Made by a program: the position numbers and the translations under genes. From Litoreibacter arenae DSM 19593 (lineage in GTDB: Bacteria; Pseudomonadota; Alphaproteobacteria; Rhodobacterales; Rhodobacteraceae): DNA of 64,000 nt. Under the pieces are notes generated by a model. That model was not told where the DNA came from, searched no databases, and worked only from the letters and a program-made list of their open reading frames with translations. The stretch's first letter is position 1; each line of letters begins with the position of its first letter. The stretch lies in contig NZ_KE557310.1 of NCBI RefSeq assembly GCF_000442275.2, positions 62,001 to 126,000 of the forward strand, given 5' to 3'. Of this stretch, positions 1-64,000 are shown in pieces.

Positions 1-327
1 TTCCAGCAGACCATTCTCAAGTTCCTGCCCGAAGACATGCGCCCCATGGGACCACGTCGCCTCAATGAGGAAACCGTGTCGCCGGACCGCATCGCCCTGA
101 CCGAGGATTTGTCACATATCGACGAGCTGTTGCGCAGCGGACTCGACGCTTTGCCGTATGTCGCGCCGTTTCTTCAAGGGCTGGCACGGCTTGCCGGTGA
201 TCCCGAACTTGAAACGGTCTCACGCAAGCTGACGAAGGCGCACATGTCTGGCGAGGGTCGACGCGACGCAATCCTAGCCACGCGGGCCGTCATTCAAACA
301 CGGCTGGATGTGCGCGAGCTGGTCTAA
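1..327 (+). CDS. C-terminal part of a protein of unknown function
   Basis: The reading frame is open from the first base of the window, so the gene begins upstream and only about 108 C-terminal residues are visible. The part seen is soluble and mostly helical in character, with many Leu, Arg and Glu residues, no membrane segment and no motif I recognise. The internal Met codon at 37 is not needed as a start, because coding-like sequence precedes it without a stop. The stop overlaps the stop of the convergent acetyltransferase gene by 4 bases. No function can be assigned from this fragment. Confidence 0.6.
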   Translation, partial: FQQTILKFLPEDMRPMGPRRLNEETVSPDRIALTEDLSHIDELLRSGLDALPYVAPFLQGLARLAGDPELETVSRKLTKAHMSGEGRRDAILATRAVIQTRLDVRELV

Positions 328-1031
328 AGCGCCGGATCTCTGGACACACGAACGGGTGCGGTCAGATCGCCCAGCCGCGACAACTGCTTGCCCTCGGCGT
401 CAAAATTCGACGGCGATAGCCACGTCCCGAACGCCTCTTTCAAGGCAGGCCATTCCGCGTCGATGCAGGCAAACCAGGCAGTGTCGCGGTTGCGCTCTTT
501 TACGACCGCCGCCTGCCGGAATACGCCCTCAAAGCTGAAGCCATAGCGTTCGGCGGCACGGCGCGAGGCGATGTTCGCAGCATTGCACTTCCACTCAAAG
601 CGCCGGTAACCGGCCTCGAACGCCCACTTCATCATCAGAAATATTGCCTCTGTCGCAGCGGCACTGCGCTGAAGCTCTGGCGAAAAGCAGATGTGTCCGA
701 GCTCGATCGACCCCGCCTCCGGCGAGATTCTCAAGTAACTTGCGACCCCGCTGGCCCGCCCCGTCGACACAGCCCTGACGGCGTAGAAGAACGGGTCGTC
801 GCCCTCTGCGACATCACGCACCCAAGCTTCGTAGTCTCCGGCGGATGCAAAAGGCCCGTAGGGCATGTAATCCCAGACGCCATCATCCGCCGAATTTGCG
901 CGATGCAAGTCCACGGCATGGCGGTCAGGTGTCAATCGCTCAAGCCTGACATATTGCCCTTCCAGCACGGCGGCGTCTGGCCGCGAAGGTGGCTTCCAGT
1001 CCTGAACAATATCTTGGTTCGCGTCTTTCAT
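324..1031 (-). CDS. GNAT family N-acetyltransferase, RimJ/RimL-like
   Basis: About 235 residues, the usual size for RimJ/RimL-type GNAT proteins, which transfer the acetyl group of acetyl-CoA to an amine; the substrate here cannot be told. The signs are the Y-V-R-L-E-R-L opening of the domain, the strand IELGHICFSPELQRSAAATEA that corresponds to the acetyl-CoA loop, and the C-terminal FEWKCNAANIASRRAAERYGF block. The ATG at 1031 is preferred because a GGGAAGGG sequence lies just upstream. An in-frame start at 1091 would run 23 bases into the DUF1501 gene. The gene lies 37 bases behind that gene on the same strand and could be read through from it. Confidence 0.85.
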   Translation of the reverse strand: MKDANQDIVQDWKPPSRPDAAVLEGQYVRLERLTPDRHAVDLHRANSADDGVWDYMPYGPFASAGDYEAWVRDVAEGDDPFFYAVRAVSTGRASGVASYLRISPEAGSIELGHICFSPELQRSAAATEAIFLMMKWAFEAGYRRFEWKCNAANIASRRAAERYGFSFEGVFRQAAVVKERNRDTAWFACIDAEWPALKEAFGTWLSPSNFDAEGKQLSRLGDLTAPVRVSRDPAL

Positions 1032-1068
1032 GACGGCAGGCCCTTCCCGGCTAGCATCGCAAACGATT

Positions 1069-2298
1069 TCAGGCCAGAAGGCCCGGATCACCTGCCATCT
1101 GTAGCCCCGGAAACACTATTGTTTGAAGAGTGCCAGCGTCCAGCCCATACATCCCGTGCATGAGCCACGCGATGTAGGATCGAACATCCGATGTGGGCAT
1201 CAGGTCGCGCCGCGCGTAGAGCGCCGCCTCGTCCAGCCCGGGCCAATCGCCATAGATGCGGCCGCCGCGGATGGCGCCGCCTGCCAGTATCATCGCCCCT
1301 CCGGTCCCGTGATCCGTGCCGCGCGTCCCGTTTTCCCGCGCCGTCCTGCCGAACTCCGTGACCGCCACCACCGCCGTCTTGTCCCAGCGGGCACCAAGCC
1401 TGTCCTTCAACGTCAGAAGCGCGTCCTGCAAGTTGCCCAGCGCTCTGGATATCCCGCGCGTCTGAGCGCTGTGGGTGTCCCAACCCCCAAGCGAGAACGC
1501 GGCAATACGGGCATCCTCATTCAACCGCCGCGCGGCGAAATCGGCCAGGACCGAAGCCTCCCCCGCCTGCTGCGCCACCTTCAGCGCCGCCCGCATATCC
1601 CGCCCCGACATGCCGAAGCTGTCGTCGCTCGCCAACCCCAGACTTTCCGCAATGGCAATCGCATCGTGGCTCGTTTCCTGAAACAGCGGATCGTCATGAT
1701 AAATCTGTTCAAGCAGCAACCGCGCCTGCGGCGACATATCCAGCCGCGCCTCCGGCGACCAACTCGACACCGGTGCGCGGCCCGACACCAGTTTCATTTC
1801 GGACCGCCCGATTGCAAACGCGGTCTCGGACCCGGCACCAGGCAGCACTTGCAGCATCCGGTTCAGCCAGCCGTCGCGCATCTGCGTGCTGTCCACATCC
1901 ATGCCCGTCCCCGCCTCCAGCAGGTCTTGCCCGTCGAAATGGCTGCGCTTGTCGCGGTAGGGCGTCGACACCGCATGCGCGACGGCCAAGTCTTGCTGCT
2001 GCCAAAGCGGCATCAACCCCGCCAAGGCCGGATGCAGCGCGAAAAACCCGTCAAGGTCGGTGCCGGAATTGTCCAACTCCATGCCCAAACCCGGCCGGTA
2101 CTGCCGCAAAAGCGGATCGCCCACGGGCCGCACCGCATCAAGCCCATCCATCGCCCCGCGCAGGATGATGACCACCAGCCTGTTATCCCCCGGCGCTTGC
2201 GCGAAGGTCATCGGCGTCATCAAAGGGCTTGCCGCCGCCGAGCATCCGAGGGCCGACGCACGCAGCAAAAACCCGCGGCGGGATATAGGGTCGGCCAT
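1069..2298 (-). CDS. DUF1501 family protein with Tat signal
   Basis: A 409-residue protein of the DUF1501 family, proteins of unknown biochemical role that share the alkaline-phosphatase-like fold. Residues 6-15 (SRRGFLLRAS) form a twin-arginine signal followed by a small-residue hydrophobic stretch and AQA, so the folded protein is probably exported by Tat to the periplasm. Family motifs include the GGWDTHSAQTRG block and TEFGRT...GTDHG near the C-terminus. It follows the DUF1800 gene with only 2 bases between them. These two families are very often neighbours, and they probably act together. The substrate is unknown. Confidence 0.9.
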   Translation of the reverse strand: MADPISRRGFLLRASALGCSAAASPLMTPMTFAQAPGDNRLVVIILRGAMDGLDAVRPVGDPLLRQYRPGLGMELDNSGTDLDGFFALHPALAGLMPLWQQQDLAVAHAVSTPYRDKRSHFDGQDLLEAGTGMDVDSTQMRDGWLNRMLQVLPGAGSETAFAIGRSEMKLVSGRAPVSSWSPEARLDMSPQARLLLEQIYHDDPLFQETSHDAIAIAESLGLASDDSFGMSGRDMRAALKVAQQAGEASVLADFAARRLNEDARIAAFSLGGWDTHSAQTRGISRALGNLQDALLTLKDRLGARWDKTAVVAVTEFGRTARENGTRGTDHGTGGAMILAGGAIRGGRIYGDWPGLDEAALYARRDLMPTSDVRSYIAWLMHGMYGLDAGTLQTIVFPGLQMAGDPGLLA

Positions 2299-2300
2299 CG

Positions 2301-3677
2301 CTATCTCCTCTGAAACGCGGGCGAGGCAAGGATCAGCCCCACGCCCTCCCGCCGCGTCTCTGCGGCACTTGCGGCAAATCTGGTCTTCTCGTCAGCCACA
2401 CTGCCCAGCGCCAATTCGACAAAGTCGCGCGGGTCCGGCAAGCTGCGGAAGACAGCCGACGGCGCCGCCATCGCCCACTGGATACGTGCCGCCAATCCTT
2501 GCGGCGTCACCCACGCCTCTGCCTCCTCGGGCCACCCATCCGGCCCGCCTGGCCTGAGCCATTGCTGTCCCATCCCGGCCATCGGCGCGAACACATAGGC
2601 ACGGCGTTTCGAGCGGTTGAGCTTGTGCAGGGTCGCGGGCGGCACCTGCAAAACCCGCATCGCCGACGTGATGTAATCCACCGGCTGCTTGACCTTCTGC
2701 CCGAAGCTATCCCACGCAAACGGAAGGCGCAGCATCGCCTCATAGACCGCCGCCAACTCGCCCCCCGTCGCCGTATAGGCGTCCGCCATCGCCGCAACCA
2801 TGCCATCGTCCGGCGCGTCCGAGGTGAAATGCACCGCCAGTTTGCGTGCGATATGCCGCACCGTGTCAGGATGCAGCGCCACGTCGTCCAGAAACGCCAT
2901 AACGTCATCCACCGCAGGCGCACCGCCGCCGTAACTTTGCCCAAGCACCGTTTCAGCCCCCGGCTCCACGATTCTGGGCCGGAAGACAAAGCCGCTGCCA
3001 AGCTCGGTGCCCATCCCCGTCAGCAATTCCGCCAACTGGCGCACATCGCCTTGCGTGTAGGCACCGTCAACGCCCAGCGTGTGCAACTCCAGCAACTCGC
3101 GGGCAAGGTTTTCGTTCAACCCCCGCCTGCCCTTGGCCCCGCGGGAGTTCGGCCCGATAGAGGAGTTCTGGTCCAGATAATCCAGCATCAGTGGGCTGGT
3201 CACGACGGCTTTCAGCATGTCGGAAAACCGCCCCGTGATATGCGGCCGGATGCTCTCCTCAATGTAGGACGGCACCGCATTCTGCGTCAGGTTGTTCTTG
3301 CCCACGACCGTGAAGTGATCCGCCCAGAAGCGGGTCAGCCGCTCCCGAAAAGGTTGCGTGCTGGTGATGGAACGGGACAAAACCGGCGCCATCATCCCTT
3401 CCAGCCGCCTGTTCAGCGCACGCCGCGCTGTCTTGTAGGCCTTGCTCATCTCATCCGCGTTAGGGCCATTGCGGCCACGCCGGTAGGCCTTTTGCAACGC
3501 GCGAATATCGGCAAACTCGCCATGTAGCTCTGACAACGGAACGACTGGAAACGCCTGCGCCGCCAGATCCGGCCCCCGAAGCTGCCCCAACACATCCTCT
3601 ACCGACGCAGGCGGGGCGATGTCCGGCGCAAGACCCTCTCCAAAGCGGATGGCGGCAATGTCGGGCGTGAACGCCAT
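2301..3677 (-). CDS. DUF1800 family protein
   Basis: A 458-residue DUF1800 protein, the usual partner of DUF1501. The family blocks RFWADHFTV, LARELLELHTLGV and IARKLAVHFTSD are all present. There is no clear signal peptide, unlike the DUF1501 partner, which may carry it out of the cell if the two form a complex; that is inference. The ATG at 3677 is the first in-frame start and the gene leads a two-gene operon. The function is not known. Confidence 0.9.
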   Translation of the reverse strand: MAFTPDIAAIRFGEGLAPDIAPPASVEDVLGQLRGPDLAAQAFPVVPLSELHGEFADIRALQKAYRRGRNGPNADEMSKAYKTARRALNRRLEGMMAPVLSRSITSTQPFRERLTRFWADHFTVVGKNNLTQNAVPSYIEESIRPHITGRFSDMLKAVVTSPLMLDYLDQNSSIGPNSRGAKGRRGLNENLARELLELHTLGVDGAYTQGDVRQLAELLTGMGTELGSGFVFRPRIVEPGAETVLGQSYGGGAPAVDDVMAFLDDVALHPDTVRHIARKLAVHFTSDAPDDGMVAAMADAYTATGGELAAVYEAMLRLPFAWDSFGQKVKQPVDYITSAMRVLQVPPATLHKLNRSKRRAYVFAPMAGMGQQWLRPGGPDGWPEEAEAWVTPQGLAARIQWAMAAPSAVFRSLPDPRDFVELALGSVADEKTRFAASAAETRREGVGLILASPAFQRR

Positions 3678-3788
3678 CAGGCGGCTCTTTCCTTAAATGA
3701 GTGACCTTAGATTAACGTATCTCTGGGGCAATTCCGTTGAAAAAAGATTGAGAACCCAGCCATGCGGCGCCTTGCCGCCGAAGCAGCC

Positions 3789-3814
3789 GGAACTTTCACC
3801 CGCGCACCTGCGTT
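3789..3814 (+). promoter_or_regulatory. possible ECF-sigma promoter (GGAAC-N17-CGTT)
   Basis: GGAAC at 3789-3793 and CGTT at 3811-3814 are separated by 17 bases, and the hemerythrin ATG lies 28 bases further on. This matches the EcfG-type general stress promoter of many alphaproteobacteria, and resembles other group IV sigma sites. Many Rhodobacterales lack EcfG, so the cognate sigma factor is uncertain and the match could be chance. Confidence 0.35.
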
Positions 3815-3841
3815 TTGCAGCGAACAAACAGGAGCACCCTC

Positions 3842-4318
3842 ATGTCCGACATTTATACCCTGATCAAGAAAGACCACGACCACCACCGCAAGCTGCTCGA
3901 CCGGATCGAAGACACCACCGGCGCGTCGAAGGACCGCAAAGCCGCATGGGAAGACTTTTATCACGACGTCAAAAGCCACGCCGCCGCCGAGGAAGAGACA
4001 TTCTATTCCAAGCTCATCTCCAAGACATGGGGGCAGGATGCCGCCCGCCACTCGGTCCACGAGCACCAGCAGCTTGACGACCTGATGGAAGAACTCAACG
4101 ACATGGATATGTCGCAAGGCGCATGGCTCACCAAGTTCAAAACCCTACGCCACGACTACGAACACCATATCGAAGAGGAAGAAGACGAGGTCTTCACCCG
4201 CGCCCGCGAAGTCATCCCGGAGTCGGAGATCAAAGGCTACGGCGACCGGTTCACCTCCCGCAAAGCCGAAGAACGCAAACTGATCGACAAGAAGCGCGAG
4301 GACAGTCTGGAGGATTGA
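3842..4318 (+). CDS. hemerythrin HHE domain protein
   Basis: A 158-residue hemerythrin-type cation-binding protein. The histidine and acid ligands of a di-iron site are visible in order: DHDHHRKLL near residue 12, HAAAEEETFY near 45-55, HEHQQLDDL near 75 and HDYEHHIEEEEDEVF near 105-120. Such proteins bind O2, NO or iron and are often stress-induced; the ligand here cannot be told. The start at 3842 follows an AGGAGC ribosome binding site. The last 40 residues are highly charged. The gene stands alone behind a possible ECF-type promoter. Confidence 0.88.
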   Translation: MSDIYTLIKKDHDHHRKLLDRIEDTTGASKDRKAAWEDFYHDVKSHAAAEEETFYSKLISKTWGQDAARHSVHEHQQLDDLMEELNDMDMSQGAWLTKFKTLRHDYEHHIEEEEDEVFTRAREVIPESEIKGYGDRFTSRKAEERKLIDKKREDSLED

Positions 4319-4429
4319 CCTAGCTGCCGCTGCCGCGTTAAGGATGTTCTCATAAAGTTCCTGCACAAAGCGAAAAATTGTGCGAGTTACTCATTGCAGG
4401 AAAGTGCTGGAGGCATCAATATATTGGAT

Positions 4430-5062
4430 ATGAGCAGCAATCCATCACAAGACTTACGGGACTTCCTGTCCGGTGACAGTTTCGGCTGCGTCATGGCGGA
4501 TCCGCCGTGGCGTTTCACCAACCGGACCGGGAAGGTAGCACCTGAGCACAAGCGCCTTGCGCGCTATCCTACTATGACGGTGGAGGACATTTGCGCATTG
4601 CCTGTGTCGGATCATTTAATGGATCGTGCACATTGCTACATGTGGGTTCCAAATGCCTTGCTGCCTGAGGGACTGCGCGTATTGAATGCTTGGGGGTTTG
4701 AATACAAATCAAACATTATTTGGCATAAGATACGCAAAGATGGCGGCTCAGACGGCCGTGGTGTTGGTTTCTATTTTCGCAATGTGACCGAGATACTTCT
4801 TTTTGGGGTACGTGGCAAAAATATCCGCACCCTCGCTCCCGGTCGCCGCCAAGTGAATATGATGCAAACGCGTAAAAGGGAGCATTCCCGAAAACCTGAT
4901 GAGCAATACGAGCTTATCGAAAGTTGTTCTTGGGGACCGTATTTGGAACTGTTCGGTCGTGGCATCCGTGACGGATGGACAGTGTGGGGAAATCAGGCTG
5001 ATGCTGATTACAAACCAGATTGGAACACTTACAGCTACAATTCCGGTGTCGCGGCGGAATAA
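4430..5062 (+). CDS. MT-A70 family adenine-N6 DNA methyltransferase (putative modification enzyme)
   Basis: About 211 residues of the MT-A70 family, S-adenosylmethionine-dependent adenine-N6 methyltransferases. In bacteria these modify DNA; M.MunI is a type II example. The catalytic DPPW lies near residue 23, followed by the MWVPNALLPEGLRVLNAWGF block and the C-terminal SWGPYLELFGR segment. A TTG at 4394 would add 12 residues; the ATG at 4430 is preferred but neither has an ideal ribosome binding site. The gene is visibly more AT-rich than its surroundings. It converges on, and overlaps by 28 bases, a BglII/BstYI-family endonuclease gene, so a restriction-modification role is likely. The recognition site is unknown. 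Confidence 0.85.
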   Translation: MSSNPSQDLRDFLSGDSFGCVMADPPWRFTNRTGKVAPEHKRLARYPTMTVEDICALPVSDHLMDRAHCYMWVPNALLPEGLRVLNAWGFEYKSNIIWHKIRKDGGSDGRGVGFYFRNVTEILLFGVRGKNIRTLAPGRRQVNMMQTRKREHSRKPDEQYELIESCSWGPYLELFGRGIRDGWTVWGNQADADYKPDWNTYSYNSGVAAE

Positions 5063-5790
5063 TCTTTAACAACGCTCACCGGCAAGCCTATTAACAATAG
5101 TGGACACGGGTTGCCGACACCCCTGTTAACACGCGTCACCAACTTATCCCAATGCGTTGTGGCTTGCCCATATTTATCCGATACGAACGACTCGGCAAAA
5201 GCTTGGGCGAATGGCATCTGTTTGCTTAATTTGTCGTCAAGCATCTTTCGTTGGCGGGCAGTGCGCTCCTTCATACCCCACTCCTCCAGCTCAGACGTGG
5301 AGATAACTCCAGATTGCTCAATCACCCATCGAACAATCTGTGTCATATGATTTTGTAATGATGCGCCGCGCGTAATCAAAATCCCCAGCGAAATAGCGCT
5401 TTGCGCATGCAAACGCTGGAAGTTCTCCAAGTCCCGATCAAAAAACGGATCCTTGTTGTTCCACTCGATTTCAAGAGCAAGGACTCCCTCACTGGCGCGA
5501 TAGACGTGGTCGATTTCATGACTAATCGCCTCACGTTCGACACCATCAACGATGGTCTTGACCACGAACTCGTGTTTGGGCCAACCTTTCTGGTACAATG
5601 CGTCACGCAATCGCATTGTAGAAGCGGCCTGCCCCCCACCGCTTCCAACAATTTCTTTGGCCTCTATCGTAAATGCGGCCAAGACTTCAATGATTTGGCT
5701 TGCAACCTCTGGATAATCTCCTTGCAGGATCGCCTCGGCATGGTTTTTTGCCAGTACATCAAAACCCTTCGCCCTCAAGCCATCAAACAC
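5035..5790 (-). CDS. BglII/BstYI-family type II restriction endonuclease
   Basis: A 251-residue protein resembling the BglII/BstYI endonuclease family. The core contains EIDHV, then LEIEWNNKDPFFDRDL near residues 105-120, then NFQRLHAQSAISLGILITRG, which together match the metal-binding core and following helix of that family. Family members cut RGATCY or AGATCT; whether this one does is unknown. Translation seems to start at a GTG (5790) whose first base is the last base of the aspS stop codon (TAGTG), so it may be translated by coupling to aspS. The 3' end overlaps the convergent methyltransferase gene. Base composition is less GC-rich than in aspS, which suggests acquisition. Confidence 0.8.
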   Translation of the reverse strand: MFDGLRAKGFDVLAKNHAEAILQGDYPEVASQIIEVLAAFTIEAKEIVGSGGGQAASTMRLRDALYQKGWPKHEFVVKTIVDGVEREAISHEIDHVYRASEGVLALEIEWNNKDPFFDRDLENFQRLHAQSAISLGILITRGASLQNHMTQIVRWVIEQSGVISTSELEEWGMKERTARQRKMLDDKLSKQMPFAQAFAESFVSDKYGQATTHWDKLVTRVNRGVGNPCPLLLIGLPVSVVKDYSAATPEL

Positions 5791-7571
5791 TAGCCAGCAT
5801 CCTGCGGAATGACCCGCAAGCCCAGTTCCATCAGCTGATCCGACATCGGTTCGCTTGGAGCGTTCATCATCAAATCCTCGGCGCGTTGGTTCATCGGGAA
5901 CAGGATCACCTCGCGGATGTTGGCCTCGTCGGCCAGCAGCATCACGATGCGGTCGATCCCCGCAGCACAGCCGCCGTGTGGCGGTGCGCCGTATTTGAAC
6001 GCGTTGACCATCCCGCCGAAGCGCTTTCGCACTTCCTCTTCGCCGTAGCCCGCCAATTCGAACGCCTTGAACATGATCTCCGGCTTGTGGTTCCGGATCG
6101 CGCCCGAGATCAGCTCGTAGCCGTTGCAGGCAAGGTCGTATTGATAGCCCAGCACGTCCAGCGGATCGCCTTGCAGCGCCTCCATGCCACCCTGAGGCAT
6201 CGAGAACGGGTTATGCGAGAAGTCGATCTTGCCGCTCTCCTCGTCCGCCTCGTACATCGGGAAGTCCACGATCCACGCGAAGGCAAAGCGGTCTTGGTCG
6301 GTCAGCCCTAGCTCGTTGCCGATCTCCACCCGCGCACGGCCAGCCACGCCCTCGAACGACGATGGCTTGCCGCCCAAGAAGAACGCCGCGTCACCGACCC
6401 CTAGGCCAAGCTGCTGGCGGATCGCTTCAGTGCGCTCGGGGCCGATGTTTTTCGCCAAAGGCCCAGCAGCTTCCATGCCGTCACCCTGATCACGCCAGAA
6501 GATATACCCCATCCCCGGCAACCCTTCCTTCTGCGCAAACGCATTCATCCGGTCGCAGAACTTGCGCGACCCGCCGCCGGGCGCAGGGATAGCGCGGATT
6601 TCGGTGCCGTCCTGCTCCAATATCTTGGCGAAAATCGCAAAGCCGGAGCCTTTGAAATGCTCGGACACCACCTGCATCTTGATCGGGTTGCGCAGGTCCG
6701 GCTTGTCGGTGCCATACCAAAGCGCCGCGTCGCGGTAGCTGATCTGCGGCCAGACCTCGTCCACCTTGCGGCCGCCGCCGAACTCCTCGAACACGCCCTG
6801 GATAACCGGCTGGATCGTGTCGAACACGTCCTGCTGCTCCACAAAGCTCATCTCAAGGTCAAGCTGGTAGAAGTCCGTGGGCGAGCGGTCGGCACGCGGG
6901 TCTTCGTCACGAAAACACGGGGCGATCTGGAAATACTTGTCAAAGCCCGACACCATCAACAACTGCTTGAACTGCTGCGGGGCTTGCGGCAGGGCGTAGA
7001 ACTTGCCCGGATGCAGCCGCGACGGCACCAGAAAGTCGCGCGCACCCTCAGGCGAGGACGCGGTAATGATCGGCGTCTGGAATTCCTTGAAATCCAGATC
7101 CCACATCCGCTTGCGCATCGACGCCACCACGTCGGAGCGCAGGATCATGTTGCGCTGCAATTTCTCGCGGCGCAGGTCGAGAAAGCGGTATTTCAGCCGC
7201 GTCTCTTCGGGGTATTCCTGATCGCCGAACACCATCAACGGCAACTCGTCCGACGCGCCCAGAACTTCGATGTCACGGATAAACACCTCGATCTCGCCCG
7301 TGGGCAGCTTGGGGTTCACCAGTTCCGGCGCGCGGGCCATGACGTTGCCGTCGATGCGGATGCACCATTCCGACCGCACCTTCTCGACCTCCTTGAACAC
7401 GGGGCTGTCGGGGTCGGCCAGCACTTGGGTGATCCCGTAATGGTCGCGCAGGTCGATGAACAGGATGCCGCCGTGGTCGCGGACCCGATGCACCCAGCCC
7501 GACAGGCGAACGTTGTCGCCGACATTGGCGGCGGTCAGGTCGGCACAGGTGTGGCTGCGGTAAGCGTGCAT
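5790..7571 (-). CDS. aspS: aspartate--tRNA ligase
   Basis: A 593-residue class II aminoacyl-tRNA synthetase of the bacterial AspRS type. It has an N-terminal OB-fold anticodon-binding domain ([20 protein letters not shown] near residue 25), motif 2 [21 protein letters not shown] near 215, the bacterial GAD insert in the middle, and motif 3 near the C-terminus (GIDRIVMLL). It charges tRNA-Asp, and in some bacteria also tRNA-Asn. The ATG at 7571 (MHAYRSHTC) matches the usual start; an in-frame start at 7616 would add 15 unlikely residues. The stop overlaps the start of the endonuclease gene by one base. Confidence 0.97.
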
Positions 7572-7760
7572 GATATGGGGCCCTCTTCGGCGTAAATCTG
7601 TATCGGCCCGATACACATGCCCGCGCCTGTAAAGTCAAGCAAACGGGATGCAAATTTCCTGCGTGAGTCTGATTATTGACAAGCGCACGGGAATCCGGCC
7701 CTTTGCGCGCTGATACGCCGACGGCACTCGGCAAACCCTACGTCACGGAAAGCAATATCT

Positions 7761-9014
7761 ATGTGGGAACGACTTCTCGGCACACTGCTGAGGCAGCTCA
7801 TCAAGGACGGTGACCTGACGGTCCACCTCAACTCCGGCGGCACCATCAAGGCAGGCAACGGCGCGGCCCCGCATGTCACGGTGCGCTTCCACGACGACGC
7901 CCTCCCCGGCAAGCTGATCCGCAACCCCGAACTCGCCATGGGCAAGGCCTATATGGACGAAACCCTGACCATCGACGGCGACGACGTGCGCGGGTTGCTG
8001 ACGCTGGTGGTGCGCAATTTCCAGGGCGGAAATCTGCCATGGACCCAGACACTTGCCCGAAACCTGCGCATCGCCAAGCGCAAATGGGACCAGTGGATTC
8101 CCCACTCCAAAGCCAAACAAAACGCGGAGCACCACTACGATATCTCGACCGCGTTCTATTACCTGTTTCTCGACGAGGACAAACAATACACCTGCGCCTA
8201 TTTTAAAGATCCCGCCTTCACGCTGGAGGAAGCGCAGGCCGCCAAAAAGGCGCATCTGGCGGGCAAATTGCTGATCAAACCGGGGATGAAAATCCTCGAT
8301 ATCGGCTCCGGCTGGGGCGGGTTGGCGATCACGCTGGCGAAGGATTACGGTGCGCAAGTTGTGGGCGTCACCCTGTCCGACGAGCAGCGCAAAGCGGCGA
8401 CGAAACGCGCCGAAGAGGCCGGCGTTTCCCATCTGGTGGAGTTCCGGCTGCAAGATTACCGCGACGTCACCGAGAAATTCGACCGCATCGTGTCCGTCGG
8501 TATGCTGGAGCATGTCGGCCAGCCGCAATACCCGACCTATTTCCGCCAGATCGAGCAGAACCTGAAAGAAGACGGCGTCGCCCTGATCCACTTCATCGGG
8601 CGCACCGGCCCTCCGGGCAACCTGTCGCCATGGTTTCAGAAATACATCTTCCCCAGCGGCTACACCCCGTCGCTGTCCGAGGTCGTGAGCGTCGTCGAAA
8701 AGACCAAGCTGGAGGCGGCCGACATCGAAGTCTGGCGCACCCACTATGACCGCACGCTCTACGAATGGCTGATCCGCTTCGAAGACCGCTTGGACGAGGT
8801 CCGCGCCATGGGCTATGACGAGCGTTTCATCCGCATGTGGCGCTACTACCTGATCGCGTCGGAACTGAGCCTATCAGACATGCCGCATGTGCTCTACCAT
8901 GTGCAGCTGCACAAGCATCAGACAACGGTGCCCATCACCCGCGACTACCTCTATGTCGACGGCGCACCGGAGCCGCATTCGTCGTTCCCCGAAGGCTTTG
9001 TGCCGAAGAAGTAG
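7761..9014 (+). CDS. cfa: cyclopropane-fatty-acyl-phospholipid synthase family methyltransferase
   Basis: A 417-residue SAM-dependent methyltransferase of the CFA synthase family, which adds a methylene group to unsaturated acyl chains of membrane phospholipids. Visible features are an N-terminal lipid-binding region, HHYDISTAFYYLFLDEDKQYTCAYF near residue 125, the SAM motif ILDIGSGWGGLAI near 175, and SVGMLEHVGQPQYPTYF near 245. The length fits the family. It is divergent from aspS, with a 189-base spacer between the two starts. In Rhodobacter a cfa gene belongs to the RpoE regulon, but no RpoE site is obvious here. Some paralogues make other lipid modifications, so the exact product is uncertain. 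Confidence 0.88.
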   Translation: MWERLLGTLLRQLIKDGDLTVHLNSGGTIKAGNGAAPHVTVRFHDDALPGKLIRNPELAMGKAYMDETLTIDGDDVRGLLTLVVRNFQGGNLPWTQTLARNLRIAKRKWDQWIPHSKAKQNAEHHYDISTAFYYLFLDEDKQYTCAYFKDPAFTLEEAQAAKKAHLAGKLLIKPGMKILDIGSGWGGLAITLAKDYGAQVVGVTLSDEQRKAATKRAEEAGVSHLVEFRLQDYRDVTEKFDRIVSVGMLEHVGQPQYPTYFRQIEQNLKEDGVALIHFIGRTGPPGNLSPWFQKYIFPSGYTPSLSEVVSVVEKTKLEAADIEVWRTHYDRTLYEWLIRFEDRLDEVRAMGYDERFIRMWRYYLIASELSLSDMPHVLYHVQLHKHQTTVPITRDYLYVDGAPEPHSSFPEGFVPKK

Positions 9015-9026
9015 CACGCTACGAGC

Positions 9027-9076
9027 GCACCAGACTTTCCTCGAAAGTCTGGTGCCAATTTCTCTGGGAGAAATTG
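9027..9076. repeat. two back-to-back perfect hairpins between cfa and carB
   Basis: The first inverted repeat has 13-base arms (9027-9039 and 9043-9055) with a 3-base loop CTC. The second follows at once, with 9-base arms (9056-9064 and 9068-9076) and a 3-base loop TGG. All pairs are perfect. No T-run follows on the plus strand, so a standard terminator is not obvious, though the element lies 13 bases after the cfa stop. It could be a dispersed intergenic repeat, an mRNA-stabilising structure or a processing site. Confidence 0.7.
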
Positions 9077-9210
9077 CCCCACGCCAACCCTGTGTTGCGC
9101 TGCCCCGCCGTCACAGGCAAAGAATCTCAAATCCCTTCCCCACATGCCCTTGCGCCCCCTCACGCGACTCCTTACACCCACGATAATTTGCGCAATCTGG
9201 GGACGTGGAC

Positions 9211-12510
<3,300 letters not shown>

Positions 12511-12551
12511 CTGAAATTAGTTTCGGGAAAAGCAAGTTTGTAGGGGGACGC

Positions 12552-13406
12552 ATGGAACAAAACTTGGGCTATTTCTCGAGGAATTATCTAAAAAGTAAGA
12601 CAAATGCATCTGACGACACTCGGATGCGGCACCGGATTGCCAAATATCTTGAAGAATACGACGGCGACGAAAATCTCGATTTCGGAAACTACATCGAAAA
12701 AGAGCTAGGAATACCTGTTCTTACGAACAGCGGCTATGGCCCCTATGTTCCTTGGGTGGAAGTTCTGAGCAAATGCGATATCGGTGACTTTCTAGACATA
12801 CTAACCGCTATACACAGATTTAAACCCGAGAGAACAATCAGCAAGCAGCGCGTTTCTGCACTTTACGTGTTTCGCACCTTCGTTGAACGCGTGTTCAGAG
12901 AGCAACATGTTGCCTACCGAATTGACGAGAATGGTGCTGTCCACCCCTTTATAGACGTCGCTTTTTCTACAAACCTTTCTGATGTATTAGATAATCTTGA
13001 TGACCATGACTTGTCAGCGGCGGCGTCACATTTAGAGCAAGCCGAAATGGCGCTTCTTAGCACCAAATTAGACACTCGGCAGGCCGTTAGGTCTGCCTTT
13101 GACGCTTTGGAAAATCTTTCTAAAATCCATGCTGTAAAAGCTACTCAGTTAAACAAAGACGTGGCTATTAATCAGCTCAAACCAAAGCTTTGCTTTGTTT
13201 CTGAACCTCATGAATTTGATAGAATTCCAACAGAAAAATTGTTTGATGGTTTCTTGCAGTGGATAAACGCGGCGCATTTTTATCGCCATGAAGCCGGAAA
13301 ACCAGAACCAACTGCACCTTCCAAGGAGTTTGCCACTAATTTTGTCGCTCAGGGAATAAATTATGCTAGATGGCTGGCTTCGATAAAGACAGAAACCGAT
13401 CTGTAG
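12552..13406 (+). CDS. abortive-infection-like protein, probable HEPN-type orphan
   Basis: A 284-residue protein without membrane segments. Its middle part, with FRTFVERVFREQHVAYRI followed by GAVHPFIDVAFSTN near residues 115-145, and its C-terminal FYRHEAGKPEPTAPSKEFA block resemble proteins annotated as abortive infection (Abi_C/HEPN-like), many of which are RNases or toxins in phage defence. This is family resemblance only; no strict RxxxxH motif was confirmed. The ATG follows a strong AGGGGGA ribosome binding site. Codon use is clearly AT-richer than carB upstream and the lipoprotein downstream, which suggests recent transfer. No toxin or antitoxin partner is visible next to it. Confidence 0.6.
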   Translation: MEQNLGYFSRNYLKSKTNASDDTRMRHRIAKYLEEYDGDENLDFGNYIEKELGIPVLTNSGYGPYVPWVEVLSKCDIGDFLDILTAIHRFKPERTISKQRVSALYVFRTFVERVFREQHVAYRIDENGAVHPFIDVAFSTNLSDVLDNLDDHDLSAAASHLEQAEMALLSTKLDTRQAVRSAFDALENLSKIHAVKATQLNKDVAINQLKPKLCFVSEPHEFDRIPTEKLFDGFLQWINAAHFYRHEAGKPEPTAPSKEFATNFVAQGINYARWLASIKTETDL

Positions 13407-13416
13407 CAAACCGTAG

Positions 13417-13456
13417 GGTGGGTGGTTCCGCACCTCCGGCGCGTGGTTCACCCACC
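13417..13456. repeat. REP-like inverted repeat after the Abi-like gene
   Basis: GGTGGGTG (13417-13424) pairs perfectly with CACCCACC (13449-13456), enclosing a GC-rich imperfect palindrome. The GTAGGGTGGGT...ACCCACC pattern resembles dispersed palindromic repeats found between genes in many proteobacteria. It lies 10 bases after the stop of the AT-rich gene and may act as a terminator or mark an insertion boundary. Confidence 0.45.
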
Positions 13457-13523
13457 ACTCCCTGCGCACAATCCTAAATCCATGCTAAACTCCACCCCAA
13501 CACCCAACCACAGGAGTCCCACG

Positions 13524-13811
13524 ATGCGCCATATCACCCTCGCCGCCACGGCCCTCGCCCTCTCCGCCTGCGCGCCTGCGCCGATCTCTGGCACCACGCT
13601 GCCGTTCTTCGGCGACGGCTACCGCGTTATGGGGGACCAGTGCCGCCGCATCGGCGAGGACGATTTCACCAACCAGTTCCTTGACGATGCCGCCGACCTC
13701 GTGGGCTGTCCGGCGGATATGGAAAATCTGGGCGTGTTCGTCACCGAAACCGGCGCCATCGAGGTGGCCCGCAAGGATGGCTACGTGCTCTATTCGGTGC
13801 CCACGCGCTAA
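13524..13811 (+). CDS. small lipoprotein of unknown function
   Basis: A 95-residue precursor with a typical lipoprotein signal: a short positive start, a hydrophobic core and the lipobox LSAC at about residues 12-15, so it should be lipidated at the Cys and anchored in a membrane. The mature part is about 80 residues, with two further Cys residues (QCRR and VGCPAD) that could form a disulfide. The C-terminal segment (GAIEVARKDGYVLYSVP) is likely beta. The start at 13524 follows an ACAGGAGT ribosome binding site. It resembles the many short lipoproteins of Rhodobacterales whose role is not known. Confidence 0.75.
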   Translation: MRHITLAATALALSACAPAPISGTTLPFFGDGYRVMGDQCRRIGEDDFTNQFLDDAADLVGCPADMENLGVFVTETGAIEVARKDGYVLYSVPTR

Positions 13812-13824
13812 AGACGCGGCCCGA

Positions 13825-13865
13825 CAACGTGCCATACACAAAGCCGACGCTTTGCCGACACGTTG
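13825..13865. terminator. probable hairpin between convergent genes
   Basis: CAACGTG (13825-13831) pairs with CACGTTG (13859-13865) around an inner hairpin CAAAGC-CGAC-GCTTTG (13839-13854). It sits between two convergent genes, where a two-way terminator is expected, but no strong T-run is present on either side. Confidence 0.45.
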
Positions 13866-13877
13866 CAGACGCCGTTT

Positions 13878-14330
13878 TCAGGCGGTTTCGTCTTCCAGAT
13901 GCAGCTTCATTTCGACCAGAACTTTTTGCAGCTCCAGGGTCTCCGACAGCATCCGCTTGGCCTCGGTCACCGTGATCACCCCGTCCGCGATGGACTGGTT
14001 ATACTCCGACATCAACAGCGCGAACCGCTGCGCCAGCGCCACCACGTTGGAGTTCACCGAGGTCGCATTGCCCTTGCGGCCCGCGGCGACTTCCAGCGTG
14101 TTGCCGTTGATTTCAGCCAAGGCTTGCGTCACATGTGGAAAGCTCGCGGCAGCCTCCAGCGAGGCCACAGCGTCCAACGGCATATAGCGATCCGCGTGTT
14201 CCTCCGACTCGGAATAGTACCGCCCCAGCGTCGCCTTGGACCGCCCGGTCAGCTTGCAAGCCGCTTCCACGCCCACATCCTTGACCAAAGCCTCGGTGTG
14301 TTTTTTCAGATACCTGTTCATCTTCGTCAT
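13878..14330 (-). CDS. small HTH-like regulator of unknown function
   Basis: A 150-residue cytosolic protein. Residues ~17-40 (VKDVGVEAACKLTGRSKATLGRYYS) read like a helix-turn-helix of the kind that follows 'K-L-T-G-R-S-K-A-T' in phage CII-like and other small DNA-binding proteins. The rest is helical, with a C-terminal charged, leucine-rich stretch that could be a coiled coil (TEAKRMLSETLELQKVLVEMKLHLE). It stands alone on the minus strand between a lipoprotein gene and tdk, with no partner. The assignment as a DNA-binding protein is inference; the gene product itself is clearly coding-like. Confidence 0.6.
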   Translation of the reverse strand: MTKMNRYLKKHTEALVKDVGVEAACKLTGRSKATLGRYYSESEEHADRYMPLDAVASLEAAASFPHVTQALAEINGNTLEVAAGRKGNATSVNSNVVALAQRFALLMSEYNQSIADGVITVTEAKRMLSETLELQKVLVEMKLHLEDETA

Positions 14331-14592
14331 GATCGTCCCATCCCTCGGCCAGATGACCTTATCGGGGAATAGCCCAAAGCGTTTCCCCTGCGCAATTGAT
14401 TTCCCCCGCGTTATGAAGGGGGCGTCCCTAGGGTATGGGGGCGAAGGGGGACGTGTTGTGCTGAATGCGGCTCCTGAAGGTGGGGGGCGTCGATGCAGGC
14501 GCTGCCGGGTAATCAGCGCGTGCGGAGAACGCTTTCCCTAGCACGCCCCTCACCGACCTTGCTCCTGACAATCGGCTTTGCTACGGGACGCT

Positions 14593-15174
14593 ATGGCAAA
14601 ACTGTATTTCCACTATTCCACAATGAACGCCGGTAAGTCGACGCTGCTGTTGCAGGCGGCGCATAACTATCAGGAAATGGGGATGCAGACCTACCTGCTG
14701 ACCGCCGATTTCGACCACCGCGCAGGCACTGGCAAGATCGGGTCGCGCATCGGTCTGGCGCGGGAGGCGGACATCTATGGCAAGCAGGACGACCTGTTCG
14801 CAATGATCTCGAACCGACTTGCGCAGGGCAAAGTGGCCTGCGTCATGGTGGACGAGGCGCAGTGGCTGTCAAAGGAGCAGGTCTGGCAGCTTGCCCGCGC
14901 GGTCGACGACCTGAAGGTGCCGGTGATGTGCTACGGCCTGAGGGTTGATTTCCGTGGGGAGTTGTTTCCCGGCTCCGCCACTTTGTTGGCCTTGGCTGAC
15001 GAAATGCGGGAGGTCCGCACCATCTGCCACTGCGGCAAGAAGGCCACGATGGTCATCCGCAAGGGGGCTGATGGCCAAGCCTTGGTGGATGGGGACCAAG
15101 TGCAGGTGGGCGGCAACGAGACCTACGTATCCCTGTGCCGCAAGCATTTCCGAGAGGCGACAGGCGACTGCTAG
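14593..15174 (+). CDS. tdk: thymidine kinase
   Basis: A 193-residue type II thymidine kinase, phosphorylating thymidine to dTMP in the salvage pathway. The P-loop YSTMNAGKST lies near residue 8, VMVDEAQWL near 83 holds the Mg/catalytic acid, and CHCGKKA plus a later CRKHF supply Zn ligands of the lasso domain. The length is normal. The ATG at 14593 follows ACGGGACG and gives the typical MAKLYF start; an in-frame start at 14578 is less likely. The 3' end overlaps the convergent dehydrogenase gene by 4 bases. Confidence 0.95.
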   Translation: MAKLYFHYSTMNAGKSTLLLQAAHNYQEMGMQTYLLTADFDHRAGTGKIGSRIGLAREADIYGKQDDLFAMISNRLAQGKVACVMVDEAQWLSKEQVWQLARAVDDLKVPVMCYGLRVDFRGELFPGSATLLALADEMREVRTICHCGKKATMVIRKGADGQALVDGDQVQVGGNETYVSLCRKHFREATGDC

Positions 15175-16115
15175 ACCGGGTTCGGCAAGTCCTTGCCCGC
15201 CTTGAAGGCCAGCAGATTGTCCAGCGCCATCATCCCCATGCCGGTGCGGACTTCCAGCGTGTTGGTGCCCAGATGCGGCAGCAAGGTGACGTTCTCCATC
15301 GCGATCAGGGCCTCCGGGACCTGCGGCTCATTTTCGTAAACGTCCAGCCCCGCGCCAGCGAGAGCACCGGATTGCAGCGCCGCGATCAAGGCTGCTTCGT
15401 CCACCACGTCGCCACGGGAAATGTTGACGAAAATCGCGTGGGGTTGCATGGCGTCGAACACGGACGCACCGATCAGATGCCGCGTCGAAGGCCCACCCGG
15501 AGTTGCTGCGACAACGACGTCAGCCACCTGCGCGACAGCCTCCATGCTGTCCAACTGCTCCGCGCCATCCACGTCCTTGCGCGACCTGTTGGCGTAGACA
15601 ATCTTGCAGCCAAACCCGTTACGGCAACGGTTTGCAATCGCCTGCCCGATCCGGCCCATGCCGATGATACCGACGGTTTTGCCCGTCAGATGAAGCCCCA
15701 GCATTTGCGTGGGCTGCCAGCCGGTCCAGTTGCCGGAGCGCACCAGCCGCTCGCCCTCGCCCGCACGCCGCGCGGTCATCAACATCAGCGTCATGGCGAT
15801 GTCGGCGGTGGCATCCGTTACCGCGCCCGGCGTGTTGGTGACCTTGATGCCTTGCGCCTTCGCGGCGCCCACGTCGATATGGTTGAAACCCACGCCAAAG
15901 TTGGCCAGCAGCTTTGTGCGCGGCGTCACGGCAGAGATTGCGGCGGCGGTAAACTGGTCTCCCAAGGTGGGCAGGATCAGATCGTAGGCCGCCAACGCCT
16001 CGGTCACCTCCACTTCGGTCATGGGATCCGAGGTTTTGCGCAAAGTAACGTCGAACTCTGCACGGGCCTTATCCATAACCGCATCCGGCAGCAGGCGGGA
16101 AATCAGCAGATTCAT
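15171..16115 (-). CDS. D-isomer-specific 2-hydroxyacid dehydrogenase (glyoxylate/hydroxypyruvate reductase-like)
   Basis: A 314-residue NAD(P)-dependent dehydrogenase. The Rossmann motif GIIGMGRIGQAIANR lies near residue 150, the catalytic Arg is in NISRGDVVDE near 235, and the catalytic His is in LLPHLGTNT near 285; a catalytic Glu is in DVYENEP. It most resembles GyaR/GhrB enzymes that reduce glyoxylate or hydroxypyruvate, but the substrate is not fixed by sequence. Its ATG overlaps the csaA stop by one base (TGATG), so it is the last gene of a ybjN-like, proC, csaA, dehydrogenase run. Confidence 0.88.
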   Translation of the reverse strand: MNLLISRLLPDAVMDKARAEFDVTLRKTSDPMTEVEVTEALAAYDLILPTLGDQFTAAAISAVTPRTKLLANFGVGFNHIDVGAAKAQGIKVTNTPGAVTDATADIAMTLMLMTARRAGEGERLVRSGNWTGWQPTQMLGLHLTGKTVGIIGMGRIGQAIANRCRNGFGCKIVYANRSRKDVDGAEQLDSMEAVAQVADVVVAATPGGPSTRHLIGASVFDAMQPHAIFVNISRGDVVDEAALIAALQSGALAGAGLDVYENEPQVPEALIAMENVTLLPHLGTNTLEVRTGMGMMALDNLLAFKAGKDLPNPV

Positions 16116-16453
16116 CAGTAAAGCCTTCCGCCAATCGGCACATCTTTGTCAGGAGTCAGGAGCACGACTTCGTTGTCCTCGTCCGGCACCCCGAGCACCA
16201 GAACCTCCGACATGAACTTGCCAATCTGGCGCGGCGGAAAGTTGACCACGGCCATCACCTTTTTGCCGGGCAAATCCTCTATAGTGTAGTGTTTGGTGAT
16301 CTGAGCGGAGCTTTTCCGCTCGCCCAATTCCGGCCCGAAATCCACCCAGAGCTTGAACGCGGGTTTGCGCGCCTCGGGATAAGGCTCGGCCTTTGTGACG
16401 ACGCCCACGCGGATGTCGACCTTCATGAAATCGTCGAATGAAATCTCGGCCAT
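16115..16453 (-). CDS. csaA: CsaA-like tRNA-binding domain protein
   Basis: A 112-residue protein made of a single OB-fold tRNA-binding domain like CsaA and the C-terminal domain of MetRS. The conserved VDIRVG (residues 12-17), LWVDFG and ITKHYT blocks and VNFPPRQIG are present. CsaA was described as an export-related chaperone in Bacillus, and the domain binds tRNA; the role in this group is unclear. It is translationally coupled to the dehydrogenase gene downstream (TGATG) and lies 3 bases after proC. Confidence 0.9.
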   Translation of the reverse strand: MAEISFDDFMKVDIRVGVVTKAEPYPEARKPAFKLWVDFGPELGERKSSAQITKHYTIEDLPGKKVMAVVNFPPRQIGKFMSEVLVLGVPDEDNEVVLLTPDKDVPIGGRLY

Positions 16454-16456
16454 GAC

Positions 16457-17269
16457 CTATTTCCCCAACTCGCGCCCGTGCTCCGTCGCGGCCTTCACGG
16501 CCTCGCCCAGCAACTTCGGGAAGCCCGTTTCCTCGTCCATCAGTACTTTGAGCGCCGCCGCGGTAGTGCCGCCGGGGCTGGTCACATTGATGCGCAACTG
16601 CTCGGGTGTCTCGGAGGCGTTCTCCGCCAAAGCACCCGCGCCTGCGACGGTGGCTTTCGCAAGTTGCATCGCCAATTCAGGAGCCAATCCTTGCGCCTCA
16701 CCCGCTGCCGCCATCGTCTCGATCAAGTGGAACACATAGGCGGGGCCGGAGCCGGACACGCCGGTCACCGCGTCAATCTGCGCCTCGTTTTCCAAGCGCA
16801 CTACTTGGCCCACGGCCTTCAACAGCCCCTCGGCCATATCCAGATGCGCGGCAGTCGCGTGAGTGTTGCCGATGATCGCGGTGATGCCCCGGCCGACTGC
16901 GGCAGGCGTGTTCGGCATGGAGCGCACTATGGGCGTCTGCCCCCCGAGCGCTTCCTCGAAACGCGCAATCGACGTGCCTGCGGCGATCGACAAAAACAGC
17001 GTGGTTCCGTTGCCCAGGGCCGCCATGCGCGGCAGCGCGTCGCCCATCATCTGTGGCTTTACCGCCAGCAGTGCGATGGCCGGATCGTCAGGTAAATCCT
17101 CGTTGATATGGACGCCTTGCGCCTTCAGCCAGTCGGACGGGTTCGGGTCCAGCACATAGACCGCACCTGCGTCGATGCCGCCTTTCAGCCAGCCTTCCAG
17201 AAGGGCCGAGCCCATCTTTCCGCAACCCAGCAAAACCAGCCCGCGCGTGTTGATCTCGGAAAAATCCAT
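16457..17269 (-). CDS. proC: pyrroline-5-carboxylate reductase
   Basis: About 270 residues, normal for ProC, which reduces 1-pyrroline-5-carboxylate to proline with NAD(P)H. The nucleotide-binding motif LLGCGKMGSALLEGWL is near the N-terminus and the family signature VTGVSGSGPAYVFHLIE is near residue 160. The ATG at 17269 is preferred because ACGGGGG lies just before it; an ATG at 17287 would add six residues. It lies 30 bases behind the YbjN-like gene and 3 bases before csaA, so the four genes from 17803 to 15171 are probably one operon. Confidence 0.95.
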   Translation of the reverse strand: MDFSEINTRGLVLLGCGKMGSALLEGWLKGGIDAGAVYVLDPNPSDWLKAQGVHINEDLPDDPAIALLAVKPQMMGDALPRMAALGNGTTLFLSIAAGTSIARFEEALGGQTPIVRSMPNTPAAVGRGITAIIGNTHATAAHLDMAEGLLKAVGQVVRLENEAQIDAVTGVSGSGPAYVFHLIETMAAAGEAQGLAPELAMQLAKATVAGAGALAENASETPEQLRINVTSPGGTTAAALKVLMDEETGFPKLLGEAVKAATEHGRELGK

Positions 17270-17299
17270 GAAGCCCCCGTCTGTCATCAGGGGCCAAGG

Positions 17300-17803
17300 T
17301 TAGGCGCGCCCGTAGGCTTCCGCAATGGCAACATTCATCGCGTCTTGCGGGGTCCGGTCGCCCCAGCACACCAGTTGGAAGGCAGGATAGAACCGCTCCG
17401 ACGCTTTGATCGCCGCCGACAGCATCTTGTCGACCTGATCGGCCCCCGCGTCACGCCCGCCGGACAGGATCAACCCGTAGCGGTAGACCATCAGCCGTTG
17501 CGCGTGCCAGTAGGTGAACGCGCCGGTCCAGCAGGTGTCATTGGCAAGGTTAAGCATGTCATAGAGCGCAGGCAGTTTTTCTTCCGGCGGTTCCATCTCG
17601 AAGGTAGAGACCAGCCGCAGGGTTTCGTCGTGGTGTGACCATGCCAGCGTGATGGAATAGGTCCGCCACTGCCCTTCGATCGCCATGGCGATCTGGTCTT
17701 CGGCGATGCGGTCGAAGTCCCAGTCGTGATGCGCCGCAAGGGTTTCCACCAGATCAATCGGGTGAAGATCCTCGGTTTCAAGGTAGTGCTCTAGGCTTGC
17801 CAT
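17300..17803 (-). CDS. YbjN domain-containing protein
   Basis: A 167-residue protein of the YbjN family, type III secretion chaperone-like folds of unclear function, cytosolic here. The family region spans most of the protein, with LVETLAAHHDWDFDRIAEDQIAMAIEG near residue 20 and the DRTPQDAMNVAIAEAYGRA C-terminus. The start at 17803 (MASLEHYLE) follows AGGGGATCG; an upstream in-frame start at 17851 would add 16 unlikely residues. It heads the run ybjN-like, proC, csaA, dehydrogenase. In Rhodobacterales this gene is commonly just upstream of proC. Confidence 0.8.
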   Translation of the reverse strand: MASLEHYLETEDLHPIDLVETLAAHHDWDFDRIAEDQIAMAIEGQWRTYSITLAWSHHDETLRLVSTFEMEPPEEKLPALYDMLNLANDTCWTGAFTYWHAQRLMVYRYGLILSGGRDAGADQVDKMLSAAIKASERFYPAFQLVCWGDRTPQDAMNVAIAEAYGRA

Positions 17804-17947
17804 GCTCGATCCCCTATCCAGATTGGGCGTTGGGGGTTGCCTGCACCCCAACCAACTGGGTTCTACTCTACAGGTCGCTTGTCACCCACGACCCTTGCCT
17901 AGATGTTGTGATTAATCGGACTCTCTGTAAAGACTTTATTTAGCCTT

Positions 17948-17976
17948 ACCCACAACCCATTGTGGGTCTTGTGGGT
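17948..17976 (-). terminator. hairpin after the ThiF-like gene
   Basis: ACCCACAA (17948-17955) pairs with TTGTGGGT (17969-17976), and inside it CCCA pairs with TGGG around a TTG loop, with a 2-base bulge. It lies 9 bases after the stop of the minus-strand ThiF-like gene and before the YbjN-like gene, where a terminator is expected. The following bases on the minus strand are AT-rich, but there is no long T-run. Confidence 0.45.
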
Positions 17977-17984
17977 AGTTTGCA

Positions 17985-19022
17985 TTATTTGGCAGGTTGT
18001 CCACAGACCGCGCAGTCAGGGTTTTTCTTGAGATTGATCAACCGCGTCTCGGCGTAAAGCGCATCATAGATCAACATATGGCCCCGCAAGGGTTGGCCTG
18101 CGCCGGTGACATGTTTGATCGCCTCCACCGCCATCATAGAGCCGACCACGCCCGGCAACGCGCCGACCACGCCTGCCTCGGAGCAGGAAGGTGCCAGTCC
18201 CGCAGCCGCCGCGTTTGGGAAGACACAGGCATAGCAAGGGCCGTCTTCAGCAGGATGGAACAGGCTCAACTGGCCTTCCCACTGCGTAATAGCACCGGAA
18301 ATCAACGGCTTGCCCAAACGCACGGCGGTGCGGTTCACAAGGTAGCGGGTGTCGGCATTGTCACAACCGTCGAGGATCAAATCATAGTCGGCGAATAAAT
18401 CGGCGGCCATGTCTTCGGTCAGGCGACGATTGTAAGGCCGGACCGTCACAAACGGGTTTTGCGCCTGCATCGCCTCTTGGGCCGAGAACACCTTGGGCAT
18501 CCCCACCCGCGCGTCGGTGTGGATCACCTGACGCTGCAAGTTAGAGCTGTCGACCACATCGTCATCAATCACGCCGATGGTCCCGAACCCCGCCGCCGCC
18601 AGATATTGCAACACCGGAGCGCCGAGACCGCCCGCGCCCACGACCAGCACACGGGCTTTCTTCATTTTCTTCTGCCCCGGCCCGCCAATCTCTCGCAAAA
18701 CGATATGGCGAGCGTAACGGTTCAACTCCGCTTCGGTGAATTTGTCGGGGTTCGCAGGCGGGGGCGCATCCTCCACCGGCCCTTGCCGCAGGCGGGTGAG
18801 CATCGCGCGATAGCCCGCGAAAATCGCCATGACGCCTGCGAAAACCGCCCAAGCCTGCAAAGTGCCTGTGGCGTCCTTGACGGGGTTGCCTACGGGGAGG
18901 GTTAACTGAGCAAACAGCACGAAGGCCGCGAGCGTGACCAACGCCACGGTCTGCAACCGCTTTGGAAGCCCGAAGCGTCCCGCCAGCAAGATCGCAGCGG
19001 CCAGCGCCAGAACCAACACCAC
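17985..19022 (-). CDS. HesA/MoeB/ThiF family adenylyltransferase with N-terminal membrane helices
   Basis: About 345 residues. An N-terminal region with two or three hydrophobic helices (VVLVLALAAAILLAG, then VALVTLAAFVLFAQL and WAVFAGVMAIFAGY) precedes an E1-like domain with VLVVGAGGLGAPVLQYLAAAGFG near residue 115, the D-D-D-V-V-D-S-S-N-L-Q-R-Q block, LDGCDN, and two CxxC Zn pairs (CYAC and CAVC). MoeB/ThiF proteins adenylate the C-terminal Gly-Gly of sulfur carriers such as MoaD or ThiS. The GTG at 19022 lies just after the dut stop; a TTG at 19094 would overlap dut by 71 bases. The carrier partner is not in the window. Confidence 0.8.
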   Translation of the reverse strand: MVLVLALAAAILLAGRFGLPKRLQTVALVTLAAFVLFAQLTLPVGNPVKDATGTLQAWAVFAGVMAIFAGYRAMLTRLRQGPVEDAPPPANPDKFTEAELNRYARHIVLREIGGPGQKKMKKARVLVVGAGGLGAPVLQYLAAAGFGTIGVIDDDVVDSSNLQRQVIHTDARVGMPKVFSAQEAMQAQNPFVTVRPYNRRLTEDMAADLFADYDLILDGCDNADTRYLVNRTAVRLGKPLISGAITQWEGQLSLFHPAEDGPCYACVFPNAAAAGLAPSCSEAGVVGALPGVVGSMMAVEAIKHVTGAGQPLRGHMLIYDALYAETRLINLKKNPDCAVCGQPAK

Positions 19023-19023
19023 G

Positions 19024-19491
19024 TCAGCCGCGCCCCGTTGATCCGAACCCGCCAGCACCGCGTGCGGTATCGGAAAGGACGTCCACCAGTTCAAAACGGC
19101 CCTGCACCACGGGAGCTACGACCATCTGCGCAATGCGGTCACCATGCATCACAGTAAACGGCTCGGTGCCAAGGTTGATGAGGATCACGCCAAGCGGGCC
19201 GCGATAGTCGTTGTCAATCGTGCCGGGCGTATTAGGCAGGCTGATGCCATGCTTCAGCGCAAGGCCGGAGCGCGGGCGGATCTGCACCTCGAACCCTTGG
19301 GGGATTTCGACCCGCAGACCGGTCGGCACCAGAGCGCGGCCCATCGGGGACAGGATCAAACCGCTCGCGCGGTCGGTTTCTGCCAAGTTGGCCCGCAAGT
19401 CCGCCCCTGCCGCGCCGTCTGTCTCATAGGCGGGCAACCCCAAGGCCGGATCAGCATCTTCGGTCCATGTAAATCGCAAAACGGGCGTCAC
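19024..19491 (-). CDS. dut: dUTP diphosphatase
   Basis: A 155-residue trimeric-type dUTPase, hydrolysing dUTP to dUMP and pyrophosphate. The five family motifs are recognisable: [37 protein letters not shown] and the C-terminal [10 protein letters not shown]. The GTG at 19491 overlaps the coaBC stop (GTGA), giving the usual length; a longer start at 19557 would add 22 residues from within coaBC. It lies between coaBC and the ThiF-like gene in one run, a common order in Rhodobacterales. Confidence 0.95.
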
Positions 19492-20684
19492 GCCAGAGCC
19501 TCGGCAATCTTCGCGGCGATCTTTGCGGCTACCTGATCCTTGGTCAGACGCGGCCAACTCTCCGCTCCCTCATCCGAGATAATCGTCACCGCATTCTCGT
19601 TGCCGCCCATGATCCCCGTCGCGGGGCTGACGTCGTTGGCCACGATCCAGTCGCAGCCCTTGCGCTTGCGCTTGGCGGTCGCGTTGGCCTGCACGTCGTC
19701 GGTTTCTGCGGCGAAGCCTACGACCAGTTTGGGGCGGCCTTTTTTCATCTGGGAGACACTCGCTAGTATGTCGGGGTTCTCAGTGAACTCCAAAGCAGGG
19801 GCGTTGCCGGAGCCGTCCTTTTTCATCTTGGATCCGGACGCATTTGCCACCCGCCAATCCGCCACAGCCGCCGCGAACACTGCTGCATCCGCTGGCAAAG
19901 CCGCATCGACCGCATCTTTCATCTGCCGCGCGGTTTGCACTTTTACAACTTTCACACCCAAAGGCGGCGGCACGTCCGCTGGTCCTGTCACAAACGTCAC
20001 ATCTGCCCCAAGCGCGGCCAAACTCCGTGCAATCGCAGTGCCTTGCGCGCCGGAAGAGCGGTTGGCGATGTAGCGTACCGGATCAATCGGCTCGTGCGTC
20101 GGGCCGGAAGTCACCAGCACATGCTTGCCTTTCAGCGGCCCATCCGCCAGCGCGGCCTCGACCGCATCGACAATCGCTAGCGGTTCCGACATGCGGCCCG
20201 GCCCGTGCTCCCCGCAAGCCATATCACCCACATCGGGACCGACTGTCAGCACGTCATCGCCTTGCAAGATCGCCAGATTGCGCTGCGTGGCAGGATGTTC
20301 CCACATGCGCACATTCATAGCGGGGGCAAGCAGGACGCGTTTGTCCGTCGCCATCAACAGCGTGGAGGCCAGGTCATTCGCCAAGCCGCATGCCATCTTT
20401 CCCATCAGGTCCGCCGTCGCCGGCGCGACGACCACCAGATCGGCGGCGCGGGACAGCTCTATGTGACCCATCTCGGCCTCGTCGGTCAGATCGAACAGGT
20501 CGCGGTAGACCTTTTGACCGGCAAGGGCCGATGCGCTGAGTGGGGTGACAAACTCCTCCGCCGCACGGGTCAGAACCGGGGTCACGGTCGCACCGCGCTC
20601 TCGCAACCGGCGGATCAGGTCAAGCGACTTGAACGCCGCGATTCCGCCGCCAACAATCAGAAGTATTCGTTTGCCTGCAAGCAT
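19488..20684 (-). CDS. coaBC: bifunctional phosphopantothenoylcysteine decarboxylase/phosphopantothenate--cysteine ligase
   Basis: A 398-residue fusion with two coenzyme A synthesis steps. The N-terminal CoaC flavoprotein part has [16 protein letters not shown], the His motif [26 protein letters not shown] and the active Cys in MACGEHG near residue 155. The C-terminal CoaB part begins near residue 190 with [16 protein letters not shown] and includes ANRSSGAQG. It links cysteine to 4'-phosphopantothenate and then decarboxylates the product. It heads the coaBC-dut-thiF-like operon; the next gene overlaps its stop by four bases. Confidence 0.95.
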
Positions 20685-20764
20685 GTTGCACCCCGCTTTC
20701 CTGTGAACAAGTGTTAGGACAGCGGGGCGCGAGGGGCAATCGGTAGCTTAAATCTGCGCAAAGC

Positions 20765-21649
20765 TCAGTGTGCCAGAAAGTGCTGCACTTCGCTGCTCTG
20801 CGTCTCCAGCGACTTGCGCATCTTGGCAAAGGCTGCGGCCTCAAGCTGGCGAATGCGTTCCTTGGACAGGCCCAACTCGTTACCCAGACTTTCAAGCGTG
20901 CGCGGTTTGTCGAGCAACTTGCGCTCGCGGACGATGAACTGCTCCCGCTGGCTCAGGCCCTGCATGGCATCGACGAGCCAGCCGCGCAGGGTGTCGATGT
21001 CATGCGAATGCTCGACCATCTCCGCCGCTTGCGGGCCGTCATCTTCCAGCGCGTCAATCCATTCGCGGCCTTCGTCCTCGGTAGACTGCGTCGCATTCAG
21101 CGAGAAGTCGGAACCGGACAAACGCCCTTCCATCATCTCCACGTCATGCAAGGGAACGCCTACTTCCGTTGAAATCTTCTGCAGAAGCTGATGCTTGTCG
21201 AGCATCTCGCCCCGCGCTGCCGCTTCGCGTTCCAGTCGCGCCTGCACCCGGCGCATGTTGAAGAACAGCGATTTCTGCGAGGAGGTCGAGCCGGTCCGCA
21301 CCATCGACCAGTTGCGCATCACGTGATCCTGAATGGATGCCTTGATCCACCAGACGGCATAGGTCGAAAAGCGCACGCCACGGTCAGGGTCGAACTTGTC
21401 GGCAGCCTTCATCAGTCCCAGTCCAGCTTCCTGAATGAGATCGTTCATCGGCGCGCCGTAGCGGCGGAATTTGGATGCCATGGAGATCGCAAGCCGCATA
21501 TAGGCTGTGATCAAACGGTGCAGTGCTGCTTCATCCCGCTCGTCCCGCCATGCGTAGGCAAGGCGCAGCTCGGTCTCTGCGTCCAAAAGCTCTGCTTTCA
21601 TCGCGGTGCGAGAAAGCGTGTTGTCGGATGGTCTTGCGTCAAGTGCCAT
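20765..21649 (-). CDS. rpoH: RNA polymerase sigma-32 factor (RpoH, RpoHII type)
   Basis: A 294-residue group III sigma factor. Region 2 (LIQEAGLGLMKAADKFDPDRGVRFSTYAVWWIKASIQDHVMRNWS split over residues ~70-115), the RpoH box as QKSLFFNMRR near residue 125, and region 4 (RTLESLGNELGLSKERIRQLE) near 255 are all clear. The box differs from the QRKLFFNLR of RpoHI and fits the RpoHII type of Rhodobacterales, which in Rhodobacter serves the photooxidative and other oxidative stress responses under RpoE. A matching RpoE-like promoter lies upstream (21704-21733). Confidence 0.92.
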   Translation of the reverse strand: MALDARPSDNTLSRTAMKAELLDAETELRLAYAWRDERDEAALHRLITAYMRLAISMASKFRRYGAPMNDLIQEAGLGLMKAADKFDPDRGVRFSTYAVWWIKASIQDHVMRNWSMVRTGSTSSQKSLFFNMRRVQARLEREAAARGEMLDKHQLLQKISTEVGVPLHDVEMMEGRLSGSDFSLNATQSTEDEGREWIDALEDDGPQAAEMVEHSHDIDTLRGWLVDAMQGLSQREQFIVRERKLLDKPRTLESLGNELGLSKERIRQLEAAAFAKMRKSLETQSSEVQHFLAH

Positions 21650-21703
21650 AAGTCACACCCCCATGTGTCGGTTTAGGCTTGGCTCTGGTATTGCCTTTTG
21701 TGA

Positions 21704-21733
21704 TTACTACGCGACACACACGCGAATGGATCA
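21704..21733 (-). promoter_or_regulatory. candidate RpoE promoter of rpoH
   Basis: On the minus strand TGATCC (21733-21728) is followed by 18 bases and TAGTAA (21709-21704), 54 bases before the rpoH ATG. The -35 element and spacing equal the Rhodobacter RpoE consensus (TGATCC, 18 bases, TAAGA-like -10); the -10 matches only partly. rpoHII is a known RpoE target in Rhodobacter sphaeroides. Confidence 0.5.
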
Positions 21734-21755
21734 AAACCGGATGGAGGAAATTTGA

Positions 21756-22301
21756 ATGACCACGCTTCCACGGCTGACCATGGTGCTGGGTGGTGCTGCG
21801 TCCGGCAAATCGGCATTTGCCGAAAAGACAGCGCTGCTCGCCAGTTCAAGCGAGAAGTGTTATATCGCCACCGCGCAAGCCTTCGACGACGAAATGCACA
21901 CCAAGATCGCCCGCCACAAGAGCACCCGTGCCGCGGACGGATGGACGACGCTGGAGCAGCCATTGGAGGTTGCGGCGCTGTTGCCGACGATCCCGGCGGA
22001 ACAGGTCGCCCTGCTCGATTGCGCAACCTTGTGGCTGACCAATCATTTGCTCGCGGGGTCCGATCTGGCCCGTGTCTCCACCGATCTGATCGCGGCACTG
22101 GCAAGATGTCCTGCCACTGTCGTCGTGGTCACGAACGAGGTGGGCCAAGGCATCGTGCCGGAACACGCCATGTCGCGCCAGTTCCGCGAGGCGCAAGGCG
22201 TGCTGAACCAGATGATCGCCCGCGAGGCGCAACTTGTGGTGCAGGTCATTGCTGGACTGCCGCAGGTGTTGAAGGGCAAACTGCCAGAGGGACTTTCGTG
22301 A
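21756..22301 (+). CDS. cobU: bifunctional adenosylcobinamide kinase/adenosylcobinamide-phosphate guanylyltransferase
   Basis: A 181-residue CobU/CobP enzyme of late cobalamin synthesis: it phosphorylates adenosylcobinamide and then transfers GMP to give GDP-cobinamide. The P-loop LGGAASGKSAFAE lies near residue 10, the RHKSTRAADGWTTLEQP block near 53 holds the guanylylated His, and DCATLWLTNHLL follows. A GGAGG ribosome binding site lies 10 bases before the ATG. It overlaps the next gene by four bases (GTGA). B12 supply fits the presence of the B12-dependent ecm gene in this window. Confidence 0.93.
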   Translation: MTTLPRLTMVLGGAASGKSAFAEKTALLASSSEKCYIATAQAFDDEMHTKIARHKSTRAADGWTTLEQPLEVAALLPTIPAEQVALLDCATLWLTNHLLAGSDLARVSTDLIAALARCPATVVVVTNEVGQGIVPEHAMSRQFREAQGVLNQMIAREAQLVVQVIAGLPQVLKGKLPEGLS

Positions 22302-22879
22302 GCATCACCCGCCTCTGGTGGGTGCGCCACGGCCCGACCCATGAGAAGGCGTTTACCGGCTGGCGCGACGTGCCTGCGGACTTGTCGGACACCGCGCGGA
22401 TTTCGCGTCTTCACAACTATCTTCCCCACGACGCGGCACTGGTGTCCTCAGACCTGCTCCGCGCCCGCGCTACCGCCGACGCCATCAGCGCAGGGCGGAC
22501 ACGCCTGCCGCATGATCCTGACTTTAGGGAGCTGGATTTCGGCGTCTGGGACGGGCTGCACTTTTCCGAGGTGTCAGACCTGCACCCCGACCTGTCCCGC
22601 GCCTACTGGGAGACGCCCGGCGACGTGAAGCCCCCCGAAGGAGAAAGCTGGAACGAGCTTCATGCCCGTCTCCGCCCCAAGGTCGATGTGCTTCATCGTA
22701 GCGCCTACGAAGACGTTGTGATCGTCGCCCATATGGGCGTGATCCTGTCGCAGATAGAACGCGCCCTTGGCGTGACGCCCTACAAGGCAATGTCTCATCA
22801 GATAGAGCCGCTTTCCGTGACCCGCATCGACGTCGGCCCTAATGGGTGGCGTGCCGAAGTGATCAATCACCAGCCCTGA
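22298..22879 (+). CDS. histidine phosphatase family protein (possible alpha-ribazole phosphatase)
   Basis: A 193-residue branch-1 histidine phosphatase. The catalytic RHGPT is at residues 10-14 and the second His is in VIVAHMGVIL near 147; ELDFGVWDG carries the acid region. Coupling to cobU through the GTGA overlap suggests the alpha-ribazole-5'-phosphate phosphatase role (CobC-like) in cobalamin synthesis, but cofactor-independent mutase-like or other phosphatase roles remain possible. The GTG start at 22298 is fixed by the overlap; the longer upstream reading frame is a shadow of cobU. Confidence 0.85.
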   Translation: MSITRLWWVRHGPTHEKAFTGWRDVPADLSDTARISRLHNYLPHDAALVSSDLLRARATADAISAGRTRLPHDPDFRELDFGVWDGLHFSEVSDLHPDLSRAYWETPGDVKPPEGESWNELHARLRPKVDVLHRSAYEDVVIVAHMGVILSQIERALGVTPYKAMSHQIEPLSVTRIDVGPNGWRAEVINHQP

Positions 22880-22940
22880 TGGTACCGCCCCACAAATCTT
22901 CATTTCCGAAATCTCCACCCATCGCAGTAGGTTGTCCTTT

Positions 22941-23621
22941 ATGACTTATGATCTTCTCATCGGCGACCGCTCCTATTCCAGTTGGTCGCTCCGGGGCTGG
23001 CTTCTGTTCGCGAAGTTCGGCGTCGACGTGACCGTGCATGATACGCGGTTCTATATCCCTCAGTTTCAGGAGGACCTGAAACCCTTTGCGCCCGCCCGCA
23101 CGGTCCCCGTGATGCGCTTGCCAGACGGGGCGGTCGTGATGGACAGCCTTGCCATTGCCGAGACACTGGCGGAGCGGCACCCCGACAAAGGCTATTGGCC
23201 AGATGACCCCGCAGCACGCGCGCTGTCGCGGGGCATGGTGGCGGAAATGCATAGCGGCTTCGGGGCGTTGCGTTCTGCCTGCCCGATGAATTTGCGGCAA
23301 AGCTTCATGGGTTTCCCTGTCTCGGACGCAGTTGCCGCCGACATCGCCCGTATCGAACTGCTCTGGGCCGCCGCCCGCGAAATGGCCACCGACGGCCCGT
23401 GGCTGTTTGGACGATATTCTATCGCCGACGCGTTCTTTGCGCCGGTGGCTGCCCGCATGGCAGGCTACGGGTTGCCGGTCAGCGAGGCGTCTAAACCCTA
23501 TATCGTCGACACCATTTCCGACCCGACCTTTCTGGAATGGCGCAGGCGCGGCCTGGAGGACGCGCCACAATCCACCTACGACCTGCTCTATCCAGCAGGC
23601 CAATGGCCCGGTCCCGACTGA
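22941..23621 (+). CDS. glutathione S-transferase family protein
   Basis: A 226-residue two-domain GST: an N-terminal thioredoxin-like half with YSSWSLRGWLLFAKFG near residues 11-27 (the SSW motif places a Ser where the catalytic residue is expected) and PARTVPVMRLPDG with the cis-Pro, then a helical C-terminal half with SIADAFFAPVAARM near residue 160. The ATG at 22941 is preferred to the TTG at 22932. It resembles the GstA-type or maleylacetoacetate isomerase-like groups; the substrate is not known. It stands 61 bases behind the histidine phosphatase. Confidence 0.88.
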   Translation: MTYDLLIGDRSYSSWSLRGWLLFAKFGVDVTVHDTRFYIPQFQEDLKPFAPARTVPVMRLPDGAVVMDSLAIAETLAERHPDKGYWPDDPAARALSRGMVAEMHSGFGALRSACPMNLRQSFMGFPVSDAVAADIARIELLWAAAREMATDGPWLFGRYSIADAFFAPVAARMAGYGLPVSEASKPYIVDTISDPTFLEWRRRGLEDAPQSTYDLLYPAGQWPGPD

Positions 23622-23684
23622 GTAAACCTCGCGTTAACCAAACATGCCCCAAGGTGGCCCGTAGGGGTCAGGCAAGAGGGTCAC

Positions 23685-25187
23685 GTGGTTACGCGCACAT
23701 ATACGGTCGCTTTCGAGGGCATAGAGGCCCGGCTGGTCGAGGTGCAGTGCGCCGTGACCGCCGGTTTGCCATCCTTCTCCATCGTCGGGCTTGCCGACAA
23801 GGCGGTGAGCGAGGCCCGCGACCGGGTGCGCGCCGCGCTCACCGCGATGTCCATTGCCATGCCGTCCAAGCGCGTCACCGTGAACCTGTCGCCAGCCGAC
23901 ATGCCCAAGGAAGGGTCGCATTTCGACCTGCCCATCGCGCTGGCCCTGCTCGCCGCACTCGACATCCTGCCCAGCGAGGACGTGCAGAATACGGTTGCTT
24001 TGGGGGAGCTGTCACTCGACGGCTCACTGGTTCCGGTCATCGGCACGCTGCCCGCCTCCCTGACGGCCGCCGAGCAGGAATGCAGCCTGCTTTGCCCCGA
24101 ACAATGCGGGGCAGAGGCCGCTTGGGTCGATGCCGCCCGCGTCTTCGGCGCGGCGTCGTTGTTGGAGGTCGTCCAGCACTATACCGGCCAAAAGCCCCTG
24201 CCCGTCGCCACACCTGGCGAGGTCAGCCGCCCGCACCACGTCAAAGACCTGCGCGACGTCAAAGGACAGGAGCGGGCCAAACGCGCACTGGAAATCGCCG
24301 CGGCGGGTCGGCATCATTTGCTGCTGGTCGGCACGCCGGGGTCCGGCAAATCCATGCTGGCCGCCCGGCTGCCGGGCATCCTGCCGCCGCTGTCGCCAGA
24401 GGAAGCTTTGGAGACGTCCATGATCCACTCCCTCGCGGGACTGCTGGAGGACGGCGGCATATCCCGTGAACGCCCGTTTAGAACCCCGCATCATACCGCC
24501 TCCATGGCCGCAATTGTCGGTGGGGGACGCGGGGCAAAACCGGGGGAGATCTCGCTGGCGCATAACGGTGTGCTGTTCATGGACGAGTTTCCCGAATACC
24601 CCCGCGCGGTGCTGGAAACCCTGCGCCAGCCGATCGAGACAGGCGACGTCGTCGTCGCCCGCGCCAATGCCCATGTGCGCTATCCCTGCAAATTCATGCT
24701 GGTCGCCGCCGCGAACCCCTGCAAATGCGGCTACATGACTGACGCAGCACAAGCCTGCTCCCGCGCGCCCTTGTGTGGCGAGGATTACATGGGCCGCATT
24801 TCCGGCCCCTTGATGGACCGGTTCGATTTGAGGCTGGACGTTCCACCCGTGGCCTTCACCGATCTGGACCTACCCGCGTCCGGTGATACCTCCGAACAAG
24901 TGGCGGCGCGGGTCGAAGCCGCGCGCGACCTGCAACGCGCGCGCTTTGCCGGTTACGCAGGGGTCAGGGTGAATGCCGACGCCGAAGGCGAGTTGTTGAA
25001 GGATATCGCGACACCTGACTCCGAGGGGGCCAAGCTGCTCACCCGCGCCGCTGAACACTACCGCCTGTCCGCCCGCAGCTATCACCGCGTCTTGCGCGTC
25101 GCGCGCACGATTGCTGATCTGGAAGAAAGTCCCGACGTGCGAGCGCCGCACGTCGCCGAAGCCGTCAGTTATCGCGTTGCGTCCTGA
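23685..25187 (+). CDS. comM: YifB/ComM family Mg-chelatase-like AAA ATPase
   Basis: A 500-residue protein with an N-terminal Lon-protease-like domain (PSFSIVGLADKAVSEARDRVRAAL near residue 28), a Mg-chelatase-type AAA+ core with Walker A GTPGSGKS near residue 218 and Walker B VLFMDEFPE near 298, and a C-terminal helical domain. In naturally competent bacteria ComM is a helicase that extends integration of donor DNA. The GTG start follows an AAGAGGG ribosome binding site. Its stop directly abuts that of the convergent gshB gene. Confidence 0.93.
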   Translation: MVTRTYTVAFEGIEARLVEVQCAVTAGLPSFSIVGLADKAVSEARDRVRAALTAMSIAMPSKRVTVNLSPADMPKEGSHFDLPIALALLAALDILPSEDVQNTVALGELSLDGSLVPVIGTLPASLTAAEQECSLLCPEQCGAEAAWVDAARVFGAASLLEVVQHYTGQKPLPVATPGEVSRPHHVKDLRDVKGQERAKRALEIAAAGRHHLLLVGTPGSGKSMLAARLPGILPPLSPEEALETSMIHSLAGLLEDGGISRERPFRTPHHTASMAAIVGGGRGAKPGEISLAHNGVLFMDEFPEYPRAVLETLRQPIETGDVVVARANAHVRYPCKFMLVAAANPCKCGYMTDAAQACSRAPLCGEDYMGRISGPLMDRFDLRLDVPPVAFTDLDLPASGDTSEQVAARVEAARDLQRARFAGYAGVRVNADAEGELLKDIATPDSEGAKLLTRAAEHYRLSARSYHRVLRVARTIADLEESPDVRAPHVAEAVSYRVAS

Positions 25188-26129
25188 TCAGGCCCGTTTT
25201 GCCTCGATCACTTCCCAGATCTTCTTGGTGACGTTCACGTCGTCAAACCGCTCCAGCTCTTGCAGACCGGTGGGCGAGGTCACGTTGATCTCGGTCATCC
25301 AGCCGCCGATGACGTCGATGCCGACAAACACCTGCCCGTGGTTCTTCAAGTCCGCTCCGATGCGGTCACAGATCTCGCGGTCACGCTCGGTCAGACCTAC
25401 TTTTTCGGGCCGCCCGCCAACATGCATGTTCGAGCGGGTCTCCCCCAAAGCAGGCACGCGGTTGATGGCGCCGACAGCTTCCCCGTCGATCAGGATGATG
25501 CGCTTGTCGCCTTTCGCTACGTCGGGCAGGAACTTCTGCATGATCAGCGGCTCGCGGTTGATGCCCGCGAACAACTCGTGAAGCGAATTGAGATTGCGGT
25601 CATCCGGTGTCAGCCGGAAAACCCCTGCGCCGCCATTGCCGTAGAGCGGTTTCAGAATGACGTCTCCGTGCCGGTCCTTGAAAGACTTGAGAGTCGACAG
25701 GTTTCGCGCAATCGCGGTGGGGGGCGTCAGGTCGGGATAGTCCAGAACCTTCAGCTTTTCCGGCCAGTTACGTACCCAAGTCGGATCGTTCACCACCAGC
25801 GTGTCAGGGTGGATGCGATCCAGAATGTGGGTTGTGGTGATGTAGCCCATGTCGAAAGGCGGGTCCTGCCGCAACCAGACCACGTCCCAATCCGCAAGGT
25901 TAATGCGCTGCCAGTCGCCCAGCGTATAGTGATTATCTTGGACGCGGCGCACGGTCAGAGGCCAGCCTGCTGCGTAGACCTCCCCCTCTTCGTAGGACAG
26001 GGAATCGGGGGTGTAGAAAAACAACTCGTGCCCGCGCGCTTGTGCTTCTTCGGCAATACGGAAGCTCGAATCCGCATTGATGTTGATGTTGTCGATCGGG
26101 TCCATTTGAATGGCGACCTTCAGGCCCAT
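25188..26129 (-). CDS. gshB: glutathione synthase
   Basis: A 313-residue ATP-grasp ligase that joins gamma-glutamylcysteine and glycine to make glutathione. It begins with KVAIQMDPIDNININADSSF, has the DVVWLRQDPPFDMGY block near residue 83, KPLYGNGGAGVFRL near 165 and the metal-binding EINVTSPTGLQELERFD near the C-terminus. The length is normal. The gene is separated by 103 bases from yraN on the same strand. Confidence 0.96.
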   Translation of the reverse strand: MGLKVAIQMDPIDNININADSSFRIAEEAQARGHELFFYTPDSLSYEEGEVYAAGWPLTVRRVQDNHYTLGDWQRINLADWDVVWLRQDPPFDMGYITTTHILDRIHPDTLVVNDPTWVRNWPEKLKVLDYPDLTPPTAIARNLSTLKSFKDRHGDVILKPLYGNGGAGVFRLTPDDRNLNSLHELFAGINREPLIMQKFLPDVAKGDKRIILIDGEAVGAINRVPALGETRSNMHVGGRPEKVGLTERDREICDRIGADLKNHGQVFVGIDVIGGWMTEINVTSPTGLQELERFDDVNVTKKIWEVIEAKRA

Positions 26130-26232
26130 GCGCTTTCCTTTCGCGGTTCAGGGCCAAGCCCCCTTTCCCGTTAAATGCGGCACCGGGCGCGGGCTTTCAA
26201 TCCATTATCTGCAAACAGCGGCTGCGCGGCAG

Positions 26233-26598
26233 TCATGGGGTCAGCGCGTTTTCGATGATCTCGACCCGCCCTGTGCCATCCACCAACGCGACGTCGAAGC
26301 GCATTTCAGTGTCCTGACCTTCTGGCTCCGTTGCGATAAATTCGCAGGCCGTGTCGAACAGCCGGGCCATCTGGCGCGGCAGCAAGCGTTCCGCTGCGCG
26401 GGCGTGGGAGCGGCTCTGCTTGACCTCGACAAATACCACCTGACGGGCGTCGCGCATCACCAGATCGATCTCTCCGCCTTTGCCGCGAAAGCGATGGGCC
26501 GCGAACTTGTAGCCGCGCCGCAGATAGTCCCGCGCCACGCTACGCTCTGCCTCTAGCCCTGCGTGGTATCCGGTTCTCCCACGCTCGACACGGGACAT
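26233..26598 (-). CDS. yraN: YraN family endonuclease-fold protein
   Basis: A 121-residue UPF0102/YraN protein with the Holliday-junction-resolvase-like fold. The putative metal site is E (GLEAERSVARDYLRRG), then GKGGEIDLVM and VVFVEVKQS. The function is not proven; the fold suggests DNA binding or cleavage. It follows rsmI by 2 bases, the same association as in Escherichia coli, where yraL-yraM-yraN are clustered. Confidence 0.9.
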   Translation of the reverse strand: MSRVERGRTGYHAGLEAERSVARDYLRRGYKFAAHRFRGKGGEIDLVMRDARQVVFVEVKQSRSHARAAERLLPRQMARLFDTACEFIATEPEGQDTEMRFDVALVDGTGRVEIIENALTP

Positions 26599-26600
26599 GA

Positions 26601-27467
26601 CTACTTTCCTTCTTTCTCCAGCCGCAAGGCGGCCTGATACACCTGACGGCGCGGCTGGCCCGTCGTGGCAACCACTTGAGCGACCGCGTCTTTCAACGAC
26701 CCCGCCGCCATCGCCTCTTTCAGCAGGATGTCGGTGTCGTCCTCGTCGAACCCGCTGCTCTCGCCGCGGGCAACCAGCACCACGACCTCGCCCTTCAAGG
26801 TCACGCCGTGCAATTCCTCCACTAGGTCCGCCAAGGTGCCGCGCCGGACTTCCTCGAACTTCTTGGTCAATTCCCGCGCGATTACGGCGTCGCGCGTCTG
26901 GCCATAAACTTCGACCAGATCATCTAACATTTTGTGAACGCGTTTCGGGCTTTCGTAAAAGACCAACGTGCCGGGCACCTCGGCCAGCGACCGCAGGAAG
27001 CTCTGGCGCTGCCCTTTCGCAGTCGGTGCGAAACCCGCAAAGAAAAACGCATCCGTCGCCAGACCGCTGACCGACAACGCCGCCAACACCGCCGAGGGGC
27101 CGGGGGCGGACGTCACCATGAACCCCGCCTCCGTCACCGCGCGGCCCAGCTGGTAGCCGGGGTCCGCGACCAGCGGCGTGCCAGCTTCCGAGGCGTAGGC
27201 GACCGACTTGCCTTCTGCCAATGCGGCCAGCAATCGAGGCCGGGCCACGGCCCCGTTGTGATCGTGATAGGCCACCATCGGACGCCCCTCCAAAGCGATT
27301 CCGTGAATGTCCATCAACCGGCGCAAAGTGCGGGTGTCCTCGGCCGCCAGAACGTCTGCCGAGGCCAGAATGTCCAGCGCCCGCAACGTGATGTCGCGCG
27401 CGGTGCCGATGGGCGTGGCCAGAAAATACAGGCCCGACGCCAGTTTTACGCGATTTGCAGCCGTCAT
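26601..27467 (-). CDS. rsmI: 16S rRNA (cytidine1402-2'-O)-methyltransferase
   Basis: A 288-residue SAM-dependent tetrapyrrole-methylase-fold enzyme that 2'-O-methylates C1402 of 16S rRNA. Family blocks are ATPIGTARDITLRALDIL near residue 17, AEDTRTLRRL, SEAGTPLVADPGYQLGR near 92, TSAPGPSAVLAALS and FYESPKRV near 170. It is divergent from the PBP-activator-like lipoprotein gene, with 112 bases between the starts, and leads rsmI-yraN. Confidence 0.95.
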   Translation of the reverse strand: MTAANRVKLASGLYFLATPIGTARDITLRALDILASADVLAAEDTRTLRRLMDIHGIALEGRPMVAYHDHNGAVARPRLLAALAEGKSVAYASEAGTPLVADPGYQLGRAVTEAGFMVTSAPGPSAVLAALSVSGLATDAFFFAGFAPTAKGQRQSFLRSLAEVPGTLVFYESPKRVHKMLDDLVEVYGQTRDAVIARELTKKFEEVRRGTLADLVEELHGVTLKGEVVVLVARGESSGFDEDDTDILLKEAMAAGSLKDAVAQVVATTGQPRRQVYQAALRLEKEGK

Positions 27468-27579
27468 GAGCCCTGCCCTTCGTCTTCACGTTTACTTGCC
27501 ACCCCATACCTCGTATTCAGAAAGCCACAAGTGTGGCTGTGCCGGCGGCCATTTGGTGGGGACTTATGGAGTTATTTGC

Positions 27580-28761
27580 ATGTTCAACCTTTTAGGAAGC
27601 GCCCGCAAGGGCGCACGAGCCGCTCTGGCGATTGTCGCGGCGGCTGCGTTATCGGCCTGTGACGTAGACCTGACACAAGTCGGGGGGGGTGGCGGAGGCG
27701 GTGCCAAGTCCGATGGCGGCGCCGTCAATGTCGCATTGCTGGTGCCTTACGGCTCTGCTTCCGCGGGCGACGACAGCCTTGCCCGCGCCATGGAGAATGC
27801 CGCGCGCCTGGCCATGGCCGATCTCGGCTCCGGCAAGATCAATCTGACCGTCTACAACACTGCCGGGCAGGCCGGCACCGCCGCGTCCGCCGCGAAGCAG
27901 GCCGTCGCAGCCGGTGCCGATGTGATCCTTGGCCCGCTCCGCTCCGACGCAGCGAATGCTGCCGCCGTTGCGGTGTCCGGATCGAACGTAAACATCATCT
28001 CGTTTTCCAACAATACATCCATTGCGGGCGGAAACCTTCTGGTTCTGGGCAACACCTATGACAACATCGCCTCCCGCCTGATGAGCTATGCCAGCGCCCA
28101 AGGCCGCAGCCGCGTGGTGGTGGTCTATCCACGCACCGCGGTGGGCCAGATTGCACGCTCGGCGGTCGTGAAAGCCTCTGCCGGGACAAATGTGCAGATC
28201 GTCGGCGACGGCTCGTTCGAGTTCAGCGAGCAGGGCATCATCTCCGCCGTGCCAGGCATCGCGCAGACGATCAAGGACTCCGGGGCCACGGCGGTTATGC
28301 TGACTTCCGACAGCACAGGCGCGTTGCCGTTGTTAGCGCAAATGCTGCCGGAAAACGGCGTGAGCCCCTCAGTGACCAAGTATATCGGACTGACCCGTTG
28401 GGATGTGCCGCCGCAGACACTTTCGCTGCCCGGCATTCAAGGCGGCTGGTTCGCCTTGCCTGACCCCGGTCCCGTGGCGCAGTTCAATGCCCGCTACCGC
28501 AGCGCGTATGGCGATTCCGCCCACCCGCTGGCGGGGCTGGCCTATGACGGCATCGCCGCCATCGGTGCGCTATCGGCCAAGAAGCTGGCGATGACCAAGG
28601 GCAACCTGACGCAATCCTCTGGCTTCAAGGGCGTGAACGGGGTATTCCGGTTCAGACCCGATGGCACGAACCAACGCGCCATGGCGGTCGCCCAAGTGAC
28701 GAACAATCAGGTCCAGATCATTGATCCCGCTCCAAAATCCTTCGGCTTCGGCGGCTTCTGA
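27580..28761 (+). CDS. penicillin-binding protein activator-like lipoprotein (LpoA-like)
   Basis: A 393-residue lipoprotein precursor. The signal ends in the lipobox LSAC near residue 26, then a Gly-rich linker (a run of Gly after QVGG) leads to a periplasmic-binding-protein-like fold typical of the penicillin-binding protein activator family (YraM/LpoA C-terminal part): NVALLVPYGS and ADVILGPLRSDAANAAAVAV are visible. It probably supports peptidoglycan synthesis at the outer membrane or periplasm. The neighbours rsmI and yraN support this, as in E. coli. The ATG at 27580 gives the signal; a long upstream extension from 27307 is unlikely. Overlaps glnD by 41 bases. Confidence 0.82.
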   Translation: MFNLLGSARKGARAALAIVAAAALSACDVDLTQVGGGGGGGAKSDGGAVNVALLVPYGSASAGDDSLARAMENAARLAMADLGSGKINLTVYNTAGQAGTAASAAKQAVAAGADVILGPLRSDAANAAAVAVSGSNVNIISFSNNTSIAGGNLLVLGNTYDNIASRLMSYASAQGRSRVVVVYPRTAVGQIARSAVVKASAGTNVQIVGDGSFEFSEQGIISAVPGIAQTIKDSGATAVMLTSDSTGALPLLAQMLPENGVSPSVTKYIGLTRWDVPPQTLSLPGIQGGWFALPDPGPVAQFNARYRSAYGDSAHPLAGLAYDGIAAIGALSAKKLAMTKGNLTQSSGFKGVNGVFRFRPDGTNQRAMAVAQVTNNQVQIIDPAPKSFGFGGF

Positions 28762-31540
28762 GCCGCTGCTGCCCGACATCGAACCAAATGCGCCGGGCGA
28801 TCTGATCTGTCCGGCGCATAAGATTCTGGACACCGAGGCTCTGCTGGCGACGCTCGACGCCAACGCGGCGTCGATCACCGACGCCAAGGAATTGCGGGCG
28901 GCGACGGTAGCCGCGCTGGCGGAGGTACAGGAAACCGGTCGTGCGATCATAGCCGATGCGTTCACGGAAAAGCCGTTGGCCGCGCGGCGGGTGTGCCGGT
29001 CCTACACCTATTTGACCGACGGCATGGTCAGGGCGGCCTTCCATGTCGCACGAAGCCACTTGCACCCCCTCTCCAATCCCACCGAGTCGGAACGGCTGGC
29101 GGTCATGGCGGTCGGGGGCTACGGGCGCGGGGAGATGGCGCCGTTCTCCGACGTAGACCTGTTGTTTCTGACGCCCTACAAAATCACCGCGTGGGCCGAG
29201 AGCGTCATCGAGTCGATGCTCTACATCCTGTGGGATCTGAAACTGAAGGTCGGCCATTCGGCACGCACCGTCAAAGACTGCCTGCGGCTCGGTCGTGAAG
29301 ATTTCACCATCCGAACCGCCCTTCTGGAACACCGGCTGGTCGACGGCCACGCGCCTCTGGCCGAGGAACTCGACACCCAACTGTGGCAAAAGCTGTTCAA
29401 ACGCACCGGCGCGGAATTCGTCGAAGCCAAGCTGGAGGAACGCGAGGAGCGCCTGAAAAAACATGGCGGCCAGCGGTATCTGGTCGAGCCGAACGTAAAG
29501 GAAGGCAAGGGCGGGCTGCGCGACCTGCAATCGCTTTATTGGATCGCCAAGTATGTGAAGCGGGTGAAAAAGGTCGACACGCTGGTACGCCTCAAGGTGT
29601 TCACGCAGGAGGAGCTGGACAACTTCCGCCTCGCCGACCGCTTTTTGTGGGCGACCCGCTGCCACATGCACCTGATCGCCAACCGCGCCTCCGAACAGCT
29701 GACATTCGACATTCAGGTCGAGGTGGCGCAGCGGATGGGCTACGAGGACAAGGGCGGGCGCCGTGCGGTGGAGCATTTCATGCAGGACTATTTCCGCCAC
29801 GCCACCCGCGTGGGCGAGTTGACCCGCATCCTGCTGACCGATCTGGAAGCCCGCCACGTCAAGCAGGAGCCCGCCATCATCGGCTTCCTGCGCAACGCCC
29901 GCCGCAAAAAACTCAAGCCCGGCTTCAAACTGAAAAAGAACCGCATCGCGGTAGTCAACAAGCGCAACTTCCTGAAAGACCCGCGCAATCTGCTGCGCGT
30001 GTTCGAGGAGGCCTTGCGCACCGGCTATTTCATTCACCCCGACCTCATGCGCCTGATCGCGGCCAATCTGGACCTGATCCGCGGGCTGGAGGGCGACAAG
30101 GAGGCTGCCCGCATCTTCCTCGGCACGCTGCTCAAGCACGGAAATCCAGAACGCGCCTTGCGCCGGATGAACGAGCTGGGTGTGCTGGGGGCGTTCATCC
30201 CCGACTTCCAGACCATCGTGGCGATGATGCAGTTCAATATGTATCACAGCTACACGGTGGACGAGCATACGATCCAGACGATCTCCCACCTCGCGCAGAT
30301 CGAGCGGGGCGAGTTGATCGAGGAACTTCCCGTGGCCTCTTCGATCCTGAAGCGAGGCGTGAACCGCAAGGTGCTCTACGTGGCCCTGCTGCTGCACGAC
30401 ATCGGCAAGGGTCGCGCAGAAGACCACTCGATCCTTGGCGCCAAAATGGCCCGCTACATCGCTCCGCGGTTGGGGCTGACTCGCGACGAATGCGAAACCG
30501 TCGAATGGCTGGTGCGCTATCACCTGTTGATGTCCGACATGGCTCAAAAGCGCGACATCGCGGACCCGCGCACCGTGCGCGACTTCGCCAAGGCGGTGAA
30601 GACGGTCAAGCGTCTGGACCTGCTCTGCGTGCTGACAGTCTGTGACATTCGCGGCGTCGGGCCGGACGTGTGGAACAACTGGAAGGCATCCTTGATCCGC
30701 GCCCTCTACCGCCAGACCAAACGCGGGCTGGAGGACGGGATGGAGGCGCTGAACCGTGAGGAACGCGGCTCGGGGGCCAAGAAGAACCTGCGCGCGGCGC
30801 TGCCCGATTGGGATAAAAAGGACCTGAACCGGGAACTCGCGCGGCATTATCCCCCCTATTGGCAGGGACTGCACGTCACCGCCCATGTCGACTTCGCAAA
30901 TCTGCTGCGCGGCATCTCGACCGACGAGATCCGTGTCGAGTTGACGCTTGACGAAGACCGCGACGCCACCCGCGCCTGTTTCGCCATGGCCGACCACCCC
31001 GGCATTTTCGCCCGCATGTGCGGGGCACTGGCGCTGGTCGGCGCCAATGTCGTCGACGCGCGGACGTACACATCCAAGGACGGCTTCGCGACGGCGATCT
31101 TTTGGATTCAGGACGGCGACGGCCATCCCTATGACGTAAGCCGCCTGCCCCGCATGAAGTCGATGATCCACAAAACGCTCACGGGCGAGGTGCTACCCCG
31201 CGAGGCGCTGGCCCCACGCGACAAGATAAAGAAGCGCCACCGGCCCTTCGTGGTGCCAACTTCGGTGACCTTCGACAACGAAGGCTCAGAGATTTACACG
31301 ATCATCGAAGTCGACACCCGCGATCGCCCCGGCCTGCTACATGACCTCAGCCGCACCTTGTCGGAATCGAACATCCAGATCGCATCAGCCGTGATCGCGA
31401 CCTTCGGTGCGCAGGTGGTCGATACCTTTTACGTCAAGGACATGTTCGGGTTAAAACTCCATTCCCAGTCGAAACAGGCGGCAATCGAGCGCAAGCTGCG
31501 CGAGGCGATCACCCGCGGCTCGGAACGAGCGCGCGCATGA
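28721..31540 (+). CDS. glnD: [protein-PII] uridylyltransferase/uridylyl-removing enzyme
   Basis: A 939-residue nitrogen sensor that uridylylates PII proteins when glutamine is low and removes UMP when it is high. The nucleotidyltransferase motif GGYGRGEMAPFSDVDLLFL is near residue 128, the HD hydrolase motif LLLHDIGKG near 560, and two C-terminal ACT domains follow from about residue 745 (one RPGLLHDLSRTLSESNIQI). No ATG or GTG lies near the true start, so the TTG at 28721 is the likely one; it overlaps the upstream lipoprotein gene. murJ follows with an ATGA overlap. Confidence 0.93.
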   Translation: MIPLQNPSASAASEPLLPDIEPNAPGDLICPAHKILDTEALLATLDANAASITDAKELRAATVAALAEVQETGRAIIADAFTEKPLAARRVCRSYTYLTDGMVRAAFHVARSHLHPLSNPTESERLAVMAVGGYGRGEMAPFSDVDLLFLTPYKITAWAESVIESMLYILWDLKLKVGHSARTVKDCLRLGREDFTIRTALLEHRLVDGHAPLAEELDTQLWQKLFKRTGAEFVEAKLEEREERLKKHGGQRYLVEPNVKEGKGGLRDLQSLYWIAKYVKRVKKVDTLVRLKVFTQEELDNFRLADRFLWATRCHMHLIANRASEQLTFDIQVEVAQRMGYEDKGGRRAVEHFMQDYFRHATRVGELTRILLTDLEARHVKQEPAIIGFLRNARRKKLKPGFKLKKNRIAVVNKRNFLKDPRNLLRVFEEALRTGYFIHPDLMRLIAANLDLIRGLEGDKEAARIFLGTLLKHGNPERALRRMNELGVLGAFIPDFQTIVAMMQFNMYHSYTVDEHTIQTISHLAQIERGELIEELPVASSILKRGVNRKVLYVALLLHDIGKGRAEDHSILGAKMARYIAPRLGLTRDECETVEWLVRYHLLMSDMAQKRDIADPRTVRDFAKAVKTVKRLDLLCVLTVCDIRGVGPDVWNNWKASLIRALYRQTKRGLEDGMEALNREERGSGAKKNLRAALPDWDKKDLNRELARHYPPYWQGLHVTAHVDFANLLRGISTDEIRVELTLDEDRDATRACFAMADHPGIFARMCGALALVGANVVDARTYTSKDGFATAIFWIQDGDGHPYDVSRLPRMKSMIHKTLTGEVLPREALAPRDKIKKRHRPFVVPTSVTFDNEGSEIYTIIEVDTRDRPGLLHDLSRTLSESNIQIASAVIATFGAQVVDTFYVKDMFGLKLHSQSKQAAIERKLREAITRGSERARA

Positions 31541-33078
31541 GCCAATCCAACCGCCTGATGCGCGGCTTCGCGACCGTCGGGGTGTGGACGCTGCTGTCGC
31601 GCATCCTTGGCTTCGTGCGCGACGTTCTGATCGCGGGTTTTCTGGGCGCGGGGCCGGTGGCCGAGGCGTTCCTGATTGCCTTCTCCCTGCCCAACATGTT
31701 CCGCCGCTTCTTCGCGGAAGGGGCGTTCAACATGGCTTTCGTGCCGATGTTCTCCAAGAAGCTGGAGGCGGGCGACGACCCCGAAACCTTCGCCCGTGAC
31801 GCCTTCACGGGGCTGGGAACGCTGCTGATTTTCTTCACCGTGATCGCGCAGATCTTCATGCCCGCGCTGGTGTTGCTCATGGCGTCGGGATTTGTGGCGG
31901 ACGAGCGGTTCGAACTGGCCACTCTCTTTGGCCGCATCGCCTTTCCCTACATCCTGTTCATATCGCTGGCCGCATTGCTATCCGGCGTCCTCAACGCCAC
32001 AGGCCGCTTCGTGGCGGCGGCCGCAGCGCCGGTCTTGCTTAACGTGTTGTTCATCCTGTCTCTGACGGCCACGTGGGCGCTCGGTGCCGATATCGGTCTC
32101 GCCCTCGCCTGGACCGTGCCGCTCGCAGGCTTCGCGCAGCTGGCGCTGGTCTGGGTCGCCGCCTCCCGCGCCGGTTTCCGCCTGATCCCGCGCCGCCCCC
32201 GCCTGACACCCGAACTCAAACGCCTCGCCATCATCGCCGCCCCCGCCGCGCTGGCAGGCGGTGTGGTGCAGGTCAACCTGCTGGTGGGCCGCAACGTGGC
32301 CAGCTGGACCGAAGGTGCAATCGCGTGGGTGAACTACGCCGACCGCCTGTATCAACTGCCCTTGGGCGTCGTCGCCATCGCCATCGGCGTGGTGCTGTTG
32401 CCCGAATTGTCCCGCCGCTTGCAGGCAGACGACGTGGCAGGCGGGCAAGACGCGCTTAGCCGAGCGGGCGAGGTCGCGTTGGCCCTGACCGTGCCCTGTG
32501 CCGTCGCGCTTATGGTGATCCCCTCGCCTATGATCTCGGTTCTCTTCGAGCGAGGCCGCTTCACCGCCGAAGACACCGCCGCCACCGCGTTGGCCGTCGC
32601 GATCTACGGCATGGGGTTGCCCGCTTTCGTCCTGCAAAAGATCTTCCAACCCCTCTACTTCGCCCGCGAAGATACCAAGCGCCCCTTCTACTTCGCTGTG
32701 GTGTCCATGGTCATCAACGTCGTGGTCGCGGTGGGCCTATGGGCATGGCTCGACTACCTCGCCGCCGCGCTGGCAACCTCGCTGGCGGGATGGGGCATGG
32801 CGTGGCTGCTCTGGCACTACTCCCGCGGGTTCGGGCAAGCCGCCACCTTCGACGCCCGCTTCCGCACCCGCGCGCCGCGCATCATTGCGGCCTCCGTTTT
32901 GATGGGAGCGTTTCTCTACGCCGGAAACCTCGTGCTGCGCCCCCTCTTCGAGATGGGCGCATGGCGCTACCTGGCACTGGCAATTTTGCTGGTGTCGGGC
33001 GGCGTCTTCTACGCCTTCGCCGGTCGCCTTTTGGGCGCGTTCACCCCGTCCGATCTGAAGCGCAGTCTGAGACGCTAA
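31537..33078 (+). CDS. murJ: lipid II flippase MurJ
   Basis: A 513-residue MurJ/MviN protein with about 14 transmembrane helices, carrying lipid II across the inner membrane for peptidoglycan synthesis. The MRGFATVGVWTLLSRILGFVRD start and the LPNMFRRFFAEGAFNMAFVPMFSK segment near residue 55 are characteristic. Its ATG overlaps the glnD stop (ATGA), so the two are co-transcribed. The 3' end overlaps the rhomboid-like gene by 4 bases. Confidence 0.96.
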   Translation: MSQSNRLMRGFATVGVWTLLSRILGFVRDVLIAGFLGAGPVAEAFLIAFSLPNMFRRFFAEGAFNMAFVPMFSKKLEAGDDPETFARDAFTGLGTLLIFFTVIAQIFMPALVLLMASGFVADERFELATLFGRIAFPYILFISLAALLSGVLNATGRFVAAAAAPVLLNVLFILSLTATWALGADIGLALAWTVPLAGFAQLALVWVAASRAGFRLIPRRPRLTPELKRLAIIAAPAALAGGVVQVNLLVGRNVASWTEGAIAWVNYADRLYQLPLGVVAIAIGVVLLPELSRRLQADDVAGGQDALSRAGEVALALTVPCAVALMVIPSPMISVLFERGRFTAEDTAATALAVAIYGMGLPAFVLQKIFQPLYFAREDTKRPFYFAVVSMVINVVVAVGLWAWLDYLAAALATSLAGWGMAWLLWHYSRGFGQAATFDARFRTRAPRIIAASVLMGAFLYAGNLVLRPLFEMGAWRYLALAILLVSGGVFYAFAGRLLGAFTPSDLKRSLRR

Positions 33079-33764
33079 CGCTTGCGCAGTTTCGCCAGCA
33101 CACGTCCCCAGCCGCCGGGACTGACCACAAAGGACAGCAGAAATCCGGCCACAAAACCCGCCACATCCGCGACCCAGTCATACCCGCCGCCGAACAACAG
33201 GCCGAAAACCAGTTGGAACAGCATAAGGAACCCGATCAGCGAAAACGCGCGCATTGAGTTCGCGCCAACGGCCGCGAGGTTGACCCATAACAGAAACGTA
33301 AACGCCCCGATCAGCCCGTAGGCCCCCGGATACGCCCCGAACAGCGGTTGCTGGGTGTCGGTGAGCAAAGCGTATACCAGCGCGGCCACAATCGAACTGA
33401 CCATGAATACCGCAATGAATGACACGGCCGAGAACACCTCGCCCACCGCCTTGCCGATCGCCAGCACGATCACCACGGCAAAAGCCGCATGGGTAAAGCT
33501 GCCATGCACGAACGGATAGGTCACGAAGCGCTGCATATGCTCCAGCGGGAAATAGCTCTTCTCCAGCATCTGAGCCCAAATCGGGCCGAAGAACGCGTAA
33601 TCCTCCAGCGCGCCCAGCCGCCAGCCCACGGCCCCTGCGCCGCCGACCAATCCGCTTTCACCGGCCTGGAAAATGATCTCGACCCCGGCAAGGATCGCCG
33701 CCAGGGCAATGACCACCGGCGGCAAGACGTTAAACGGGGAAGCGTCTGCGTTTTCGTTATACAT
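33075..33764 (-). CDS. rhomboid-family membrane protein lacking the catalytic residues
   Basis: A 229-residue protein with about six transmembrane helices in the rhomboid pattern: FVHGSFTHAAFAVVIVLAIGKAVGE near residue 88, then YPGAYGLIGAF near 147 and DWVADVAGFVAGFL near 197. The catalytic Ser of the G-x-S-G motif and the His of the last helix are not seen: the aligned positions read YPGAYG and VADVAG. It is therefore more likely a pseudoprotease or chaperone-like rhomboid than an active protease. The ATG at 33764 is used; a longer start at 34013 runs through trpS in the wrong direction. Confidence 0.78.
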   Translation of the reverse strand: MYNENADASPFNVLPPVVIALAAILAGVEIIFQAGESGLVGGAGAVGWRLGALEDYAFFGPIWAQMLEKSYFPLEHMQRFVTYPFVHGSFTHAAFAVVIVLAIGKAVGEVFSAVSFIAVFMVSSIVAALVYALLTDTQQPLFGAYPGAYGLIGAFTFLLWVNLAAVGANSMRAFSLIGFLMLFQLVFGLLFGGGYDWVADVAGFVAGFLLSFVVSPGGWGRVLAKLRKR

Positions 33765-33842
33765 GGGACCTGCTCTGGTTGACCTCTTGTTGGCCCATGG
33801 GTAAGCGACAGAGACCCATAAATCCAGACGGAGAAACAGACC

Positions 33843-34862
33843 ATGGCAGACACCGCCTTCCAACCGCGAGTGTTCTCGGGCATCCAGCCATCCGGCGGCC
33901 TGACCCTTGGCAACTACCTTGGAGCATTGAAGCGCTTTGCCGACATGCAGGACGAGGGCAGTTTCGAGACAATCTACTGCATGGTGGATCTGCACGCGAT
34001 CACCGTCTGGCAAGACCCCGAAACCCTGAAACGCAACACGCGGGAGCTATGCGCGGGCTTCATCGCCTCGGGTGTGGACCCCGAAAAGTCGATCCTGTTC
34101 AACCAAAGTCAGGTGCCCGAACACGCGCAACTGGCGTGGATTTTCAACACCGTCGCCCGCATGGGCTGGTTGAACCGCATGACGCAATTCAAGGACAAGG
34201 CAGGAAAGAACCGTGAAAACGCCTCCGTAGGCCTGTTTGCCTACCCGTCGCTGATGGCGGCTGACATCCTGATCTACCACGCGACGCATGTGCCGGTGGG
34301 CGACGACCAGAAACAGCATCTGGAACTGACCCGCGACATCGCCGCCAAGTTCAACCACGACTACGGTGTGGACTTCTTCCCGATTACCGAGCCTGTGATC
34401 GAAGGGGCCGCCACCCGCGTGATGTCCTTGCGTGACGGGTCCAAGAAGATGTCGAAGTCGGACCCGTCCGACATGAGCCGCATCAACATGACCGACGACG
34501 CCGACACTATCGCCGCCAAGCTACGTAAGGCCCGCACCGACCCTGACGCGCTGCCGTCCGAAGTCAAAGGGTTGGACGACCGCCCTGAAGCCCGCAACCT
34601 GATCAACATCTACGCGGCTTTCGCCGACATGACGCCCGAGCAGGTTTTGAAGGACGTCGGCGGCAAGCAGTTTTCCGAGTTCAAACCGATGCTGGCGGAA
34701 CTGGCGGTATCCAAGCTGTCGCCCATCTCCTCAGAGATGTCGCGGTTGATGCAGGATCAGGACGAGATCGACAAAATCCTGCGCCGCGGTGCCGAGCGCG
34801 CCCGCGAGATCACGGAGCCGATCCTTGCCAAGACCTACGACATCGTCGGGATGGTGCGGTAG
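33843..34862 (+). CDS. trpS: tryptophan--tRNA ligase
   Basis: A 339-residue class I synthetase that charges tRNA-Trp. The HIGH-equivalent region is [17 protein letters not shown] near residue 17, and [10 protein letters not shown] near 203 is the KMSKS loop. [12 protein letters not shown] and the PRY-like contacts fit TrpRS. The length is normal for the enzyme. A GGAG ribosome binding site precedes the ATG. It starts divergently, 78 bases away, from the rhomboid-like gene and is followed after 72 bases by ilvE. Confidence 0.97.
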
Positions 34863-34934
34863 CGGCCTTGCAAAAAGGTCTGGACGCCTGACCTAACGCG
34901 TCCTAGCCTGCCCTAGCTTTTCGGGAGGAACATC

Positions 34935-35795
34935 ATGGCGACCGGCATCAACATCCGCACATATTTCAACGGCACGTGGCACGCGGGCGACGTGCCCGTC
35001 ATGCGGGCGGCGGATCATGGCATGTGGCTTGGCACCTCGGTATTCGACGGGGCGCGGTATTTCGAGGGTGTATCGCCTGACCTCTTTGCACATTGCGAGC
35101 GCGTCAACCGCTCCGCCAAGGCGCTAATGATCACGCCGACCCATACCGCAGAGCAGATGGTCGAGATTGTTCAAGAGGGCCTCGCCGCCTACCCCAAAAC
35201 CGCCGCCGTCTACATTCGCCCGATGTATTGGGCCATCACAGGCGACGAGTTGGGCATCGTTCCCAAACCCGACGAGACAGGTTTTGCGATTTGCCTCGAA
35301 GAAATCCCCATGGCCCCGCAGGGTGCCGCGACCACCCTGACCACGACGCAATTCTGCCGCCCGACCCTGTCGTCGAGCGTGGTCAACGCCAAGGCGGGCT
35401 GTCTCTATCCGAACAACGCCCGCATGCTATCCGAGGCCCGCGCCAAGGGTTTCGGCAATGCGCTGGTGGCCGACGCCTTGGGCAATGTGGCCGAGACCGC
35501 CACGGCCAACGTCTTCATGGTGCGCGACGGCGAGATCTTCACCCCCGTGCCAAACGGCACCTTCCTCGCCGGCATCACCCGCGCGCGGCACATATCGAAC
35601 CTCGCCAAGGACGGCACCAAGGTGCATGAAACCGTCCTGAGCTTTCAGGACTTCCGCGAAGCCGACGAGGTCTTCCTGTCCGGCAACATGATGAAAGTCA
35701 CGCCGGTCAAGGAATTCGACGGCACGCATTATCAGTCCGGCCCTGTCACCAAGAAAGTCCGCGAGATGTATTGGGACTGGGCACTGTCCGAATGA
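34935..35795 (+). CDS. ilvE: branched-chain-amino-acid aminotransferase
   Basis: A 286-residue fold-type IV PLP enzyme, catalysing the last step of Leu, Ile and Val synthesis or the first of their breakdown. The family blocks GTSVFDGARYF near residue 36, the PLP Lys in SVVNAKAGCLYPNN near 150, and ALGNVAETATANVFMV near 180 are seen. It is closest to the short ilvE-like group; some members act on aromatic amino acids or 4-aminobutyrate instead. A GGGAGGAAC ribosome binding site precedes the ATG. Confidence 0.92.
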   Translation: MATGINIRTYFNGTWHAGDVPVMRAADHGMWLGTSVFDGARYFEGVSPDLFAHCERVNRSAKALMITPTHTAEQMVEIVQEGLAAYPKTAAVYIRPMYWAITGDELGIVPKPDETGFAICLEEIPMAPQGAATTLTTTQFCRPTLSSSVVNAKAGCLYPNNARMLSEARAKGFGNALVADALGNVAETATANVFMVRDGEIFTPVPNGTFLAGITRARHISNLAKDGTKVHETVLSFQDFREADEVFLSGNMMKVTPVKEFDGTHYQSGPVTKKVREMYWDWALSE

Positions 35796-35861
35796 CGCTA
35801 AAGCATGTGTTGCGCGACGCCTGCGCTTGCAGCATGATCTGCACCGTGGAGGGCCTTGGCC

Positions 35862-36317
35862 ATGCGTAAGTTTCTTGTCGTGCTTGATGACAGCCGCGAA
35901 TGTCTGAACGCGATGCGGTTCGCCGCGATGCGCGCGGCCCGCACAGGTGGCGGCGTGGAAATTCTGGCGGTCATCCCCCCCGACGAGTTCAATCACTGGG
36001 TCGGAGTCGGAGAAATCATGCGCCAGGAGGCCCGCGACCGTATCGAGGCGCATTTCGAGGTATTTGCCAAATGGATGCGCGACAAGCAGGGGATCGATCC
36101 CGAACTGGTCATTCGCGAAGGCGAGCCTGTGCCGGAAATTCTGGCACAGGTGAAGGAAGACCCCGACGTGGGTGTTCTGGTGCTGGGTGCCGGAACCGGC
36201 AACAAGGGCCCCGGCCCGCTGGTGACCGAGTTGACCCGTCGCTCCGGCACGTTGCCGATCCCGGTCACAATTGTGCCGGGCGAGATGACGAAAGAGCAGC
36301 TGGAGGCGGTGAGCTAG
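35862..36317 (+). CDS. universal stress protein (UspA family)
   Basis: A 151-residue UspA-type protein with the MRKFLVVLDDSREC start and the C-terminal nucleotide-binding-like motif DVGVLVLGAGTGNKGPGPLV near residue 105. The classical G-x2-G-x9-G-S/T signature is altered, so ATP binding is uncertain. The GGAGGG ribosome binding site supports the ATG at 35862 over an in-frame TTG six bases before. It stands between ilvE and nfu. Confidence 0.85.
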   Translation: MRKFLVVLDDSRECLNAMRFAAMRAARTGGGVEILAVIPPDEFNHWVGVGEIMRQEARDRIEAHFEVFAKWMRDKQGIDPELVIREGEPVPEILAQVKEDPDVGVLVLGAGTGNKGPGPLVTELTRRSGTLPIPVTIVPGEMTKEQLEAVS

Positions 36318-36332
36318 ACGCCGCCCAGCCAC

Positions 36333-36358
36333 TTTAGAATAATTCCAAACTATTGACT
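36333..36358 (+). promoter_or_regulatory. possible Irr-type iron box and promoter of nfu
   Basis: TTTAGAA (36333-36339), TAA, then TTCCAAA (36343-36349) is a near-perfect inverted repeat resembling the Irr iron-control element (TTTAGAA...TTCTAAA; one base differs). A TTGACT -35 candidate follows at 36353-36358 with TATCTA about 18 bases further. Placement next to the -35 fits regulation of an Fe-S cluster gene. Confidence 0.45.
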
Positions 36359-36408
36359 TCGCAGCGCCGGAGTCTCATATCTAGTTCATCATCAAAGAGG
36401 CTGCCCCC

Positions 36409-36972
36409 ATGTTCATCCAGACCGAATCCACACCCAACCCGGCGACGCTGAAATTCCTGCCCGGCCAGACCGTGCTGGAAACCGGCACGGCGGACTTCCC
36501 GTCTGCGGACACCGCAGGCAAATCACCGCTCGCCAGCCGCATCTTTGCGGTGGACGGCGTGACCGGCGTGTTTCTTGGCAACGATTTCGTCACCGTGACC
36601 AAAGCGGACGCGACGGAATGGGACCATGTCAAACCCGCCATCCTTGGCGCGGTGATGGAGCATTTCCAGTCCGGCCAGCCTGCCCTAGAGGGCGACACAG
36701 ATGCCTCTGGCGGCCATGCGGAGCATACCGGCGAAGACGGTGCCATCGTGGACCAGATCAAGGAGTTGCTCGACACTCGTGTGCGTCCTGCTGTGGCGCA
36801 GGACGGTGGTGACATCACGTTCCACGGGTTCGAGCGTGGCGTGGTCTACCTGCATATGCAAGGCGCCTGTGCCGGTTGCCCCTCGTCTACACTGACGCTG
36901 AAAATGGGCATCGAGAACCTGCTGCGCCACTACATCCCCGAAGTGGTTGAGGTTCGCCCCGTCGCGGCCTAA
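36409..36972 (+). CDS. nfu: NifU-like Fe-S cluster carrier (Nfu)
   Basis: A 187-residue Nfu protein: an N-terminal Nfu_N domain (MFIQTESTPNPATLKFLPG) and a C-terminal NifU-like domain with the cluster-binding CAGC near residue 150 (GACAGCPSSTLTLKMGIE). It receives and delivers [4Fe-4S] clusters to target proteins in the cytosol. The linker between the domains is acidic. It is separated by 8 bases from tsaB, so the two may share a transcript. A possible iron-control box lies upstream. Confidence 0.93.
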   Translation: MFIQTESTPNPATLKFLPGQTVLETGTADFPSADTAGKSPLASRIFAVDGVTGVFLGNDFVTVTKADATEWDHVKPAILGAVMEHFQSGQPALEGDTDASGGHAEHTGEDGAIVDQIKELLDTRVRPAVAQDGGDITFHGFERGVVYLHMQGACAGCPSSTLTLKMGIENLLRHYIPEVVEVRPVAA

Positions 36973-36980
36973 AGCAGGCC

Positions 36981-37643
36981 ATGGCTGACCAACTGACACT
37001 GGCATTCGACACATCGGCCGCGCATTGCGCGGCCGCTTTGCTGTTGGGAGACACCATTTTGGCTTCCCGCGTCGAGGAGATGCAGAAAGGTCAGGCCGAA
37101 CGGCTCATGCCACTGCTGGAGGAGGTGCTGGCGGAGGCTGGCAGGACGTGGCGCGACCTTGATCGCATCGGCGTCGGCATCGGGCCAGGCAACTTCACCG
37201 GCATTCGCATTTCCGTCAGTGCGGCGCGCGGGTTGGCGCTGTCCCTGGGCATTCCGGCCATTGGCGTAAGTGCATTGGAGGCGATGGCGTTCACGCCAGC
37301 GCAGCAAGGCCAGACGCTCGCTGTGTTGGATGCCCGTCAGGGCAATCTCTACGCGCAGACCTTTGCCAAGGATGGGCAAGCACTAGACGCCCCCGCCCTG
37401 TGCGCGAGCGATGATATTCCGGCCGATGCCCCGCGGGGAACCTTGCAGGTCGTCGGCCATGAGGCTCCGACCTTGGCCGCGCGGCTTGGTGCGCAGGCAG
37501 TCATCACAAGCGGAGGCGATATCGTCGAAGCGATCGCCCGCATCGCTGCCAACCGCGAGGCCGACGGTATCCGCCCCGCGCCACTTTACCTGCGACCCGC
37601 TGATGCGGCACCACCCAAAGACCCTGCCCCGGTCATTCTATGA
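36981..37643 (+). CDS. tsaB: tRNA threonylcarbamoyladenosine biosynthesis protein TsaB
   Basis: A 220-residue ASKHA-fold protein that partners TsaD and TsaE in making the t6A37 modification of ANN-decoding tRNAs. LTLAFDTSAAHCAAALLLGDT at the N-terminus and GIGPGNFTGIRISVSAARGLAL near residue 63 are characteristic. The length is normal. rimI follows with an ATGA overlap, the common tsaB-rimI order. Confidence 0.94.
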   Translation: MADQLTLAFDTSAAHCAAALLLGDTILASRVEEMQKGQAERLMPLLEEVLAEAGRTWRDLDRIGVGIGPGNFTGIRISVSAARGLALSLGIPAIGVSALEAMAFTPAQQGQTLAVLDARQGNLYAQTFAKDGQALDAPALCASDDIPADAPRGTLQVVGHEAPTLAARLGAQAVITSGGDIVEAIARIAANREADGIRPAPLYLRPADAAPPKDPAPVIL

Positions 37644-38053
37644 CCCCCGACGAACTGGCCGCCCTGCATGAGAAATGCTTCGACATCCCCCGCCCGTGGT
37701 CCTCGTCCGAGTTCACCGAGCTTCAACGCAACGCCTTCGTCCTGACAGCGCCGCATGGCTTCCTGATGGGTCGCGTGACGGCAGATGAGGCAGAGCTGCT
37801 GACCCTCGCCGTCGACCCTGCCGCCCTGCGGCAAGGCACGGGCCGCAGTTTGGTTGAGGCCTTCAAAACCCGCGCTGCACAAGACGGCGCGGTGACGGCT
37901 TTTCTTGAAGTGGCCGCCGACAATGCCGCTGCGATCAGCCTTTATAACGCCACTGGCTTCAGTGGCGCGGGTATCCGGCGAGGCTACTACCGACGCCCCG
38001 ATGGCACGGGGATCGACGCTTTGGTGATGCGCTGCGAGCTTGTCCCCCGCTAA
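37640..38053 (+). CDS. rimI: ribosomal protein S18-alanine N-acetyltransferase
   Basis: A 137-residue GNAT protein, the usual RimI size, which acetylates the N-terminal Ala of ribosomal protein S18 and often sits beside tsaB. The acetyl-CoA motif is ALRQGTGRSLVEAFKTRA near residue 60, and AAISLYNATGFSGAGIRRGYYRRPDG follows near 95. The ATG overlaps the tsaB stop. The substrate is assigned from position and family only. Confidence 0.85.
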   Translation: MTPDELAALHEKCFDIPRPWSSSEFTELQRNAFVLTAPHGFLMGRVTADEAELLTLAVDPAALRQGTGRSLVEAFKTRAAQDGAVTAFLEVAADNAAAISLYNATGFSGAGIRRGYYRRPDGTGIDALVMRCELVPR

Positions 38054-38108
38054 CCTTGCGTAAGCGCCTGAAATCACGCCATTTGCCGGAAAATCTGTTA
38101 AGAATCGG

Positions 38109-38230
38109 TTGACCCCTCGGCTAGGGTCGGGCGTTAATATGCGATGATCTGCGGGCGAGCCTCGCCCGATCACTGCTATAGGCAACCGGGGGGACGGCCC
38201 CGGGCTAACAAAAACATCTGGGAGACCACC
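38109..38230 (+). promoter_or_regulatory. promoter and structured leader of the BMP transporter
   Basis: TTGACC at 38109-38114 and TTAATA at 38134-38139 (19-base spacing) form a possible promoter. Downstream, GGGCGAG/CTCGCCC (38153-38167) and a second GC-rich pair, CCGGGG with CCCCGG, form hairpins before the GGGAGA ribosome binding site. The leader could carry an attenuator or a small-molecule sensor, but I cannot match it to a known riboswitch class. Confidence 0.4.
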
Positions 38231-39226
38231 ATGACCATCATGCAAAAATTCCTCGGCGCGTCCGCCGCTATCGCCTTGAGCGCTGGTGCGGCTTTGGCCG
38301 ATCCGGCGATCATTTTCGATCTGGGCGGCAAGTTCGACAAATCCTTCAACGAAGCGGCCTACAATGGCGCGACCCGTTGGGCCGAAGAAACCGGCAACTC
38401 CTTCGCAGAGGTCGAATTGCAATCCGACGCACAACGCGAGCAGGCCTTGCGCCGCTTTGCGGAAGCAGGTTCAAACCCGATCGTGATGGCCGGCTTTGCC
38501 TTCGGCAACGCTCTGGGTGAGGTCGCTGGCGACTATCCCGACACGTCGTTCGTAATCATCGACATGGTCGTTGACGCGCCTAACGTGCGCTCGGTGGTGT
38601 TCAACGAGCATGAAGGCTCCTACCTTGTTGGCTACATGGCGGCGCAAACGTCCAAGACCAACACCGTCGGCTTCATCGGCGGCATGGACATCCCGCTGAT
38701 CCGTAAATTTGCCTGCGGCTATGCCCAAGGCGCGAAAGCGGCAAACCCCGACACCACGGTGATTTCCAACATGACCGGCACAACGGGTGCTGCATGGAAC
38801 GATCCGGTGAAAGGTGGCGAGTTGACCCGCGCGCAGATCAGCCAAGGCGCTGACGTGGTTTATGCAGCAGCGGGTGGCACCGGTATCGGCGTCCTGCAAA
38901 CTGCCGCTGACGAGGGCATCCTTTCCATCGGCGTCGACAGCAACCAGAATTACCTGCACCCCGGCAAGGTCCTGACCTCCATGCAAAAGCGTGTGGACAA
39001 CGCCGTTTACAACGCGATGATGGACGGCCCCGGTCTGGAAACCGGTCTTCTGGTCATGGGGCTGGGCAACGATGGCGTGGGCTATACCCTTGACGAGCAC
39101 AACGAGGCGCTGATCTCCGACGAGATGAAAGCAACCGTTGACGCAGTGGCTGAAAAAATCGTCGCGGGCGAAATCGAAGTCCACGACTACATGTCCGACG
39201 AAACCTGCCCTTCGCTGACATTCTAA
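38231..39226 (+). CDS. BMP/PnrA-family ABC transporter substrate-binding protein
   Basis: A 331-residue periplasmic binding protein. The N-terminal signal (KKF-type start, hydrophobic core, ALADP cleavage site near residue 23) is a Sec signal, not a lipobox. DLGGKFDKSFNEAAYNGATRW follows at once and is the family's hallmark; VGFIGGMDIPLIRKFACGYAQGAKA near residue 155 and YAAAGGTGIGVL near 215 fit too. Family members bind nucleosides or purine-like ligands; the substrate here is not proven. It starts an operon with an ATPase and two permeases. The ATG at 38231 has a GGGAGA ribosome binding site. Confidence 0.92.
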   Translation: MTIMQKFLGASAAIALSAGAALADPAIIFDLGGKFDKSFNEAAYNGATRWAEETGNSFAEVELQSDAQREQALRRFAEAGSNPIVMAGFAFGNALGEVAGDYPDTSFVIIDMVVDAPNVRSVVFNEHEGSYLVGYMAAQTSKTNTVGFIGGMDIPLIRKFACGYAQGAKAANPDTTVISNMTGTTGAAWNDPVKGGELTRAQISQGADVVYAAAGGTGIGVLQTAADEGILSIGVDSNQNYLHPGKVLTSMQKRVDNAVYNAMMDGPGLETGLLVMGLGNDGVGYTLDEHNEALISDEMKATVDAVAEKIVAGEIEVHDYMSDETCPSLTF

Positions 39227-39237
39227 ACTGACAGGCA

Positions 39238-39270
39238 GGGCCGCCCTATTCGGGGGCGGCCCTTTGCCGT
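39238..39270 (+). terminator. intra-operon terminator or attenuator
   Basis: GGGCCGCCC (39238-39246) pairs perfectly with GGGCGGCCC (39254-39262), loop TATTCGG, followed by TTTGCCGTTTTT. It lies 11 bases after the binding-protein stop and before the ATPase gene, so it probably lets most transcripts end after the abundant binding protein. Confidence 0.8.
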
Positions 39271-39287
39271 TTTTGGGGGGACAGGGC

Positions 39288-40874
39288 ATGAGCGAACCGG
39301 CAATTGAGCTAAAGGGCATCTCGAAGGCTTTCGGGCCTGTGCAAGCCAACAAGGACATCTCCATCCGCGTGATGCCCGGCACGATCCACGGGATCATCGG
39401 GGAGAACGGCGCGGGGAAGTCCACGCTGATGTCAATCCTCTACGGCTTTTACAAAGCCGACAAAGGCGAGATTTACATCGCAGGCACGAAGACCTCCATT
39501 CCGGACAGCCAAGCTGCGATTGCGGCGGGTATCGGCATGGTGTTCCAACACTTCAAACTGGTCCAGAACTTCACCGTTCTGGAAAACGTCATTCTGGGCG
39601 CCGAGGATGGCGCGTTGCTTGGCCCGTCGCTGACCAAAGCCCGCAAGGAACTGACTGCGCTGGCCGCCGAATACGAGCTGAACGTCGACCCCGATGCGGT
39701 CATCCAGGATATAGGCGTGGGGATGCAGCAGCGGGTGGAAATCCTCAAAGCGCTGTACCGGCAGGCCGATATTCTGATCCTTGACGAGCCTACAGGCGTG
39801 CTGACCCCCGCCGAGGCCGATCAGCTGTTCCGCATTCTGCACCGGCTGAAGGATGAGGGCAAAACCATCATCCTGATCACCCACAAGCTGCGCGAGATCA
39901 TGGAGGCGACGGACACCGTGTCCGTCATGCGGCGCGGCGAGATGACCGCGACGGTCAAGACATCCGAGACCTCGCCGGAACATCTGGCGGAGCTTATGGT
40001 GGGCCGCAAGGTGCTGCTGCGCGTGGACAAAAAGCCGGCCCAGCCGGGCGAAAAGGTGCTGGAGGTCGAGAACCTCAAAGTGGTCGACAGCAAGGGCGTT
40101 GTGCGGGTGAAAGGTATCTCCTTCGAGGTGCGCGCGGGCGAAATCCTCGGCATCGCTGGCGTCGCAGGCAACGGCCAGTCGGAGCTGTTGGAAGTGCTGG
40201 GCGGGATGCGCACCGGCACCGGCACCATTCGCGTCAACGGTCAGGAGATTGACCTGAGCGGCAAGCATTCCGACGCGCGGTCGCGCCGCGAACGCGGCAT
40301 TGCCCATGTGCCGGAGGACCGGCAGCGCGAAGGTCTGATCATGGACTTCAAGGCGTGGGAAAACATCGCCTTCGGCTATCACGACGACGTGAAATACCAG
40401 TCGGGCCTGTTGATGAACAACACCGCCATCCGCAAAGACGCGGAGGGCAAGATCGAACGCTTCGACGTGCGGCCTGCGAATTGCGATCTGGAGGCCAAGA
40501 GCTTTTCCGGCGGCAATCAGCAAAAGATCGTGCTGGCCCGCGAGATCGAGCGCGATCCCGACTTGCTTTTGGTCGGCCAGCCAACGCGCGGCGTCGACAT
40601 CGGGGCCATTGAGTTCATCCACCAACAAATCGTCGCCCTGCGCGACAAGGGCAAGGCGATCCTGCTGGTCTCGGTCGAGTTGGAGGAAATCCTGTCCCTG
40701 TCGGACCGCGTGGCGGTGATCTTCGACGGGCAGTTGATGGGCGAACGCCTGCCCGCAGAGACGGACGAGAAAGAGCTGGGCTTGATGATGGCGGGCATGA
40801 CAAGCGAGCCGGACGGCCCTGTCCATAAGGCGGTCGAGGCCCAGCTTGCCCACGTACACGGAAAGGCCCCCTGA
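39288..40874 (+). CDS. ABC transporter ATP-binding protein with two nucleotide-binding domains
   Basis: A 528-residue tandem ATPase of the type that serves nucleoside and ribose importers. The first domain has Walker A GENGAGKST near residue 38 and LILDEPTGVLTP near 165; the second has the degenerate Walker A GVAGNGQSE near 290, then FSGGNQQKIVLARE and LLLVGQPTRGVDIGA. One site is thus likely non-canonical. It drives uptake through the two permeases encoded directly after it. The ATG at 39288 follows GGGGGGACAGGG. Confidence 0.93.
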   Translation: MSEPAIELKGISKAFGPVQANKDISIRVMPGTIHGIIGENGAGKSTLMSILYGFYKADKGEIYIAGTKTSIPDSQAAIAAGIGMVFQHFKLVQNFTVLENVILGAEDGALLGPSLTKARKELTALAAEYELNVDPDAVIQDIGVGMQQRVEILKALYRQADILILDEPTGVLTPAEADQLFRILHRLKDEGKTIILITHKLREIMEATDTVSVMRRGEMTATVKTSETSPEHLAELMVGRKVLLRVDKKPAQPGEKVLEVENLKVVDSKGVVRVKGISFEVRAGEILGIAGVAGNGQSELLEVLGGMRTGTGTIRVNGQEIDLSGKHSDARSRRERGIAHVPEDRQREGLIMDFKAWENIAFGYHDDVKYQSGLLMNNTAIRKDAEGKIERFDVRPANCDLEAKSFSGGNQQKIVLAREIERDPDLLLVGQPTRGVDIGAIEFIHQQIVALRDKGKAILLVSVELEEILSLSDRVAVIFDGQLMGERLPAETDEKELGLMMAGMTSEPDGPVHKAVEAQLAHVHGKAP

Positions 40875-41968
40875 TGGAGCAATTACCAAAATGGGCCGAC
40901 CTTGTCGTCGTGCCGCTTGTGGGGCTGATCATGGCCTTCGTGTTGTCCATGCTGATGGTTCTGGTCACCGGCCATGACCCGATTCAAGCGCTGAAACTGA
41001 TGGTGTCCGGTGCGCTCGGGTCAACCTATGGCTGGGGCTACACGCTCTATTACGCCACCAACTTCATCTTCACGGGGTTGGCCGTGGCTGTGGCCTTTCA
41101 TGCGTCGCTGTTCAACATCGGTGGCGAGGGTCAAGCCGCCATCGGTGGGCTTGGCGTGGCGCTCGTGTGCCTGTTCATCCCGTGGCCACATTGGACGATT
41201 GCGCTGCTGGCAGCATCCGCCTCGGCGGCGGTTTTCGGGGCGCTATGGGCGCTGATCCCAGCCTATCTACAAGCCAAACGCGGCAGCCATATCGTGATCA
41301 CGACGATCATGTTCAACTTCATTGCAGCGTCCTTGCTAAACTATGTGCTGGTCAACCAACTACGCCCCAGAGGCTCCATGGACCCTGCCACCGCCAAATT
41401 TCCGGAGGCTACGCATTTGCCCTCCCTCGGTGACATGCTGGGCGCGGTGGGTATTCCGTTCGCCAAGGGGACGCCTGCCAATGTCTCGTTGTTCGTGGCG
41501 CTGGCGGCCTGCGTGTTCGTCTACTATCTGATCTGGCGCACGCGGCTGGGCTACCAGTTGCGCGCATTCGGGAAGTCGCAACCTGCGGCGGTCTATGCTG
41601 GGATCAATCCCGTGAAAATCACCATCATCACCATGATGATTTCCGGCGCTCTGGCCGGACTTATGGCGATCAACAACGTCATGGGCGAGGCAGAGCGGCT
41701 GATCCTCGGCTCGGTCGAAGGCGCGGGGTTTATCGGCATCGCTGTGGCCCTTATGGGCCGCTCGCATCCCATCGGTATCCTGTTCGCGGCGCTATTGTTC
41801 GGGGCACTTTATCAAGGCGGGGCGGAGCTGGGGCTTTGGACCTCGATCCCGCGTGAGCTGGTGATCGTCATTCAGGCGCTGGTCATCCTGTTCACAGGGG
41901 CGCTGGACAACATGGTGCGCCTGATGGTGGCGAAGGTCCTGATACGACCCAAGCGGGCGGAGGCGTAG
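40874..41968 (+). CDS. ABC transporter permease (BMP/nucleoside type)
   Basis: A 364-residue inner membrane permease with about 8-9 transmembrane helices, of the branched-chain-amino-acid/ribose (BPD_transp_2) family. FNIGGEGQAAIGGLG near residue 75 and GINPVKITIITMMISGALAGLMAINNV near 245 are typical. Its ATG overlaps the stop of the ATPase gene (TGATG). It forms the channel with the following permease. Confidence 0.92.
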   Translation: MEQLPKWADLVVVPLVGLIMAFVLSMLMVLVTGHDPIQALKLMVSGALGSTYGWGYTLYYATNFIFTGLAVAVAFHASLFNIGGEGQAAIGGLGVALVCLFIPWPHWTIALLAASASAAVFGALWALIPAYLQAKRGSHIVITTIMFNFIAASLLNYVLVNQLRPRGSMDPATAKFPEATHLPSLGDMLGAVGIPFAKGTPANVSLFVALAACVFVYYLIWRTRLGYQLRAFGKSQPAAVYAGINPVKITIITMMISGALAGLMAINNVMGEAERLILGSVEGAGFIGIAVALMGRSHPIGILFAALLFGALYQGGAELGLWTSIPRELVIVIQALVILFTGALDNMVRLMVAKVLIRPKRAEA

Positions 41969-41970
41969 CG

Positions 41971-42936
41971 ATGGAGTATCTGACGGTTCTGCAAATCCTC
42001 GATAGCGGCCTGCGCCTTGCCACGCCGCTATTGTTCGCCTGCCTCGCGGGGCTGTTTTCGGAGCGGGCGGGGATTTTCGACATCGGGCTCGAGGGCAAGA
42101 TGCTGATCTCTGCTTTCTTCTCGGCCGCGACCGCTTTTTCGACCGGCTCTGTCTGGTTAGGACTGCTGGCAGGCATCGCGTCGTCCCTGGTGCTATCAGG
42201 CATCCACGGACTGGCCTCGATCACCTTCCGCGGCAACCAGTTGATATCGGGTGTGGCGATCAACTTTCTGGCGTCGGGCCTGACAGTGCTGATCGGGCTG
42301 AGCTGGTTCAAGCTGGGCGGGCAGACCCCTGCGCTGCAAGGCAACGCACGCTTTCAAAGCATCGACCTGCCGCTGGCTGACAGCCTGTCAGGCGTCCCTA
42401 TCCTAGGCCCGCTTTATTCAGAGGTTCTGTCGGGCCACACCTTCCTAGTCTATATCGCGCTGCTTTGCGTGCCTTTGACGTGGTACATCCTGTTCCGAAC
42501 CCGCTTCGGTTTGCGCCTGCGCGCCGTTGGCGAAAACCCCGCCGCCGTAGACACCGCCGGCGTTTCGGTGGTCGGTCTGCGCTACGCGGCTGTTGCGATC
42601 TGCGGCGTGCTCTGCGGCTTGGCAGGGGCCTATCTGGCGACGGGCTTGGGTGCGAGCTTTGTAAAGGAAATGACCGCGGGGCGCGGGTTCATCGCGCTGG
42701 CTGCGTTGATCTTCGCCAAATGGCGTCCGTGGTATGCGCTTTACGCGACCATGCTGTTCGGCCTGCTAGAGGCCATTTCCAATCGCTACCCAAGCCTCGA
42801 CCTCGGCATCGTCACGCTGCCCTCGCAATTCATGCAGGCCCTGCCCTACATTCTGACGGTGGTGATCCTTGCGGGCTTCGTGGGTAAGGCCACGCCACCA
42901 CGCGCGGGCGGGGAGCCCTATGTAAAAGAGCGATAA
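41971..42936 (+). CDS. ABC transporter permease, second subunit (BMP/nucleoside type)
   Basis: A 321-residue permease of the same family, about 8-9 transmembrane helices, with the shared FDIGLEGKMLISAFFSA block near residue 33 and RAVGENPAAVDTAGVSVVGLRYAA near 185. Two bases separate it from the first permease. With the binding protein, ATPase and first permease it completes an importer. No catabolic gene is linked, so the substrate remains unassigned; nucleoside is likely from the family. Confidence 0.92.
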   Translation: MEYLTVLQILDSGLRLATPLLFACLAGLFSERAGIFDIGLEGKMLISAFFSAATAFSTGSVWLGLLAGIASSLVLSGIHGLASITFRGNQLISGVAINFLASGLTVLIGLSWFKLGGQTPALQGNARFQSIDLPLADSLSGVPILGPLYSEVLSGHTFLVYIALLCVPLTWYILFRTRFGLRLRAVGENPAAVDTAGVSVVGLRYAAVAICGVLCGLAGAYLATGLGASFVKEMTAGRGFIALAALIFAKWRPWYALYATMLFGLLEAISNRYPSLDLGIVTLPSQFMQALPYILTVVILAGFVGKATPPRAGGEPYVKER

Positions 42937-42991
42937 GCTGGGTAGGGAGTCCCATTTTCGCGCTTGGCGGGGTAAGTTGAACAGTATTGTG

Positions 42992-43027
42992 AACTGGACC
43001 TACCTTTTTGGTTTGCTCAGTCCAGTT
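42992..43027. promoter_or_regulatory. inverted repeat upstream of the TauE/SafE gene
   Basis: AACTGGAC (42992-42999) and GTCCAGTT (43020-43027) are perfect inverted repeats with a 20-base spacer (CTACCTTTTTGGTTTGCTCA), 12 bases before the AAGGAGC ribosome binding site of the transporter gene. It could be an operator for a dimeric regulator or an attenuator. Confidence 0.35.
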
Positions 43028-43047
43028 GACGGGGGCTAAGGAGCATT

Positions 43048-43962
43048 ATGCAAATCTACCTTCCCATAGCCGAAGTTTCGGTCAACGCCTTCCTGCTTTT
43101 AGGACTAGGCGGGATCGTGGGCATTCTATCCGGCATGTTCGGCGTGGGCGGTGGCTTCCTGATGACGCCGCTGCTGTTCTTCATCGGCATCCCCCCTGCT
43201 GTCGCCGTGGCGACCGAAGCGAACCAGATCGTGGCCTCGTCGTTCTCAGGGGTTCTGGCGCATTTCAGAAGGCGAACGGTTGACCTGAAAATGGGGCTGG
43301 TGCTGCTCATTGGCGGCCTGATCGGGGCTGCAATCGGCGTACAGGTGTTTGCCATGCTGCGGGAGATTGGCCAGGTCGATCTGCTGGTAAAACTATGCTA
43401 TGTCGTATTTCTCGGCATCATCGGCGGCTTGATGTTTCTGGAAAGCCTGCGGGCCATTCGCCGGTCCAAGAACCCGGCTGCACGGCCAGAGCGCAAGAAG
43501 CACGGGCTGGTGCACGCGCTGCCGTTCAAGATGAAATTCCGCACGTCGGGTCTCTATATCTCTGTTATTCCGCCGATTGTGGTGGGGTTGTTGGTCGGCA
43601 TTTTGGCCGCGATCATGGGCGTCGGAGGCGGCTTCGTCATGGTGCCCGCGATGATTTATATCCTTGGAATGCCGACTAAGGTCGTAGTGGGGACCTCACT
43701 GTTTCAGATCATTTTTGTCACCGCATTCACCACCCTGCTGCACGCGACCACGAACTACACGGTCGATATGGCGCTGGCGGTCTTGTTGCTGATCGGCGGC
43801 GTGGTGGGGGCGCAGATTGGCACGCGGATCGGAGTCAAACTGAAAGCGGAGCAATTGCGCATTTTGCTGTCGCTGTTGGTTCTCGCGGTCTGTGCCAAGC
43901 TGGCGCTGGACCTGCTGATCCAGCCGACAGAGTTGTTTTCGCTCGGCGTCGGGGGGCACTGA
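43048..43962 (+). CDS. TauE/SafE family sulfite exporter-like permease
   Basis: A 304-residue membrane protein with about eight transmembrane helices in two halves. The repeated motif GGIVGILSGMFGVGGGFLMTPLLF near residue 18 and VGILAAIMGVGGGFVMVPAMIYI near 188 is characteristic. Family members export sulfite or sulfonate-like anions; the substrate here is unknown. The ATG at 43048 follows AAGGAGC. The next gene overlaps its stop by one base (TGATG), and that partner (TIGR02186) supports a conserved pair. Confidence 0.9.
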   Translation: MQIYLPIAEVSVNAFLLLGLGGIVGILSGMFGVGGGFLMTPLLFFIGIPPAVAVATEANQIVASSFSGVLAHFRRRTVDLKMGLVLLIGGLIGAAIGVQVFAMLREIGQVDLLVKLCYVVFLGIIGGLMFLESLRAIRRSKNPAARPERKKHGLVHALPFKMKFRTSGLYISVIPPIVVGLLVGILAAIMGVGGGFVMVPAMIYILGMPTKVVVGTSLFQIIFVTAFTTLLHATTNYTVDMALAVLLLIGGVVGAQIGTRIGVKLKAEQLRILLSLLVLAVCAKLALDLLIQPTELFSLGVGGH

Positions 43963-44717
43963 TGATCCGCGCGCTGGCCCTGATCTTCTGCCTTTTTGCC
44001 TTGCCACTTGCCGCTGAAGAGGTCGTGGCAGGCTTGTCGCGCGACGAAGTGGCGATCACGGCGAATTTCGACGGCTCCGACATCCTGATTTACGGCGCTG
44101 TGAAACGCGACGCGCCAGCCGCCGAAGCACCTATGGAGGTGATTATCACCGTCTCAGGCCCAAGCCAGCCGGTGAGCGTGCGAAAGAAAGACAAGCGCGT
44201 CGGCATCTGGGTGAACACGGAGTTGGTGGAAGTCGACAAAGCCCCGAGCTTCTACGCAGTGGCCTCAAGCGGCGATTTGCGTCAGGTTCTTACCCGCACC
44301 GAGGACCTTCGCCATCGCATTTCTATCCCCCGCGCGATCCGTTCCGTCGGTGCACCCTCGAACGTGGCGAATGCTGGCGAATTCACTGAGGCATTGATCC
44401 GCATCAGGACTGCGAAAAACCTGTATCAGCGGCTCGACAATGCCGTGAAATTATATGACCAGACCTTGTTTTCGACGACAATCGACCTCCCCGCCAACCT
44501 GGTGGAAGGGCCGTACAACACGCGGATTTTCCTCGTTCGTGACGGCATGGTTGTCGACGACTATTCTACTGTCATCAACGTGAACAAGGTGGGGCTGGAG
44601 CGGTGGATATATGATCTGGCCCATGAGCAGCCGCTGATCTACGGATTGCTGTCCCTGTTCATCGCAATCGCGGCGGGCTGGGTCGCGTCTGCGGTGTTCC
44701 GCTACGTGCGGTTCTAG
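43962..44717 (+). CDS. TIGR02186 family membrane-anchored protein
   Basis: A 251-residue protein with an N-terminal signal (LALIFCLFALPLAAEEV), a periplasmic beta-rich domain and a C-terminal transmembrane helix (LIYGLLSLFIAIAAGWVASAVF). It matches the TIGR02186 family of alphaproteobacteria that is nearly always beside a TauE/SafE permease, here by TGATG overlap, so it probably acts with that transporter. No enzymatic motif is seen. The stop overlaps that of the convergent helicase gene. Confidence 0.85.
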   Translation: MIRALALIFCLFALPLAAEEVVAGLSRDEVAITANFDGSDILIYGAVKRDAPAAEAPMEVIITVSGPSQPVSVRKKDKRVGIWVNTELVEVDKAPSFYAVASSGDLRQVLTRTEDLRHRISIPRAIRSVGAPSNVANAGEFTEALIRIRTAKNLYQRLDNAVKLYDQTLFSTTIDLPANLVEGPYNTRIFLVRDGMVVDDYSTVINVNKVGLERWIYDLAHEQPLIYGLLSLFIAIAAGWVASAVFRYVRF

Positions 44718-46252
44718 TCCTCGGCCTCTGGTGCCTTGAGTTCGAGTCGCGCTGGTCCCTTTGGCAGATCATCCGTGCGAAGCTCGCCCGTAGGGCGTGC
44801 CAGCATGCTGCGGGTGACCCATCTCAGGCGGTGTTCTGCTCGTGTAATCGCGACATAGGCCAGACGTTTCCATAGCGGCTGGCCCGCCTCTTCCCGCCCT
44901 GCCCGCGCGGCGGCGTAAAGGTCGGGCGCGAACACCTGCACCGTGTCCCATTGAGATCCTTGTGCCTTGTGGATCGTCACCGCCGCGCCGTGCAGGAACG
45001 CAGCACCCATGCGGGCGGCAAAGGGGATAAACGGCTCCTCCTCGCCCGGCGCTTCGATCTTGATAATCGACGCGGCAGAGACCTGCGGGTCTTCGGCACC
45101 GATGACGTGAAGGCGCGAAAAGCCGGGCTTGTTGCCCGGCCCCATATAGACCACCTGAGCGCCCTTGATCAGGCCGCGGGCTTCCAAATCAATCCGTTTC
45201 TTCCGGTGCTTGAGCGGCAGTTCGATCCCGTCGCAGATTAGCGGCTCCCCCGGCAGCAACGTGTCAACCGTCGCCCCGTATGCCCCGCGAAAGGCCTGTA
45301 TCAGCCGTATGCGTGTGGCGTTGCGCCAGACCAGAACAGGGGAGCGGGCCATAAGGTCTGCCTCCACGCGTTCGGCGAAAACGACGCGGTCGTCCTTGGC
45401 GGCGGCGTCGCGGACCAGCCGCTCGAACGCATTGAAGTTCACACTTGGGTCTGCAAGCGCGTGGGCAAGGTCCAGAATGGGGTTGTCCTGCGTCTGACGG
45501 TGCACGCGCGACAGCTCCAGCTTGCGGCCGTCCTTGAGCGTATCGAACACCATCTCGCCGGACTGGCCAACGGGGGCTAGCTGGGCGGGATCGCCAAAAA
45601 GAATTAGCGTCGGGAAAATCTCGCGCAGGTCTTCGTACTGCTTTTCGTCCAGCATCGACGATTCATCAATGAAGCCGATGTCCAGTGGGTCTTCGCGCCG
45701 TTTCCAGCCTTGGATGAAGTCGGAGCCTTTAAGCCCAGCCGCCGCCAGCGCGCCGGGGATAGATTTGTTCGCCTCATAAAACAGGCGGGCGCGTTCGAGG
45801 TTCACCTCGGTCAGACCTTCGATCTCGGGCTTGTCGCCCTGCCCCGCCAGCCAGTCTGCAATGCGCTCGTATTCCGGATCATACATCGGAGTGTAGAGAA
45901 TGCGGTGGATGGTCGTCGCGGGCACGCCGCGATTGCGCAAAACGCTGGCCGCCTTGTTCGTGGGGGCCAGTACCGCGATGGTTCGGCGATCCTTGCGAGG
46001 CTTGCCGTCATAATCGCCGGAGATCAGGTCGACACCCGCCTCCTGCACCGCTTCGACCATCTTGGCCAGTAGCAACGTCTTGCCGGAGCCCGCCTTGCCG
46101 ACGATCGCCATAACTTGCGTTTTTGCGTCGTTCAGTGGTGTTGTGTGGCCTTCGACAAGGTCCACACCCGCCTTCGCCATGATCTCGGTGATGGCGTCAT
46201 ACGCCTCTGCCTGATCCTCGGAAAATGTGATGGTGGTAGGGGCACGTGACAT
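44714..46252 (-). CDS. RecD-like ATP-dependent DNA helicase
   Basis: A 512-residue superfamily 1B helicase of the RecD type. Walker A VGKAGSGKTLLLA near residue 52, motif Ia LAPTNKAASVLR near 95, Walker B IDESSMLDE near 195, motif III GDPAQLAPVG near 220, and the C-terminal UvrD_C_2 region (GAAVTIHKAQGSQWDTVQVF, then LAYVAITRAEHRL) are seen. No RecB or RecC is linked, so it may act alone in repair or replication. The gene points towards luxI's side of the window but is a separate transcript. Confidence 0.9.
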   Translation of the reverse strand: MSRAPTTITFSEDQAEAYDAITEIMAKAGVDLVEGHTTPLNDAKTQVMAIVGKAGSGKTLLLAKMVEAVQEAGVDLISGDYDGKPRKDRRTIAVLAPTNKAASVLRNRGVPATTIHRILYTPMYDPEYERIADWLAGQGDKPEIEGLTEVNLERARLFYEANKSIPGALAAAGLKGSDFIQGWKRREDPLDIGFIDESSMLDEKQYEDLREIFPTLILFGDPAQLAPVGQSGEMVFDTLKDGRKLELSRVHRQTQDNPILDLAHALADPSVNFNAFERLVRDAAAKDDRVVFAERVEADLMARSPVLVWRNATRIRLIQAFRGAYGATVDTLLPGEPLICDGIELPLKHRKKRIDLEARGLIKGAQVVYMGPGNKPGFSRLHVIGAEDPQVSAASIIKIEAPGEEEPFIPFAARMGAAFLHGAAVTIHKAQGSQWDTVQVFAPDLYAAARAGREEAGQPLWKRLAYVAITRAEHRLRWVTRSMLARPTGELRTDDLPKGPARLELKAPEAED

Positions 46253-46294
46253 GACGCGGACCCTACCCCGCAGCTTGTGGATTTGCCAGAGATA

Positions 46295-46927
46295 TCAGGC
46301 CGCTATCGGCAGCGCATCGGGGCCAAAAGCGCGGGTGAACCAGTGGTTTGACAGTTCGGTCGAGATGTTCGCTTTATCGGCTAGCCGGGCCAGGATTTCG
46401 GGGGTGAATTCCCACAGTCCTGCGCTGATTGCCTCACGGCCTCTCCCGTCTGTTCCTAGCACCTTTGGCAGCCAGCCGAGCTTGCGGTAGATGCGGATCA
46501 TGCGGGCATCAAACACGCCGATTGCATGGGTTAACCCAAGCCCGACACCAAGCTGCGCACCTGCCATCATCAGCAGCGCGGCTATCTGGCCGCCATTTTG
46601 CGCGGTTGGCGACACGCAGAACCGTGTGGTTTCCCAGACGCGCGGGGCTGACAGTTGTCCGTCGGTGAGGTGGACGAAAAAGTCGTTTACCATCGTGGCA
46701 CCTGTCGTCGGCAGGAACCGCATGGAGCCGCCATGGCGCCCTTCCGGCGTTTCCCAGATGACATAGAGCGGGTTCAGGGCGTCATACTGATCACGCTCAA
46801 ATCCGTTCGCGTCCACCGAGACGTCCCATTTCAATCGCTCGTGAAACTGCACGGCACGATCCCTGAGCATCGTCTCTTGCAGTTTTGGGTGGGCGTTAAG
46901 TTGGTCGGCGTAGACGTATCTGATCAT
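46295..46927 (-). CDS. luxI: acyl-homoserine-lactone synthase
   Basis: A 210-residue LuxI-type synthase that makes acyl-homoserine lactones from S-adenosylmethionine and acyl-ACP. The invariant residues are visible: R, F and W in MLRDRAVQFHERLKWDV, E-D-region FERDQYDALNPLY, the RFLP TTG block and the ETTRF near residue 100 where the acceptor Glu lies. The ATG at 46927 is preferred because GGAG lies six bases before it; an upstream in-frame ATG (46939) lacks a good site. An inverted repeat spans the ribosome binding site (46931-46961). It lies 95 bases downstream of the luxR gene on the same strand. Confidence 0.92.
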   Translation of the reverse strand: MIRYVYADQLNAHPKLQETMLRDRAVQFHERLKWDVSVDANGFERDQYDALNPLYVIWETPEGRHGGSMRFLPTTGATMVNDFFVHLTDGQLSAPRVWETTRFCVSPTAQNGGQIAALLMMAGAQLGVGLGLTHAIGVFDARMIRIYRKLGWLPKVLGTDGRGREAISAGLWEFTPEILARLADKANISTELSNHWFTRAFGPDALPIAA

Positions 46928-46930
46928 GTG

Positions 46931-46961
46931 GAACTCCATCCGCTAGGGGATTTTGGAGTTC
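46931..46961 (-). promoter_or_regulatory. hairpin covering the luxI ribosome binding site
   Basis: In the luxI transcript GAACTCCA (46961-46954) pairs with TGGAGTTC (46938-46931), and with one bulged C the pairing extends to GTG/CAC, next to the ATG. The GGAG of the ribosome binding site lies in the second arm, so the structure could hold translation off. Loop is 15 bases. Confidence 0.5.
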
Positions 46962-47021
46962 ACATGGTCGGGTTAAGAACGTGTCAGCGACGCGGGCGCA
47001 ACATTCCGAAAATTGCAACGA

Positions 47022-47732
47022 CTAGACGACAATCAGCCCGTGAGTGAGGGCCATTGCGACGGCATGGGTGGTATTCGTGGCACCCAGCTTAAAGCGCGCA
47101 CTTTCGATATAGACACGCAAGGTGCTTTCGGAAATCTTGAGTGTTTCCGCTATGTTGGCACGGTTGGCGCCGGATGCCAGCAGGCATAGCGTGTCTTTTT
47201 CGCGCGGGGACAGGGCGCGGGTTGGACCGCGCTCGGGATTGCCTTCAATTTGAAGTGCTTTTTCATTAAGATAATGGGAGATGAGCAGCAGATCCGCTGC
47301 GCGTTCGCCGGTGAAATTCGCCCAAGTATCGTCCGTGCATTTGTGATTCACCGACACCACGGCAAATTGACCGCTGGGACCACGGATTGGAACGCTGAAG
47401 CCTTGATTGCCAAGGCCGGATTCTACGGCCTCGCCCAAAAATGATCTCGCTCCCTTGGCGGACCAATCGAGAGCTTTCCAATCGGTAGGTTGGAATTTCC
47501 GGTAACACCCCTGCACGACCGGGTCGATGCGGGCGTAGCCTTGCTCTAGATAGCGCTGCACCCATTCCTGATCGTATGTCAGCGCGGCGTATTGACCGCC
47601 TGTGCTGTTAACGGAGTGATAGACGAGGTGTTCTAGATCGTAGACGTCCCTGAGGTCTTCTACGAAGGTTTGAACTTCCTCAAGCGTTGTCGCCCGTGAA
47701 AGCACCTCTTGCATGTCTACCAGTTTGTTCAC
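47022..47732 (-). CDS. luxR: LuxR-type autoinducer-binding transcription regulator
   Basis: About 236 residues. The N-terminal autoinducer-binding domain shows the conserved W-Y-D-P-W pattern: EWVQRYLEQGYARIDPVV near residue 55 and DWKALDW near 80, then GNQGFSVPIRGPSG. The C-terminal LuxR/FixJ HTH reads LSPREKDTLCLLASGANRANIAETLKISESTLRVYI. The GTG at 47732 has an AGG just before; an ATG at 47714 and upstream starts at 47738 or 47789 are also possible. It overlaps the small gene upstream and lies 95 bases before luxI, the usual pair order in roseobacters. Confidence 0.9.
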   Translation of the reverse strand: MNKLVDMQEVLSRATTLEEVQTFVEDLRDVYDLEHLVYHSVNSTGGQYAALTYDQEWVQRYLEQGYARIDPVVQGCYRKFQPTDWKALDWSAKGARSFLGEAVESGLGNQGFSVPIRGPSGQFAVVSVNHKCTDDTWANFTGERAADLLLISHYLNEKALQIEGNPERGPTRALSPREKDTLCLLASGANRANIAETLKISESTLRVYIESARFKLGATNTTHAVAMALTHGLIVV

Positions 47733-47895
47733 CGTCACCTGCCATGTGACGCATCGAGTTGGAAGACGACGCGAGCTCGGTTGATGCAACCATGATCGTG
47801 TCGTCCAAGTGCTCTGCCAGATAACTAAAGTTATTTCTGGCGGAGAACTTCTTGAGGTCCATCAATACGTCGATAATCCAGTCATTCTTCATCAT
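47680..47895 (-). CDS. small conserved-looking protein overlapping luxR
   Basis: A 71-residue ORF. The start at 47895 (or the next codon, 47892) follows a strong GGGAGG ribosome binding site at 6-base spacing. The N-terminal ~45 residues (NDWIIDVLMDLKKFSARN, then YLAEHLDDTIMVASTELAS) are amphipathic and look genuinely coding, while the C-terminal ~18 residues come from the region that also encodes the luxR start. It resembles a short protein that I believe occurs next to luxR in several roseobacters; its role is unknown. The overlap suggests translational coupling to luxR. Confidence 0.6.
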   Translation of the reverse strand: MMKNDWIIDVLMDLKKFSARNNFSYLAEHLDDTIMVASTELASSSNSMRHMAGDGEQTGRHARGAFTGDNA

Positions 47896-48043
47896 CACTA
47901 TCCTCCCGAAAGGGTTAATCATCCGTTAACAAGAGGCTAACAGCGGAAACTTGCCGATAAAATTCACTAAATATCCCTCCTCAGAAATAGCGAGGGCAAA
48001 GCCTGTAAGTGTTTGAATTGCCGTCGGGCGTTTTCTTACGCAC

Positions 48044-48081
48044 AAAAAAAGCCCGCAAATCGGTCCGATTCGCGGGCTTTT
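48044..48081 (-). terminator. rho-independent terminator of ccr (possibly two-way)
   Basis: On the minus strand AAAAGCCCGCGAATCGG pairs with CCGATTTGCGGGC with one internal mismatch, followed by TTTTTTTG. It begins 22 bases after the ccr stop. The arms also carry A-runs on the other strand, so it could end transcripts coming from either side. Confidence 0.88.
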
Positions 48082-48102
48082 GCAGTCTTAATTTCGGGCA
48101 GG

Positions 48103-49395
48103 TCAAGCGTTACGGCTTGCCTCCAGCGTATCCTCGAACGTGGTCAGTCCGGTGCGCGGTGCGGTCACCAAAACAGCCATGTTGCCGGGCTTGTGCTCGT
48201 TGCGCAGCATCTTTGTGTGTGCCTGAGGGATCTCATCCCATGGGAACACCTCGGACATGCACGGGTCCAGACGGCGCTCGCACATCAGCTTGTTCGCGGC
48301 AGATGCCTGCTTGAGATGCGCGAAATGCGAGCCTTGCACGCGCTTCTGGTGCATCCACAGATAACGGGCGTCCATCGTCAGGTTGTAGCCCGTGGTGCCT
48401 GCGCAGATGACGACCATACCGCCCTTTTTGCAGACGAACACACTGGTGGCCATCGTCGCCTCGCCCGGATGCTCGAACACCATGTCGACATTGTTGCCCT
48501 TGCCGGTGATGTCCCAGATCGCCTTGCCGAATTTGCGCACCTCGCCAAACCATTCCTTGTATTCAGGCGTGTTCACCTTGGGCATCTGACCCCAGCAGTT
48601 GAAATCCTTGCGGTTCAAAACACCCTTCGCGCCGAGGCCCATCACGAACTCGCGCTTGTCCTCGTCCGAGATCACGCCAATCGCATTGGCCCCTGCGGTG
48701 TTCGCCAGTTGGATGGCATAGGAGCCGAGGCCGCCGGACGCGCCCCAGATCAGAACGTTCTGGCCGGGCTTCAACTCGTGCGGGTGGTGGCCGAACAGCA
48801 TCCGGTAGGCGGTCGCCAGCGTCAGCGTGTAGCAAGCGCTTTCTTCCCAGCTCAGATGCTGCGGGCGTGGCATAAGCTGCTGCGCCTGAACGGTTGTGAA
48901 TTGCGCGAAAGAGCCGTCAGGCGTCTCGTAGCCCCAGATGCGCTGAGAGGTGGAGAACATCGGATCGCCGCCGTTGCATTCCTCGTCATCGCCATCGTCC
49001 TGGTTGCAGTGGATCACGACCTCGTCGCCAACCTTCCAGCGGGTAACCTTGTCGCCCACGGCCCAGACGATGCCCGAAGCATCCGAACCTGCGATGTGAT
49101 ACTCTGCCTTGTGAACGTCGAAGGGGCTGAGCGGGATACCCAGACCGGCCCAGACGCCGTTGTAGTTTACGCCTGCGGCCATCACGAGAACCAGAACCTC
49201 ATGGCTGTCTGGCTTCTTCACATCCACGACTTCCGACAGGAACGCCTGCTCCGGCTCGCCGTGCCGCTCGCGACGGATGGCCCACGCGTACATCTGTGAC
49301 GGGACATGACCCATCGGAGGAATTTCACCAACCTCGTAGAGGTCCTTCTTCTCGGCGCTGTAGTCCATCTTATCGTCCTGCATATCTAGAGCCAT
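48103..49395 (-). CDS. ccr: crotonyl-CoA carboxylase/reductase
   Basis: A 430-residue NADPH-dependent reductive carboxylase that turns crotonyl-CoA and CO2 into ethylmalonyl-CoA, the signature step of the ethylmalonyl-CoA pathway. The medium-chain-dehydrogenase fold is clear, with VLIWGASGGLGSYAIQLA near residue 218 as NADPH site. CO2-binding residues of the family lie in GSHFAHLKQASAAN and FEHPGEATMATSVF. The start MALDMQDDKMD follows a GGGAGC site. It has its own promoter (49410-49439) and a strong terminator. Nearby are ecm and, in the same window, mch. Confidence 0.96.
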   Translation of the reverse strand: MALDMQDDKMDYSAEKKDLYEVGEIPPMGHVPSQMYAWAIRRERHGEPEQAFLSEVVDVKKPDSHEVLVLVMAAGVNYNGVWAGLGIPLSPFDVHKAEYHIAGSDASGIVWAVGDKVTRWKVGDEVVIHCNQDDGDDEECNGGDPMFSTSQRIWGYETPDGSFAQFTTVQAQQLMPRPQHLSWEESACYTLTLATAYRMLFGHHPHELKPGQNVLIWGASGGLGSYAIQLANTAGANAIGVISDEDKREFVMGLGAKGVLNRKDFNCWGQMPKVNTPEYKEWFGEVRKFGKAIWDITGKGNNVDMVFEHPGEATMATSVFVCKKGGMVVICAGTTGYNLTMDARYLWMHQKRVQGSHFAHLKQASAANKLMCERRLDPCMSEVFPWDEIPQAHTKMLRNEHKPGNMAVLVTAPRTGLTTFEDTLEASRNA

Positions 49396-49409
49396 TGTCG
49401 GCGCTCCCT

Positions 49410-49439
49410 ATCTTAGTCGGTGCCGCGACGCAGAATCAA
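49410..49439 (-). promoter_or_regulatory. candidate promoter of ccr
   Basis: On the minus strand TTGATT (49439-49434) and TAAGAT (49415-49410) are separated by 18 bases and lie about 15 bases before the ATG, leaving a very short leader. Alternative starts further upstream in the AT-rich stretch (49440-49515) are possible. Confidence 0.4.
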
Positions 49440-49515
49440 ATGCTGCGCCGCCAATAAGGCAGGGATACAAACACAAAAGTAATAATACAACCCGTTAGTC
49501 TAATATTTTGTAATT

Positions 49516-50898
49516 TTATGTCGCGTCAAAATGCTGAAGGGATGACGCGTAATAGGTGATCGCTTCCGGTGCCTTGTCGGTGACCGTAATCTGACCCGCA
49601 TCAACGCGGATCAGCGCGCGCACCTCCAACATCCGTAACGCCTCTTTGACCGCGCGCTCCACGCTGACGCCGCCAGCCTCGGTGGGCATACACAGCTCCA
49701 GTCCGCTGGCGCGGAAGCGGGCGACCTCTTGCGCAAACTGCGTCTCAAGCTCTGCGCGCGCCAACTTGCCGCCCGCCGTCTCCAGCAACTGGCACACCAG
49801 AGGCACCGGCAAGATCGGGACGACACGCCCGACCCGCGCCATCAGTTCCTCGCCCAGTGCTTCCGTCGATTGTGCAGCGCCTTCCGCCAGAAACTGCTTC
49901 AGCGACAAAGGTTCGCCGAACGCAACAGCCGCGAAGCCCAACCGGTGAAACTTGCCCGTCAAACGCTGCCACAGGTGGCGCCCCACATAGCGGAACACAG
50001 GCACGATACGGAAACGAAAGCGGGCGGACTTGTCTTCGGCAGCGGCGACCAGCACGCGGTCTTCCAGCACACGGTCGTAGTTGAGGCCAACCGGCACGAA
50101 TACAACATCGCGCGTCGCGTTTGGGTCAAAGCCATCGACGATGTAGCTGATCAGCCCCAGCTTGGGTTTGCCCAGTGCGCCGGTCCGCGACAAGCCGCCT
50201 TCAGGGAAAACCGCCTGCGTCACGCCTTCGCGCGTGGACAGTTGAACATAGCGGGCCAGAATACGGCGATATAGGGGGCTCAGCGATTTGCGCCGGATAA
50301 AGTAGCCGCCCATCATCTTGATCAGCGGGCGCAGCGGCCAGACCCGCGCCCACTCCCCAACGGCATAGGACAGCGCACTGTCGCGGGCGGCAAGGTAGGT
50401 GACCAGGACGTAATCCATGTTGGACCGGTGGTTGATGATGAACACCACCGTCGCCTCCGGATCAATCGCCGCCATCGCATTCCCGCGCGCATTGACGACG
50501 CGCACACGGTAGAGCGAGCGTGACAGCCACCGCGCCAGCTTCGTGCCAAGACCGAAATACACGGACGCGCTGAACGACGGGACTATCTCGCGGGCGTAGC
50601 GTTGCGCGGTCTCGAAGGCGACGTTGTCGGGGATGCCTTTCTCGTCGGCGTAGGCGTTCACTGCCCGAATGACGTCCGGATCATAGAGCACGTTCTGGAT
50701 CATGTCGTGGCGCCGCGCCAGCTTGAACGGCTGGATCGGACGCGCCAGCTTGGTGTTGAGCCGCGCGACCACGCGCTCCGCCCGCCGCCGAAAGAACCAG
50801 CGCACCGACGGGAACAGAAGGTGCGACGCAGCGGTGACCGCAGCCAGCACCCCCATCAGCACCAGCGCCCAGACGGGCAGTTCGACGGTGGTAAACAT
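49516..50898 (-). CDS. PlsB-like glycerol-3-phosphate acyltransferase domain protein
   Basis: A 460-residue protein with an N-terminal transmembrane helix (ELPVWALVLMGVLAAVTAASHLLF) and an acyltransferase domain in the PlsB style: block I HRSNMDY near residue 155, block II GGYFIRR near 198 and block III FPEGGLSRTGALGKPKLG near 230. It probably transfers an acyl chain to glycerol-3-phosphate or a lysophospholipid at the inner membrane. The C-terminal ~130 residues resemble the PlsB tail. The ATG at 50898 follows GAGGGAG; a TTG at 50910 is unlikely. It lies between ccr and DUF4239. Confidence 0.85.
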   Translation of the reverse strand: MFTTVELPVWALVLMGVLAAVTAASHLLFPSVRWFFRRRAERVVARLNTKLARPIQPFKLARRHDMIQNVLYDPDVIRAVNAYADEKGIPDNVAFETAQRYAREIVPSFSASVYFGLGTKLARWLSRSLYRVRVVNARGNAMAAIDPEATVVFIINHRSNMDYVLVTYLAARDSALSYAVGEWARVWPLRPLIKMMGGYFIRRKSLSPLYRRILARYVQLSTREGVTQAVFPEGGLSRTGALGKPKLGLISYIVDGFDPNATRDVVFVPVGLNYDRVLEDRVLVAAAEDKSARFRFRIVPVFRYVGRHLWQRLTGKFHRLGFAAVAFGEPLSLKQFLAEGAAQSTEALGEELMARVGRVVPILPVPLVCQLLETAGGKLARAELETQFAQEVARFRASGLELCMPTEAGGVSVERAVKEALRMLEVRALIRVDAGQITVTDKAPEAITYYASSLQHFDAT

Positions 50899-50906
50899 CT
50901 GCTCCC

Positions 50907-51686
50907 TCAATTCACCGCTTGGACCATAGTTTGCGAGATCATACCCAACGGCTCCTGATTGACCGCAATAATTCCGCGGCGCGGGCGATCCAGGTCAATG
51001 ATAATGAACACCAATGCCACGATCAGGAACATCATCGCATAGATGGGAAAGCCCGCCTTTACCATTGTCAGGCCGGAACTGTATCCCAGTATACTCCCCA
51101 ACAACACAAACGTGGCGAACATCAAGAACAGCACAGGCTCCGGCACGTGACGCTCGATGGCCGCATCGCGCGCGCCCAGCGAGTCGATCATGTCGTTCAG
51201 CGACGCGGCAAAACTGACGGCAGCAGGGCCGCCGACCTCTTGCGCTTCGGCGCTGGCGAGCACCCATAGCTTGTCAAATATCTCTTCCGCGGCTTTGACA
51301 AGTTCGTCACGACGCTCGATCTCGCTGGCAGGCACACGTCCCGCCTCGAATCTGGTCAGGCCGTATCTGCTCATCAGGGCTTTCGCCTCGTCGCGTCGCG
51401 CGTCACTCAGAAAATCGGTGCGCAACCACGCCGTCCCGATCGCATTCGCCTCGTCTACTACTGCGCGGGACCGGTCATCATAGCGGTTGAGTGCAAGCGA
51501 AAAGGTGAAACCCAGCAAAAGCGCGAGCAGACCCAGAAGCGAGCCCTGCACCGCGCCAATCTGCGACTTGCTTTCATCGTTGTGATGGCCAGACCCGCGT
51601 TTCCCCACAACGCGCCCCAGGCGCATGGCTACCCCCATCGCCAGCAACAGCAGCACGGCGATCACGAGTGAATTGACGTCATACAT
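50907..51686 (-). CDS. DUF4239/bestrophin-like membrane protein
   Basis: A 259-residue protein with four likely transmembrane helices: two at the N-terminus (VNSLVIAVLLLLAMGVAMRLG and GSLLGLLALLLGFTFSLAL) and two at the C-terminus (LFLMFATFVLLGSILGY and YAMMFLIVALVFIII), with a soluble helical part between. This is the DUF4239 layout, a family distantly like bestrophins, of unknown role. The ATG at 51686 (MYDVNSLV) is used; upstream in-frame starts run into the ecm promoter. It is divergent from ecm. Confidence 0.8.
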   Translation of the reverse strand: MYDVNSLVIAVLLLLAMGVAMRLGRVVGKRGSGHHNDESKSQIGAVQGSLLGLLALLLGFTFSLALNRYDDRSRAVVDEANAIGTAWLRTDFLSDARRDEAKALMSRYGLTRFEAGRVPASEIERRDELVKAAEEIFDKLWVLASAEAQEVGGPAAVSFAASLNDMIDSLGARDAAIERHVPEPVLFLMFATFVLLGSILGYSSGLTMVKAGFPIYAMMFLIVALVFIIIDLDRPRRGIIAVNQEPLGMISQTMVQAVN

Positions 51687-51802
51687 TATTTCTTCAGGCC
51701 CCATTCCAGTCGGCTCCAGGTTCAACTCAGGGCCAGTTCGCGCCCTTATGTCACAGATCGCGGCAGTGGCCGATAAAAACCATGGCGGAACCCGTGACAA
51801 GC

Positions 51803-51856
51803 GTATAAATTCTGCATTGCAGCGAATTGACAATGGTATAAAATTCCACGTATCAA
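51803..51856 (+). promoter_or_regulatory. candidate promoter and operator region of ecm
   Basis: TTGACA (51827-51832) with TATCAA about 18 bases downstream may be the ecm promoter. Just before it lies the perfect palindrome CTGCATTGCAG (51812-51822), and GTATAAATTC (51803) and GTATAAAATTC (51836) repeat 33 bases apart, three helical turns. A regulator of the ethylmalonyl-CoA pathway could bind here. Confidence 0.35.
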
Positions 51857-51903
51857 TCTCAGGACGCAACAATATTACGCAACTAATGTCACACGAGGCC
51901 CCT

Positions 51904-53883
51904 ATGTCCGACCTGCCGAACACGCCGCAAAAAGACCGCCCATGGCTGTTCCGCACCTATGCGGGGCACTCGACCGCGACTGCGTCCAACGCGCTTTATC
52001 GGGGCAATCTGGCGAAGGGGCAAACCGGACTGTCAGTCGCCTTCGATCTGCCGACGCAAACGGGTTATGACAGCGACCACGTTCTGTCCAAAGGCGAAGT
52101 TGGCAAGGTCGGCGTGCCAGTGGCGCATTTGGGCGACATGCGGACCCTGTTCAACGATATCCCGTTGGACCAGATGAACACGTCGATGACGATCAACGCC
52201 ACCGCGCCGTGGCTTCTGGCGCTCTATATCGCGGTGGCCGAGGAACAAGGCGCGGACGTATCGGCCCTGCAAGGGACCGTGCAGAACGACATCATCAAGG
52301 AATACCTGTCGCGCGGCACCTATATCTGCCCGCCCAAGCCGTCTTTGCGGATGATTACCGACGTTGCCGCCTACACCCGCGAACACCTGCCCAAATGGAA
52401 CCCGATGAACGTCTGTTCGTATCACTTGCAAGAAGCAGGTGCGACGCCGGAGCAGGAGCTTGCCTTCGCGCTTGCCACCGCGACCGCCGTTCTGGATGAC
52501 CTCAAGGGCAAAGTCCCTGCGCAGGATTTCCCGCAAATGGTGGGCCGCATCTCGTTCTTCGTGAACGCCGGCATCCGCTTCGTCACCGAAATGTGCAAGA
52601 TGCGCGCTTTCGTGGACCTGTGGGACGAGATTTGCCGCGACCGCTACGGCGTCGAAGACCCCAAGTTCCGCCGGTTCCGCTACGGGGTGCAGGTGAACTC
52701 CCTTGGGCTGACGGAGCAGCAGCCTGAAAACAATGTCTACCGCATCCTGATCGAGATGCTGGCCGTTACCCTGTCGAAAAACGCCCGCGCCCGCGCCGTA
52801 CAACTGCCTGCGTGGAACGAAGCCCTTGGCCTGCCCCGCCCATGGGACCAGCAATGGTCGCTTCGGATGCAGCAGATCATGGCCTACGAGACCGACCTGC
52901 TGGAATATGACGACCTGTTCGACGGCAACCCCGCTGTGGAGCGCAAGGTCGAAGCACTGAAAGAAGGCGCCCGCGCCGAACTGGCAACCATCGACGGCAT
53001 GGGCGGCGCCAACGAGGCGATTGAGTACATGAAGTCCCGCTTGGTAGAGGCCAATGCAGAACGCCTCGGCTGCATCGAATCCGGTGACACCATCGTGGTC
53101 GGCGTCAACAAATACCAGCAGCACGAGGAAAGCCCGCTGACCGCGGGTGACGAGGCGATTATGGTGGCCGACAAGGACGCCGAGGCCGACCAGATCGCGC
53201 GGCTGGACGCATGGCGCGCGTCGCGCGACAATGACGCGGTTGAAGCGGCACTCACTAGGGTCCGCGCTGCCGCAAAAGATGGCACCAATGTTATGCCTGC
53301 CACCATCGAAGCTGCCAAAGCTGGCGCCACAACCGGCGAATGGGGCGACGTGATCCGGCAGGCTTTCGGGCAGTATCGCGGCCCAACAGGCGTCTCGCGC
53401 AACCCGTCGAACCGCACCGAAGGGCTGGAGGAAATCCGCGAACGGGTCGATGCCGTGTCGACCAAGCTCGGCCGCCGCCTCAAGTTCCTCGTGGGGAAAC
53501 CTGGTCTCGACGGCCACTCCAACGGGGCCGAGCAGATCGCCGCCCGCGCCCGCGACTGCGGCATGGACATCAGCTATGAGGGCATTCGCCTGACGCCTGA
53601 CGAGATCGTCGAGGCTGCCCTGAAAGACGAGGCGCATGTGGTCGGCTTGTCGATCCTCTCCGGCTCCCACATTCCGCTGATCGAGGACTTGATGAAAAAG
53701 ATGCACGCGGCGGGCATAGGCCATATCCCGGTCGTGGTCGGTGGCATCATTCCCGAAGACGACGCGCAGCGGCTGCGGGCTATGGGCGTGGCCAAAGTCT
53801 ACACCCCGAAGGATTTCGAGCTGAACCGGATCATGATGGACCTCGTGGCTCTGGTGGAGCCTGAAGACATCGCAGCGGAGTAA
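51904..53883 (+). CDS. ecm: ethylmalonyl-CoA mutase
   Basis: A 659-residue coenzyme-B12-dependent mutase (MeaA-like) that rearranges (2R)-ethylmalonyl-CoA to methylsuccinyl-CoA. The N-terminal barrel carries GLSVAFDLPTQTGYDSD near residue 45 and the C-terminal B12 domain has the base-off motif DGHSNGAEQIA near residue 545 with GLSILSGSHIPLIEDL beyond. The ATG at 51904 follows ACGAGG; upstream in-frame starts are within the divergent gene's spacer. It works with ccr and mch; CobU supports B12 supply. Confidence 0.95.
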   Translation: MSDLPNTPQKDRPWLFRTYAGHSTATASNALYRGNLAKGQTGLSVAFDLPTQTGYDSDHVLSKGEVGKVGVPVAHLGDMRTLFNDIPLDQMNTSMTINATAPWLLALYIAVAEEQGADVSALQGTVQNDIIKEYLSRGTYICPPKPSLRMITDVAAYTREHLPKWNPMNVCSYHLQEAGATPEQELAFALATATAVLDDLKGKVPAQDFPQMVGRISFFVNAGIRFVTEMCKMRAFVDLWDEICRDRYGVEDPKFRRFRYGVQVNSLGLTEQQPENNVYRILIEMLAVTLSKNARARAVQLPAWNEALGLPRPWDQQWSLRMQQIMAYETDLLEYDDLFDGNPAVERKVEALKEGARAELATIDGMGGANEAIEYMKSRLVEANAERLGCIESGDTIVVGVNKYQQHEESPLTAGDEAIMVADKDAEADQIARLDAWRASRDNDAVEAALTRVRAAAKDGTNVMPATIEAAKAGATTGEWGDVIRQAFGQYRGPTGVSRNPSNRTEGLEEIRERVDAVSTKLGRRLKFLVGKPGLDGHSNGAEQIAARARDCGMDISYEGIRLTPDEIVEAALKDEAHVVGLSILSGSHIPLIEDLMKKMHAAGIGHIPVVVGGIIPEDDAQRLRAMGVAKVYTPKDFELNRIMMDLVALVEPEDIAAE

Positions 53884-53904
53884 TCCCGTACTTGACACGC
53901 GGCA

Positions 53905-53923
53905 CGCAGGGTCTGACCCTGCG
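53905..53923. repeat. hairpin between ecm and the desaturase gene
   Basis: CGCAGGG (53905-53911) pairs with CCCTGCG (53917-53923) with a TCTGA loop; TTGACA lies at 53892-53897. No T-run follows, so it may be an operator or mRNA structure rather than a terminator. Confidence 0.4.
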
Positions 53924-53952
53924 CCCAACGAACTGTGACCAAAGGTTTTTCC

Positions 53953-54999
53953 ATGAGTGCTGCCATGCCCCAGACCCGCCGACCCGCGCGGGAGTGGATC
54001 CCCATTCTCAAAGCATATCGCGACCCGTCACTGCCCCGCTCGCTTTGGGAACTCGCGACGACCTTCGTGCCATATGTTACCCTGTGGGCAATCGCGTGGT
54101 GGTCGCTATCGGCTGAGCTATACTGGATCACCATCCCCGCCGTCATTCTGACAGGCATGCTGATGATGCGCATGTTTGCCATCCAGCACGATTGCGGCCA
54201 CGGCGCGATCTTCAAATCATGGGCCGCGAACCGCTGGTTGGGCCGCTGCCTTGGCGTGATCTGTATCGCCCCCGCCGCTGTCTGGGCCAAGAAACACGAC
54301 GTCCACCACGCCACCCACGGCAACCTGGACCGCCGCGAGATGGGCGACCTGCTGACCCTGACGGTCGCGGAATACAACGCCAAAGGCCCGCTCGCCAAAG
54401 CCGCCTACCGCCTTTACCGCAACCCGTATTTCCTGCTCGCCTTCGGGCCGTTTTACTCCTTCTTTCTGGAGTACCGCCTGCCCTTCCGCCTGATGGACCG
54501 CCGCGAGTATTGGATCAGCGCCATGGGCACCAACCTGTCCATCGCGATTGTGCTCGGCACGATCTACTATTTCGGCGGCTGGGGTCCGATCCTCTTCATC
54601 TTCGTGCCCTCCACCCTGATCGGGGCGTTCTGCGGCGTCTGGGTGTTCTACATCCAGCACCAGTTCGAGGGCGTCGAATGGGATCACCAAGGCAACTGGT
54701 CGGTGCACGATTCCGCGCTCTATGGCTCCAGCTACTACGTGCTGCCGGGCTGGCTGAACTGGTTCAGCTGCAACGTAGGCATCCACCACGTCCACCACCT
54801 CTATGCCCGCATCGCCTTCTACCGCTTGCCCGAAGTCCTGCGCGACCACCCCGAACTGGCCGGAACCAACCGCGTCACCTTCCGCGATAGCCTCAAATGC
54901 ATGAAGCTGAAGCTCTGGGACGAGGACACCCGCCGCATGGTCGACTTCGCAGCGGCCGACGCGAAAGCGGCGCAAGGGGCACTCGCACCGGCGGAATAG
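53953..54999 (+). CDS. fatty acid desaturase
   Basis: A 348-residue membrane desaturase with about four transmembrane helices. The three His boxes that bind the di-iron centre are present: HDCGHG near residue 83, HHATHG near 119 and HHVHHL near 277. Such enzymes introduce a cis double bond into membrane lipid acyl chains, using O2 and reduced electron carrier. The position is not known; the family includes delta-12 type. The ATG at 53953 has AAAGG before it; a GTG at 53935 is less likely. Confidence 0.9.
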
Positions 55000-55043
55000 G
55001 GCTGATATACGGGACGGAAACCAGTCCCAAAGGAGCCCGCCCC

Positions 55044-55748
55044 ATGACCGTCCATATCGGTGCCAAACTCGGCGATATCGCTGAAACCGTCTTGCTGCCC
55101 GGCGATCCCTATCGTGCCAAATGGGCGGCGGAGACGTTCCTTGAGGACGCTAAACTGGTCAACGAGGTGCGCGGCATGCTGGGCTTCACCGGCATGTGGA
55201 AGGGCAACCGCGTCACCATCCACGGCTCTGGCATGGGGATGCCGTCGCTGTCGATCTACGTCAACGAGTTGATCAAGGACTACGATGCGAAAACGCTGAT
55301 CCGCATTGGCTCCTGCGGCGGCATGCGGGACAAAGTCGCCGTGCGCGACGTGATCCTAGCTACCGCGACCACAACCCTGTCCACCCCGTCGCGTGGCATC
55401 TTCAAGGAACTGCAATTCGCCCCGACTTGCGATTGGGACCTCCTGCACAACGCCTTCCACGCCGCCGAAGCGAAAGGCGTGCCGACCCATGTGGGCGGTA
55501 TCTATTCGGCCGACGTGTTCTACGACGAACGCCCCGACCTGAATGAACAGATGACCCGCCACGGTATCCTCGGCGTCGAGATGGAAGCGGCCGAGCTCTA
55601 TACCCTCGCCGCCCGCTACAACCGCCGCGCCTTGGCGGTGCTGACAGTGTCCGACCACCTGCTAACCGGCGAGGCGCTGCCCTCCGAAGACCGGGAACGC
55701 AGCTTTGGCGACATGGTGGAAATCGCACTCGAGGCGGCCTTCGCATGA
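55044..55748 (+). CDS. deoD: purine-nucleoside phosphorylase, DeoD type
   Basis: A 234-residue hexameric PNP, phosphorolysing purine nucleosides to bases and ribose-1-phosphate. [19 protein letters not shown] near residue 19, [17 protein letters not shown] near 88 and [32 protein letters not shown] near 178 are typical of DeoD. The ATG at 55044 follows AAAGGAGC. It overlaps the next gene by four bases. It could use purine nucleosides imported by the BMP transporter, though the two are not linked. Confidence 0.95.
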
Positions 55749-56731
55749 AGACGCGCCAGCTTGGAAAAGGCGGTCCTCAGGTCGGCGCAGTCGGTCTAGG
55801 TTGCATGAGTTTCGCAGGTTTCTACGGCGAAACCGACCTTGCCACATCGCACGACACCTTGGATGCCGCCCGCGAATATGGCGTCGACTTCCTCGACACC
55901 GCGCTGATCTACGGCATGGGCAAGTCCGAAGAGGTCATCGGCAGCTACCTCAAAGCCAACCCCAACCACGGCTTCAAGATTGCCACCAAAGGCGGGATCG
56001 AGACGCAGCCGACGCGGCATTTCAACAACTCCGAAGCCAGCTTGCGCCGCGCGCTGGAAAGCTCCCTCAAGCGGCTCGGGGTGGATTATGTCGACCTCTA
56101 TTACATCCACCGCCGCGAGGCCGAGCGCCCGATCGAAGAGGTCACAGAAACGCTGGCCAAGTTCATCAAAGAAGGCAAAATCGGCGGCATCGGCTATTCC
56201 GAAATCGCGCCCTCCTCCTTGCGCCGCGCCCATGCGGTCCATCCCGTCATGGCCGTGCAAAGCGAATACTCGCTTTGGACACGTCAGCCCGAAATGGGCA
56301 TGATCCAGACCTGCGCCGAACTTGGGGTGGCCTTCGTGCCGTTCTCTCCGGTCGCCCGTGGCATGTTCGCTGACGCGTTCCCCGATCCCGCCGACTTTGC
56401 CGAAACCGATTTCCGCAAAAAGCAACCGCGTTTCATGGAAGAGAACTTCGCGGCGAACTGCAAAATCCTCGAACGTTTCCAAGACTTCTGCACCTCTCGC
56501 GGCTGGAGCCCGGCAGGCACCGCAATCGCATGGACACTGGACCAAGGGAGCCACATCATCCCGATCCCCGGCACCCGCACCCGCGCGCATCTGGAGCAAC
56601 TGGTGGAAGGCGACGCCATTGAGTTCACCGACGAGGACCGCGCCGAAATCAAACGCATCCTGCCCATCGGCTGGGCACATGGCGATCGCTATTCCGACGC
56701 CCAGATCGTCGGTGTGGAGCGCTACTGCTAG
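55745..56731 (+). CDS. aldo/keto reductase
   Basis: A 328-residue NADPH-dependent AKR of the YajO/PLD group. The catalytic tetrad region is visible ([19 protein letters not shown] near residue 42, with Asp and Tyr), KIATKGG near 76 with the Lys, and [16 protein letters not shown] near 108 with the His. [12 protein letters not shown] opens the barrel. The physiological substrate is unknown. Its ATG overlaps the deoD stop (ATGA), so the two genes are probably co-expressed. Confidence 0.9.
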
Positions 56732-56788
56732 GCCCGAAGAACAGTCTGTTTCCTTAAATTCGGCGCATTCACCCCCCAAATATGAGGT

Positions 56789-57382
56789 ATGCGCCGCTCT
56801 TTGATCTCATTGTATGTTTTGCTGACGACCCGTCTGCCCATCCCCAAGGGCCTGCTGGCGCGGGCCATAGCCGTCATTTTTACCTACACGGCCGCCCTGG
56901 CCATCGTGCCACAATTAGCGCTGAATATCGCCGTGGCGATGGGGCTGGCCGCGACGCTTTGGGTGCGCCTGCCACAAGCGTGGTTCGAGGGCGAAAACCG
57001 CGACGCCAGCACAGGCGCAACCATACTCGCAGTCAGCCTAAGCCTCATTGCCATTTGCCTCTTCCTGCCCGCCAACATGGTGCAAATCTCCATCTCTTTG
57101 GGATTCTTTGTAATGGCCGCGCTCTACGGCCTTATCTGGGCTGTGGACCCGGACATGCTCGACAAAATGGGCTGGGATGTGAACAGTTGGGGCGTTGAGG
57201 GTCGCGCCAATGCAGTGCGCTGGCAGGTCGTACGCAGCGCCGCGCTTGGCGTGGCAAACGCCTACACCGCGTCTAATTTGATACCCCATGAATGGATCGT
57301 GGCCCATGCCATTCTGCCTTTGGCGGCCTATTACCTCTACCATTGGACCGTCCTTTCCACTCACCCTCATGACGATCCATAG
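56789..57382 (+). CDS. membrane protein of unknown function
   Basis: A 197-residue protein with about five hydrophobic segments (VIFTYTAALAIVPQLALNIAVAMGLAATLWV, ATILAVSLSLIAICLFL, ISISLGFFVMAALYGLIWAV, and others towards the C-terminus). There is no recognisable motif. It follows the AKR gene by 57 bases on the same strand and may be read with it. I do not recognise the family. Confidence 0.6.
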   Translation: MRRSLISLYVLLTTRLPIPKGLLARAIAVIFTYTAALAIVPQLALNIAVAMGLAATLWVRLPQAWFEGENRDASTGATILAVSLSLIAICLFLPANMVQISISLGFFVMAALYGLIWAVDPDMLDKMGWDVNSWGVEGRANAVRWQVVRSAALGVANAYTASNLIPHEWIVAHAILPLAAYYLYHWTVLSTHPHDDP

Positions 57383-57496
57383 TCGCCGAGATACAAGCCG
57401 AATTGTATGATGCTGGCCGTTCAGGCGCTGGCCATCAAGCTTTCGAAGCACCCTTTCATCGTCAAATGCACTCTTCTCCTCGCCCTAATGCAAAAC

Positions 57497-57520
57497 GGGG
57501 CGCCGCTCTAACGACGCCCC
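57497..57520 (-). terminator. terminator of the sdh operon
   Basis: On the minus strand GGGGCG...CGCCCC, with extra pairs inside interrupted by one mismatch, is followed by GTTTTG. It begins 27 bases after the sdhB stop and ends the operon. Confidence 0.75.
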
Positions 57521-57546
57521 ATCCAATCTGACAAGCTGTCGCCAAC

Positions 57547-58326
57547 CTAGACCTGACGTTCCACCATCAATTTCTTGATCTCAGCGATGGCTTTGGCCGG
57601 GTTCAATCCTTTGGGGCAGGTCTTTGCACAGTTCATGATCGTGTGGCAGCGATACAGTTTGAACGGGTCTTCCAACTCGTCCAGCCGCTCCCCCGTGGCC
57701 TCGTCACGGCTGTCGATGATCCAGCGGTAGGCGTGCAACAACGCGGCTGGCCCGAGGTAGCGGTCGCCGTTCCACCAGTAGGACGGACAAGCGGTCGAGC
57801 AAGACGCGCACATCACGCATTCATATAGCCCGTCCAGCTTCTTGCGATCCTCGATGGATTGCCGCCATTCCTTCTTGGGGCGGTTGGTCTTGGTTTCCAG
57901 CCACGGCATGATCGAGGCGTGCTGGGCATAGAAATGCGTCAGGTCGGGGATCAAGTCCTTGATCACCGGCAGGTGCGGCAGCGGGTAGATTTTCACATCG
58001 CCCTTGATCTCGTCCATGCCGTAGATGCAGGCCAGCGTGTTGATCCCGTCGATATTCATCGCGCACGACCCGCAGATACCCTCGCGGCAAGAGCGGCGGA
58101 AGGTCAGCGTCGGGTCAATCTCGTTCTTGATCTTGATCAGCGCGTCCAGAACCATCGGCCCGCATTTGTCCATATCGACAAAATAGGTATCAACCGAGGG
58201 GTTCTTTCCGTCGTCAGGGTTCCAGCGGTAAATCTGGAACTTGCGCACATTGTTGGCACCTTCGGGCTTCGGCCATGTCTTGCCGCCCATGATCTTGGAA
58301 TTCTTGGGAAGGGTCAGTTGGACCAT
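57547..58326 (-). CDS. sdhB: succinate dehydrogenase iron-sulfur subunit
   Basis: A 259-residue SdhB, carrying electrons from FAD to ubiquinone through three clusters. The [2Fe-2S] ligands lie in [16 protein letters not shown] with a later C (residues ~80-100), the [4Fe-4S] and [3Fe-4S] ligands in [16 protein letters not shown] near 170 and [17 protein letters not shown] near 230. The length is normal. It is the last gene of the operon and lies 9 bases after a small lipoprotein gene. Confidence 0.96.
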
Positions 58327-58335
58327 GGTGTTCTC

Positions 58336-58659
58336 CTACGTCAAAAACGGCGCGATGCCGTCTTCCAAAAGACAAGCGATCGTGTCGCGGCGGGTGGCGA
58401 TCTCGATCACCAGTTGTGTTTCTTCCGGGCCAAGGCCGGTAGCACCAGCGCGGGCCAGCTTTATGATCTCGGCGGCGGATGCGTTATGGATGACGCATTC
58501 CGTGGCAGGCTCCAGCGGCACACCGGGGAAGCGTTTCGCCAGCACGGGTCGCACCGCGTCGGAGGCTTGCTTGCGGGCGACCTGGTCAGCCAGCCCATCC
58601 TCGCCACAAGCCGAAAGCCCCATCAGGACAACAAGTGAAAGCGTGACAATCCGTTTCAT
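58336..58659 (-). CDS. small lipoprotein within the sdh operon
   Basis: A 107-residue lipoprotein precursor with lipobox LSAC near residue 15. The mature part has two Cys residues (ECVIHNASAAEIIKLARAG near 55 and IACLLEDG near the end) and is helical. The ATG at 58659 overlaps the stop of the methyltransferase gene (ATGA) and follows GAGGTGG; a GTG nine bases upstream is less likely. Function unknown; position between sdhA and sdhB is noteworthy. Confidence 0.75.
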   Translation of the reverse strand: MKRIVTLSLVVLMGLSACGEDGLADQVARKQASDAVRPVLAKRFPGVPLEPATECVIHNASAAEIIKLARAGATGLGPEETQLVIEIATRRDTIACLLEDGIAPFLT

Positions 58660-59392
58660 GTGTTCCACCTCGTGAACAATACATCCATATGGCGCGGTTG
58701 CGCCTTTTTTCCAGCATGTGCTGCCATCGCCAGCACGTCGCGGAACTCCAGCCCTGCTTTCGCCAGCTCTGCAATTACCGCCGATGGCGGGCCGACACCT
58801 GCAAATCGGTGAGTTACCGACAGCTCCAGAATGACGAAGTCGCAGCGCTTCAATGTCTCCGCGCCGCCCTTGAGAACCTCGAACTCAAAGCCTTCGGTGT
58901 CGATCTTCAACCCGAGACGTCCGGGCAAATCCGCAGCCAGCACGTCGAGGGTCATCACCGGCACTTCCCGCTTCGCCACCTCGGAAAAGCTGTCTGCCAG
59001 CTTGTCCACGCGTTCCTTCAAGCTCGCCATGGCGCCGCCCTTGCCCGGTTCGGTTTCAGGCACGGACAACATGGCCTTGCCCTGCTCTGCCCCCAAAGCC
59101 ACCGCGCGGAAGTCGAAACTTTTGGGCGAGACACCGGCTTTTACCGCCGCCTCACATTCCGCTTGCGGGTCCACCAGCACGAAATGCGCATCGGGGAAAC
59201 TGCGGTACAGCCAGGGCGTGCCGTCATGTACGCCGACGTCGATCACGCAATCCGGCGCGAAGCCGTATGCCTTAAGATAGGGCGGGCGCGTCTTCCACGG
59301 GTGGAGAATAAACCCCTCGTCCCGCGCGGCGCGGCGTATGTCGGCGAGCTCTGTCAGGACGTCACCCCAAGATACTGCTCAGCGCGCATCAT
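58656..59392 (-). CDS. FkbM family methyltransferase, probably frameshifted at its 5' end
   Basis: A SAM-dependent FkbM-type methyltransferase. DVGVHDGTPWLYRSFPDAHF is the SAM motif region, LKIDTEGFEFEVLKGG and VILELSV follow. The only start in this frame is a GTG at 59246, which would give 196 residues but cut off ~48 upstream residues that read as good protein (LADIRRAARDEGFILHPWKT). An ATG at 59392, overlapping the stop of the lipoprotein gene by ATGA, opens a different frame (MMRAEQYLGVTS, then a stop); one extra G in the GGGG at 59365-59368 would join the two. It is either frameshifted, a sequencing error, or starts at the GTG. Substrate unknown. Confidence 0.7.
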
Positions 59393-59682
59393 GTCTTGGC
59401 CCCGATCGTGATGCCAAAGGTCGTGGGTTGCGGCTTACCGCTGATCTTGCGGTCGATGCACTCAGCGAACGCGGCATCTGCGGATTGCGGCCGGAACACC
59501 TTGTCCGTCACCGTGATCGAGCCGCGCGCCTTGCCACCGCCGGTGCCGACACCCACGCCGATATTGCCCTGAACACCATCAGCCAGCCCCACCTCGTCGC
59601 GGCACTCCCGCGCAGCCCGTTCCGGTGACATCGGAACAGGCGCACATGCCGCCATAAGCAAAGGAAGGACCAGCCAGCGCAT
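59389..59682 (-). CDS. small lipoprotein following sdhA
   Basis: A 97-residue precursor with lipobox MAAC near residue 13. The mature part has one further Cys pair (RECRDE and AECIDR) and a Gly-rich beta-like centre (GNIGVGVGTGGGKARGSITV). The ATG overlaps the sdhA stop (TGATG), so it is coupled to sdhA. The stop overlaps the start codon of the methyltransferase gene. Function unknown. Confidence 0.75.
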   Translation of the reverse strand: MRWLVLPLLMAACAPVPMSPERAARECRDEVGLADGVQGNIGVGVGTGGGKARGSITVTDKVFRPQSADAAFAECIDRKISGKPQPTTFGITIGAKT

Positions 59683-61487
59683 CAGTATACCCGGGCTTTC
59701 GGTGCGATCTTCTTGAGGTCGATGCCACCTTCATCCTGTGGGGTCAGCGGGTCCAGATGCACGCCACGGTAGCTCAGGGTCACCTTGGTGCCATCGACAT
59801 GGGCCAGCGAGTGTTTGCGCCAGTTCTTGTCGTCACGGTCCGGATAGTCCTCATGGGCATGCGCCCCGCGGCTTTCCTTACGCGCTTCGGCCCCCACGAT
59901 GGTCGCCAAGGCGTTCGGCATCAGGTTCGCCAGCTCCAGCGTCTCCATCAGGTCGGAGTTCCAGACCAACGAGCGGTCGGTGACGTTAAGGTCGTCCATC
60001 TTGGCGGCCACGGCAGCCATCTTGTCCACGCCCTCCGCCAGCGTTTTGTCCGTGCGGAATACCGCCGCGTCTTCCTGCATCGTTTTTTGCATTTCCAACC
60101 GCAATTCTGCGGTCGACACGGTGCCCTTGGCGTTGCGGAAGCTGTCGAAGCGGTCAATCGCCGCGTCGATGGACTTCTGCGGCATCTCTGGGTTCGGCGC
60201 GCCCGGCGTGACGATCTCGGCGGCGCGGATCGCCGCTGCACGGCCAAACACCACCAAGTCGATCAGCGAGTTGGACCCAAGGCGGTTCGCCCCATGCACA
60301 GACGCGCAGCCCGCTTCGCCTACAGCCATCAGGCCCGGTGCAATAGCTTCGGAGTTGTCTTTGGTCGGGTTCAGAACCTCGCCCCAATAGTTGGTCGGAA
60401 TGCCGCCCATGTTGTAATGCACAGTCGGCAGCACCGGAATCGGCTCCTTGTGCAAATCCACGCCCGCAAATACTCGCGCCGATTCCGAGATACCCGGCAA
60501 ACGCAGCGCCAGCGTTTCAGGTGGCAGGTGGTTCAGGTGCAGGTGGATGTGGTCCTTATGCTCGCCCACGCCACGACCTTCGCGGATTTCCATGGTCATG
60601 CAACGCGACACCACATCGCGTGACGCAAGGTCCTTGTAGGTCGGCGCATAGCGCTCCATGAACCGCTCGCCCTCGGAGTTGGTCAGGTAGCCCCCCTCCC
60701 CGCGTGCGCCCTCGGTGATCAAACAGCCCGCGCCATAGATGCCCGTCGGGTGGAACTGCACAAACTCCATGTCCTGCAACGGCAAGCCCGCGCGGGCCAC
60801 CATGCCTCCGCCATCGCCGGTGCATGTATGCGCCGATGTGGCCGAGAAATACGCACGACCATAGCCGCCCGTGGCCAGCACCACCATTTTGGCGCTGAAC
60901 ACGTGCAGCGTGCCATCGTCCAGCTTCCAACACAAAACGCCGGTGCAGACACCCTCATCGTTCATGATCAGGTCGGTGGCGAAGTATTCAATGTAGAATT
61001 CCGCGTTGTTCTTCAGCGACTGGCCATAGAGCGTGTGCAAAATAGCGTGGCCGGTGCGGTCGGCGGCAGCACAAGTACGCTGCACGGGCGGGCCTTCGCC
61101 AAACTCGGTGGTGTGGCCACCGAACGGGCGCTGGTAAATCTTGCCCTCTTCGGTCCGCGAAAACGGAACGCCGTAATGCTCCAGCTCGTAGACCGCCTTC
61201 GGGGCCTCCCGCGCCAGATATTCCATCGCATCCGTGTCGCCCAGCCAGTCCGAGCCCTTGACGGTGTCATACATATGCCACTGCCAGTTATCCGGCCCCA
61301 TATTCGACAGCGACGCGGCGATGCCGCCCTGTGCCGCAACCGTGTGGGACCGGGTCGGGAACACCTTGGTCACGCAGGCCGTGCGCAGACCTTGTTCAGC
61401 CATGCCCAACGTGGCCCTCAGGCCAGCGCCACCGGCACCAACCACCACAACGTCATATTCGTGAGTTTCGTATTCGTAAGCAGCCAT
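59682..61487 (-). CDS. sdhA: succinate dehydrogenase flavoprotein subunit
   Basis: A 601-residue SdhA that oxidises succinate to fumarate. The FAD-binding [20 protein letters not shown] is near residue 15, the covalent FAD His is in [15 protein letters not shown] near 45, HTGDGGGMV-type binding appears as [13 protein letters not shown] near 220, and [13 protein letters not shown] near 400 is the catalytic/FAD block. The length is normal. It follows sdhD after 18 bases. Confidence 0.97.
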
Positions 61488-61505
61488 GTCAGACGGGCCT
61501 TCCGA

Positions 61506-61877
61506 TTAAAGAGCGAGGCGGGCGATGGCGAACAGGCCAATCCCGGCGATGGTGTAGCACAGGCAGATCGACAGGATGATCGCGACCTTGCGCGCTGTGC
61601 CTTGCACATAGTCCTCAATCAGCACCTGAACACCGTTTTTGAAATGAATCATGGACACCAAAATCGTTAGCGCGGCCACAATCGCCGGAAACGGGCGGCT
61701 GTAATAGGCAACGACTTCTTCGTAGGGCGCGCCCAGAATGCGCCCGAATGTGAAGATGAACAGCGGCACAAGGCTGATCAACATCGCAGAGCTAACGATC
61801 ATGCCCCAGTGATGCATGGTGCCGGACTTGGCCGAGCCCAGGCCGGTAGCGCGTTTGCGGTCTGTCAAAATAGGCAT
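61506..61877 (-). CDS. sdhD: succinate dehydrogenase membrane anchor subunit
   Basis: A 123-residue subunit with three transmembrane helices (IVSSAMLISLVPLFIFTFGRIL, AIVAALTILVSMIHFKNGVQVLI, AIILSICLCYTIAGIGLFAIA). The second contains a His likely to bind heme b or quinone (MIHFKNGVQ). With SdhC it anchors the complex and forms the quinone site. It follows sdhC after 10 bases. Confidence 0.93.
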   Translation of the reverse strand: MPILTDRKRATGLGSAKSGTMHHWGMIVSSAMLISLVPLFIFTFGRILGAPYEEVVAYYSRPFPAIVAALTILVSMIHFKNGVQVLIEDYVQGTARKVAIILSICLCYTIAGIGLFAIARLAL

Positions 61878-61887
61878 CTCAGCTCCC

Positions 61888-62271
61888 TCACAAAATAACT
61901 GCGGTTATGATTGTCAGCACAAAGCTGCCAATCACCACGCCGTAGGCCAACCTCTTGGCCGCGTCCAACTCAAGACCTCGCCCGCTGTCCCAATACAGAT
62001 GACGCAGCCCCGCCAGGTAGTGATACCAGACCGCCCAGAGCGAGCCGAACATGATCAGATCACCGAACCAGCCGGTGACAAACCCGTTCGCGGTGTTGAA
62101 ATAATCCTCGCCGTAACTGGCGGCCAGAAGCCACCATACGACCAAAACCGACGCGACAATCAGCGCGTTGCCGGTCAGTCGCGTCAGAATGGACGTGATT
62201 GAAGTCCATTGCGGGCGGTAGATGGAGATATGGGGGGAAAGAGGTCGTTTTCCCCGATTGACGTCAGCCAT
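61888..62271 (-). CDS. sdhC: succinate dehydrogenase cytochrome b556 subunit
   Basis: A 127-residue subunit with three transmembrane helices, starting SPHISIYRPQWTSITSILTRLTGN, the SdhC signature. The heme ligand His lies in WYHYLAGLRHLYWD near residue 82. The ATG at 62271 follows GAAGGAC and heads the sdhCDAB operon. Two GTGATCAC palindromes lie 122-156 bases upstream. Confidence 0.95.
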   Translation of the reverse strand: MADVNRGKRPLSPHISIYRPQWTSITSILTRLTGNALIVASVLVVWWLLAASYGEDYFNTANGFVTGWFGDLIMFGSLWAVWYHYLAGLRHLYWDSGRGLELDAAKRLAYGVVIGSFVLTIITAVIL

Positions 62272-62392
62272 GGCGCGTCCTTCGTTTTGCTACGGTGTTT
62301 GTGCATTATCATTAGACTATTAGCGCACCGAGTCACGCCCCATACGCGCCGAAATGCGCGGTGATTTGTAGCAATTTTGTAGAATTTTTGCT

Positions 62393-62427
62393 TTTGTGAT
62401 CACGCTATTCTAGCGCGTGATCACAAA
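62393..62427. promoter_or_regulatory. twin GTGATCAC inverted repeat upstream of sdhC
   Basis: TTTGTGATCACGC (62393-62405) and GCGTGATCACAAA (62415-62427) are perfect inverted repeats, and each arm contains the self-complementary GTGATCAC. The two palindromes are 21 bases centre to centre, two helical turns. It may be a double operator for the sdh operon, or a terminator of the DUF1194 gene whose stop is 17 bases away. Confidence 0.55.
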
Positions 62428-62443
62428 TCAAAGCTTCCAGCGG

Positions 62444-63106
62444 CTACTCCAGAGACGCGACCTGTTTTGTGATCTCGCGCAACAACTTCTGGCGAATGCG
62501 CTTCGGATAGTCCTCGAAAGTCAGCGCCTCCAGGGCAAAGCTCCCCGGGCCGACGATAAGATTTGCACGGTAGTAGTCGACCAACTTGTTTTCGGACTCC
62601 GCGATCGCCAACCCGTTGATCGTCACGCCCTTGCGCAAAGCTGCCGACTTCATCTCCGCTGGCGGCACGCCCTCATTTGAAAAGCCGTCGCCCGAGACGT
62701 CGATCACCCGCCGCTTGCACTCGGGCACAGCGTCGAACTCGATTAATGCACTGCCCACAGCTTCACCAATTGCCGTAGAAAAGTTGCGCCATTCCCGCGG
62801 CGCACCACGCACGCGAAGGGCCAGTGCATCCGCAGCGTTCAGATCAGTCACATGCGTCCACGGCACCGAGACCCGTTGGCGCGAGATACCGGTCCATTGC
62901 AAAAGCATCACCTTGGCTTGCGCGGCCACCAAGGCCTCCGTCACCGCACCGTCGGCCAGCGCCGCCCCGAGGCCGTCCATCTGAAGGCGGTATTCTATGT
63001 GATCCACTGAACCCGAGACATCCACCGCCAGCACCAGCGCCAGCTCACAGGCCTGCGCAGAGGCGCAGCCGACCCATGTGGCCATGATGAACGAGCAGGT
63101 TCGCAT
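62444..63106 (-). CDS. DUF1194 (VWA-like) secreted protein
   Basis: About 220 residues of the DUF1194 family, with a Sec signal (MRTCSFIMATWVGCASAQA) and a von Willebrand A-like fold: the metal site DVSGSVD is close to the new N-terminus, VIDVSGDGFSNEG near residue 140 gives the second block. The role is unknown; such proteins may bind a divalent metal ion and partners in the periplasm. The start is uncertain: ATG 63106 gives the best signal, while 63118 and 63136 are also in frame. It lies 75 bases behind mch. Confidence 0.82.
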   Translation of the reverse strand: MRTCSFIMATWVGCASAQACELALVLAVDVSGSVDHIEYRLQMDGLGAALADGAVTEALVAAQAKVMLLQWTGISRQRVSVPWTHVTDLNAADALALRVRGAPREWRNFSTAIGEAVGSALIEFDAVPECKRRVIDVSGDGFSNEGVPPAEMKSAALRKGVTINGLAIAESENKLVDYYRANLIVGPGSFALEALTFEDYPKRIRQKLLREITKQVASLE

Positions 63107-63181
63107 ACAGGACACCATGCCCGATACGGCGCACATGGCACATCACGTTTTCGCGTGCTGGGTCGAGCCGGCCTTCAGACC

Positions 63182-64000
63182 CTAAACCGGCATCAACGCC
63201 CAGTAATCCAGATCAAGCAGGACATGAGGCAGATATTTCCCGTCCTCGCCTTTCAGCGTGAACGGATCGCCCTCCGCCTCATACGCCACCAGCCGCAGCC
63301 GGATCGCGCCAACGCCCTCGGCACCAGTCTCGGCCACATCCAACACCTCGGACCACGCCTTGACCGTGTCGCCAGCCCCGCAGGGGTTCGCATGCGCACC
63401 GGAATTCAGCCCGACAATGATCTGCGCATTGGCCAGCCCGTTGAACGACAGCGCCCGCGCCAGCGAGATCACATGACCGCCATAGATCAACCGCCCACCA
63501 TCCCGCGCCGTTGCGTCGAAATGCACCTTGGCCGTGTTCTGCCACAGGCGGGTGGCAAGCATATGCTCGGCCTCCTCAATGGTGACACCATCGACATGGT
63601 CGATCTTCTCACCCACTTTGTAGTCAGCCAGACGGTGCGGCTCCCCCGCTTGCACGAAGTCGTAATTCGCAAAGCTAAGCCCTTCCGGCACAACCAGATC
63701 ACCCGCCTTCACCGCATCTGCCAAATCAGGCACCACCGTCTCCGGCGCAGGTGCATCGACGTCGCCCTTGCGCACCATGACCCAACGAACGTAGCTCAGC
63801 ACATCCTCGCCCAACTGGTTGCTGCCCGTGGTACGGACCCAGACAACCCCGGTCTTGCCGTTGGAATTCTGCTTCAGCCCGATCACTTCGGAGCGCGACC
63901 GGATGGTGTCGCCCATATGCACGGGTTTCAGGAACCGCCCCTCGGCATAACCCAGATTGGCCACCGCGTTCAGCGAGATATCCGGCACCGTCTTGCCAAA
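63182..64000 (-). CDS. mch: mesaconyl-CoA hydratase (MaoC-like), 5' end cut by the window
   Basis: The reading frame continues past the right edge, so only the C-terminal 272 residues are seen. They match the two-hotdog MaoC-like mesaconyl-CoA hydratase (beta-methylmalyl-CoA dehydratase): FGKTVPDISLNAVANLGYAE at the edge, GLKQNSNGKTGVVWVRT near, and the second hotdog with NTAKVHFDA, GGRLIYGGHVISLARAL. The enzyme hydrates mesaconyl-CoA in the ethylmalonyl-CoA pathway; a function in 3-methylmalyl-CoA turnover fits the ccr and ecm genes in this window. It precedes the DUF1194 gene and the sdh operon. Confidence 0.9.
   Translation of the reverse strand, partial: FGKTVPDISLNAVANLGYAEGRFLKPVHMGDTIRSRSEVIGLKQNSNGKTGVVWVRTTGSNQLGEDVLSYVRWVMVRKGDVDAPAPETVVPDLADAVKAGDLVVPEGLSFANYDFVQAGEPHRLADYKVGEKIDHVDGVTIEEAEHMLATRLWQNTAKVHFDATARDGGRLIYGGHVISLARALSFNGLANAQIIVGLNSGAHANPCGAGDTVKAWSEVLDVAETGAEGVGAIRLRLVAYEAEGDPFTLKGEDGKYLPHVLLDLDYWALMPV

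Follow-up and report, generated by a model that had tools for sequence, protein, structure and literature searches.

The locus

The window analyzed here, a stretch of 64,000 nucleotides from Litoreibacter arenae DSM 19593 (contig NZ_KE557310.1, positions 62,001 to 126,000), contains a methyltransferase gene and a restriction endonuclease gene, MT and RE below, flanked by hemerythrin, DUF1800 and DUF1501 genes on one side and by aspS on the other. The relevant features are as follows.

4430..5062, plus strand: MT-A70 family DNA methyltransferase (MT), predicted N6-adenine type, RGATCY; ATG start, 210 aa (Pfam, PADLOC, DPPW motif, likeness to M.Nph3I)
5035..5790, minus strand: Endonuc-BglII (BglII/BstYI) family restriction endonuclease (RE), predicted RGATCY cutter; GTG start, 251 aa (Pfam, Foldseek, invariant residues)
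5035..5062: overlap of the MT and RE 3′ ends, 28 bases; the RE residues after about 243 are antisense to the MT C-terminus
5788..5792, minus strand: overlap of the aspS stop and the RE start (TAGTG), with AGGA upstream, within the aspS 3′ end; read from the sequence
5793..7571, minus strand: aspS, aspartyl-tRNA synthetase, coding part without the stop codon (Pfam tRNA-synt_2, E 1.5e-109); conserved neighbor, outside the system
3842..4318, plus strand: hemerythrin gene, neighbor on the MT side
324..1091: GNAT gene of the window

A preliminary description of this DNA had reported two converging genes with a 28-base overlap, both richer in AT than their neighbors. The open reading frame coordinates (4430–5062 on the plus strand, 5035–5790 on the minus strand, 5035–5062 shared) agree with the former statement; the mechanical MT reading frame begins at a TTG at 4394, and the ATG at 4430 was called as the start. 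The latter is borne out by the GC content, which is 0.512 for MT and 0.501 for RE as against 0.622 for aspS, 0.568 for the hemerythrin gene and 0.611 for the window, and by the third-position GC (0.53 and 0.54 versus 0.83 for aspS and 0.77 for the hemerythrin gene). The start codon of RE and the stop codon of aspS share one base (5′-TAGTG-3′, minus strand). At E ≤ 0.001, the genome has one match to each of the MT-A70 and Endonuc-BglII families, both at this locus. No regulator-like reading frame of at least 60 codons was found between the hemerythrin gene and aspS, and no promoter-like site in 4300–5900, where the search used the sigma-70 consensus only and means little for this organism.

Two protein families and a predicted BstYI-like fold

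MT covers the full Pfam MT-A70 profile (PF05063) with 103 bits (cut-off 23.9; E 2.2e-29), matches PADLOC MTase_II at E 2.4e-91 and carries, as MADPPWRF, the DPPW motif, which we take to be the hallmark of the MT-A70 family and used as a sign of membership. RE matches Pfam Endonuc-BglII (PF09195) with 98.2 bits (cut-off 26; E 5.3e-28) over profile positions 1–162 of 163. Both matches are far above chance level. The assignments first made from the sequence, an MT-A70 methyltransferase and a BglII/BstYI-family endonuclease, thus hold, the latter having been staked on just this match to PF09195.

RE had no match in PADLOC or NCBIfam, and BglII and BstYI were not reached by sequence-only searches of the PDB, whether with the single RE protein or with a profile of 42 sequences. 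An alignment of the window RE with 41 of its best 80 relatives served to predict a structure (mean pLDDT 89.1). With this model as the query, Foldseek returned three PDB matches at E ≤ 0.001, all of them BstYI (E 1.3e-5 to 5.9e-5), with TM-scores of 0.49–0.50 on the predicted model. Residues D94, E107, E109, W110, N111, N112, K113 and D114 are invariant in the window RE and the 41 relatives, and the block EIEWNNKD that they form in large part occurs with identical letters in R.Nph3I, the endonuclease of a phage system described below. Since E107 and E109 are invariant in all 42 sequences, the active site reads E-x-E, and D94, E107 and E109 are the putative catalytic residues. The E-x-Q arrangement of BglII, in which Q replaces the active-site K, was not found: the window and the 41 relatives have E107-I-E109. 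The place of the usual lysine is taken by E in BamHI and by Q in BglII (PMC4081073); the window RE has E there.

Likely target of the system

Over residues 7–205, MT shares 66.8% identity with M.Nph3I of phage NrS-3, and RE shares 31.0% with R.Nph3I. A phage collection held 322 records matching MT at E ≤ 1e-10; the five best (67–68% identity, the next match being at 43%) coincide with the five records matched by RE at E ≤ 0.001, NrS-3 among them. In the report on Nph3I, R.Nph3I cleaves all four RGATCY probes and the product of M.Nph3I is RG(6mA)TCY (PMC10734518). Methyltransferases that form m6A in RGATCY are also described from Azospirillum thiophilum (PMC4706337) and Chromohalobacter salexigens (PMC3526280). 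From this homology we infer RGATCY as the target, adenine as the methylated base and a cutting activity for RE, and the early suggestion of a protected adenine, for example in RGATCY, stands as the best guess, given what the 67% relative M.Nph3I makes. Because BstYI is, according to the same report, not blocked by 6mA (PMC10734518), the case for protection by adenine methylation depends on the resemblance to Nph3I.

The pair might instead be a working one with another target, for instance a single form of the site (AGATCT or GGATCC) or another sequence that includes GATC. The specificity of RE could differ from that of R.Nph3I, because the identity is only 31% and RE carries about 50 inserted residues, and BglII, of the same family, cut the AGATCT probe only (PMC10734518); set against the close identity of MT to M.Nph3I and the match of the predicted RE structure to BstYI, we regard a different target as improbable.

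Depletion of RGATCY is not diagnostic of the system. The observed/expected ratio, calculated on both strands with a maximal-order Markov model, was 0.52 for the own genome (580,100 bases), 0.60 for six genomes of the genus that lack this endonuclease family (793,450 bases) and 0.69 for the loci of the best 80 of at least 577 relatives (910,647 bases). Among 96 degenerate palindromes, RGATCY ranked lowest in the own and the six same-genus genomes and second lowest in the relatives' loci. Because the depletion is nearly as strong in genomes without the family (0.60 versus 0.52), it is not creditable to this system, and we rejected it as evidence.

The characterized counterpart of the window system is Nph3I (Nitratiruptor phage NrS-3, LC545444.1; PMC10734518), which combines an Endonuc-BglII endonuclease bearing the same EIEWNNKDPFFDRDL block with an MT-A70-like methyltransferase, and for which RGATCY with m6A has been demonstrated. 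It differs in gene order, RE preceding MT in the same direction with a regulator gene downstream, whereas the window pair is convergent; R.Nph3I is also shorter (195 aa), lacking the extra segment of the window RE, and the system is phage-borne rather than placed behind aspS. The RMC system of Acinetobacter baumannii A118, which we liken to the window by description and not by sequence, also joins a BglII/BstYI-family endonuclease to adenine methylation of RGATCY; it restricts incoming DNA in vivo, and Dam methylation protects (PMC10287943). Its methyltransferase is annotated as a DNA adenine methylase, the term MT-A70 being absent from the main text of that report, and a helix-turn-helix regulator lies between its two genes (PMC10287943). 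In another alphaproteobacterium, Rhodobacter blasticus 28/5, M.RsaIII methylates RGATCY, but as m4C, not m6A (PMC6256690). The closest solved structure to the window RE is that of BstYI (RGATCY), for which the best structural alignment shows 14% sequence identity. BglII (AGATCT) belongs to the same Pfam family, PF09195, which bears its name, and is partnered by a methyltransferase of the m4C type.

The pairing is common, and the partner follows the endonuclease branch

A scan of genome contigs gave at least 577 relatives of RE, of which the best 80 were analyzed. An MT-A70 gene lies convergent to RE in 76 of these 80 and divergent in two, with gaps of up to 1.4 kb; none was found in the remaining two (L038 and L059), both on short contigs. 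RE and MT are thus linked and conserved together within 1.4 kb in 78 of the 80 best relatives, the linkage expected of a type II system, and together with the two Pfam families this supports the original call of a type II restriction-modification locus.

Because the best 80 relatives are biased towards the window, we surveyed the whole Pfam family. Endonuc-BglII was present in 29 of 385 genomes of the class and in 10 of 398 of the phylum, the own genome being included in both counts. The survey comprised 36 loci (L165–L201 minus L192, which is a further copy from a genome already represented; the own locus and L090 were left out, and a small number of other matches yielded no locus). Within 1.5 kb, the partner was an MT-A70 gene in 20, a gene for a protein with the SPPY motif in 12, both in one (L181) and neither in three, one of which (L198) begins near a contig end. 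We take SPPY to mark N4-cytosine methyltransferases, and the N4 label of these partners has this basis; the five SPPY proteins that were scanned all matched Pfam N6_N4_Mtase. The locus had been introduced as unusual, an uncommon combination of a BglII-family endonuclease with an MT-A70 enzyme. We reject this part: MT-A70 accompanies 78 of the 80 best relatives and is the commonest partner in the survey (20 of 36), and a BglII-family endonuclease with adenine methylation of RGATCY had already been published (PMC10734518, PMC10287943).

The relation between active site and partner was read in 50 loci (L083–L096 and L165–L201 minus L192), five of which (L092–L096) had been picked from phages and plasmids by likeness to the window. 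The motif was read by script in 44: 30 had E with MT-A70, one (L096) combined E and a methyltransferase of the D12 adenine class, 10 had Q with SPPY, and three had E with no partner in reach. The partner class therefore follows the RE branch: in 41 of 41 loci with both features read, E-x-E goes with adenine types and E-x-Q, as in BglII, with SPPY. The six loci not read by script were judged by eye. L091, L190 and L201, whose partners are of the SPPY kind, have Q where the residue is expected; L186 (MT-A70) has E and a stop in frame; L191 (MT-A70) is too short for the motif; and L181, with both kinds beside it, has R. Across the 50 loci, no E-type RE with an SPPY partner alone and no Q-type RE with MT-A70 was seen. 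The E-or-Q residue, matching the partner class in 41 of 41 loci, can aid annotation.

Two cases deserve separate mention. L181 (genome G297), the sole locus of the 50 with both partners, encodes in a row an SPPY methyltransferase, a BglII-family RE in which R occupies the E/Q position, and a methyltransferase of the MT-A70 family. A class genome, G336, has four equal-score matches to the BglII-family RE (L179, L192 and two more places), as if carried by a repeated mobile element.

The overlap of the two genes

Of the 76 convergent relatives among the best 80 of at least 577, 62 have no overlap (19 of them abutting within 4 bases, with gaps ranging up to 1,291 bp), and we rejected the overlap as a general feature. 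The other 14 overlap by 12–34 bp, eight of them by exactly 28 bp. In 12 of the 80 best relatives, the RE stop codon aligns with residue 243–244; the letters past those stops resemble the last residues of the window RE because the MT C-terminus is encoded there on the opposite strand. These stops represent the usual C-terminus (in L024, after an insertion), and we rejected decay of RE in these relatives. The overlap is best read as the window RE running on beyond its usual end. The gap between RE and MT exceeds 450 bp in 14 of the 76 convergent relatives; in L064, an L,D-transpeptidase-like gene, recognized by eye, lies between them (6724–7299).

In a family sample of 345 genomes, which is less biased because each genus contributes about one, RE was matched in 47 and strongly in 31 (own genome included). 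That MT persists as an orphan or regulatory enzyme beside an inactive or decaying RE is very improbable: MT is indeed the better conserved (70–92% identity in 78 relatives versus 53–78% for RE in 80, the best of at least 577), and seven of 51 MT genomes of the family sample (E ≤ 1e-60) have no RE match (E ≤ 0.001) as against three of 47 in reverse, but the RE frame is intact, every residue that its relatives keep invariant is present, and the 12 stops in the relatives' alignments fall at the usual C-terminus, outside the domain. The seven genomes with MT and without RE at these thresholds (G924, G926, G949, G960, G981, G982 and G1072) may hold orphan methyltransferases.

A recurrent address behind aspS

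Among the best 80 of at least 577 relatives, aspS lies upstream of RE, on the same strand and within 1.8 kb, in 49. RE starts no more than 17 bp from the aspS stop in 33 of the 80, and the count is the same at 60 bp. A Shine–Dalgarno-like string lies inside the aspS end in 29 of these 33 close cases; aspS ends in similar letters also where the cassette of RE and MT is absent. Of the 31 best relatives without aspS, 27 truly lack it within 1.5 kb, because their upstream sequence is longer than that. Where aspS and RE stand apart, other genes of the region can lie in between: a GNAT gene like that of the window stands between aspS and RE in L064 and L047, as judged by eye.

The family sample gave a similar picture. 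Besides the own genome, a locus was obtained for 29 strong carriers, some of which are probably also among the best 80 relatives; aspS was in the 1.5-kb flank in 22 of these 29, upstream on the same strand as judged by eye, and MT in 25. Six window neighbors, aspS included, were found in none of 51 further family loci, mostly of other branches (L083–L096, L165–L201). This search is valid because the positive controls were recovered from the same 51 loci, RE in 35 and MT in 33. Nearest to the window branch among them are L090, L094, L183 and L184, in a wider-family tree from which seven loci were dropped for want of a clean frame and in which the row L176 is probably in the wrong frame. A search of the literature on restriction-modification with aspS, covering Rhodobacteraceae and hotspots, turned up no report of an aspS address. 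The recurrent address of this branch is unexpected and is the part that merits a further look.

Gain or loss, and probable exchange, at the aspS site

Within the genus, the Endonuc-BglII family occurs in five of 20 other genomes, on other branches and with MT-A70 genes of their own (L087 by motif only). G001 and G009 show the same neighborhood minus the cassette, with the hemerythrin gene beginning about 40 bases behind aspS.

Gene trees of 43 aspS-linked loci gave normalized Robinson–Foulds distances of 0.88 for RE versus aspS, 0.85 for MT versus aspS and 0.77 for RE versus MT; distances still correlate across the three trees (Mantel, 1 in 1000 for all three). As yardsticks against aspS, carB gave 0.60 (28 loci; RE 0.84 and MT 0.76 there), DUF1800 0.17 (nine loci; RE and MT both 0.83), CFA 0.76 (24 loci; RE 0.86, MT 0.76) and hemerythrin 0.82 (14 loci; RE 0.82, MT 0.73), so that the CFA and hemerythrin trees are about as discordant with aspS as the cassette trees. 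Simple vertical descent with aspS lacks support in the gene trees, and the tree of RE does not agree with that of MT either. By this rough test, the cassette has likely been exchanged at the aspS site.

Interpretation

We consider it very probable that the locus is an ordinary type II restriction-modification system of the Nph3I type, with RGATCY as its site and N6-adenine methylation as its protection. MT, read from the strand opposite to aspS and RE, would mark the RGATCY sites of the host genome at their adenine, and the BstYI-like RE would cut unmarked RGATCY in incoming phage or plasmid DNA. RE would probably be translated from the aspS message, with a ribosome-binding site supplied by the aspS 3′ end; it is position that suggests this coupling. 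The system itself, as observed in its families, predicted fold, conserved residues, linkage and address, is ordinary: an existing, widespread pairing at a recurrent chromosomal address.

More tentatively, we suggest as a possibility, and a doubtful one, that in Rhodobacterales the aspS end is a standing docking site for this branch of restriction-modification systems, where RE exploits the message and the ribosome-binding site of aspS and recombination between relatives replaces the cassette again and again. If so, restriction would be coupled to the expression of an essential gene rather than to a controller protein. A restriction-modification system at a recurrent address behind an essential gene offers a testable case both of expression without a controller protein and of exchange at one constant position.

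A second AT-rich island (GC 0.43–0.46) lies elsewhere in the window, directly behind carB (12552–13406, plus strand). Its product of 284 aa has a sub-threshold match to the AbiJ N-terminal profile (18.2 bits, cut-off 34) and a weak match to PADLOC PDC-S32 (E 8e-5), which, judging by its name, we take to be a phage-defence candidate.
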